Origin: a virus | Length of the DNA: 35,622 nt | IMG/VR virus record: IMGVR_UViG_3300049893_001646 | Coordinates: 1 to 35,622 of that record | Direction: 5' to 3' (one strand) | Shown here: one piece after another, positions 1 to 35,622 of the stretch | Layout: each line of letters begins with the position of its first letter | Numbering within the stretch: the first letter of the stretch is position 1 | Translations under genes and position numbers: made by a program | The notes under the pieces: model-generated | What the model was told of the DNA's origin: nothing | Database searches by the model: none | The model's input: only the letters and a program-made list of their open reading frames with translations

Positions 1-1
1 C

Positions 2-103
2 CCGCGATCCAGCGTCGCCCACCTCATTGACGCCCAAACCCACGCCGAAGCCAAACAGGAGTCGAACCGTGAACAAACCCACCGTCACGCCGCTGCAGAC
101 TGA
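2..103 (+). CDS. C-terminal end of an upstream small hypothetical gene (partial)
   Basis: A frame open from the window edge (codons begin at position 2) runs to TGA at 101-103 and overlaps the thyX start by 35 bases. Its third codon positions are mostly G or C, as in the neighbouring genes, and the frame-1 alternative stops at 28-30. If the window is a circle, this frame joins in phase the truncated gene that starts at 35456, giving a protein of 89 residues that ends in a charged His/Gln/Glu-rich tail. No function is recognised. The joined gene is inference; only the open frame and its codon bias are seen directly. Confidence 0.45.
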   Translation, partial: PRSSVAHLIDAQTHAEAKQESNREQTHRHAAAD

Positions 104-1070
104 TAACCCTCAAGACCTCATCGCTTGGGCCGCCGCGACCTGCTACAACCGGACGGCGCTGCGCGACCCCGAACGTGAGCGCCAGATGGTGCGCAAACTC
201 GTCGCCGACCAACATCTAACCACGCTGGAGCACGTCCGTTTTATCTGGCGGGCGGCTCACCTCTCCAACATCGTCACGACCTTGCTGTTGTCACTGCCGC
301 GTCCGATCAACGTCTACGAGTCCCGATCCGGCTACCTCGTGAGCGGCAACCTCAGCCAAGCGCGCCAGGCCGCGCTGATCGACCACCGGCTCACGTCGTT
401 GGTAGACACCGTGCGCCAGATCGTGCCCGACGCGACCGACGACGTGCCCCCCGGCGACCCCAACAATCAGGTCAAACTCACCTTGGTCGACGTGGCCGAC
501 CTGACCCGCGAGGCGCGCTGGCTCGTCGACAGCCGATCGTTCGTCGTGACTTGTTCCCGCGCCGCCGCCGGCCAGATCAACCGCCATCGCACCATCGCCC
601 GCGCCGGCTCCGACGAACTGATCGGCGCCCGTGACGACGCCGACGACCTGTCGATCGAAGAACAGAGCCAGCGGTACGTCGACCAGACCAATGCCCACTT
701 TATTTGGCCGCCTAGTTGGTGGGAAAGGTATGGTCAAAACCTGCTCCAGGAGTGGGGGTATCACTTTCGTTTTCACTACCACATCTGTCGAAAGATTGGG
801 GGTGACCTCAAACAGGACGCCCGCGCCGTGTTGCCCAACGCCATCACCACCTGCTTGATGCTCACCGCGCCGCTGGGTAAACACCCGATGAGCGACGTGC
901 TCGACCAGGGCTGGTACCACTGGCTGAAACTCCGCTTGCACAAGTCGGCACAGCCCGAAATCCGGTACGTCGCCTATCTGATCTGGCGGGAACTGGCCGG
1001 CGAGTTTGGCGGCCCGTTCGCCGACCTCGAACCGTGTCTCGACGGGCTTGACCCGTGGCTGGAGGACTGA
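69..1070 (+). CDS. thyX: Flavin-dependent thymidylate synthase ThyX with an inserted loop
   Basis: ThyX methylates dUMP to dTMP using FAD, NADPH and methylene-tetrahydrofolate; phages carry it to secure dTTP for replication. The GTG at 69 is chosen because AGGAG lies seven bases upstream (57-61); it gives 333 residues, longer than the usual 210-250. Family features: LEHVRF at 53-58, the run leading into RHR at 172-174, SIEEQSQRY at 195-203 (canonical S-x-N-E-x-S-x-R-Y), ARAVLP at 251-256 and QPEIRYVA at 295-302. In known ThyX proteins only two residues separate RHR from the first serine; here there are about 20, so roughly 18 residues are inserted in the nucleotide-binding loop, and the motif Asn is Glu. 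The residues between about 85 and 150 are also longer than usual. First complete gene of the left plus-strand operon. Confidence 0.88.
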   Translation: MNKPTVTPLQTDNPQDLIAWAAATCYNRTALRDPERERQMVRKLVADQHLTTLEHVRFIWRAAHLSNIVTTLLLSLPRPINVYESRSGYLVSGNLSQARQAALIDHRLTSLVDTVRQIVPDATDDVPPGDPNNQVKLTLVDVADLTREARWLVDSRSFVVTCSRAAAGQINRHRTIARAGSDELIGARDDADDLSIEEQSQRYVDQTNAHFIWPPSWWERYGQNLLQEWGYHFRFHYHICRKIGGDLKQDARAVLPNAITTCLMLTAPLGKHPMSDVLDQGWYHWLKLRLHKSAQPEIRYVAYLIWRELAGEFGGPFADLEPCLDGLDPWLED

Positions 1071-1071
1071 C

Positions 1072-1299
1072 ATGACGACCCCCACCGCAACCAAGCGCGA
1101 CCTACCGACCATCTGTGGCAAGTGCGGCAGCCGTCACCTGATGATCGACCCGACGTTTGGCTCTGACCTCGACGCCGTCGAAATCTCGTGCCTCAAATGT
1201 GGTTGGCGACCAACCCGCGCGATCACCGACGCTGACCGCATGGCCAACGCGCGGTTCCTGCCGAGCAAAGACGAGCGCCGGCGAAAAGGCGGCGCGTGA
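1072..1299 (+). CDS. Small zinc-ribbon protein
   Basis: This 75-residue protein starts at the ATG one base after the thyX stop. It contains two CxxC knuckles (CGKC at about 15-18 and CLKC at about 39-42) separated by about 20 residues, the arrangement of a four-cysteine zinc ribbon, followed by a basic tail rich in Arg and Lys. Such proteins in phages may bind nucleic acid or act as small adaptors, but no specific family is recognised. It overlaps the next gene by ATGA and is surely co-translated with it. Confidence 0.7.
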   Translation: MTTPTATKRDLPTICGKCGSRHLMIDPTFGSDLDAVEISCLKCGWRPTRAITDADRMANARFLPSKDERRRKGGA

Positions 1300-1742
1300 T
1301 GCCGACCCTGCTCGTCTGCCAACCGCCGCCGGCGCCGCCACCGACCGAACCCATCAACCCTGAAAGTGACTGGTGGGAAGTCGCCGCCCGGATCGACCTC
1401 CGCGGCCTGGTCTGGTCCGTCCTTGACGGCCAGCGACTCCGGTTTGAGCCGATTGACTACGCCCGCGACCTCGCCCGCGTCGTCGCCCGCCACCGCGCTC
1501 AATTCGTCGCCCGCGTCGACAACCAACAGGACTGGCTGGTCTACCGTGCCGCTGTAGTTGACATCGAAACATTGCTCGCCGAGAGAGAAGCCGACGTCGC
1601 CCGCGCGCTACCCGGCGCGATGACCGTCGCCGCGCTCCGCCACGAGATCAGGTTGTACCGCCAGCACACCAACGGCACCCATTTTGCCATCGGTCGGACG
1701 CTCGACAAGCAACTCAACCAGATCAAGAAGTCGCTCGTATGA
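1299..1742 (+). CDS. Hypothetical phage protein
   Basis: The ATG at 1299 overlaps the preceding stop (a GTG three bases earlier is an alternative), giving 147 residues. The N-terminus is proline-rich, followed by a mostly helical, Arg- and Ala-rich body and a basic C-terminus. No signal peptide, membrane segment or known motif is visible. It is translationally coupled to both neighbours: ATGA overlaps at 1299 and 1739. Its place next to the adenine methyltransferase says only that it belongs to the early DNA metabolism operon. Function unknown. Confidence 0.7.
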   Translation: MPTLLVCQPPPAPPPTEPINPESDWWEVAARIDLRGLVWSVLDGQRLRFEPIDYARDLARVVARHRAQFVARVDNQQDWLVYRAAVVDIETLLAEREADVARALPGAMTVAALRHEIRLYRQHTNGTHFAIGRTLDKQLNQIKKSLV

Positions 1743-2854
1743 ATGACCCAATGATCGTCGACGACATCGACGACATCGACGGACCACTCGTCGCTCCATT
1801 TCCGTGGTTCGGCGGTAAACGCCCGGTCGCTGACATTATCTGGCGACGACTCGGCGACGTGCCGAACTATGTCGAACCGTTTTTCGGTTCGGGCGCCGTA
1901 TTGCTCAACCGCCCGCACGCGCCGAAGATCGAAACAGTGAACGATCTGGACGGCTTCATCGCGAATTTCTGGCGCGCCGTCACGACTGACCCCGAACAGG
2001 TCGCCCACTACACCGACTGGCCGGTCAACGAGAACGACCTGCACGCCCGCCACGTGTGGCTGAAAACGCGACGCGGCGACCTGCAAGCCCAGCTTGAAGG
2101 TGACCCCGACTACTACGACCCAAAGATCGCCGGCTGGTGGGTCTGGGGCATCTGCGCCTGGATCGGCGGCAGTTGGTGCGAGACTGACGGCCCGTGGGTC
2201 GTTGACGAGACGGGCCGTCTCGTCAACCGCAACACAACGCCCGATGTTGACCCTGACGCCATTGGCGTCAATCGCCAACTGCCTCATCTCGGCAATGCCG
2301 GCCGAGGCGTCCACCGGATTGGCATTTCGCGCCAACGGCCTCATCTCTGTGGTGGTCCTGGCCAAACAGGCCAAGGCGTCCACGTGCAAGGGCGCGATGT
2401 GCCCGCGTGGTTCACCGCGTTGGCGGAGCGGTTGCGGCGCGTCCGCGTGTGCTGCGGCGACTGGTCGCGCATCTGCGGACCATCACCGACAACCCATATC
2501 GGACTGACTGGCGTCCTACTCGACCCGCCGTATGACCAGACCATGCGCTGTGCGACGCTGTACACAGTCGAGACCAACGTCAGCGCCGCCGTTCGCGACT
2601 GGGCAATCACCAACGGCGACAATCCACGGCTGCGGATTGCGCTCTGCGGCATCGAAGATGAACACTGCGCCACGATGCCGCCAGACTGGACGGCGCACTA
2701 CTGGCGCACGCAGGGCGGTTACAGTGGACTGGCCGGGAGAGACGCGCGGTTCAACCGCCCGCGCGAGGTGATCTGGTTTAGCCCGCACTGTCTGCCCGTC
2801 GACGAATACCACGGGTTGCCGATGTTCGCATACAGACAGGATAGTGGTGAATGA
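1739..2854 (+). CDS. D12-class DNA adenine N6-methyltransferase
   Basis: Transfers methyl from S-adenosylmethionine to adenine N6 in DNA, probably shielding phage DNA from host restriction or marking it. About 371 residues. The Dam/D12 motifs appear in order: FPWFGGK at 21-27 and VEPFFGSGAVLL at 45-56 (cofactor pocket, motifs X and I), NDLDGFIANFW at about 68-78, and the catalytic DPPYD at about 263-267 (motif IV). The middle (about 177-215) has two degenerate copies of a PHL-x-x-x-G-x-x-x-GV type unit, often seen in phage members of this family and possibly part of the target recognition region. No restriction endonuclease lies beside it, so it looks like an orphan enzyme. Coupled by ATGA overlaps at both ends. 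Confidence 0.9.
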   Translation: MNDPMIVDDIDDIDGPLVAPFPWFGGKRPVADIIWRRLGDVPNYVEPFFGSGAVLLNRPHAPKIETVNDLDGFIANFWRAVTTDPEQVAHYTDWPVNENDLHARHVWLKTRRGDLQAQLEGDPDYYDPKIAGWWVWGICAWIGGSWCETDGPWVVDETGRLVNRNTTPDVDPDAIGVNRQLPHLGNAGRGVHRIGISRQRPHLCGGPGQTGQGVHVQGRDVPAWFTALAERLRRVRVCCGDWSRICGPSPTTHIGLTGVLLDPPYDQTMRCATLYTVETNVSAAVRDWAITNGDNPRLRIALCGIEDEHCATMPPDWTAHYWRTQGGYSGLAGRDARFNRPREVIWFSPHCLPVDEYHGLPMFAYRQDSGE

Positions 2855-3330
2855 TCGATACTCAAATTCAAACCCAAATCGCAGAACTGACAGTCACGAT
2901 TCCGCTCACTTCCGGATCGCTCGGCGCCTGGCCGGTGTCGGTCAATCAGATGTACAAGATGCTGCCAAATGGCCAAAAAGCCAAGACGCCCGCCGCGGCG
3001 GCGTGGCATCACACCGTCTGCGACTACGCATGGGCCGAACTCATCAAAAGCGAATACCGCGCCATCGTGCGCCACGTCGGGCGTTTTGGTCTCGAACTGG
3101 TCTGGCGATTCGGGCGGAACCAATGTCGGTTTGACGCCGACAACCTACACAAGCTGGTCCAGGACGCGGTTTGGGACGCGCTCAACCGCGTGCGATTTGG
3201 CATCGACGTCGAGCGCGCCAACGACCGCGATTGCGACGTACTCGGTGACTGCATCGTTCGCGCCCCCAATGAGCCGGCGCGACTGACAATCCGGTTGGTG
3301 GCTCTGGCAAACCAGGAGGAAACGTCGTGA
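2851..3330 (+). CDS. rusA: RusA-type crossover junction endonuclease
   Basis: RusA dimers cut Holliday junctions and branched DNA during phage recombination and before packaging. The protein has 159 residues, somewhat longer than E. coli RusA (120). The N-terminal part has the SVN opening (30-32) followed by a short basic segment; the active-site region is FDADNLHKLVQDAV at about 94-107, with the Asp pair D95/D97, the Asn and Lys of the family, and D105; a later acidic RDCDV at 126-130 matches the end of the domain. The start is the ATG overlapping the methyltransferase stop (ATGA). It is the only recombination or replication enzyme recognised here besides ThyX and the methyltransferase. Confidence 0.8.
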   Translation: MIDTQIQTQIAELTVTIPLTSGSLGAWPVSVNQMYKMLPNGQKAKTPAAAAWHHTVCDYAWAELIKSEYRAIVRHVGRFGLELVWRFGRNQCRFDADNLHKLVQDAVWDALNRVRFGIDVERANDRDCDVLGDCIVRAPNEPARLTIRLVALANQEETS

Positions 3331-3446
3331 TCCTCGAAGATGGTCTGTTCGGTTTGGCGCTCTTTATTGCCGCCGCAATCATCGTCACCGCCGTGAGTTT
3401 CGGCCTCGAACTCTCGGGCTGGTGGCGGCCTGACGGAAAGGAGTAA
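3327..3446 (+). CDS. Small single-pass membrane protein (39 aa)
   Basis: A short gene starting with GTG at 3327, overlapping the rusA stop (GTGA) and preceded by a perfect AGGAGG at 3314-3319 with seven bases spacing. The product of 39 residues has one hydrophobic stretch from about residue 7 to 27, then a short Trp- and Lys-containing polar tail. No family is recognised. The strong ribosome binding site and tight packing make it credible despite its size. A role in the host inner membrane, such as exclusion or signalling, is only a guess. Confidence 0.65.
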   Translation: MILEDGLFGLALFIAAAIIVTAVSFGLELSGWWRPDGKE

Positions 3447-3450
3447 CACC

Positions 3451-3768
3451 ATGACCACGCACACGCTCCACTACAAGCACTGTGTGCAGTGCCGATCAAC
3501 GCGCTGGTTGCCCGACCGCGCGCCGGCGGCGTGTCCAAAGTGCGGCGGCGCGATCGTCGACACCACGCTCACCATCGCCGTTGGCGAGCCTGTCCAGATG
3601 AGACCGTCCGCCAACGACCACGGTCAACTGGCGCTGCCGTTGCCATCGCAGGAGGTTGACCAACCTGTTGACCCCTTTGCGTTTCGTCAAGCACGAGGCG
3701 CGATTATTCCCGTGGCTGACCTTCGGCCACCCGAAACCATCGTTCGCGAAATGCGAGACGCCGAATGA
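3451..3768 (+). CDS. Zinc-ribbon hypothetical protein
   Basis: 105 residues, starting at an ATG with AAGGAG about eight bases upstream, right after the small membrane protein. The N-terminus holds two CxxC pairs (CVQC at about 11-14 and CPKC at about 28-31), a compact zinc ribbon; the remainder is Pro- and Gln-containing and probably flexible, ending in an acidic stretch. It may be a small nucleic-acid or protein adaptor; nothing more specific is recognised. Confidence 0.7.
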   Translation: MTTHTLHYKHCVQCRSTRWLPDRAPAACPKCGGAIVDTTLTIAVGEPVQMRPSANDHGQLALPLPSQEVDQPVDPFAFRQARGAIIPVADLRPPETIVREMRDAE

Positions 3769-3868
3769 CCCGATTCGCCACCAAGCGCGGCGGCGCTCAA
3801 CAGCGCGCCGCCTGAGGCGGGGGTTGATATCCGACCGACACCTCCCCAGGCACGGACGGAAAGTTGAT

Positions 3869-4145
3869 GTGGCTGCATATCCCCAACCAACCCGCGTGCT
3901 TGACCTCTGCTCCGGTATCGGTGGACTCTCACTCGGATTCCGACTGGCTTTTCCCGGCGCTCGAACGGTTTGCTACGTGGTCCGAATGGCTGGACGCGGG
4001 TGGCGCCCCACCCCCAATTTGTCGAGCGTCTCCTGGGTTTGCCCGAGGGCTGGACCGACTCCACCTCCTCGGTAACGGCGTTGTGCCTCAACAGGCTGCG
4101 GCAGCCTTCGCCGAACTCTGGCGTCGCATAGAGGATCAAGCATGA
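3869..4145 (+). pseudogene. Collapsed C5-cytosine DNA methyltransferase remnant
   Basis: Pieces of a Dcm-type methyltransferase lie in three reading frames within 280 bases. Frame 2 (from GTG 3869) encodes RVLDLCSGIGGLSLGF, the cofactor-binding motif I with DxxxGxGG. About 80 bases later frame 1 (near 4006-4055) encodes FVERLLGLPEGWTD, which resembles the C-terminal segment before motif X. Frame 3 then encodes LGNGVVPQQAAAAF, motif X, ending at the TGA at 4143-4145. The catalytic Cys motif (PCQ), motif VI (ENV) and target domain are absent, so the enzyme cannot be active. The simplest reading is a large internal deletion with frameshifts. A 93-residue frame from 3864 carries the C-terminal part only and might still be translated, since the next gene overlaps its stop by ATGA. 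Confidence 0.65.
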
Positions 4146-4453
4146 AAGCGCATCGTCACCGTCACCGACCACACCGGGTCACTGGCCAGCGACGCCGGGC
4201 GGTTCGCGCCCGTATTTGGTATCGACAACAGCGTGAGATCGCCCAATCGCCGCTCTTCGGCCTACCGACCATAACCACCTACGTCGATGGGTCCGGCAAG
4301 ACGATGTACCAACACGTCTGGGACTTTCAACCCCGAAACAAAGATGCCTGGCTACATACATGCAACCAGGCATTGAACTTCGACATCGATACTCCCGCCA
4401 CATCGTCGCCGACCGTGGCCAACGACGAGTCGGAGATTGACGCCCCTGGGTGA
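4142..4453 (+). CDS. Hypothetical basic protein, last gene of the left operon
   Basis: 103 residues from an ATG overlapping the preceding stop (ATGA at 4142-4145). The N-terminal third is very rich in His and Arg, the middle is mixed, and the end is acidic. No motif or membrane segment is recognised. The left arm of a perfect hairpin overlaps its last codons and stop, so it marks the 3' end of the plus-strand transcription unit. Could be nucleic-acid binding because of its charge, but this is speculation. Confidence 0.6.
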   Translation: MKAHRHRHRPHRVTGQRRRAVRARIWYRQQREIAQSPLFGLPTITTYVDGSGKTMYQHVWDFQPRNKDAWLHTCNQALNFDIDTPATSSPTVANDESEIDAPG

Positions 4454-4485
4454 CCGAGACGGAACGTCTCGGTCACCCAGGGGCG
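4441..4485. terminator. Strong hairpin between convergent operons
   Basis: Positions 4441-4460 and 4466-4485 are perfect inverted repeats of 20 bp with a 5-base loop (GGAAC). The arm overlaps the stop codon of the last plus-strand gene. No U-tract follows on either strand, so it is not a textbook intrinsic terminator. Its place between the convergent plus and minus units fits a bidirectional transcription end or an RNA 3'-end stabiliser. Confidence 0.75.
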
Positions 4486-4618
4486 CCGTCACATCAAGAT
4501 GAACGGTCGCGTCGCGGCCCCGTACCGCAAACTTGCCTTATGGCGTCAAGGGTAGAGGCGTCGGACAAGGGAGCGGGCACGGACAGACAGTAACCGTGAC
4601 CAACGGCCCGACGCCCTT

Positions 4619-4819
4619 TCAGTCTATCACCTGCCCCGCCTTCGCGGCCCGGCGGCGTTCGCCACGGCGGCGCTGAGTATCACGGTCGCGGCATTGCCGT
4701 GAGCAGTACCGGCCTGGCCGCGACTTGATCGCCATAAATTCGGCGCCGCACTCGACGCACTTGACGGCGGCAGTTGGTTGGAGGGCGCGCAGCGCGCGCC
4801 CGATGTTGCTGGCATCCAT
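4619..4819 (-). CDS. Small zinc-finger protein with basic tail
   Basis: 66 residues. It has CVEC at about 21-24 and YCSRQC at about 38-43, a C-x2-C/C-x3-C zinc-binding pattern widespread in small phage and mobile-element proteins, followed by an Arg-rich tail consistent with DNA or RNA binding. The start ATG at 4819 has only a weak AAGG-type site upstream. It follows the 4899-5300 gene by 79 bases and is probably transcribed with it from the promoter near 5332-5361. It runs convergent to the plus-strand operon. Confidence 0.65.
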   Translation of the reverse strand: MDASNIGRALRALQPTAAVKCVECGAEFMAIKSRPGRYCSRQCRDRDTQRRRGERRRAAKAGQVID

Positions 4820-4898
4820 TCTTTGCCTTATTCCGTTTCGCTCCGCTGGGCCTCATCAGGCCGGCGCTTGGTTTTGTTAGCCGGCGACAGGAACCGCG

Positions 4899-5300
4899 TT
4901 AGGCGGCTCGTCGTGATCTGATCCAGTTGGCTTTGCGCATGCGTTCAGTGTCCATCACCGTGTACAGCGCCGTGAGGTTGATTTCGCCAAGAGCGAATGC
5001 CGCCATCGCCGCCAGTCGTCGGCTGTCCCAACTCGCCAGGCGCCGACCACTTTCGCGCGCTTCGCGTTCTTTGCCGACCAGGTCGACTGAGTCCCTGTAG
5101 AGCCGCTTGTCAGCCTTCGGCCAGTCAGCGGCGCAACCGGCCATCGCGCCGTAGGTCTGGCCGCTCTCGCCGACCAACTGGTAAATGTGGCGACCTTTTG
5201 CGCCACAATGCGGGCACAGAACGGCAGTATCGATCGGTGCAGATGTCACGCCGGCGCAGATCACAATTCGGTCATTCGGGTAACGACTTTGGACGGTCAT
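4899..5300 (-). CDS. Hypothetical protein with one CxxC knuckle
   Basis: 133 residues, start ATG at 5300 with AGGAG (minus strand, 5310-5314) nine bases upstream. CPHC at about 29-32 and a single later Cys near 55 could bind a metal; the rest is helical, rich in Ala, Arg and Glu. No family is recognised. It is the first gene of a short minus-strand unit lying just beyond the late-operon terminator, with its own promoter, so it may be expressed independently of the late genes. Confidence 0.65.
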   Translation of the reverse strand: MTVQSRYPNDRIVICAGVTSAPIDTAVLCPHCGAKGRHIYQLVGESGQTYGAMAGCAADWPKADKRLYRDSVDLVGKEREARESGRRLASWDSRRLAAMAAFALGEINLTALYTVMDTERMRKANWIRSRRAA

Positions 5301-5331
5301 CGTTTTGTTCTCCTTTCGTCTTTCTGACCTC

Positions 5332-5361
5332 AGAATACATCATACACGACTATGCTGCCAA
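5332..5361 (-). promoter_or_regulatory. Putative sigma-70 promoter for the 5300-4619 genes
   Basis: On the minus strand TTGGCA (5361-5356) and TATTCT (5337-5332) are separated by 18 bases, and a start about 25 bases upstream of the ATG at 5300 would follow. The segment is notably AT-richer than its surroundings. It sits downstream of the intrinsic terminator of the late operon, where a fresh promoter is needed for the next minus-strand genes. Confidence 0.45.
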
Positions 5362-5411
5362 GGGTTTTTGGAGGCAATCCGCGAAATTGCTCAAAACTCG
5401 TTTGGTCAGAT

Positions 5412-5455
5412 TGGCCAAACAAAACGCCGGCGGTAGCTGCCACCACCGCCGGCGT
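5412..5455 (-). terminator. Intrinsic terminator of the late operon
   Basis: Read on the minus strand, a perfect 11-bp stem (5455-5445 with 5434-5424) and 10-base loop is followed by TTTTGTTTGG. GC-rich hairpin plus T-rich run is the classical Rho-independent signal. It lies about 80 bases after the last gene of the lysis region, so it should end the long leftward late transcript. Confidence 0.8.
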
Positions 5456-5535
5456 CGGGGAGAGAGGAGAGGAGGCGTCGGGAATTGCGGCCAGCCCGGA
5501 TCAGCCCGCGCCAGAACCAACCGCGCCAGCCGTTG

Positions 5536-5832
5536 TCAAAACGGGGCCTCACCCTCCGAGTAGCAATGCACCCCGACCACGGTCCCGAGGTACGTCAGCC
5601 CCTCCACCTCAGACGGCGTCTGCCGCGGCGGAGAGTGATAGATCAGCACACACGATCCCGAGAGCCGCGTCCGCTCCACCTGGCGCCCCAGCGCCGCCCA
5701 CTGCTGTTCCGTCAGCGTGTAGGTGTGCGGTTCTGCCACCCCCGCCGTCAACGCCGCCTGACGCGCCTCCCGCAGCTTGTTGAGCAGATCGACCCCCAAC
5801 TCCCGCGCCGCCTCACTCACCTGATTGTTCAA
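5536..5832 (-). CDS. Hypothetical protein, last gene of the late operon
   Basis: 98 residues. The TTG at 5832 is chosen because GGGAGG lies exactly seven bases upstream (5840-5845); a GTG four codons in is the alternative. The protein begins with a helical amphipathic region and ends with a segment of likely beta structure containing two cysteines. No transmembrane segment and no lysozyme, amidase or peptidase motif is seen. Its position after three small membrane proteins suggests a lysis-related role, but sequence gives no support for an enzyme. Confidence 0.6.
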   Translation of the reverse strand: MNNQVSEAARELGVDLLNKLREARQAALTAGVAEPHTYTLTEQQWAALGRQVERTRLSGSCVLIYHSPPRQTPSEVEGLTYLGTVVGVHCYSEGEAPF

Positions 5833-5867
5833 CTGTGCGCCTCCCGGTCAACACATCTCATCTCCCG

Positions 5868-6128
5868 TCACAGGCCGATCGACCGGCCTGTGACGTCCCG
5901 CACAAATTTCGCGACCCCGGCCAACGCCGCGATCACCGTCGCCGTCGCCAAGTAGCCCCACGTCCAACCCGGCTCGCCCTGCACGACCTTGACGGCGCCG
6001 TCCAGCGCCGTCAAGGCCACACCCGCCAACTCGATCCGGATCGCCCGCACCAGCGCCGTCACCAACTCCGGCGTCGGCTCAATCGCCAACAGCCGCAGCG
6101 TCCCCGCCACCAGCTGATCCAACGACAT
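5868..6128 (-). CDS. Small membrane protein, holin candidate
   Basis: 86 residues, ATG at 6128 with GGGAGG eight bases upstream. A hydrophobic stretch at about residues 58-77 (WGYLATATVIAALAGVAKFV) is a clear transmembrane segment; the region at about 20-45 is amphipathic and may be a second membrane-associated helix. Ends with a charged tail. Holins are small, one- to three-span proteins encoded at the end of late operons, and this one lies in that place among two other membrane proteins. The family itself is not recognised, so holin is inference. Confidence 0.55.
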   Translation of the reverse strand: MSLDQLVAGTLRLLAIEPTPELVTALVRAIRIELAGVALTALDGAVKVVQGEPGWTWGYLATATVIAALAGVAKFVRDVTGRSIGL

Positions 6129-6129
6129 C

Positions 6130-6267
6130 TCACCAACCTCCCGTCAGCCGCAGCGCCCACACCGCGCCCAGCGCCAGGCAAAACCCAAACCACCCCAGCA
6201 GCGCGCTCAGCGCCACCAACAGCCCCACCAGCACCGCCACCGCCTCGCCCGTCGACCTGCCACGCAT
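6130..6267 (-). CDS. Very small membrane protein (45 aa), holin/antiholin candidate
   Basis: A short gene with a very strong AGGAGG eight bases before its ATG (6267) and a stop one base before the next start. The product starts with a basic head (MRGRSTGE) followed by a continuous hydrophobic region from about residue 9 to 38, enough for one long or two short membrane helices. Its tight packing between two other membrane-protein genes and strong ribosome site support it as a real gene. Holin or antiholin is the likely class by position; unproven. Confidence 0.6.
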   Translation of the reverse strand: MRGRSTGEAVAVLVGLLVALSALLGWFGFCLALGAVWALRLTGGW

Positions 6268-6282
6268 CTCACTCACCTCCTA

Positions 6283-6687
6283 TCACCCGCAGCGCCCAAG
6301 CCGCTCCAACTCCGTCAGCCGCAGCTCGAGTTCCCGCGCCCGCGTCTCCGCTGCCAACCGCGCCGCCCGCTCTATCTGTAGCACCGCTCGCATCTCCAAG
6401 ACCTCAGCCTCCAGCCGCTCAATCTCCGCCTGCTGCGCGCTCACCCGATCGTCGAGCCGCTCCGCCTGACGCTGCCAGGTGTCCACCAACCGCGCCAGCG
6501 CCTCCACCCGCGCATCAATCGCCTGCGCCGCGTTGCGATCCGCCTCCGTCTCCGTCGCCCGACCTCGCCGCCACATCTCAAACGCCTTCGCTGCCAACCC
6601 GCCAGCAATCGCGCTCACCAATCCAATCAGCGGCGTGACCAGCCATTGCAGGTCCAGTTCCACCCCGTCCTGTCCTTTCTGCCACAT
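6283..6687 (-). CDS. Membrane-anchored coiled-coil protein (spanin-like or holin-associated)
   Basis: 134 residues from ATG 6687, which lacks a good ribosome site; a GTG nine codons in (6663) has AAAGGA nine bases upstream and may be the true start. An N-terminal hydrophobic segment at about 13-35 is followed by a long charged helix with heptad pattern from about 50 to 128, rich in Glu, Arg, Ala and Leu, a probable coiled coil facing one side of the membrane. This topology matches i-spanins of Gram-negative phages and also some holin-associated proteins. No lipoprotein o-spanin is seen nearby, so the spanin idea is tentative. Confidence 0.6.
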   Translation of the reverse strand: MWQKGQDGVELDLQWLVTPLIGLVSAIAGGLAAKAFEMWRRGRATETEADRNAAQAIDARVEALARLVDTWQRQAERLDDRVSAQQAEIERLEAEVLEMRAVLQIERAARLAAETRARELELRLTELERLGRCG

Positions 6688-6734
6688 CGGTTGCCCCCGC
6701 CACCTTTCAGCTTGTCGTTTCGTTCGCTCGCACC

Positions 6735-7868
6735 CTACCGCGCGAGTCGATTCACCTCGGTCATCAGCCCCGCCACCATCACCTCCACCGTCTCCGGCGC
6801 ATTCTCAGGCGTCACCTTCAGCTCACGCGTCTCCGCGTCATACTCCGTCGCGATCGCCAAAAACGTCCGCCGGTCGTCGAAAATCTGGCTATACCCCGCC
6901 ACGTACGGCGGCAAATCCACGATCTGCACGACCTCACCCGCCTTGACGTAGTACGACGGCCACTCGATCCCCCGGGGGTCGCGCACCACCCCACCCTTGA
7001 TCACCATGTCCGACGACCGCAGCGTCGGCCTTGACCGCGTCTCCAACCAGGCCAGCGCGATATTGCGCACCGGCGACGACCCGGCGCCCTCCCACGTCCG
7101 AAACTCCCGCGGCAACGCGTACACCCCGGTCCGACTGTACCCCAGCTTTTGCGCCGTATCCTCCCGGCTATACGGTCGGCTCCGCTGCCGCGTCCCGGCC
7201 AGGTCCGTGTACTCCACCACCACCGCCGAGTACATCGCCGACCGATCCGCCTCAAACTCCCACTCGCTCCAGATGTCCGCCATCGTGGTCGTCCAATGGA
7301 TCGCCGTTGGCCGCGCGAAATACTCCAGCCGCTTGTCCGCGCCCACCCGCGCGTAGTGCGGCGCCCCCGCCGCCGACCCGATCTTGACCAGGTTGGTCAA
7401 AATGTCCCCCGGTCGCTGGAAATCGTAGATCACCTGGCCGCCGTTACCCAGGTCCGTCGTGTTGGTCGTCACGATCAGCGCCGTGTCCTGGCTCAACAGC
7501 GGACAGGCTTGCAGCAACTGGTAGATCACACCGTGCGCGTACACCGTTGGCGCCACCGTCAACGTCACCGGGTTGTCCCACATCGACAACCCCCACCCCT
7601 CGCACACCAACCGCGACTGATCCTCCCGGATCACTGGTCGCGCCAGCCGTCCCGACCAAATCACCTGGCCGCCGGCGTCGGTCAGCTCGCACCGCGTCAT
7701 CGTCTGCTCGTCGAGCTCGACCCATCGTTCGGTCTGCGCCCCCACGACCGTCGCCGACAACTCCCAACAGCCGCCCGGCAACTTCGTCGAAAACACGATC
7801 TCCGCCGGCTCGCCGAATCGGCTTACCAGCTTACCCGACGTGTCGTAAAAACGCAGCGCCAGCGTCAC
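6735..7868 (-). CDS. Tail tip/baseplate hub-like protein
   Basis: 377 residues starting at GTG 7868, seven bases downstream of the preceding stop with a GAGG-type site. The N-terminal half is rich in beta-strand-like segments and Trp/Tyr; the C-terminus ends with a typical segment about the rate of attitude of strands followed by a short helix. No catalytic motif is seen. Position, directly after the tape measure and the large distal tail protein, and size match the tail-associated hub (gp27-like) proteins of siphoviruses. The assignment rests mainly on gene order. Confidence 0.6.
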   Translation of the reverse strand: MTLALRFYDTSGKLVSRFGEPAEIVFSTKLPGGCWELSATVVGAQTERWVELDEQTMTRCELTDAGGQVIWSGRLARPVIREDQSRLVCEGWGLSMWDNPVTLTVAPTVYAHGVIYQLLQACPLLSQDTALIVTTNTTDLGNGGQVIYDFQRPGDILTNLVKIGSAAGAPHYARVGADKRLEYFARPTAIHWTTTMADIWSEWEFEADRSAMYSAVVVEYTDLAGTRQRSRPYSREDTAQKLGYSRTGVYALPREFRTWEGAGSSPVRNIALAWLETRSRPTLRSSDMVIKGGVVRDPRGIEWPSYYVKAGEVVQIVDLPPYVAGYSQIFDDRRTFLAIATEYDAETRELKVTPENAPETVEVMVAGLMTEVNRLAR

Positions 7869-7875
7869 CTCGGCC

Positions 7876-10185
7876 TCACCTCAGATTGATCGTCCGGCCC
7901 TGAATCGCGCCGTAAAACACCACCTGATCGGTGATGACCGACTCCGTGTTCGTCGCCCGATTCCCGCCAAAAATCAGTCGATTCGTCTGCCCCGGCACGA
8001 GTGTCGGAAATTTCCCGTCGATCGCGCCCGTCGGCGTCTTGAACCGCGGCGAGTTCGCGGCGTCAAACTCGACCCGGTATACCTCGCCGTCCTCGCGGAA
8101 CTGCGCCCACGACAACGACGCCAGCGGCGCCGTCGACGCCGGCCGCCACTCCACGTAATCGAGCTTGTCCCCAAACGGGATAAACTGCACCCGGTCCCAC
8201 TGCGCCGGGTATGTCGAATTGCCCGAGTCGTACAGCGTCACCGTACACTCCGCCAGCATACCCTCCGGCGTCGCCGCCAACGGGATCGGAAACACCCCGA
8301 AGTCGAGTTCTTGCCAATAGCCATTCAGCGCCGAGTCGATCAGTTGCGCCGTGCTGAATCGCGCGTACGTCGCGTCGCCCTGCGCCACCACCACCTGAAA
8401 CCAGGTCGGGTACGTGTGGTTGATTCGGCACCGCGCTTTGATCCGATAGAACCCGTAGAAGTCCGGGCCATAGATGTAGTCGTAGGCCGTCGCGACCACC
8501 GACTCCTTGCTGCGCGTGTACGGCGTCACGCTGTAGCCCGTATCGTCAAACGTCGTCACCGCGCCGACCTGGCCGACCTTCGACCGTTGGTCAACCCGAC
8601 AGATGATATAGCCCACCGCGCCCGATGCCGCCGCCCACGTGATCCGGTTGAAATTCGTGCTAGACAGCGTCGCGTTGCCGGTCGTCGTTGTGCCACCCGA
8701 CGACACCAGCGACTCCGAGCCGTCCGAGAACACGGCCACGACCCAGTAGTTGTAGGTCGTCGAGCCGGGCGTCCCTTGTGGCGTCACCGTGACGCTGGTC
8801 GGCGCGTTCGGCGGCGTCCGCGCGCTGTCCAACCGGTTGCCGTTCGAGCACGCCGCGTCCACCGCCGCGCTCGCGCCCGTCAACAACGTGTTGAACGACT
8901 CCGCCTCACGCTGGTGCGTGAAGCTAGTCGACGGCTTCACCCGGTTCGCCGCCCACAACTTTGCCAGCCCCGTCCCACCCGACACAACGCCCAGCGTCGC
9001 CCGCACGTTCGGCGCCACGTTCCCCGGCACACCGCCCACATCCACGTAACTCGGATACGTCGCGTCGCCGCGAAACCAAGTGTCGAGGTCGCCAACCGTC
9101 GTCAGTGAATCCGCCTCTTTGCCGCCGCTGTAAAGGTCCGCCGCGCTCACGAGATAGATGCCGTCAAAGTTGAGCCCGTGCCGAATGTCGTCGATCGCGC
9201 CGGTGAACTGGTTGGAGTTGTCCCACTCCCGCCCCGCCCGAATCTGACCCATCGTGTACAGCGCCGTCACCGACCCGACGTTGCCGGTCACCGACTTGAC
9301 GCCATCGAGGTAGAGCGCCAACCCGTGCTGATAGTCCGTCCCGTACTGGCCCCAGGTCAGGCAAATGTGGTGCAACGAGTCCGCCGCCCACGTCCCGCTA
9401 TTGAGCGTGATGTAGGTCGACCCGGCGGTCGGCACACCTCCGACGTTGAAATTAACCGAGAACGTCAACCGACTCGAATCAAGTTGGAGTTTGAAATTGC
9501 CCGACTGCTCGTGCAAAATCGTTTTCGTCGCCGCGTTGTAGGCGTGCGTGTTCCACAACCAAAACGAGATGACGCCTGAGTTGACCGTCAGTTCGGTCGT
9601 GCCCGGCATCACCACCCAGTTCGTCCCGTTGAGCACCAACCCCGACCCGTAGCCGAGGCCCGACGCCGAGGACGATCCCTGCCGCTCGACGATCGGTCGC
9701 CACGGTCCATGCAGGTACGGATCAGCTTCCAACCGCAACGTCGACTCGAAAACCGCGTCCGCCACCAACCCGAACGAAAACCAGTCTTGGGGAAACTCCC
9801 AATACCCGTCCCGCACCGGCGACCAGTAGCGCTTGGTCGAGTTCTGCAACTGCCAGACCAGGTACACCGGCCGGTTCCCCAGCATCGTTTCGCCCAGTTC
9901 CGACCGCCGCCGCGACTGCTCGATCAGCGCGTCAAACCGCGCCTGCGCCACCTGCAACGCGTCCGGCGACGCGCCCGCCACCATCGGTCGAATCGTCATC
10001 GGTCGATTGCCGTGCGAGTGCGCGATCACGCGGTGTACCGTCCGGATCAACGACACCTTGCGCTCCGTTTTGACGATCGGTGGGTACCCCGGATCAAACC
10101 CCGCGTCGTGGACCCCATAACTGGTATCGGTCCCGCCCAGTTCGATCGTCGTCACGCCGTCCGTCAGCCGCAGCAGATGCGCCAC
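7876..10185 (-). CDS. Large distal tail protein with LamG-like sugar-binding domain
   Basis: 769 residues from GTG 10185, overlapping the tape-measure stop by one base (TAGTG). The N-terminal ~180 residues look like a distal-tail (Dit-like) adaptor. About 185-345 form a concanavalin/LamG-like jelly roll: a segment with GTNWVVMPGTTELTV, then ALYLDGVKSVTG and GAIDDIRH, the usual end of such folds. A fibronectin-III-like region follows (about 460-555: PPNAPTSVTVTP start, NYWVVAVFSDG, a closing TTFDDTGYS). The C-terminus looks like a second beta sandwich. This is a modular host-contact protein at the tail tip, probably binding a surface polysaccharide. Confidence 0.75.
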   Translation of the reverse strand: MAHLLRLTDGVTTIELGGTDTSYGVHDAGFDPGYPPIVKTERKVSLIRTVHRVIAHSHGNRPMTIRPMVAGASPDALQVAQARFDALIEQSRRRSELGETMLGNRPVYLVWQLQNSTKRYWSPVRDGYWEFPQDWFSFGLVADAVFESTLRLEADPYLHGPWRPIVERQGSSSASGLGYGSGLVLNGTNWVVMPGTTELTVNSGVISFWLWNTHAYNAATKTILHEQSGNFKLQLDSSRLTFSVNFNVGGVPTAGSTYITLNSGTWAADSLHHICLTWGQYGTDYQHGLALYLDGVKSVTGNVGSVTALYTMGQIRAGREWDNSNQFTGAIDDIRHGLNFDGIYLVSAADLYSGGKEADSLTTVGDLDTWFRGDATYPSYVDVGGVPGNVAPNVRATLGVVSGGTGLAKLWAANRVKPSTSFTHQREAESFNTLLTGASAAVDAACSNGNRLDSARTPPNAPTSVTVTPQGTPGSTTYNYWVVAVFSDGSESLVSSGGTTTTGNATLSSTNFNRITWAAASGAVGYIICRVDQRSKVGQVGAVTTFDDTGYSVTPYTRSKESVVATAYDYIYGPDFYGFYRIKARCRINHTYPTWFQVVVAQGDATYARFSTAQLIDSALNGYWQELDFGVFPIPLAATPEGMLAECTVTLYDSGNSTYPAQWDRVQFIPFGDKLDYVEWRPASTAPLASLSWAQFREDGEVYRVEFDAANSPRFKTPTGAIDGKFPTLVPGQTNRLIFGGNRATNTESVITDQVVFYGAIQGRTINLR

Positions 10186-13100
10186 TACGACACCCCAATC
10201 CCGCCGCTCAACTGCAGGCTACGCGTTCGGCGCCCCAGCTTCTCGGCGACCCGGTCCGCCAGCCGTTCCAGGTCCAGCGTCGTGTTGACGTTCCACGTCT
10301 GGTGCACCACCTGCGCCCCGCCACCGCCCTCCGACACCGCGCCCCGAATGTAGGACTTCAGGTCCGACAGTGGCGCCACCGCCTCAGACTCCCACCCCTC
10401 GCCGATCCAGGTCAGGATCGGGCGGCGCACAATGCCACCCTCGGCCAGACCTCGTTTCGGCGCCGGCCCCGCCGCCCGTTCGATCCCCTGGTCAAACGGG
10501 TGGTTGAACAGATCGCCGTCGAAGTTGAGTAACCGACGCCAGCCGTTCGCGCCAACCCAGCCCGTCGAGATCAACCCGGCGAGCCACTCCATCATCTCGT
10601 CGCGTGTTTTGCCGCCGACCGGCGAAAACGTGGTGTTGCCCATACCCAATCGTTGCAACCAATCCTGGAGGTAGGTCTCCCATTGCCCGCCGGACATTTG
10701 GCGCATGGACGCCATCAACGCATTGAACGCGCCACCCGGTCCAACTCCCGGCTTGCCAGTCGGCGCTGAGTCAAACCCGTAGTCGGTTCCCGGTGGCATC
10801 AACGCCGAACCGATTTTCGCCAGGTCTTTTTTGGCCTGCTCGCGAAACCCTTTCACGAACTCTTTGCCGGCGTCTTTGCCCGCTTCCAGCAATTCTTTGC
10901 GAATCGCGCTTTGCAGCGACTCGACGGTGTCGCGCGCGATGTCCGGCGCCGCCGCCGCTGTGCCGTGGACGAACGCCTCGCCAAACTGTTTAGCCGCGTT
11001 GTTGCCGAACGAATCAATCCCCTGTAACCCACCGACACGCCGCCGGGAGGTTTCCTCCCAAATCCGCGCCCATTCCTCTTGCATCGCCGCCGCGCGCTTT
11101 CGCATCGCCTCTTGCGCTTGCGGGTTGCTCAGGTACGGGTACTGGTCAGCCTCATAAGGCGACATCAACCCGCGCCCGTGGCGACCGAACGGCGATTCGG
11201 CGTCAACGCCCTGAATGCCGCCAACCCGCCGACGAATCTCGTCGCTCCGCGCCGCAATGTGGTTCACGTAGGCGTCGGCGGTCGCCTGGCCGATGGTCTG
11301 GCCAAGCTGCGCGCCGATTTCCTGACCGACCCGCGCGAGACCGCCGCCAGTGCGAACGCGCGCTGAGAACGAACCGGGAAACCCGTCAGCGACGCCGTTG
11401 GCGAACGCTTCGGACCACGAAGTGATCGCCTCGCGCCCCTGCGCCACGTTGTAGACAGGGATCGGCGCGCGATGTGGATCCCAGCCCATCAGCCCGGTCC
11501 GCTGCTTCAGGTAGTACGCCGACTGCCGGGCCAGTTCTTCCATGTAGGCGCGGTACTCGGTGCGGGCGTAATGGTAGGCTCCGTCCTGGATTTCACGTTC
11601 AAGGCGCGCCGTCGTCATCTTCCCCAGACCCTTCGACAGCACTTCCTCAACCTCCGGCCCGACCGCCTTCGCGAACGCCTGACCAACCGCCCGCCCGGCG
11701 GCGCCCAGTTCGCGTTCGCCGTGAGATCGCGTCTCACGCGCGACCGCCTCGGTCGCCTGCCGCATCGCCTTCGGCGCTTCGTGCTCGGCGCAATCGGCGA
11801 TCTGTTTGACCGCCTTGTGACCCGTCTTACACGCCTCATCAATCACCGTTTGGCCGTGCGCCTTGAGACCCGACGTGACGCCGTCCACGATCTCCATGCC
11901 GAGTTCTTCAGCGACCCGACCCATACCGCCGATCTTGCGCTTGGCCGTGTTGATCGCCGTGGTGGCCATCGTCGTGACGGCGGCGACCGCGTCCGGCGTC
12001 GCAGCGTAAACGCCCGCCGACAATCCGTAAACCAAGTCCTCGCCGACCTGGCGCAACCGCCGTGACGGCGCGTTCTGCAACACCGCGTTGGCCGTGTCGA
12101 TCGTCGTCTCGCCCAAATCGGTCACCGCGTCGATCACATCGCTGAGTTTGGCGTCGATCCCGTCGATGAACCCCTGCATCACGTTGACGCCGATCTCGTA
12201 AAACACCTTCGACGGCGACTCGATCTTGTACTTGTCCTGGGCGGCCTTCACCACCGATTCCGCCCACGACTGGATCGCGCCAACCGCCCGCCCGACGTTG
12301 TTCTGAATGCCGGTCACGAACCCGTCGACCAACTGACCGCCCAAGCGCAGCGCGGCGGTGGCCAGGCTGCTGGCCGTGTCCGACACCCACCCCAGGATTT
12401 GTAACGCCAGGGTCTTCAGGTAGTCGTGGACACTCACCCAAACCTGCCCCGCCCATTCCGACAGCGCCGTCACCCACTCGGTCACCGCCGCCGCGATCGA
12501 CGACGCGGTCGTCGATAACCACTCGGCAAGCGACCCCCAGAACGCGGCCAGGAAGCCGCTCGCCGCCGTCCACGCGTCGTTGACCCACTGCGATAGATCG
12601 CGCACACGATCGCCGGCCCAGGCCGCGACCGGACCCACCACGCTCGCCAACCAGGCGCTGAACCCTGACCAGTAGCCGCCCAGAAAGCCGCTTGCGGCGT
12701 TCCACGCGTCGCTCACCCACTGCGACAGGTCGCGCGCCCGGTCGACCGTCCACGCGACTAACGGCGCGACCATCTGCCCGAGCAGTTCCAGGAATTCGAG
12801 CGCGTAGAACGTCGCGATGATCCGGCCAATGCGCAGCACGTCAGCCGACCAGGTCACAAACGGCTCCGCCCACCTCGCGACGTCAGCGACCAACTGCGCG
12901 CCCGCCGCGATCACCCCGTCAATGAACGACTGAACGCCAGCGATCACCGAGCCGGTCAATTCGCCGACCCAGCCCAGCGCCGCATTCGCCATCTCATCGA
13001 ACCAACCGGCGACGCCGGTCGACAGGCCACTGATCTCGTCGGCGATGGCCTGACTAGCGCCGCTCGCCGCTTCACCCCAACCACTGAACGCCGTTTGCCA

Positions 13101-14717
13101 GTCGCCCGCCATGATCGCGGCGCCGAACGTCTGGATCGCCGACAGCGCGTTCGCCGTGTGCGTCTGAATGTCCAGAAAGTTCGTCGCCCACGCCGCGCCC
13201 AGCAACCCAGCGACGGCGGCGATCCCGACAATTGCCAGCGAGATCGGCCCCATCGCCACCGTCAACGCCGCGAACCCCGCGATCGCCGCCACCAACGGCG
13301 GACCCAACCCCACAATCACCGCCGTCAAGGCCAGCGCCGCCGTAGCCCCGGCTGCAAAGCCTCCAATCGCCGTCTGTTGCGTCGCGTCGAGCGACTGGTA
13401 CCAACTCACCAAACCGGAGACCGCGTCTTGTGCGCCGCTGATCGCGTTCAGGACGCCTTGCACCGCCGAACCAAACGCATCACCCACGCCCGCGACCGCC
13501 GCCATCGCGTCCGGCGACTCCATCAGCTTGTTCAAAAACCCGGTGATCTCGTCCACCGCCACCCGCACGCCCGGCGCCAACCGCTCCCCGAACATAATCG
13601 CCAGCGTCTCCGCCGACCCCTTCATCTGCTCGATTGACCCGGCCAGGTTGTCCAGTCGCGCCGTGGCCACCTCCTCCGCCGTCACCTTCGACATCGCGTC
13701 GGCCATTTCGCGGAACCCCTCGGCGCCCTGCTTCGCGAAAATCGACGCCGCCCGAATCGCGTCCGAACCGAACATCTTATACAGCGCGTCGGCCTGCTCC
13801 TGGCTCGACATATCCTTGAGCGCGTCTTGCAACAGCCCGGCGATCTCGGCCATGCCCTTGACTTTGCCCTGGGCGTCGAAAAACGCGTTGCCGGTCTTGT
13901 TCGCGCCAGTGATGAGCTGCTCTTGCATCAAACCAAGCTCTTTGAACAGCGCGATGTCGTCTTTGGTCCTTGGCTGCAAGTTCGCCAAGAACGTCTTGAG
14001 CGACGTCCCCGCGTCCGACCCCTTGAGCCCCATCTGCCCGAGCACCGCGATCGCCTGCGCCGTGTCGTCAAACGAGAGGCCGACCTGCGCCGCCATCGCC
14101 CCCGCCATCTGAAGCGAGTAGCCGAAGTCTGTAACCGACAGTGACGACGCGTTCGCGGCGCCGGCGATCAAGTCGGCCACGTGCGCCATGCCGTCGCCTT
14201 TGATGCCGAACATCGCCATCGAGTTCGACGCGATTTCCGCCGCTTTCGGCAGAGACACCTCGCCAGCGGCAGCCAGGTTGAGCGTCGCCGCTGCCGCGCC
14301 GTTCAGCACGTCCTGAACGCTGACGCCACCTTTGACCAACTCTTCCATGCCCTGCGCGGCTTCGCGCGCCGAGAACACCGTGTCCTTGCCGAGCTTGAGG
14401 TCCAGATCGTGCAACGCCTGCATCTGACCCTTGGCCGCCGCCGACGCCTCGGCGTTGCTCGACATCGCTTCCTTGTACAGCCCGGACACCGCGGCGACGC
14501 CACTCAACGCCTTTTCAAACTGCGTGAACGTTGATACCGCCTCCACGCTGCCGGCCGTCAGCGCCGCGATCCCGCCCACCGCCGCCGCGCCGGCAGCCAG
14601 AGCGACGTTTTTGGCAGCGCCCGACGCGCCACCCATCGCCGTGCCCAATTTGTTCAGGGTCGGCGACAAGTGGTCCTGGCCGTAGATGCCAATGTCAACG
14701 CGCTTGGTGTCGGCCAC
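10185..14717 (-). CDS. Tail tape measure protein (TP901 type)
   Basis: 1510 residues, start GTG 14717 with AAAGG eight bases upstream, inside the frameshifted chaperone frame. The N-terminal third (about 75-330) is the conserved TP901 core: an alpha-helical region with FSAREAAQGMEELVKGG and LNLAAAGEVSLPKAAEIAS. The middle has hydrophobic helices (about 440-510) and two near-identical Trp-rich 44-residue units (DLSQWVSDAWNAASGF and DLSQWVNDAWTAASGF). SPSKVFYEIG near 840 and a C-terminal LAEGGIVRRPILTWIGE are also typical. It sets tail length and is ejected before DNA. With about 1.5 angstrom per residue, as established for lambda-type tails, the tail would exceed 200 nm. Confidence 0.93.
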   Translation of the reverse strand: MADTKRVDIGIYGQDHLSPTLNKLGTAMGGASGAAKNVALAAGAAAVGGIAALTAGSVEAVSTFTQFEKALSGVAAVSGLYKEAMSSNAEASAAAKGQMQALHDLDLKLGKDTVFSAREAAQGMEELVKGGVSVQDVLNGAAAATLNLAAAGEVSLPKAAEIASNSMAMFGIKGDGMAHVADLIAGAANASSLSVTDFGYSLQMAGAMAAQVGLSFDDTAQAIAVLGQMGLKGSDAGTSLKTFLANLQPRTKDDIALFKELGLMQEQLITGANKTGNAFFDAQGKVKGMAEIAGLLQDALKDMSSQEQADALYKMFGSDAIRAASIFAKQGAEGFREMADAMSKVTAEEVATARLDNLAGSIEQMKGSAETLAIMFGERLAPGVRVAVDEITGFLNKLMESPDAMAAVAGVGDAFGSAVQGVLNAISGAQDAVSGLVSWYQSLDATQQTAIGGFAAGATAALALTAVIVGLGPPLVAAIAGFAALTVAMGPISLAIVGIAAVAGLLGAAWATNFLDIQTHTANALSAIQTFGAAIMAGDWQTAFSGWGEAASGASQAIADEISGLSTGVAGWFDEMANAALGWVGELTGSVIAGVQSFIDGVIAAGAQLVADVARWAEPFVTWSADVLRIGRIIATFYALEFLELLGQMVAPLVAWTVDRARDLSQWVSDAWNAASGFLGGYWSGFSAWLASVVGPVAAWAGDRVRDLSQWVNDAWTAASGFLAAFWGSLAEWLSTTASSIAAAVTEWVTALSEWAGQVWVSVHDYLKTLALQILGWVSDTASSLATAALRLGGQLVDGFVTGIQNNVGRAVGAIQSWAESVVKAAQDKYKIESPSKVFYEIGVNVMQGFIDGIDAKLSDVIDAVTDLGETTIDTANAVLQNAPSRRLRQVGEDLVYGLSAGVYAATPDAVAAVTTMATTAINTAKRKIGGMGRVAEELGMEIVDGVTSGLKAHGQTVIDEACKTGHKAVKQIADCAEHEAPKAMRQATEAVARETRSHGERELGAAGRAVGQAFAKAVGPEVEEVLSKGLGKMTTARLEREIQDGAYHYARTEYRAYMEELARQSAYYLKQRTGLMGWDPHRAPIPVYNVAQGREAITSWSEAFANGVADGFPGSFSARVRTGGGLARVGQEIGAQLGQTIGQATADAYVNHIAARSDEIRRRVGGIQGVDAESPFGRHGRGLMSPYEADQYPYLSNPQAQEAMRKRAAAMQEEWARIWEETSRRRVGGLQGIDSFGNNAAKQFGEAFVHGTAAAAPDIARDTVESLQSAIRKELLEAGKDAGKEFVKGFREQAKKDLAKIGSALMPPGTDYGFDSAPTGKPGVGPGGAFNALMASMRQMSGGQWETYLQDWLQRLGMGNTTFSPVGGKTRDEMMEWLAGLISTGWVGANGWRRLLNFDGDLFNHPFDQGIERAAGPAPKRGLAEGGIVRRPILTWIGEGWESEAVAPLSDLKSYIRGAVSEGGGGAQVVHQTWNVNTTLDLERLADRVAEKLGRRTRSLQLSGGIGVS
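12537..12760 (-). repeat. Direct repeat of about 132 bp inside the tape measure gene
   Basis: Two similar blocks, about 12537-12630 and 12667-12760, offset by roughly 130 bases, encode near-identical Trp-rich segments of the tape measure protein. In-frame duplication of this kind changes the length of the protein and hence tail length. Confidence 0.65.
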
Positions 14718-15410
14718 GTTTTGCGCCTTTCTCGATCGTTTCGCGGCGCAGCTTTTGCTGCTCTTCCCAGATGGTCATGAGCGCCTCGGTTTCGTCGGCG
14801 TCCATCTGGTCGTAGGTCGCCAGCGCGCCAGGGTACGCCTGGCAAAACACGGCTTTTTTGACCCGCTCGGCCATCAGGTAATCGTCGGTCGGACCGCCTA
14901 AGAGGTAGAAACGGACGCGGCTACGGTACCGTTGTGATTTGGGTTTGCGCCTTCGCCGCCTCCGCTGCCACTGCCGCCGGTCAGGTAACGGGTTTGCAAC
15001 CGCTCAAAAATCGAGTCCTGAAGCGGCGACGGCACCGCGTCCCAGAATTCCGGGGCGGTTGGCGGCGCATCGCCGAAATTCGCCCGTTGCGCCGCGCCAG
15101 CCAGAAATACGATGCGTTTCTCGGTGAGCGCGGCGGTCGCCGCAAGCTGCTCCGGCAACGCCTCGATCAGCGCGTCGGGCGCCGCCTCGGCGTTCTCGGC
15201 TTGCGCCGCGGCGAGCGCGGTCTGTTGCCGCTTGACCTTGGCGGCGATCTGCGCCTGCGCGCCCAAGAAATCCATCAGCCGCGCCCGATCCGCGTTGATC
15301 GGGAGCAGCCGAAACGTGATCTCGAAACCGGCGAACTCGGGCTGAAAGTCGCCCAGGTCGACCGATAGCCCGAGTATCGGCAGTTGTCGGGTGCTGGTTG
15401 TGGTCGTCAT
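14695..15410 (-). CDS. Tail assembly chaperone, long form by -1 frameshift (gpGT-like)
   Basis: Reading the gpG-like gene and slipping one base back at AAACCCAAAT (14946-14937) continues without a stop through about 82 more codons to TGA at 14697-14695. The extension is clearly coding: RFYLLGG, DDYLMAERVKKA, ALATYDQMDADETEAL, MTIWEEQQKLRRE. The fused product would have about 238 residues. In lambda-type phages the short form binds the tail tube and the long form recruits the tape measure protein; their ratio is fixed by the slippage rate. The extension has no start codon with a ribosome site of its own and overlaps the tape measure start by 23 bases, all as in known siphovirus pairs. Confidence 0.85.
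14898..15410 (-). CDS. Tail assembly chaperone, short form (gpG-like)
   Basis: 170 residues from ATG 15410 to TAG 14898, with a GGGGAG site about 12 bases upstream. The N-terminal part has short beta-strand-like segments (LGLSVDLGDFQPEFAGFEITFRL in two pieces), then a helical Ala/Gln-rich body and a Gly/Ser-rich flexible tail just before the slip site. It lies between tail tube and tape measure genes, the invariant place of lambda gpG homologues. Sequence similarity to gpG itself is not obvious; identification rests on position and on the frameshift arrangement. Confidence 0.8.
   Translation of the reverse strand: MTTTTSTRQLPILGLSVDLGDFQPEFAGFEITFRLLPINADRARLMDFLGAQAQIAAKVKRQQTALAAAQAENAEAAPDALIEALPEQLAATAALTEKRIVFLAGAAQRANFGDAPPTAPEFWDAVPSPLQDSIFERLQTRYLTGGSGSGGGEGANPNHNGTVAASVSTS
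14937..14946 (-). promoter_or_regulatory. Programmed -1 frameshift slippery site
   Basis: The minus-strand sequence AAACCCAAAT holds two overlapping X-XXY-YYZ heptamers in the zero frame: A-AAC-CCA and C-CCA-AAT. Both allow tandem tRNA slippage with full re-pairing at the first two bases. It is 13 codons before the zero-frame stop. Confidence 0.8.
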
Positions 15411-15440
15411 CGTTGGTCATCTCTCCCCTCGGGCCTCAGC

Positions 15441-16457
15441 TTACGGATAGCTGCCGGCGCCTGTGCTATTGACGTTGTTGCGAATCTCCATCAGCCAGTC
15501 GTAGCCCAACGTCGGGTCAACCACCGGGATCATCTCGTGATCGACGATGACGCCTTGACCGTCCTGGCCACGCTTCCAACTCCGCCACTTGCCGGCGACG
15601 ATGAACTTCAGACCGGTGTACTCGCCGCCGCCGAGGCTGTCCCCGCGCAGTTCGAGCATCGCCACTTTTTGCGTGCCCGCCGTCGCCGTGCCGCCAGCGC
15701 CCGCCTGCCACGTGTCGTACTCCAACACGTTGGCGTTCGACAACGTGCGGATTTTGAATACCGGCATCAACGGTCCGCGCCGCGCCGCGATCCAATGCCG
15801 GTTGCCGCCGCCGCCGTAGTAGTAGGTGATCTCGCGTTGGAGGCCAACCTCGAAGTTGAGAACCGTATCGCTGACCGCCGCCGCTGGCACGGCCCCGGCG
15901 GCGTCGAGAAACGCGTACCGCTGCCAGTCCATCAGGTTTTGCGTGACCAAGAGCGAGTTGGACGTCAAGCTGTTGTTGTCGTCCAGCTTCTGCGCCGTGC
16001 CGCTAAACTCCGATGTCACCACACCGGCCTGCTCACCCTTGCACGACCACGATTCGAGCATCGCGGAGATTGCTTGCCAACCGTACTCGCCGTCGTAATG
16101 CTCGATCGACAACGGCTTGAACGTCTTGAGTGTCGCCGCCACGCCGGTCGACTGCCACGTGCGCTTGTACCCCGTGCCGGCGGTCGTCTTCGCGATGACG
16201 TGACACAAGTTGTGAAAAAACACCGCCTCGTTATCCGGCGTGAACTCGGCGGACAGCGTGAACGGCACGCTGAATTTCGTCGGCGTGACCCGCGAATTCG
16301 ACGCGAAGTCGCCCCGTGCGAGCTTGGTCTCGTGCCACTCTTGCTGTGGCGAAAAGTCGACTTCCATCGGCATGCGCCGGTCGATGGTCGTGGCGATCGT
16401 GCCAAACGTGTTGTTGGCCTCCAGCCCGACCTGAACATACCTGGTTGCGACGGTCAT
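15441..16457 (-). CDS. Major tail tube protein
   Basis: 338 residues, ATG 16457 with GGAGGTG a few bases upstream. Mostly beta-strand-like sequence with many Thr, Ser, Gly and aromatic residues. The N-terminus (RYVQVGLEANNTFGTIAT...) resembles the opening of phage tail tube proteins, and the C-terminal half includes a DHEMIPVV/DPTLGYDWL stretch. Gene order (neck proteins, this, chaperone pair, tape measure) is diagnostic. The tube hexamers build the flexible siphovirus tail; no additional Ig-like C-terminal domain is evident. Confidence 0.8.
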   Translation of the reverse strand: MTVATRYVQVGLEANNTFGTIATTIDRRMPMEVDFSPQQEWHETKLARGDFASNSRVTPTKFSVPFTLSAEFTPDNEAVFFHNLCHVIAKTTAGTGYKRTWQSTGVAATLKTFKPLSIEHYDGEYGWQAISAMLESWSCKGEQAGVVTSEFSGTAQKLDDNNSLTSNSLLVTQNLMDWQRYAFLDAAGAVPAAAVSDTVLNFEVGLQREITYYYGGGGNRHWIAARRGPLMPVFKIRTLSNANVLEYDTWQAGAGGTATAGTQKVAMLELRGDSLGGGEYTGLKFIVAGKWRSWKRGQDGQGVIVDHEMIPVVDPTLGYDWLMEIRNNVNSTGAGSYP

Positions 16458-16481
16458 TGCTGCACCTCCAGTTCGACGCGA

Positions 16482-16715
16482 TTACGGCGCCGGACTCGCC
16501 TCGGTTTCTCTCGTCGTGACCGGCGCCGGCGCCGGTTCAACTTTCTTGCGGCTCACGGCGACAAAGTGCCTCGGGTACTCCTTCATCAGCCGCTCGGCCT
16601 CGTCGTCTTCCCATTCGCTTTCCACGCCAACCGCCATCCCGTTCACCTCGCGGTACCCGGACGGTACACCACTGATCTGCCCCTCGGCTGGCCCGGTCCA
16701 ACGCAAGATTTTCAT
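16482..16715 (-). CDS. Small hypothetical protein between tail terminator and tail tube
   Basis: 77 residues, start ATG 16715 with an excellent AGGAGGTGA site. The middle is acidic (ESEWEDDEAERL), followed by a basic stretch and a low-complexity Pro/Ala/Glu tail. Starts with ILRWTGPAEGQISGVPSG, a pattern also seen in short head-tail region proteins of other phages (a short beta-hairpin start). Function unknown, probably structural or an assembly factor. Confidence 0.7.
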   Translation of the reverse strand: MKILRWTGPAEGQISGVPSGYREVNGMAVGVESEWEDDEAERLMKEYPRHFVAVSRKKVEPAPAPVTTRETEASPAP

Positions 16716-16729
16716 CGTTCACCTCCTGT

Positions 16730-17221
16730 TTACGGATCGGTCACCGTGACCGCCGCTCGCTCGTAATAGGTTAGCCGAAATCGCAGTTCGCGCCAAGCGA
16801 TGCCGCCGTCGTCGGCTAACGTGACCACCTCGCAACTGTCCACGGTCACCATGCGCACAATGATGCCGGTCGATGGGTTGACCCCGCCGCGCGCGTGCGC
16901 CGTGAACAGGTCGCGGACACCGACCGCGAACTGGGTCGTTAGCGCGTTCATCAACGCCGCGTCCTGCTGCCAGTAAATCGCCACGTAGACCGAGATCGAC
17001 CACGGCGTCACAACGACGCCGGCGTGACCGCCGCTCGGGTCGAGTTGGCCGAAACCGTCGACCTCGATCCACGCCTCGGCGGGCGCGGTCTGAGTGCCGG
17101 CGCTTGGCGTCAATACCGGCTGGTCGATCGACACCTGCCGCAGCGTGTAGCCCGCCTCGGTCGTCAATCCTTCCAGCAGCGCCTTTGCGCCACTTTTGAT
17201 CTGGTGCGCCGCGTTCGCCAT
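16730..17221 (-). CDS. Tail terminator/tail completion-like protein
   Basis: 163 residues from ATG 17221, directly after the stop of the gp10-like gene (TAGATG), so translated by coupling with only a weak ribosome site. N-terminal helix, then alternating strands including SISVYVAIYW, and a C-terminal ELRFRLTYYERA, an arrangement like lambda gpU-type tail terminators and phage minor tail protein Z-like families. It sits between the neck protein and the tail tube, as expected. Assignment by position and general pattern. Confidence 0.6.
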   Translation of the reverse strand: MANAAHQIKSGAKALLEGLTTEAGYTLRQVSIDQPVLTPSAGTQTAPAEAWIEVDGFGQLDPSGGHAGVVVTPWSISVYVAIYWQQDAALMNALTTQFAVGVRDLFTAHARGGVNPSTGIIVRMVTVDSCEVVTLADDGGIAWRELRFRLTYYERAAVTVTDP

Positions 17222-17707
17222 CTAGGTCACCAAATCCCGCGTCACCCGACCGGCGTAGCGGCCAAGTTCGCGCTCAATTCCGGTCGCCTGGACGGCGTCA
17301 TCAATCCATTTCCGGTTCGGTCGCGTGCCGAGATGATTCACGCGTCGCGCGAACACCACCCGCCCACCAACCGTAAACCTCAGGTAACGGCGCGGCGGCT
17401 TCGGCGTGATCGGGTGCGGTCGCGTGCCGTACACGACATACCAGGCGTGGCGCGCGGCGACAAACACGGACAAACTGACCGACCGCGCGCCGCGCTGATT
17501 GACCTTGCTTTGGATTGTGTCGCGCAACCGTGGCCGCCCCTTCGCCGGGCCTTTGCCGACCGGCGCGCGGCTTCGCATCTCCGTGGCCAAGTTTTTACCG
17601 AGCGACTCGACCATACGGATAAAGCCTTGTTGCCGTTCTGGCGTCACCCGCTGGAAACGCCCGCCGAGGTCCCGCAGTTGGCGCGTGTCGAAGTGAACCG
17701 CCACCAT
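17222..17707 (-). CDS. HK97 gp10-like neck protein
   Basis: 161 residues. N-terminal helical part, then a basic central segment RSRAPVGKGPAKGRPRLRDTI followed by VVYGTRPHPITPKPPRRYLRF and a closing RKWIDDAVQATG; this run of RAPVxxG...GT.PH.I.PK..R.LRF is the hallmark of the HK97 gp10 family (head-tail joining, tail completion). It sits in the neck between head connector and tail completion protein. Starts at ATG 17707, one base after the preceding stop. Confidence 0.85.
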   Translation of the reverse strand: MVAVHFDTRQLRDLGGRFQRVTPERQQGFIRMVESLGKNLATEMRSRAPVGKGPAKGRPRLRDTIQSKVNQRGARSVSLSVFVAARHAWYVVYGTRPHPITPKPPRRYLRFTVGGRVVFARRVNHLGTRPNRKWIDDAVQATGIERELGRYAGRVTRDLVT

Positions 17708-17708
17708 C

Positions 17709-18191
17709 TCAGAACGCCATCCTTACCCGGAACAACGGCTCCGACACCAGGCCGGTATCGACGTCCAATGAGCCGTCGGTCAACGGGTTGGTCATCTCGT
17801 CGGCGTCCGTCCCCGATGTCGCCATCGCCGCCTTGATCTGGTTGTCGTCGTAGAGCCAGCGCATAAACGTGCCCCAGCGATCCTGCCCCGCCGTCCGCTG
17901 TCCCGGATCGCGCATCGCGTTTTCGAGCGATAACGCCACCTTCCCCGCAACGCCAACCGCCGACCAGTGCTTGAGGTTGTTTCCGGTCAGCGTTCCCGCC
18001 GTGACCGTCGTCGGCACGGCGTAGCCGAGCGCGTACAGCCGCGCATCGATCAGCGCCGCCACCTCGCCAATCCACTCCCGACACTGCGCCAAGGTCGGTT
18101 TGGTGGTATCGCTCAATGTCTGCGGCACCCAGGCGACGTTTGCCAGCGCGTCGCCCTCCTCGCAGTAGCCGTACGTGTACGGGTAGGCCAT
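17709..18191 (-). CDS. Head-tail connector/adaptor protein
   Basis: 160 residues, ATG 18191. Largely alpha-helical: a helix with QCREWIGEVAALIDARLYALGY typical of the gp6/gp15-type adaptor proteins that dock on the portal, then a loop with VTAGTLTGNNLKHW and a helix KVALSLENAMRD. Connectors of HK97 type have this size and order. It precedes the gp10-like gene and follows the fibre cassette rather than the capsid gene, which is unusual. Confidence 0.7.
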   Translation of the reverse strand: MAYPYTYGYCEEGDALANVAWVPQTLSDTTKPTLAQCREWIGEVAALIDARLYALGYAVPTTVTAGTLTGNNLKHWSAVGVAGKVALSLENAMRDPGQRTAGQDRWGTFMRWLYDDNQIKAAMATSGTDADEMTNPLTDGSLDVDTGLVSEPLFRVRMAF

Positions 18192-18208
18192 CGCGCGTCC
18201 CTCCTCCC

Positions 18209-18547
18209 CTAACCCGCCGAAATCACGAAGGCACCCCGTTCGACCGTGGTCACCACGCCGTTCGCCTCGGTCATCACCAGCTCCCAGATGTAATCCAGCC
18301 GGCCCGCCGCCAGTCCCGACGTGTTAGCTGGGAGCACGGTCGTCACCGCGACCCCGGTCGCCGGCGCCGAAACGACGATGCCTGACCCGATCGTTTTGGT
18401 GATGACGGCGTCGACGTCGGCCTGATAGGCGTCCGTTTTGACCATAAACGATAGCGTCGCGCCAGTCAGATCGACCGCGACGGCGCTGCGTGTGATCGTG
18501 TGCGTAAAGGTTCGGGTATCGCCACGGGTGATGCTCAGGTCCGTCAT
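18209..18547 (-). CDS. BppU-like N-terminal beta domain protein
   Basis: 112 residues, ATG 18547 with GGGAGG overlapping the preceding stop. The sequence opens DLSITRGDTRTFTHTI, continues with VDLTGATLSFMVKTD and closes with GRLDYIWELVMTEANG and an FVIS strand; this is the pattern of the N-terminal baseplate-upper-protein (BppU) domain, a small beta sandwich that anchors receptor-binding proteins. Here the domain stands alone as a whole protein, next to the repeat protein gene. It may serve as the attachment base for the neighbouring fibres. Confidence 0.65.
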   Translation of the reverse strand: MTDLSITRGDTRTFTHTITRSAVAVDLTGATLSFMVKTDAYQADVDAVITKTIGSGIVVSAPATGVAVTTVLPANTSGLAAGRLDYIWELVMTEANGVVTTVERGAFVISAG

Positions 18548-18550
18548 CGG

Positions 18551-19768
18551 CTAAACCTCCCCCACCGTCGTGGCTGTCGCGAGTGGCGCCATCGTGGTCA
18601 CCGATGCGCCAACTGCGTTGACCGTGGTGGCGCTGCTAGCCAGTGCGCTTGTCGTCGTCGCCGATGCGGCAAGGGTCGCCGTCGCGGTCGTCGCGCTGGC
18701 CAACGGTGACATCACCGTTGAGCCAACCGCCCGACCCGGCCAGGATCGAACCCTGATCCATTCCACTGCGTGCGAGATCGACGACGAGATCGCGCGACGC
18801 CAGTCGACCAGCCGCGCCGCGCTCGACGTGTGCGCGACCACGTTCGTGACGCCGCGCAACCAGTCGACGCTGCGAGTTGCAGCCGACGAATGGACGACAG
18901 TCGAACTCGCCGACCGTTGCCACCCGGTGAACCGCGCAGCAGCAGACGAGTGCACAACGCTTGACGTGATTGATCTTGTCTGTGCGCCGCCGCCGCTCGT
19001 TGATCGGTCCGCGCCGCTAGTGTGGCTAATTGACGCCGCGATCGCGCGGACCCACGCCACGCTGCGGCTGGCGGCGGTGGCAACGCTGATTGCGGCAACA
19101 CTAACCGACCGCAACCACCCGACGGACCGCGTGGCGCTCGACGTGTGCGCGACGCTGGCGCTGATCGACCGAAGCCAGTCGACCACCCGCGCCGCTGCTG
19201 ACGTGTGCGCAATCGAACTTGTCACCGACCGTAACCGCGCGAGCAGTCGCGCGGCGGTCGACGTGTGGCTGATCGTGCTGGTCACGTCGCGCAGTCGGCC
19301 CTGCTGACGGTCGGCGACGCTGGTGTGGTTGATCGCGGCGACGTTCGCCGGTCGGACGTACCCTACCAACCGACCCGCGTTCGTCGTGTGGTTCGTTGTC
19401 GCGCTCGTTGACCGCTGCCAGTCAACCAGCCGAACGACAACTTCACCATGGGCAATGTTCGAGGTAATCGGACGTTGCCAGTCCACAATACGAACAGCCA
19501 GTGAGGTGTGGGCGACGCTGCTCGAAATGTCCCGGACTTTGCCCACCAGAGCCGCCGCGCCGCTCACGTGCGCGATGTTGGCGAGCGTTGTCGATCTCGT
19601 CCGGAACGGCGACACCATCGGCCAACGCGGGAATGTGTTCGTGGTCGTTTCACCAGCGACATTACGCCACTTGTCCTTATCGCCGACGAACGAGTATGGG
19701 TACCAGCCCGTCGCGCCGGCCCACTCACCCGCTCCAGCGATAACACCGCCCAGTCCTGGCATCGCCAT
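18551..19768 (-). CDS. Repeat protein with 20-residue units (unrecognised, probable fibre)
   Basis: 405 residues; ATG 19768 follows the preceding TAA directly. After a non-repetitive head (1-57) come about 14 tandem units of 20 residues (58-338), roughly R-x-[IV]-[ST]-[SA]-[ST]-[IV]-x-H-[ST]-x-x-A-x-R-x-V-x-W-L. Histidines fall at about 67, 87, 107, 127, 148, 168, 188, 208, 249, 273, 293, 313 and 333; one unit (near 228) lacks it and one is 24 residues long. The C-terminus (about 352-401) changes to five 10-residue units ending in TT (SPLASATT, ATLAASATT, SALASSATT, NAVGASVTT, APLATATT). No known family is recognised. Regular short repeats suggest a beta-solenoid or trimeric fibre. A long antisense frame exists but has no neighbours on its strand. 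Confidence 0.75.
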   Translation of the reverse strand: MAMPGLGGVIAGAGEWAGATGWYPYSFVGDKDKWRNVAGETTTNTFPRWPMVSPFRTRSTTLANIAHVSGAAALVGKVRDISSSVAHTSLAVRIVDWQRPITSNIAHGEVVVRLVDWQRSTSATTNHTTNAGRLVGYVRPANVAAINHTSVADRQQGRLRDVTSTISHTSTAARLLARLRSVTSSIAHTSAAARVVDWLRSISASVAHTSSATRSVGWLRSVSVAAISVATAASRSVAWVRAIAASISHTSGADRSTSGGGAQTRSITSSVVHSSAAARFTGWQRSASSTVVHSSAATRSVDWLRGVTNVVAHTSSAARLVDWRRAISSSISHAVEWIRVRSWPGRAVGSTVMSPLASATTATATLAASATTTSALASSATTVNAVGASVTTMAPLATATTVGEV

Positions 19769-20911
19769 TTAGCCGTACACTCCGAACCACTGGTACGTCT
19801 GCAAGCCCGTCGATGTGGTCGACGTGCGTGTCATAAACGTGTAACAGCCGAGCTTGCCACCGGCAGTCTCGCCCAACGTCAACGACCCGGCCATCATTGA
19901 CACCGGCGACCGCTCGATTACCGACGTCGTCGCGAACGTTGAGTAGAACATCAGCGGCTTGAACAAGATCAGTCCCAGTGTCCCCGTGCCAGTCATCGAC
20001 GCGCTAAATGTCACCGTTTCAACGCTTTTCACGCCAAGATCGCCCGACTGCAACGGAAACGACCACTCATTCGCCGTCGGCTGCAAGCGGAAGGCAATCG
20101 CCGATGTGGTCATTGCTACCGCGCCCGACGATCGCGACCCCGTCCCCGCTTGATTGGTGTAAGTCACGGTGATGTTCGATGCCGTGCCGCCGAGCGCCGC
20201 AACCACATCGAAGCTGCCATACACGCCCGCGCCGTCGGTGTACCGCGTCAACGCGGTTGAGTTCACGGTTTGCGGCGATGTCGTCGTCGTACTGATGTTG
20301 CCCGCGCCGACCAACAAGTCGACCAACCACACCACGTTCGTACCCGTGGTGTGGTTCCACGCCATATTCAGGAACACGCCAACGTCGGACCCGCTTGGAT
20401 CGGCGAACGGAATGGCGCCCGTTGATGAACTGTCCGGCGCTGAACCGCCAGTAATCGCGGTATACGACCCAGCGGCAGGCACGCCACCGGAGCGGAAGAA
20501 GAAGCTCCACGCGTTCGCGACGGTCGTCTGGCTGGATTTCTGGACAATGTAGTCCATCGCCTTGCCGCCGGTGCGGTTGGCGAGGACGTTGTCCCAGCCG
20601 GTGATCGCGTTGTACACCCGGCGCTTGTTGATCCACTCGACGGCGCGGTCGTGGTGCCACCGCGGCGACTTGCTGTGAATCCATCGCTCGGCGTAACGGT
20701 TTTCTCGCAGCAACGCGTCGAGTTGACGCGTGGTGATATTTTTGAGCACGATGCCGCGACCGGGCACCAGGTCGACCAGGTGACCCAGTTCGTTGTGGCC
20801 CGCGCCGACGCTCGGCGCGCCACGCGGCATCAACATTGCCTGACGCCGAAACTCGGTGACGAATGAATTGTCGGGGACGTCACTGACGTAGATCGCTTTG
20901 CCCGCTACCAT
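19769..20911 (-). CDS. Virion structural protein (minor tail or fibre)
   Basis: 380 residues, ATG or equivalent at 20911. The first ~130 residues are mixed charged and helical (LDALLRENRYAERWIHSKS), followed by about 250 residues of Thr/Ser/Gly-rich beta-type sequence (SYTAITGGSAPDS, TVNSTALTRYTDGAG, ITVTYTNQAGTG) ending in aromatic residues (YQWFGVYG). The two-part layout, attachment region plus beta domain, is common in minor virion proteins; no named family is recognised. It precedes the repeat protein with no gap. Confidence 0.65.
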   Translation of the reverse strand: MVAGKAIYVSDVPDNSFVTEFRRQAMLMPRGAPSVGAGHNELGHLVDLVPGRGIVLKNITTRQLDALLRENRYAERWIHSKSPRWHHDRAVEWINKRRVYNAITGWDNVLANRTGGKAMDYIVQKSSQTTVANAWSFFFRSGGVPAAGSYTAITGGSAPDSSSTGAIPFADPSGSDVGVFLNMAWNHTTGTNVVWLVDLLVGAGNISTTTTSPQTVNSTALTRYTDGAGVYGSFDVVAALGGTASNITVTYTNQAGTGSRSSGAVAMTTSAIAFRLQPTANEWSFPLQSGDLGVKSVETVTFSASMTGTGTLGLILFKPLMFYSTFATTSVIERSPVSMMAGSLTLGETAGGKLGCYTFMTRTSTTSTGLQTYQWFGVYG

Positions 20912-20918
20912 CGTCGTC

Positions 20919-21554
20919 CTAATTCGTGATCGTGATCTGTACGGTCAACGTCTCGCCGTTCGCTACCGCCGCCGACGTCGAGAACAGGTCCTCGACGTAG
21001 AGGTTCGACCCGGAGACCGTCACCTGATCGAACAACGCCGCGCCGTACGCCGTGCCGGAGCCGGACACATTGAACGTCTTGGTGATAAGCTGCGAGAACG
21101 TACCGCCGAGCGACGACGGCGCGGTGTACGTCGACACCGTGCCCGTCGCGCGCGAGAGGCCAATCGTCGTGAACTCGTTCGTCGTGACGTTCGCCGACGC
21201 GCTGCCGATGCTCAGGTCGGTTTTCGTCTTGGAGAAGTTCGCCGAGCCGACCGCAACCGCCGTAAAGACGCCGTTGGCCGTCGTCCCCGACGTGCCGAAC
21301 ACCCGGTTCGCCTGAATCGCGGCGCCGGCGTCGACCCGTTCGTTGAACGTGAACGAGTGCCAGAACAGTTCTTGGCCGACGACCTTGCCGTCGTCGCGCA
21401 CGATTGGTCGATGCGCTTTGGCGAAGAAGATGCCGATCTCGCGTAGGGTCATCTCGGGCTTGGTCGGCGCGCCCCGCCGGGAAACGCCGGTCAACAGCGC
21501 CGGCGGCACGTAAAAGCGCCCGAGTTGCGGATCAACGTACAACGCGCTAGGCAC
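20919..21554 (-). CDS. Virion structural protein, beta-rich
   Basis: 211 residues from GTG 21554, overlapping the stop of the upstream gene by 8 bases. Opens PSALYVDPQLGRFYVPPALL, then a charged stretch, and from about residue 75 a Ser/Thr/Gly/Val-rich beta region (FSKTKTDLSIGSASANVTT, YGAALFDQVTVSGSNLYVED) ending with TLTVQITITN. Similar composition to the next gene, suggesting both build the same structure. Family not recognised. Confidence 0.65.
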   Translation of the reverse strand: MPSALYVDPQLGRFYVPPALLTGVSRRGAPTKPEMTLREIGIFFAKAHRPIVRDDGKVVGQELFWHSFTFNERVDAGAAIQANRVFGTSGTTANGVFTAVAVGSANFSKTKTDLSIGSASANVTTNEFTTIGLSRATGTVSTYTAPSSLGGTFSQLITKTFNVSGSGTAYGAALFDQVTVSGSNLYVEDLFSTSAAVANGETLTVQITITN

Positions 21555-22014
21555 GTTTCCAGCCCTCCTCGATGTAGGCGTCGACTTGGCCAGGATCGCA
21601 CGTCATCGTTCCCCCGCCAACCGCCACCAGTGTCACCGGCGACGCTTCGCGTACCGGATAGGCGGCGTAGACGCCAGATTGCAACACGTTCCACAACTCA
21701 ATGGCCCGCGCGATCGCTGCTTGCGTCTTGAGTGCGTCACTGCCGTCACTGGCGTCGATATACCCATCGGCGACGACGCCATCGGCAAATTTGACCGCAT
21801 ATTCGATTGCCGCCTTGAGCGCGCCCCGCAATTCCGCAACGACGATTGTCGGGTCGAACAACGGCGCCCAACCCGATCCGACAAGCGCTGGTACGGCAGA
21901 TTCGGGAACTTTGATCGTTTCAGTTCCGCGAAATAGCGTGATGAGCGCGATCGGTTCCTTGGTCCATTCGGCGCTACTCGCCGCCTGAATGACGTTGCTG
22001 ATTGATGTGGTCAT
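21547..22014 (-). CDS. Hypothetical structural-region protein
   Basis: 155 residues, ATG 22014. An N-terminal polar helix and a strand region (PIALITLFRGTETIKVPES) are followed by a helical part with VAELRGALKAAIEYAVKFADG and a beta-like end with TLVAVGGGTMTC. A mix of domains typical of small accessory virion proteins, without catalytic motifs. It is coupled by an 8-base overlap to the next gene. Confidence 0.55.
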   Translation of the reverse strand: MTTSISNVIQAASSAEWTKEPIALITLFRGTETIKVPESAVPALVGSGWAPLFDPTIVVAELRGALKAAIEYAVKFADGVVADGYIDASDGSDALKTQAAIARAIELWNVLQSGVYAAYPVREASPVTLVAVGGGTMTCDPGQVDAYIEEGWKRA

Positions 22015-22024
22015 CGTCTTACCT

Positions 22025-22297
22025 CTACCGCTCCGCCTCGGTCGGTTGCGCTCCCGTCAACTGCGCCACCTCGCCCTCAAGTTCGGCGACTCGCTCGACC
22101 ATTCGGCCATAGGCGTTGCTGAGGTTGGAAAACCGCGCCGCAAACAGCGCCACCTGCTTGCGCGCCGCGTCGGTGGCCGCGTTCATGATTTCACTGTCCG
22201 CCTGCATCGCCAGGTTGAGCAGTTGCACCTGCTGCGGCGTCTCCGTGATGTCGACCGCCTGTGGCGGCTGCGGCGGAAACGGTGTTACTTCGCCCAT
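22025..22297 (-). CDS. Small helical protein with coiled-coil end
   Basis: 90 residues, ATG 22297 with GGGGAGA upstream. Pro-rich N-terminus (PFPPQPPQ), then a nearly continuous helix from about 20 to 85, with heptad-like spacing in the last third (MVERVAELEGEVAQL). Possible trimerisation or chaperone function for the neighbouring fibre proteins, which is inferred only from its place between them. Confidence 0.6.
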   Translation of the reverse strand: MGEVTPFPPQPPQAVDITETPQQVQLLNLAMQADSEIMNAATDAARKQVALFAARFSNLSNAYGRMVERVAELEGEVAQLTGAQPTEAER

Positions 22298-22313
22298 CGT
22301 GTTTTCTCCCCTG

Positions 22314-22664
22314 TTAATCGGTCGTCCAGTTCAAAAACGGCGCCTTGGTCAGCAGCCAGGCGTAAATCTGGTCAATTGGCTTGACGTTCACCTGACTTTC
22401 GCCAGCCCCAGCGCCCAGTCCGAACGCAGTCCGAGTTTCCGCGTCGGTCATTCGATCGTCCCAGACGTCCACGCGCGGTTTACCAGCCTGCCAGGCTTGT
22501 TTGCGCCGCCAGATCGAGACGACGACGTGTGTGCGATAGGTCTTATCCGGCTGCGTCTCGATCCGCAGCGTCTCGATCCGCGCGTAAGCGTTCGCCAGCG
22601 TGCTGGTGTCGCCCGGATCGGGCCACGCCACCGCGCCCAGATTTGCGCCCACGATCAACGCCAT
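22314..22664 (-). CDS. Hypothetical protein downstream of the fibre gene
   Basis: 116 residues, ATG 22664, with GGGGAC that overlaps the preceding stop region. The first half contains strands (RTHVVVSIWRRK), the end an Ala/Gly-rich loop and a helix (IDQIYAWLLTKAPFLNW). No motif is recognised. Short proteins directly after tail-fibre genes are often assembly chaperones; here this is only a positional suggestion. Confidence 0.55.
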   Translation of the reverse strand: MALIVGANLGAVAWPDPGDTSTLANAYARIETLRIETQPDKTYRTHVVVSIWRRKQAWQAGKPRVDVWDDRMTDAETRTAFGLGAGAGESQVNVKPIDQIYAWLLTKAPFLNWTTD

Positions 22665-22676
22665 CTGCCTGTCCCC

Positions 22677-24671
22677 TTACGCGTTTGCAATGGTCGTCAC
22701 AGTGCCCGACGACCCGCGCCACTTGAGCGCGCCGCTCTCGGCGTACAAAATGCCGCCACCCGACGGGTTACTACTCGGTGCGGTGTTGCGATCGGCGATG
22801 AAGATCACCTGCACACCACCGCCATAGCTGCCAGCCTCATTCGCCGTGCTGGACGTGTTCAAATTCAGCGCGGCGTTGCCGTTCTCCGAGAACTCAGCGA
22901 TTCGGTTCCCACCCGTGCGGTTGACCACAAATGACGGCGTCGTGCTGTTACTCGCGCCAATCCAACAGGCCGCCGTACCCCCGCCGTTGTTGTAGCGCAA
23001 GCCAATCACAAACACTTCGGAATTCGCCGCGAATGCCGATCGGTTCCCCTGGACTTCAAAGTTGGTGTAGCCACCATACATCTGGCTGTTGACGCCAACT
23101 AGCGCGCCAGTGCCGAAATACGACCCGGCGCCGTTGATGGTCATCGTCCCTGACACCACGGCGTTCCCCGACACGTCGAGCGCTTGCGCCGGGTTCGACA
23201 CACCGCCGAGCTTCAACCCAGTCGAGTTGAGCCGAGCCGCTCCGGACGGCGTGCGCGGATTGCTGCCGGCGGTGGCGACGTAGAGATCGACCGTACCGTA
23301 ACCGACGAGAAAATACGCGCCGGCGTTGCCGGTGTCGTCCAAGTTCCAGTTCGACCCGTCGTAACCCAGGTTGTGCGTGTAGTACGTTCCGGTCGACAGG
23401 TAGGCGGCCATTCTGCCGATGGCCGTGTTGGCGCCGCCGTGTTTGACCGCAACCGCCGCGCGCGACTTGGTGACATACACGTCGCCGCCGATATCGACCG
23501 CAAAATTGACCGTCGTCCCGTCCGAGGCCCGAACCTCAATCTGGTTGGCAGTTTGGCTAGCGACGGCAATAGCCACGATCGTCGGCTTATTCGTCGCCGT
23601 GGCGCGCACGTCCAGCGCCCCGCTAGGATTCGTGCTATTGCCGATAATCAGCCCATGAAAACCTACCAATGAATACAACGACGCATACCGGACGCCTGCG
23701 CCTGAAAACACATCAAAGTTGATTGCTTCACCAGTTCCGTTTTTGACTAGAACTCGATACGTTCCAGTCGCGGAGAAGGTGTTATTCGGATTAACCCGCG
23801 TGATGAGACCAGCATCAGTCGTTGAAATCGCCAACCCGCCGATGTCACCAATCAGACGATCCGACGCATCTTTCCAACTTGCCCAAGCCGTTGAGGCCGA
23901 ATCACCGAGGAATGTCAACCCCCCGACGTCAAGCTTGACCTGTTCTGTGGCATCGTTCCACGTCGCGCTGTTTCGCTTCCACAATCCGAGCGCCGGACCG
24001 CTCCCCGTCCCAAATAGGTTCGCCGACCGCCGCAGCTCCAGCCATTTGGTGTTGGTCGTGCCGGTGTCACACACCACGTCGCCGACGTACCACTGCTGCG
24101 CCCCGGCCCCATTCAGGTTCCGCGTCACCGTGTACTGGTACGCCCCGGCCACCAGCGTCGACGCCGACGCCGCCGAGGTCACCGCCAAAAACTCGATCGT
24201 CGAGTAGTCGCGGAAGAGCGCCACCCGATCGCCCGACGCCAACGTGTTGTCGGCCACGTGGATCGTCGTATCCGCCGGCGCCAGGTCGGCCACCAACTTG
24301 GTTTTGACCGCCACCAACAGTCGGTCAAGGACGCCGGCCACCACCGACGTCCCTCCCTCGGTGTTCCTCGGCTTTGGCGTCGTCGCGGCGATCGTGTACG
24401 TCACCTCCAACCACGTCACCACGCCGCCGATGTCCACCGACCGAAAGTACTTCCCCTCCGCCACCGACGCGATCGACCAATTCCCATTCGCGTCCGTCAA
24501 CGTCGGCCCGTACGCCGGCGATCCCGCCGGTTTCGCGCCCGTGATCGTCGGAAACACCGGCTTGCCATTGGCGTCCGTCGGAAACTGCGACGCGCGCCAC
24601 AACGAGACCAGGGCGCCCACCACTACGCCCGTCTTGTTGACCACCGTCCCAGTCGCCGTCATCAACGCCAT
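22677..24671 (-). CDS. Tail-fibre-like adhesion protein
   Basis: 664 residues, ATG 24671 with GGAG upstream. The first ~95 residues resemble a carboxypeptidase-regulatory/prealbumin-like beta domain (GTVVNKTGVVVGALVSLW; TLTDANGNWSIASVAEGKY). A strand-rich neck follows. From about 285 there are repeat-type units with the pattern TNKPTIVAIAVASQTANQIEV plus DIGGDVYV, and LDVSGNAVVSGTMTINGAG, common in phage fibre shafts. The C-terminus (NPSGGGILYAESGALKWRGSS) is a frequent fibre end motif. A receptor-binding or capsid-surface fibre. It is unusual that it lies just after the capsid genes rather than at the tail end of the operon. Confidence 0.8.
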   Translation of the reverse strand: MALMTATGTVVNKTGVVVGALVSLWRASQFPTDANGKPVFPTITGAKPAGSPAYGPTLTDANGNWSIASVAEGKYFRSVDIGGVVTWLEVTYTIAATTPKPRNTEGGTSVVAGVLDRLLVAVKTKLVADLAPADTTIHVADNTLASGDRVALFRDYSTIEFLAVTSAASASTLVAGAYQYTVTRNLNGAGAQQWYVGDVVCDTGTTNTKWLELRRSANLFGTGSGPALGLWKRNSATWNDATEQVKLDVGGLTFLGDSASTAWASWKDASDRLIGDIGGLAISTTDAGLITRVNPNNTFSATGTYRVLVKNGTGEAINFDVFSGAGVRYASLYSLVGFHGLIIGNSTNPSGALDVRATATNKPTIVAIAVASQTANQIEVRASDGTTVNFAVDIGGDVYVTKSRAAVAVKHGGANTAIGRMAAYLSTGTYYTHNLGYDGSNWNLDDTGNAGAYFLVGYGTVDLYVATAGSNPRTPSGAARLNSTGLKLGGVSNPAQALDVSGNAVVSGTMTINGAGSYFGTGALVGVNSQMYGGYTNFEVQGNRSAFAANSEVFVIGLRYNNGGGTAACWIGASNSTTPSFVVNRTGGNRIAEFSENGNAALNLNTSSTANEAGSYGGGVQVIFIADRNTAPSSNPSGGGILYAESGALKWRGSSGTVTTIANA

Positions 24672-24677
24672 CGCGTG

Positions 24678-25052
24678 TTACTCCGACTGTTGCTGCTGCT
24701 GTGACGCGCGCAAGATGGTCGCCACTTCGCGTTCGATCCAGGCGCGATCCTGTTCAGCTTCGCGCGCGTGTCGCTGCCGAGTCTCATCGTGCGCGCCCTG
24801 CACGACGTCGCCGATCGAGATGTCCCGCGCCGACGACGTGTACGGCACCACCTCGCACCGCGCGCCCAGTTGCGCCCGTAACGCCGCCGCCCATTCCTCG
24901 GCCACCAGCCGCGACTCAAACCAAACCGTGCGCCGCTGGTGCGTCAGGAGTTGCGCGAGCGCGCTGGTTTGGGGATTGAGTGTCAGGATCGCGTACCGCT
25001 CCGTCCGGCTCAGCCGCACGCCTGGCTGAGCCGGAAACAGCACGATTGCCAT
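24678..25052 (-). CDS. Hypothetical protein following the capsid gene
   Basis: 124 residues; ATG 25052 directly follows the capsid stop (TAAATG). Contains a segment like a compact alpha/beta fold (RYAILTLNPQTSALAQLL, VWFESRLVAEEWAAALRA) and a charged helical end with five consecutive Gln. In similar operons this slot may hold a head completion or a further decoration protein; I see no family mark. Confidence 0.55.
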   Translation of the reverse strand: MAIVLFPAQPGVRLSRTERYAILTLNPQTSALAQLLTHQRRTVWFESRLVAEEWAAALRAQLGARCEVVPYTSSARDISIGDVVQGAHDETRQRHAREAEQDRAWIEREVATILRASQQQQQSE

Positions 25053-25985
25053 TTACGCGATCAAGTCTTTGTAGAGATACGCGCACGCCGCGCTGATCTC
25101 TTTGGTGTCGTAGGTCATCGATGCCTCGACCCACTCGCCCGGCGGGTCCTTTTCCGGCCACCGACGTATCACCATGCCGCGCTGTCCCGTTTCCGCCTCC
25201 GGCGCCATAAACGTCGCGCCGAACGTGCGAACGCCGTCGTACGGGAACGGCGAGCGCGCGAAGATCAATGCGTTGTCGCCCCACACCTCGCCCAACGTCG
25301 CCGTCTGTCCGGGATTGGCGCTATTCTTGATCGCGGCCGACTCGATGATGCTGAGTCCTTTGACAATGCCCGGCAATCCCGCTTGGGTCAGCGCCGCCGT
25401 CGATGTGTATTTGAGCGCGTCTTTGATCGACGCGTGTTCACCGACCGTCAACGCGCTCGTATAGGAGATCAGCATGTGCGTCGCGACCATGTGGCCGTTG
25501 GTCTTAACCGTGGCCTGCGCGGTCGCAATCGCCGTCAATGGCGCCGACGACGCGTGCGACCATTGCGTCGTGCCCGAGAGCGTGCTGTTCTGCGTCACAA
25601 TCGACGTGTTCGTCGCCCGAGCCGCCGCGAAGTCCTCGCGTTCGAGTTTGGCGAGACGGGATGTCAGCACGGCTTTTTCGAGCTCGCGCCGAATCGCCTC
25701 CTCGCTGTTGCGCACGCGCCCAGCCGGGATAAACTCCTTGAAGCCCCGCCGGATCGCGTTGAAGGTGCCGTAGCTATCCGAGCGACGCACTTCTCGCGCC
25801 GGCGCGAACTCGCCCACGCGGTTTTCCTCAAGGTTGAATTCCTCGCCGCCCAAAAACGTCGCGTAGTTGTCCGTCAGGTGGTCAACGTTGATGGTCGGGT
25901 AGACATCGTCGGCGACAAAAATCTGCTCCGGCTCACCGATGACGACGTTCGTGAGGTATTGGTCAAAGTGCCCAAAACTTGCCAT
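25053..25985 (-). CDS. Major capsid protein (Mu gp34-like / HK97 fold)
   Basis: 310 residues, ATG 25985 with AGGAGGATC upstream. Begins ASFGHFDQYLTNVVIGE, includes FLGGEEFNLEENRVGEF-type and EFIPAGRVRNSEEAIRRELEKAVLTSRLAKLER (a long spine-helix-like stretch), and ends with strands and KEISAACAYLYKDLIA. The size, the order after protease and decoration protein, and the spine helix fit a Mu-type HK97-fold capsid protein. No large cleavable delta domain is visible, consistent with scaffold function being part of the protease gene product. Confidence 0.85.
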   Translation of the reverse strand: MASFGHFDQYLTNVVIGEPEQIFVADDVYPTINVDHLTDNYATFLGGEEFNLEENRVGEFAPAREVRRSDSYGTFNAIRRGFKEFIPAGRVRNSEEAIRRELEKAVLTSRLAKLEREDFAAARATNTSIVTQNSTLSGTTQWSHASSAPLTAIATAQATVKTNGHMVATHMLISYTSALTVGEHASIKDALKYTSTAALTQAGLPGIVKGLSIIESAAIKNSANPGQTATLGEVWGDNALIFARSPFPYDGVRTFGATFMAPEAETGQRGMVIRRWPEKDPPGEWVEASMTYDTKEISAACAYLYKDLIA

Positions 25986-25996
25986 CGTCGATCCTC

Positions 25997-26401
25997 CTAG
26001 GCGCCCACGAACGCTTGCTTGAAGAAGTGCGCCGTGATGATGTCGTTATCAGCCGCGGCAGCCGTCACCGCCTGACCAATGACGTATCGGGCGGTCGCAC
26101 CGTCCGCCGGCGTAATCGCCTTCACCTTGCCCGATGTTCCGGCGATGGCAAGCAACGCACCGGCTGAGATCGCCGCGCTCGCGGTCACCTCCACCAGTCC
26201 GCCGATGGCAACGCTAATCGGATTGCCGTTGGTCGCGTCCGCCGCCGTCGCCGCGCTGTACGTCACGCCGAAGCCCAATGTGTCCGCCGCCGACGGCGCC
26301 GCGACGGTGTTGGCCGCACTCAACCGCACCACCAACCGCGCCGCGAGCGCCGCCGCCGGCAACATCGAGACGATATCGTCTCGATCGACTTGCCATGCCA
26401 T
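25997..26401 (-). CDS. Capsid decoration protein (DUF2190-like)
   Basis: 134 residues, ATG 26401 with AAGGAG upstream. Ala-rich with a repeating hydrophobic/beta pattern: AISAGALLAIAGTSGKVKAITPADG and ARYVIGQAVTAAAADNDII, features of the DUF2190 family whose members decorate phage capsids. Located between protease and major capsid genes, the usual place of gpD-type cement proteins. Confidence 0.75.
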   Translation of the reverse strand: MAWQVDRDDIVSMLPAAALAARLVVRLSAANTVAAPSAADTLGFGVTYSAATAADATNGNPISVAIGGLVEVTASAAISAGALLAIAGTSGKVKAITPADGATARYVIGQAVTAAAADNDIITAHFFKQAFVGA

Positions 26402-26404
26402 CCC

Positions 26405-27490
26405 TTACGCTCCTTTGCCGTGCCGTGTCAGAATGATGCCGGCCTCGGCCAAACTGATGTTCTCTTTTTTCGACAACGCCATCGCCTCGTTGGCGAGGTG
26501 CTCGCGGTTGACATCGTCCGGTCCACCAGCCACGGGTTTCGCCATCGTCGTGTCCGACCCCGTCGGCCCAAGCCGGAACCCGACCTCAGCCCGTTTCAGC
26601 GCCAGGAACGCCTCAGCCGCCTTGTCGTCGATCGACAACACGAATGCCGTCGTCGCCTCAAGGGTCGCCGGGAATACCCGCACCATGCCGCTCGCGTCCG
26701 GCGTCGCCAAATCGCGCACCGCCTGGCTCAGCCGCGCCGTTCGCGCCGCCTTGTCCTGCTCCGCCAATCGTCGCTTCAACTCGGCGTTTTCCGTGGCCAA
26801 CTGACTGAGCTGCGTCGTCAACGCCGCTTGCTCCGCCAACCGCAACACCGTCGCCGGGTCATTGCCGCCGCCGCCCGACGCCGCAATCGGCGCCGTGGTT
26901 GGCGCTGCCGTGTTCGTCGGCGCTGCTTGCGCGCCAACCGCCGGCATCCCACCCGTGATCGCTTCAGGGTCCACCCGATTTCCTCCTTGCTGATTCGCCG
27001 CCGCCGTCGCGCTCGCCGAGATCGGCTGCATGCCGCTCAAAAATGGCCGGTTGGTCACCCCACCGCCCAGCAGCACCGGCCCATGCCGCTTGCCCTCTTC
27101 GTCGGGGTAGTCGGGGTGAAACTCGATACTGAAGTACCGAAACGCCCGATTGGCCAGCATCTGCCGACCTTCCGGCGTCCAATCCACCTGTGCCCACAGC
27201 CCGTCGTCGCCGCGCGCCTGCACTTCGCGGAACCAGCCGATCGCCCGGTGATTCGGGTCGTGGTCAATGTCCACGGCCAGGTCGAAGCCTGTCACCCGAC
27301 GCCCGAACGACGCCGCGAGCTGGTCGCACAACGCCGGCGTGATCGCGAACTTACGCTGCCCTTGCTGGAATTCGCCGATCTTGGCGATCTGAATCCAGCC
27401 CGACGCCACACCCTGCGTCAACTCGATCGCGCCAAGCTGGCCGCCGGCCGCCAACCGAAACCCGCCACGCGGATCACTCAATTGCCACAC
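26405..27490 (-). CDS. Prohead protease/scaffold (Mu gpI-like)
   Basis: 361 residues, GTG 27490 with GGAGG six bases upstream. The N-terminal ~150 residues carry the Mu gpI-type protease pattern: VDIDHDPNHRAIGWF (73-87) with candidate catalytic His77, and FRYFSIEFHPDY (117-128) with candidate Ser121. After a Gly/Pro/Ala/Thr-rich linker (about 165-210) comes a coiled-coil (LRLAEQAALTTQLSQLATE, 216-250) and a helical C-terminus, the self-cleaved scaffold part. It processes the head precursor. A strong intrinsic terminator lies just 20 bases before its start, an odd location inside the head operon. Confidence 0.8.
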   Translation of the reverse strand: MWQLSDPRGGFRLAAGGQLGAIELTQGVASGWIQIAKIGEFQQGQRKFAITPALCDQLAASFGRRVTGFDLAVDIDHDPNHRAIGWFREVQARGDDGLWAQVDWTPEGRQMLANRAFRYFSIEFHPDYPDEEGKRHGPVLLGGGVTNRPFLSGMQPISASATAAANQQGGNRVDPEAITGGMPAVGAQAAPTNTAAPTTAPIAASGGGGNDPATVLRLAEQAALTTQLSQLATENAELKRRLAEQDKAARTARLSQAVRDLATPDASGMVRVFPATLEATTAFVLSIDDKAAEAFLALKRAEVGFRLGPTGSDTTMAKPVAGGPDDVNREHLANEAMALSKKENISLAEAGIILTRHGKGA

Positions 27491-27509
27491 GTCACGCCTC
27501 CAACACCCG

Positions 27510-27549
27510 GAAAAAGCAAAAAGCCCGAGTGAGTCGCCTCACTCGGGCT
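27510..27549 (-). terminator. Intrinsic terminator inside the head operon
   Basis: Read on the minus strand, a perfect 12-bp stem (27549-27538 pairs with 27533-27522) with a 4-base loop is followed by TTTTGCTTTTT. It is a textbook Rho-independent terminator, placed after the Com-like gene and only about 20 bases before the protease start. No room for a new promoter exists between it and the protease gene, so transcripts must read through it, start within the hairpin region, or be controlled there. Confidence 0.85.
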
Positions 27550-27551
27550 GT

Positions 27552-27613
27552 GAAACCCCGCCACGCGTGGGGTTTCCGTGGCGGGATCAAGCGGCTGCTA
27601 CGCTCGATCCCGC
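27552..27613 (-). promoter_or_regulatory. Nested, mutually exclusive hairpins upstream of the terminator
   Basis: Three perfect inverted repeats overlap: 27552-27559 with 27569-27576 (8 bp), 27557-27565 with 27577-27585 (9 bp), and 27581-27588 with 27606-27613 (8 bp, with an inner 4-bp helix 27590-27593/27601-27604). Because the second shares bases with both others, only alternative sets can form in RNA. Next to an intrinsic terminator this resembles an attenuator leader, or a protein-binding stem cluster. The function is inferred. Confidence 0.6.
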
Positions 27614-27626
27614 GAGTATTGATGCG

Positions 27627-27791
27627 CTACGACAATGTCCCGCGCGCCTCCAGTGTACCACACACGATATCTACGTCAATCAACGTCCCGCACCGCCGAC
27701 ACCACAACTGGCCGCGCACCGACTCCACCCGCGCCAACAGTTGATTACATGGCCCAAACCGTTGCGCCGACGCGATCCATCGCTGATTCAC
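27627..27791 (-). CDS. Com-like zinc-ribbon protein
   Basis: 54 residues from GTG 27791 with GAGG eight bases upstream; longer upstream frames overlap the minor head gene and lack a site. The body CNQLLARVESVRGQLWCRRCG matches the core of the Mu Com family (CNxLLA...CPRCG), RNA-binding translational regulators such as the activator of Mu mom. The first knuckle lacks one cysteine: the position that should be Cys is Phe (RFGPC), so metal binding through four cysteines is doubtful unless an upstream Cys is used with an earlier start. It directly precedes the hairpin cluster, which could be its RNA target; that is inference. Confidence 0.6.
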   Translation of the reverse strand: MNQRWIASAQRFGPCNQLLARVESVRGQLWCRRCGTLIDVDIVCGTLEARGTLS

Positions 27792-27805
27792 GCATCGGAC
27801 CTCGA

Positions 27806-28441
27806 CTAAGCCGCGGCGCGGCGCTTCGGGAACCGCAGGTCGCCCCATTTGCCAGCCCTCTCCACGCAGCCCGAACAATGCTCCGCCGCGCCCAACGTCC
27901 ACCGCGCCCGCCACTCCGTCACCGTCTCACTGATCGACCACCGACACTTGCAATTCGCCCGGCACTGCGTTGCCCCGTCCGCCGGAAACCCCGGCAGCGT
28001 CGGCATACCCTCGTACGCCGTGTTCCGCGCCTCCTCGTACGCCTGCGTTGACGCCGAGGCGTACAACCCCGATCTCGCGATCACCTGCGCCGGCGTCTGC
28101 CGCCCCGCCACGATCTCCGCCGCGAAGTCCCGCAGGTACTGGTACTGCTCTTTGATGAGCGCCCCCAGCCGACCCCAGTCGCTCGGCTCCATCATCGCCC
28201 GCCCACCGCGCCCCAGCAGGTACGACGTGATCCACGTCTCCTTGATCGACGCCATCATCTCGGCCTGCCACTGCTGCACGGACAACTCGCCGTTCGCCAG
28301 CCGCAATGTCAGATCGCGGTTCGCCGCCGCCCGGTTCGCCGTCCACTCGTTCCGCAGATCGACCGCCTGCGCCTGACTCAAAAACCGACCATCGGCGCCG
28401 CGAAACCGCTTCGTCGCCAGGTCGTAGCGAAAGTCAGGCAT
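27806..28441 (-). CDS. MuF/SPP1 gp7-like minor head protein
   Basis: 211 residues from ATG 28441, which overlaps the preceding stop by 8 bases; a TTG at 28495 would add 18 residues but has a poor site. Mostly helical, with an N-terminal pattern FRYDLATKRFRGADGRFLSQ, as in many phage head morphogenesis proteins, and a C-terminal Cys-containing part GATQCRANCKCRWSI followed by HCSGCVERAGKW, a feature of the MuF domain. It is a minor head protein that follows the portal, as in Mu and SPP1-type phages. Confidence 0.75.
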   Translation of the reverse strand: MPDFRYDLATKRFRGADGRFLSQAQAVDLRNEWTANRAAANRDLTLRLANGELSVQQWQAEMMASIKETWITSYLLGRGGRAMMEPSDWGRLGALIKEQYQYLRDFAAEIVAGRQTPAQVIARSGLYASASTQAYEEARNTAYEGMPTLPGFPADGATQCRANCKCRWSISETVTEWRARWTLGAAEHCSGCVERAGKWGDLRFPKRRAAA

Positions 28442-28694
28442 CAGCTTTGACGCTTCGACCACTGACGATTTCAGATCGGACAACCTCAGGATCAAAACCC
28501 CTCGCCCGAAACGATGTCAACACCGATTCCATTGGGTCGCTCGGATCAAGCAGGATTGGTCCCTCGGAGCCACGCGGATACGCCTTACTCCAAAACTGCC
28601 GACCCTCAAGCACGTCCGGATCGAAGTGCTCACGGTACCAGCCGCGCTCAAACAAGTAACGACCAACGTTGGCCATCGTGATCTGCTCAAGCAC
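28434..28694 (-). CDS. Small hypothetical head-region protein
   Basis: 86 residues from GTG 28694, with AGGAGG six bases upstream inside the portal stop region. Acidic-aromatic mixture (RYLFERGWYREHFDPDVLEG) and a helical end. Sits between portal and MuF-like genes; overlaps the latter by 8 bases. No recognised family. The strong ribosome site makes it likely real. Confidence 0.65.
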   Translation of the reverse strand: MLEQITMANVGRYLFERGWYREHFDPDVLEGRQFWSKAYPRGSEGPILLDPSDPMESVLTSFRARGFDPEVVRSEIVSGRSVKADA

Positions 28695-28704
28695 CTCAGA
28701 CCTC

Positions 28705-30525
28705 CTAAACCGACCGATGCTCCGGCCTCGCGTCGAGCAGGCCCGCCCACTCCGGAAACTCCCGGTCCCACACCGCTGCCGCCCCCGCGATCTCGTCGAT
28801 CGAGAATGTCACCGTCTCCGGCACGTCCAGCAATGGCTGATCCGCGCCGCGCGGAATAAATTTTGGAATAGGATCACGCCGCCGAGGTCGCGCCAACTCC
28901 ACCGTCGCGAACTGCCGCCGGCTCTCTCGCCGCGCCAACCTCGGCAGCCACTCCGATGGCCGCTCCCCCGTCCTCGGATAATGCTCCGCCTGCCGCAGCG
29001 CCCGCCGCAGCGCCACCGCGCCCGCGTTCGGCAACGCCGCCTCGGCGGCTCGACGATCGGCGTTCGGCTCCCAGTCCTCCGGCACCCGCGCCAGCGCCGT
29101 CAACGAGTTCGCAATTGCGCCCGCTTCCGCCTCGGTGTCCGCCTCCGCCGCGTCACTCGCCGGCGGCTGCACCATCGACCCCTTACCCTGATCCGGCGGC
29201 CCGTCCAGCGCCGGCGCCACCTGGGCCACCCGCTGCTCGTACTCGCCGACGTTCTCCCGCTCCGGCAACTCCATCTCCGCCCGAATCGTGTCCTCGATCA
29301 ACCCATCGGGAATCAACAGCCGCGCCTCGACGAGATTCTTCAGCAGCGCCGCCCAGTCAGACAACCGCGAGTCGCCGGCGACCGGCGAATGGCACAGCTT
29401 CGGGTACCTGTCCTGCTCACCGTAATTCAGCTTCACCAGCGCCGGGATCACCCGCGTCGACAATTCCGCCGCGATCTGCCCCGCCTGCGCGTTCAGCGCG
29501 TGCATGAAAAACTCGGTCTGGTCGATCGACAGCGCCATCGAACCCGACGCCGCCCCAGCCAGCACCAGGAACTGCGCCAGCCCCGACCGTGCGATCAACA
29601 AGTCGTGATGATCGATCGCCGACTGAAACGCCGCCACCGCCGGCCCCAAGTTCGTCGCCTGAAGCAGCGTCAACGCCACCTTATCCGTCGGCAGGTTGAC
29701 GTACACCTGGTGATGGCCCCTCAGTTGCTCCAAAATCTGCTTGATCGCCGCAACCTCGTCGCCTTGCAGCGCCCCCCGCGGGTACTGCGCCACTGGGATA
29801 CCAACGCCGCCGCGCTCCAACCCGATCGCCTGAAGCCGATACAGCTTGTCCTTGATGTACCAGTGTTTGTACGGCGCCCGCAGCAACGACGTGCCCTCGA
29901 AGTTGTCACCCTCGCGCCGCCGCGTCAGACACAACAGCCGCTCCCCCGCCATCGAATACCGCTGCCCCAACTCCGTCTGCTGCACCACCTCGACCAACTC
30001 ACGCGTCTCGGGGTCGGTGTACCACCGCTCGATCGTCAACGGCGACCGCCAGGCCAGCCGATCCAAGCCCAACGTGCCCTCGTACTGCCCACTGCCCGGC
30101 GAAAACACCGTCTCGAACAGCGCGTACCCAAAGTCCAGCAGCGTCAACGCCTCGCTCAGGAACCCCGCCCAGTTCTGGCGTCCGTGCTCGAACAGGCAGT
30201 AGTTCACAAAGTCGGCGATCTCGACATCGCGCGCGTCCTCGGTCGCGGGCTCGATGTACCACGACGCCGCCTCGATCGGCAGCTTGTAGACCGATAGCAG
30301 CGCCTGCGTCTGCCCGTCCGACCGTCGCATCTGGTCGTAGACCTTCATGCCCGGCAGCCCGCGCAACTCGGTCAGGTAGTCGCGCGTGATGACGCCGTCC
30401 AGGATCGTCGTGCCCGAAACGCCGAACTCGTGCCCAAGATTGGCCGGCTTCAACTGCTCCATCAACGCTGGCGCCGGCGTCCGCCCCGACCACCACGCCC
30501 GGACCCGGTCCATCATCGTCGCCAT
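28705..30525 (-). CDS. Portal protein (Mu gp29/DUF935 type)
   Basis: About 606 residues from ATG 30525 (AGGGCGG seven bases upstream; a GTG at 30555 would add ten residues). Sequence marks: LTELRGLPGMKVYDQMRRSDGQTQALL near the start, SWYIEPATED and then LLDFGYALFETVF, RSPLTIERW, DKLYRLQAIGLERGGVGIPVA, and the C-terminal end VPETVTFSIDEIAGAAAVWDREFPEWAGLLDA typical of the DUF935 family. Portal dodecamers form the DNA entry channel at one capsid vertex. Directly downstream of the terminase genes. Confidence 0.92.
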   Translation of the reverse strand: MATMMDRVRAWWSGRTPAPALMEQLKPANLGHEFGVSGTTILDGVITRDYLTELRGLPGMKVYDQMRRSDGQTQALLSVYKLPIEAASWYIEPATEDARDVEIADFVNYCLFEHGRQNWAGFLSEALTLLDFGYALFETVFSPGSGQYEGTLGLDRLAWRSPLTIERWYTDPETRELVEVVQQTELGQRYSMAGERLLCLTRRREGDNFEGTSLLRAPYKHWYIKDKLYRLQAIGLERGGVGIPVAQYPRGALQGDEVAAIKQILEQLRGHHQVYVNLPTDKVALTLLQATNLGPAVAAFQSAIDHHDLLIARSGLAQFLVLAGAASGSMALSIDQTEFFMHALNAQAGQIAAELSTRVIPALVKLNYGEQDRYPKLCHSPVAGDSRLSDWAALLKNLVEARLLIPDGLIEDTIRAEMELPERENVGEYEQRVAQVAPALDGPPDQGKGSMVQPPASDAAEADTEAEAGAIANSLTALARVPEDWEPNADRRAAEAALPNAGAVALRRALRQAEHYPRTGERPSEWLPRLARRESRRQFATVELARPRRRDPIPKFIPRGADQPLLDVPETVTFSIDEIAGAAAVWDREFPEWAGLLDARPEHRSV

Positions 30526-30561
30526 CTGCTTACCGCCCTGCTGTGGTACTACCACACTACT

Positions 30562-31998
30562 CTACCAATGATCGCGCGCCGGCACGCTATCAGCAAGCGC
30601 CCACTCGCCGCTACCTCCGCCGTGCGCCGGATACAGCGCCAGAATCAGCGCCTCGGCCCGGTCCGGCGACCGCCCCTCACGCTTCCGGTAATCGTCCTTG
30701 CCCTCAATCTCAACGGCGCGATCGGCGCGATGCTGGTACCGCATCGTCGTTAACTGCGAGATCGTCTCCTCATCAGTCAACCCAGCCACGCCGCCAGCGC
30801 CAAACTGCTCCCGCGCCGACCAATACAACTCGGCCTTGAGGTTTGCCCATCGGGTCGGGTCCGCCGACGTCGCCCCCGCGATCACCTGCTGGACCGGGAA
30901 ACCAGCGTCGGTCAAGTGCAGCGCGAAATAGTAGCCCAGACCCACCGCGTCGACGTTCACCAGCCAGAGTCGGTCACGCCACTTGGCCAGGAAGTCGGCC
31001 ACCTCGGCGCGCGGATCCGGCCCACTCGTCGCCAGCAGATCGAGTACCTGCCCGTTGCGGACCACGTAGACGACCGTCTCATCGTCACCCGGCCCCGCCA
31101 CATCAACGCCGGCCTTGAGCGGCCCGCCATCGTCCACCGCCGACGCCGAGGCCGCCGCGTCGATCTGGCTCAGCGGAATCAGCGCGTCCGCGCTCTGCGT
31201 CGGAAACTGCCCCCGCACGCGCGACAGGTACACCGACGCCTCTGCCCCCCACTTCCGGTACATCTCCCGCACCCACCGCCGCGTCGTCAGGTACGGCCGC
31301 TCCACCCGCCCCAACTCGTCATCGTCCATCGCGAGCACGTCGTCGATCGTCAGCCCGACCAGGTTCGGCGTGTCGAAGGCATCAATGGCGATCCGCGTCC
31401 AGCCCGCCGCGCCGCGCCCGGTGAAGCAACGGTAGAACTCGCCCGTCGCAATCGTCGGGTTGCCAATCGCCAACTGCCGCACGTCGCCACCCGCCCGAAT
31501 ACCCTCGATCGCTTCCCAGATCGACGCCGCCACCCCTGCCGCCTCATCGAGAATCACCAACACCCGCTTCCCGTGCCACCCCTGGAACCGCACGCTGTCG
31601 TTCGTCGAGAAGCCGAGCGCAAACGCCTCATTCGACAACTTCCACTCGGTTTGCAGCAACTCGCCGCCGAGCCGGAACCGCGCCCGGCTATGCAGTCGCG
31701 CCACCTCGCCCCACAACAACTTGGTCACCTGCAACTGCGTCGGCGCCGTCGTTACGACCAACCCACCCGTAGCCGCAAACCAGAGCACCGCCGCCGCCGC
31801 GACCGCCGTCTTACCGCTGGAGTGACACGACCGTACCGCCACCCGCGCGTGCGGTCGACCCAACGCCCGCAAGATACGCTGCTGCGTCGACCACGTGTCA
31901 AACCCCAGCACATCGCGCGTCCACGCCACCGGATCGTCCCGGTAGCGATCAACGATCGTCCGCGCCTCACCCGCCGTCAGCGTCGCCGTCGCCGCCAT
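30562..31998 (-). CDS. Terminase large subunit
   Basis: 478 residues. The packaging ATPase has Walker A SCHSSGKT at 57-64, Walker B VLVILDEA at about 146-153, and a coupling motif GNP at about 179-181. The RNase-H-like nuclease domain shows D299 (GVDVAGPGDDE), D350 (LVNVDAVGLG) and an acidic C-terminal helix SPDRAEALILA. It translocates DNA through the portal and cuts it. The start ATG 31998 overlaps the small subunit gene by 32 bases, with only a weak ribosome site, so it is probably coupled. Confidence 0.95.
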   Translation of the reverse strand: MAATATLTAGEARTIVDRYRDDPVAWTRDVLGFDTWSTQQRILRALGRPHARVAVRSCHSSGKTAVAAAAVLWFAATGGLVVTTAPTQLQVTKLLWGEVARLHSRARFRLGGELLQTEWKLSNEAFALGFSTNDSVRFQGWHGKRVLVILDEAAGVAASIWEAIEGIRAGGDVRQLAIGNPTIATGEFYRCFTGRGAAGWTRIAIDAFDTPNLVGLTIDDVLAMDDDELGRVERPYLTTRRWVREMYRKWGAEASVYLSRVRGQFPTQSADALIPLSQIDAAASASAVDDGGPLKAGVDVAGPGDDETVVYVVRNGQVLDLLATSGPDPRAEVADFLAKWRDRLWLVNVDAVGLGYYFALHLTDAGFPVQQVIAGATSADPTRWANLKAELYWSAREQFGAGGVAGLTDEETISQLTTMRYQHRADRAVEIEGKDDYRKREGRSPDRAEALILALYPAHGGGSGEWALADSVPARDHW

Positions 31999-32524
31999 CT
32001 GTTTCCACTACCGCGCCTACCCCCGTCGTCGCCAGCGCCAACAGGTCCGCCCACGTCTGCCCGCCCGACGTCACGTCCACCCGCTTCTGCCGGTCCCCCA
32101 TCTCCTTCGCGATGTCGTCGATCACACCACGGTACTCGGCCACCAACGCCCGATCAAACCGTGCGAACCGCGTCTCCCCCGACCGCGTCGCCACCACCTC
32201 CTCGGCCAGCAGTCCGGTCGAGCCGCCCGGATACTTCGCCAACGTCGCGTCCGCCGCCCGCGCCGCGATCACCGCCTCGATCTCGTCGGCCCGTTCGCTC
32301 AGCCGCGCCAACCGCGCCGCCCGATTCGCCAGTCCCGCCTCGATCAGCCGCGCGTCGTACGCCTGCCGTCGCGTCGCGATCTCGGCCCCGTACTGCTTGG
32401 CATAGTGGTCGATCGTCGCAATGCGCACGCCAAACTTGACCGCGATCCGCCGATGGGACCACCGCTCGGCCAACAACGTGACAATCTCGCCGCGCTCCAC
32501 CGCGGTCAACCGATGAGCCGCCAT
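31967..32524 (-). CDS. Terminase small subunit
   Basis: 185 residues. N-terminal helix-turn-helix (about 8-45: LTAVERGEIVTLLAERW, RRIAVKFGVRIATIDHY), then long helices with many Ala and Arg (RAARLARLSERADEIEAVIAARA) and a low-complexity Asp/Gly tail. It recognises the packaging site and directs the large subunit. The ATG 32524 has GGAGG but with a spacing of one base, so an internal start is possible. First gene of the long late operon; the packaging site is likely in or near it. Confidence 0.85.
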   Translation of the reverse strand: MAAHRLTAVERGEIVTLLAERWSHRRIAVKFGVRIATIDHYAKQYGAEIATRRQAYDARLIEAGLANRAARLARLSERADEIEAVIAARAADATLAKYPGGSTGLLAEEVVATRSGETRFARFDRALVAEYRGVIDDIAKEMGDRQKRVDVTSGGQTWADLLALATTGVGAVVETDGGDGDADGG

Positions 32525-32704
32525 GCCTCCAGTCTACACCATCGCCTACCGAAACCAACCAACCCGTACCCAAGACCTTACCTGCTCGCTTGCCTGCGCG
32601 CCCGTTCACCTGCCCGCTTCGCGGTCCCCGTGATGCCGCCTTGCCGCGCCCCGCCCATCGCCCGTCGCCAACCTCGATTTTTTACGTCACCCTCTTAAAG
32701 GCTC

Positions 32705-32735
32705 TTTTGACATGATTTAACCAAGAACGTCAAAA
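32705..32735. repeat. Inverted repeat TTTTGAC-17-GTCAAAA
   Basis: A perfect 7-bp inverted repeat with 17 bases between. Each arm is like a TTGAC -35 element on opposite strands, at promoter-like distance, but no good -10 accompanies either. Operator-like. Confidence 0.5.
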
Positions 32736-32757
32736 GGGTACTTAAGGGCCGTCGCGG

Positions 32758-32874
32758 ATTTATTTCGTAAATTCGTTTCTTTCGCAGGGGGTGCTCCTTA
32801 CTTTCACCAAATCCCCCCAAAATACCCATCTTCATGGGTACCTTAGGCGAAAGAAACGAATTTACGAAATAAAT
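32758..32874. repeat. Perfect 28-bp inverted repeat
   Basis: Arms 32758-32785 and 32847-32874 match exactly in reverse complement, separated by 61 bases. Each arm contains one TTTATTTCGTA and one TTTCTTTCGC motif. Inside the spacer lies another hairpin, TACCCAT-CTTC-ATGGGTA (32823-32840). A stem this long between AT-rich arms would be stable in RNA and could extrude as a cruciform. Confidence 0.85.
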
Positions 32875-33095
32875 GCCCCAACCGTTGTTATCGTCTCGCA
32901 TAGTAAACCTTTAGGCGGATTTTACTTTTCATAACCATCACAAACGCCGGTTATCGTCAAGTAAATTCACGAATTTCTTCGTAATTAGTTCGTACGCCAT
33001 ACGACATAATTCGCCCAAAACGTGCAAGTGGACTGCTGACCTTCAGTCTCCAACCAGTCCAATTGTGCGCGAGACGGCATTTATTTCGTCTGAGA

Positions 33096-33131
33096 GCGAT
33101 TTCTTTCGTATGCTGGTACGAAAGAAATCGC
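33096..33131. repeat. Perfect 15-bp inverted repeat
   Basis: Arms 33096-33110 and 33117-33131, loop TGCTGG. Each arm holds the TTTCTTTCGTA motif. It lies downstream of the broken XRE gene on the minus strand and could serve as its terminator (no T-run) or as a binding site. Confidence 0.8.
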
Positions 33132-33154
33132 CGTCACATCGGACGATCCCTGGC

Positions 33155-33389
33155 CTACTCGTACCGCGAATTCAATCCCGCGATCAGCGCCTCCGCCAGG
33201 CTCGCCTTCTCACTCAGCTTCAAGCGCCATCGCTAGGCCAATCAAGTGCCCACCGATCGGCTCACTCTTGCCATTTTCGTAGTCCGAAATCGCGCCTTGA
33301 GAAATCCCGCCCACATTTTGGCCCAACGTCGTTTGTGACTACTTCCGTCGTAGCCGCATCTCCCGAAGCATGGCTGATTGAAATTTCAT
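33155..33389 (-). pseudogene. XRE-family repressor broken by an amber codon
   Basis: From ATG 33389 on the minus strand the frame encodes a typical helix-turn-helix opening, LREMRLRRK, then an in-frame TAG (33341-33339, codon 17), then SQTTLGQNVGGISQGAISDY and ENGKSEPIGGHLIGLAMALE up to TGA at codon 60 (33212-33210). Without the TAG this would be an ordinary XRE/CI-type domain; Leu or Trp at this position would need one base change. A +1 frame from about 33225 reads KLSEKASLAEALIAGL up to TAG at 33155, so a frameshift may also have cut the tail. It is divergent to the Cro-like gene, as in a lysogeny switch. TAG ends several intact genes here, so genome-wide recoding is unlikely. Confidence 0.75.
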
Positions 33390-33445
33390 GCCGATCTTCC
33401 CCATTCGCCCCCAATCTACCACCGCAGCGGCGTCTTGTATCAACG

Positions 33446-33463
33446 TCCCGATGAAATACGGGA
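33446..33463. promoter_or_regulatory. Operator-like palindrome
   Basis: TCCCG and CGGGA arms separated by eight bases lie just upstream of the -35 of the rightward promoter, in the divergent region between two XRE genes. A second short palindrome TGATATCA (33490-33497) covers the -10. Both fit repressor binding sites, without proof. Confidence 0.4.
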
Positions 33464-33469
33464 AGCGCG

Positions 33470-33498
33470 TTGACAGACCATCGGAATGGTGATATCAT
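33470..33498 (+). promoter_or_regulatory. Near-consensus sigma-70 promoter for the early operon
   Basis: TTGACA at 33470-33475 and TATCAT at 33493-33498 are separated by exactly 17 bases; transcription would start around 33505, about 22 bases before the Cro-like start. This is the best promoter in the window and should drive the rightward early operon. Confidence 0.8.
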
Positions 33499-33526
33499 TT
33501 TCTCGATAGCACATACGGAGGTTTCG

Positions 33527-33739
33527 ATGAAGGAGTTACTCGCCGAGATCAAAGGTGGTCTGAGCCAAACGGCCTTTGCGCATCAAATCGGGGTCGCTCA
33601 GTCGACGGTTGCCGGGTGGTTGGCGGGCGAGTCCTTGCCGAACGCTCAAGCATTCGTCGCACTGGTCGAAAAGTACCCGCGTTACCGCGCTCGGCTCTTT
33701 GCCGCGATGGCAGAGGGCAAAGAAAAAGTCACCGCCTAA
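33527..33739 (+). CDS. Cro-like XRE-family regulator
   Basis: 70 residues. ATG 33527 is chosen because GGAGG lies five bases upstream and the promoter's likely start leaves no room for an earlier start (a 19-codon longer frame begins inside the -35). Helix-turn-helix at about 12-45 (LSQTAFAHQIGVAQSTVAGWLAGESLPNAQ), then a helical end. As the first gene of the rightward operon, opposite a repressor-like gene, it occupies the place of cro. Binding sites are probably the palindromes at 33446-33497. Confidence 0.85.
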   Translation: MKELLAEIKGGLSQTAFAHQIGVAQSTVAGWLAGESLPNAQAFVALVEKYPRYRARLFAAMAEGKEKVTA

Positions 33740-33761
33740 CCCACACCCAAGGAGACCCGCC

Positions 33762-33974
33762 ATGACCACCGCAACCGCAACCGACACCAACCATCGCCGC
33801 CAACGGCGCATTTTACGATTGCTCATCGAGCCGACCCAATTCGACCTAATGACCGGCGCCGAACTCGCCGACTGGGACCGCAAAGCCGATGAAGGTTGGA
33901 ACACGCTGGTTGACTGGCTGCGCGAGAGTGACAGCGCGACCACGCAATACACCGGCCAGGAGGCGACGCAGTGA
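33762..33974 (+). CDS. Small hypothetical early protein
   Basis: 70 residues, ATG 33762 with AAGGAG seven bases upstream. Basic N-terminus, then an acidic helical body with several Trp (DWDRKADEGWNTLVDWLRE). No known motif. Overlaps the next gene (GTGA). Confidence 0.7.
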   Translation: MTTATATDTNHRRQRRILRLLIEPTQFDLMTGAELADWDRKADEGWNTLVDWLRESDSATTQYTGQEATQ

Positions 33975-34339
33975 CCACCCTAACCCTCACCCGGCGCGCC
34001 GCCCGCGCCCACACTCCCGCCAGCGCCTCCGACCAACTCGCCACGGTCGATGAACTCCCGATTGGGCCGCTCGGCAAGCTCCGCACGGCGGCGCGCCTCT
34101 ACCACGAACAATGGCGCGCCGAGGCTCAGATCGCCGGCGGCGACTGCTACGCGCTCGAATGCCTCAAGGCTCTCGCCACCCGAACCACGATCAACGCGAT
34201 TGTCGACAACGCTGCCAAGTTGAGCGCCAACGGCCCCGCTGCCGTCACGTTGTACGTGATCGAGGCGCTGCGCGGCGCCGGACTGCCCGAATGGGCCGAC
34301 GCCTACGCCAGCGGTAAATACGGCCACCTGGCCATCTAA
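33971..34339 (+). CDS. Hypothetical early protein
   Basis: 122 residues from GTG 33971, with AGGAGG seven bases upstream and overlapping the previous stop. Mostly helical, Ala-rich (LRTAARLYHEQWRAEAQ; ECLKALATRTTINAIVDNAAKL). No motif or membrane segment is seen. Function unknown; early operon context only. Confidence 0.7.
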   Translation: MTTLTLTRRAARAHTPASASDQLATVDELPIGPLGKLRTAARLYHEQWRAEAQIAGGDCYALECLKALATRTTINAIVDNAAKLSANGPAAVTLYVIEALRGAGLPEWADAYASGKYGHLAI

Positions 34340-34375
34340 CCCGCGCTCAAGACAGGTTGGAGGGGAATACAACCA

Positions 34376-35014
34376 ATGATTGATCTCACCACGATCACAC
34401 TGCGCCACGGTAAACACCCCAGCCGCGACGACGGCACGTGCATCATGGAGGCCGCCGCCTGGCTCGCGGGTGAGCCCCACTCAGACCACCCCGTTTGCGT
34501 GTGTCCCGTGATTGCGACCTTCGCCCGAAGGGTCAACGACTGTATGCCTGATGACGCTACCCGTACCCGGCTACTGGCGCCGTTGCTGCCCCGTCTCATT
34601 GGCACGGCGGGCGACCCAGCGGCCAGCCAGCGCCGCGCCTACATCGCCGCCGATCTGGCCGTACGGGTGTTCGCGCCGGACGCGCTGGACGCGGCGGGGT
34701 TGACCGATCACGGCGCCAGGCTGAGGGCGCTGCCGCCGATCGTTGATCAGGCGACCGCCACCAGGGCCACCTACGCCGCCGACGCCGCCGCCGTCGCAGC
34801 CGCCAAGTCCGCCGCCGCCGCCGACGCCACCTACGCCGCCTACGCCGCCTGGGCCGCCGCCAACGCCGCCGCCAATGTCGCCAACGCCGCCGCCGCCGTC
34901 TGGGCCGCCGCCGCCGCCGCCGTCTGGGCCGCCGCCGACCTGGTGGGCTACTGGGAGCGGGTGCCAGACTGGTTTGACCGACTGATCCGTGCGGACACTG
35001 GTAGAGCGCCGTGA
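34376..35014 (+). CDS. Alanine-rich phage protein of the MEA-AGEPHSDHP family
   Basis: 212 residues, ATG 34376 with GGAGG twelve bases upstream. The N-terminal half is conserved in many phages and bacteria: HPSRDDGTCIMEAAAWLAGE, PHSDHPVCVCPV, FARRVNDCMPDD. The second half (about 122-190) is Ala-rich with regular Tyr/Trp (AAYAAWAAANAAANVANAA), a helical repeat seen in other members of this group. Function unknown. The GCC-run in the DNA makes this region prone to length change. Confidence 0.75.
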   Translation: MIDLTTITLRHGKHPSRDDGTCIMEAAAWLAGEPHSDHPVCVCPVIATFARRVNDCMPDDATRTRLLAPLLPRLIGTAGDPAASQRRAYIAADLAVRVFAPDALDAAGLTDHGARLRALPPIVDQATATRATYAADAAAVAAAKSAAAADATYAAYAAWAAANAAANVANAAAAVWAAAAAAVWAAADLVGYWERVPDWFDRLIRADTGRAP

Positions 35015-35148
35015 TGGCCTCGCTCAGACAGGCCGCCCATGAGGTACGACTGCTGCGCCGCTACGCCGTCGCCGAACGCGAGCAAATCCGCCGCGGCGTC
35101 GTCGGTCCCGAACCGACAATCGCCGATCTCATGGAGGTCGCGCTGTGA
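35014..35148 (+). CDS. Small hypothetical protein (44 aa)
   Basis: Starts at ATG 35014 (or GTG 35011), overlapping the previous stop, and ends in a GTGA overlap with the next gene. Arg-rich amphipathic helix (LRQAAHEVRLLRRYAVAERE) with an acidic end. No family is recognised. Coupling on both sides supports it. Confidence 0.6.
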   Translation: MASLRQAAHEVRLLRRYAVAEREQIRRGVVGPEPTIADLMEVAL

Positions 35149-35459
35149 ACCCGATCAACGCCGGCATCGTCCCGCTCGGCGTCCGCCTCAGCGGTGACGC
35201 CTACGCCAAACTCGGCAGCCCTCGCGCCGTCCGCCTCGACTACGACTCCTACCTCGGCGTCGTCACTGTCGCGCCTGGCGCGCCAGCCAACGGCGATTTT
35301 GGTGTCGTCAACGACCAATGGCGCACGTCCGACAAGATCGTCCGCGCCGCCGACTGGTGCCAACGCTGGGGGTTGTCGCCTCGGACGCACCAGACCTACT
35401 ACCACGCGCGCTACAGCCAGGCAGCCAACGCCATCACCTTCACGGCGGCGCCGCGATGA
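35145..35459 (+). CDS. Hypothetical early protein
   Basis: 104 residues from GTG 35145, with GGAGG seven bases upstream, overlapping the previous stop. Beta-type N-terminal half (GIVPLGVRLSGDAYAKLG; YLGVVTVAPG), then a mixed half with Trp (DWCQRWGLSPRTHQTYYHAR). No motif is recognised. ATGA overlap with the next gene. Confidence 0.65.
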   Translation: MNPINAGIVPLGVRLSGDAYAKLGSPRAVRLDYDSYLGVVTVAPGAPANGDFGVVNDQWRTSDKIVRAADWCQRWGLSPRTHQTYYHARYSQAANAITFTAAPR

Positions 35460-35622
35460 CCGTCACGATCAACTATCCCGCCGCGGTCCTCGAACTGATT
35501 GGCCGCCGGCACGAGTGGCGACAGTGGCAGGAACGGCGCGCCGGCGTTAAGTATTGGGTCGCGGCGATGCCCGACCTCACGGTACCCGGCGCGACCGTCG
35601 AGGTCGCCGAACACTGGTGCGA
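35456..35622 (+). CDS. Hypothetical protein, truncated by the window end
   Basis: ATG 35456 overlaps the previous stop (ATGA). 55 complete codons are seen, with many Trp and Arg (RHEWRQWQERRAG). The frame is open to the edge. If the window is circular it continues in phase at position 1 and ends at 103. No function is recognised. Confidence 0.6.
   Translation, partial: MTVTINYPAAVLELIGRRHEWRQWQERRAGVKYWVAAMPDLTVPGATVEVAEHWC

Follow-up and report, generated by a model that had tools for sequence, protein, structure and literature searches.

A phage protein of tandem 20-residue repeats as a candidate fibre shaft beside a collar-type protein

Introduction

The stretch of viral DNA analysed here (the window, 35,622 nt; IMG/VR record IMGVR_UViG_3300049893_001646) encodes a protein that consists largely of tandem 20-residue units, and the question it raises is what such a protein might build in or on the virion. 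The original prediction, made from the sequence letters, took it for an unrecognised virion protein whose regularly placed histidines and tryptophans might line up as ladders, possibly binding metal or anions, and whose unit number might serve as a length switch. The idea of a fibre carried on a collar is already known; a limited literature search found no description of repeat shafts of this kind or of their recurrence beside phrog_1084, the family to which the downstream neighbour belongs. Here, we examine the repeats themselves, their genomic setting and the proteins encoded at the equivalent place in other phages.

Results

Architecture of the repeat protein

The gene occupies exactly the positions first proposed for it and lies on the minus strand; its product can be divided into three parts:

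18551..19768, minus strand: repeat protein gene, 405 aa, with the ATG at 19768 and the stop codon ending at 18551
19598..19768, minus strand: N-terminal segment, residues 1-57, without repeats and without a recognised domain
18755..19597, minus strand: array of about 14 units of 20 residues, residues 58-338
18551..18733, minus strand: C-terminal Ala/Thr/Ser-rich units of about 10 residues, residues 346-405

The 20-residue period is unmistakable, as lag-20 residue identity in residues 58-338 amounts to 34.9% (91/261), compared with 10.4% +/- 1.8% and a maximum of 17.6% over 10,000 shuffles, and the claim of some 14 tandem units is thereby upheld. Their consensus reads R-x-[VI]-x-[SA]-x-[VI]-x-H-[TS]-S-x-A-x-R-x-V-x-W-x, and the register of the array includes slips of 1 or 4 residues. 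Histidine keeps its register in 13 of the 14 units (residues 67, 87, 107, 127, 148, 168, 188, 208, 249, 273, 293, 313 and 333), the very count given in the original prediction, and is lost in the unit at residues 220-240. The Arg residues at unit positions 1 and 15, which had also been pointed out, are invariant in the nine clean units and thus at least as regular as the His; the Trp placed near position 19 fares less well, being present in 8 of 14 units, with Tyr in one more. These two Arg per unit account for the basicity of the protein, which has a pI of 11.9 and a charge of +23 at pH 7 and is almost devoid of Lys. The described shift to 10-residue units at the C-terminus is likewise significant (17/50 lag-10 matches against a shuffled mean of 8.0, p = 0.0008), this repeat being weaker than the 20-residue one. 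Sequence searches of Pfam and PDB returned no match, in keeping with the description of the protein as unrecognised, and the protein matches phrog_38196, a family of unknown function, weakly (E 1.8e-4).

Divergence of the units at the DNA level

No tandem array was found at the DNA level within the repeat gene. When the units are compared with one another, they share 47% of residues and 61% of codon positions 1-2, whereas third codon positions are common to them in 37% of cases, against 32% expected by composition. Because the units are alike in protein while their third positions are near random, their likeness is held by protein-level selection rather than by recent duplication. This bears on the proposed length switch: units so diverged in their DNA leave no substrate for slippage, which weakens the idea of a ready switch for the window gene. 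Unit number does vary among relatives of another lineage, with about 10 units in loci L168 and L145 and about 19 in L229.

Fold of the 20-residue unit

Within the unit, conservation is much stronger at odd than at even positions (mean entropy 0.78 vs 1.67 bits; permutation p = 0.0007). The conservation spectrum has its maximum at 180 degrees, where it reaches about sevenfold the value of any other harmonic. An alpha helix is expected to give a conservation peak near 100 degrees. The alternation and the 180-degree peak fit a beta strand with one packed face, and the repeat units would accordingly adopt a beta structure, as far as their conservation pattern can tell. Structure prediction gave two models that contradict each other, both of low confidence: AlphaFold2 run on the whole protein without an alignment placed about two strands in each unit (mean pLDDT 44.7), whereas a run on five units, for which the remaining units of the protein served as the alignment, returned helix (pLDDT 57.8, pTM 0.28). 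A Foldseek search with the first (beta) model yielded nothing significant (best E 0.022), and coiled coil is not predicted for the shaft. A further candidate was the quadrilateral helix of pentapeptide-repeat proteins, which has 20 residues per coil; we rejected it, as there is no five-residue sub-period, identity at lags 5, 10 and 15 being at background level (8.6-9.1%).

Genomic setting

The minus strand carries, in order, genes for terminase, portal, protease and major capsid protein, fibre-like orphans, the repeat protein, a 112-residue protein, an adaptor-like protein and tail proteins. The features to which we refer are the following:

30562-31998, minus strand: terminase
25053..25985, minus strand: major capsid protein, phrog_1005, which marks the head side of the module
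22677-24671, minus strand: orphan of 664 residues just after the capsid genes, fibre-like by composition, with no Pfam or PHROG match
19769..20911, minus strand: upstream gene, an orphan of 380 aa that is beta-rich by composition and abuts the repeat gene with zero gap
18209..18547, minus strand: downstream gene, 112 aa, phrog_1084, 3 bases from the repeat gene
17709..18191, minus strand: probable head-tail adaptor, 160 aa, with matches to the genes located next after repeat and collar in L162, L165, L164 and L172
10185-14717, minus strand: tape measure
7876-10185, minus strand: protein of 769 residues whose gene follows that of the tape measure; it contains a LamG/ConA-like domain (Laminin_G_3, E 5e-10) and is probably a separate tail-tip adhesin

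The orphan encoded at 19769..20911 is a possible partner of the repeat protein, as the distal part of a fibre. The place of the repeat gene between the major capsid and adaptor genes, next to a gene for a fibre-collar-type protein, makes it probable that the product is, as originally suggested, a virion protein, and a fibre-like one.

The neighbouring collar-type protein

The product of 18209-18547 was assigned to phrog_1084 with an E value of 1.4e-12. On its own it scores 13.9 bits against Pfam BppU_N, below the 23.1-bit cut-off, and it is the family profile (14 members) that reaches proteins of known structure: an unnamed 'Structural protein' (PDB 26dk_M, E 2e-18), the fibre collar p132 of phage T5 (7qg9_R, E 5e-4) and, as another L-shaped tail fibre assembly protein, 8hqz_Q. 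Individual members match Pfam weakly, three of them LtfC (best 2e-5) and three BppU_N (best 5e-4). The T5 protein forms a dodecameric collar of BppU-N-like fold onto which three lateral fibres are grafted (PMC10038345), and the same fold has been proposed for the neck collar of the lactococcal neck passage structure, whose fibres often end in carbohydrate-binding modules (PMC6669499). Given the profile match to p132 and the use of a related fold by these published collars, the neighbour is probably a fibre-anchoring collar protein.

Repeat proteins beside phrog_1084 in other phages

Relatives were gathered via the terminase and the major capsid protein, and their genes were scanned for an internal period. 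Proteins with repeats of 20-22 residues are encoded at the same gene place in L124 (22), L139 (20), L145 and L168/L170 (20), L175 (22) and L177 (20), and in L162/L172 a 20-residue repeat protein precedes another small beta-like gene. The gene directly upstream of phrog_1084 encodes such a repeat protein in 5 of 11 cases, as against 6 of 1,940 other genes (Fisher 9e-10; the counts rest on a mechanical gene call), and the enrichment persists when the window is excluded and near-duplicates are merged (p = 6e-6). It is not a rule for every locus: in several (L152, L159, L180, L215) the upstream gene does not encode a repeat protein. In L180, the gene after phrog_1084 encodes a short protein with collagen-like GPPGPPGSS sequence, a different type of fibre next to this collar family. 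In the cultured Streptomyces phage Moab, the phrog_1084 gene (gp30) adjoins one for a product of 500 residues (gp31), and the two lie between capsid and adaptor genes.

Several of the relatives' repeat proteins start with a LamG/ConA-like, lectin-like or other beta domain, and several end in units of about 9-11 residues; a Pfam search of the window protein found no N-terminal lectin-like domain. In L229, a contig of a Bacillota MAG, one 745-codon open frame takes in a lectin-like domain, about 19 repeats of 20 residues and a phrog_1084 domain, and L175 also holds repeats and a collar-like domain within one open frame, whereas in L168 and L145, relatives of L229, repeat and collar are in separate genes. 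Such sharing of an open frame suggests that the two parts act together. The collar-type or small beta gene is followed by a head-tail adaptor-like gene in the window, L139, L143, L145, L162 and L168, and both the 112-residue neighbour and the adaptor of the window match their counterparts in related loci. What sets the window protein apart is its regular His and its strong basicity; the counterparts are mostly acidic, with pI values of 4.1-5.7 and L162 (9.8) as the exception.

The window repeat itself is an isolated sequence in the collections that we searched. No close relative was found by tblastn in 50,697 phage records; peptide and DNA patterns in IMG/VR gave five matches, all of which proved on checking to be due to chance; the records behind the TerL relatives gave one weak match in another context; and the loci collected through terminase and capsid protein and the genome loci gave none. 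When the window units were compared by hhalign with those of L172, L206 (= L168), L139 and L177, probabilities were at most 0.1%, not above column-shuffled controls. The resemblance between window SVAHTSSAAR and L172 GVADLTNAAR was also considered, and profile comparison does not support homology. The repeat proteins beside phrog_1084 thus have place, period and architecture in common, and not detectable sequence ancestry. As the repeats are not detectably homologous, the shared architecture could be convergent, and the common 20-22-residue period may reflect structural constraint, convergence or very old descent.

Discussion

Taken with its neighbours, the repeat protein is best explained as part of a lateral fibre of a siphovirus-like phage, located at the neck or on the head: it would form the shaft of this fibre, which would dock on a collar of the LtfC/BppU type. 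To this reading we give a somewhat better than even chance. The 20-residue units would build an extended beta structure, in which the odd positions (R, V/I, V/I, H, S, A, R, V, W) would form the conserved packed or inter-subunit face and the even positions would face the solvent. The C-terminal units of about 10 residues would adjoin, and probably dock on, the ring of the phrog_1084 collar protein, while the fibre would touch the cell surface multivalently and probably reversibly; the regular Arg and His would give it a strongly cationic face, which could hold anionic glycans. We infer the beta fold, the oligomeric state, the C-terminal docking and the glycan binding of this fibre, and similarly infer the position of the collar (neck, head vertex or baseplate) from gene order only. 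A bolder proposal, which we regard as doubtful, is that the protein represents a new shaft fold in which each 20-residue unit is one rung of an Arg/His/Trp ladder binding anionic surface polymers, and that it is one of many sequence-unrelated 20-22-residue shafts swapped onto a common collar.

The main competitors of the neck or head fibre concern where on the particle such a protein would sit. It might be an accessory fibre of the baseplate or tail tip, its collar ringing the tail end and its gene having come to lie among head-neck genes by chance. Both T5 p132 and TP901-1 BppU are indeed tail-end collars (PMC10038345; PMC6669499), and mycobacteriophages have L139-like repeats in minor tail proteins whose genes lie close upstream of lysin genes. 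However, what follows the collar-type or small beta gene in the six loci named above is an adaptor-like gene and not a set of baseplate genes, and the window already has a separate lectin-bearing tail gene after the tape measure, so that we consider a baseplate location unlikely. We think it quite unlikely, too, that the protein decorates the capsid surface or forms a head fibre on capsomers or vertices, with the phrog_1084 protein acting as a capsid adaptor. The gene does follow closely on the capsid genes, the L168 protein has a match in its lectin part to phrog_10356 (annotated 'virion structural protein' in the head and packaging category), and head fibres are known in other phages (7-7-1, PMC12796354), but the known relatives of the collar fold ring the tail or neck and not the faces of the capsid.

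The two remaining readings start from the composition of the protein, and both appear far less plausible than a fibre shaft. Iron is held by needles of the T4 gp37 type, of which HxH motifs are a defining feature. Although the His in register in 13/14 units falls on the conserved face, no HxH motif exists in the 405 residues, and for this reason the comparison with an iron needle fails. Moreover, the repeat proteins that other phages encode at the corresponding place show no such regular His, Arg is equally regular at two unit positions, and three closely spaced Arg/His rings would be repulsive to a cation. We therefore find no backing for the ladder as a metal site, and a metal- or anion-binding His-ladder fibre of the gp37 kind is very unlikely; anion binding as such may still occur. 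The high pI and net charge could instead speak for a DNA-binding or internal protein, for instance one packaged with the genome; the near absence of Lys, the regular beta-type conservation, the fibre-collar neighbour and the mostly acidic character of the repeat proteins at the equivalent position make this hardly credible.

The fibre-shaft reading has partial precedents. In T5, p132 (LtfC) is a small Ig-type collar protein that anchors the lateral tail fibre pb1; unlike the T5 collar, which is at the tail tip, the window pair has its genes between those for capsid and adaptor, and its fibre would consist of 20-residue repeats. For the lactococcal neck passage structure of 936 phages and TP901-1, a BppU-N-fold collar has been proposed at the neck together with fibres (PMC6669499), but a single protein there combines collar, shaft and binding module, usually with a coiled-coil shaft, whereas the window has two separate genes. 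The neck fibres of A-1(L) (gp80-gp82), which have been seen experimentally, also consist of repeated beads; each bead, however, is a protein copy of its own, mounted on a pentadecameric neck ring, and not a repeat within one chain (PMC10966104). The proteins of uncultured phages that combine a LamG domain with repeats (L124, L139, L145, L168, L229) agree with the window protein in gene position, 20-22-residue period, shorter C-terminal units and a collar that is adjacent or in the same frame; they differ from it in being acidic and in having an N-terminal lectin-like domain, where the window protein is strongly basic and lacks one. Repeats on the 20-residue scale also characterize the mycobacteriophage minor tail proteins with SAEAFG repeats (phrog_13352; MaryV gp45, prophiFVLQ01-1 gp73), which the L139 protein matches; their repeat sequence differs from that of the window, and they are encoded close upstream of lysin genes rather than between capsid and adaptor.

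Through these observations, many repeat proteins that lack annotation become linked to a collar family that can be recognised. They also offer a simple way to pick out candidates for neck or head fibres among uncultured phages, namely to inspect the gene upstream of phrog_1084. That the period stays nearly constant at 20-22 residues while the sequences are unrelated hints that a structural constraint is shared, which is testable. Should the shaft turn out to be a beta fibre of a new kind, it would represent a simple, modular type of scaffold that varies in length from one related phage to the next.

Elsewhere in the window, GC-rich tandem DNA repeats with periods of 9-24 lie at 34774-34937, where they code for Ala-rich stretches of the open reading frame at 34376-35014 on the plus strand.
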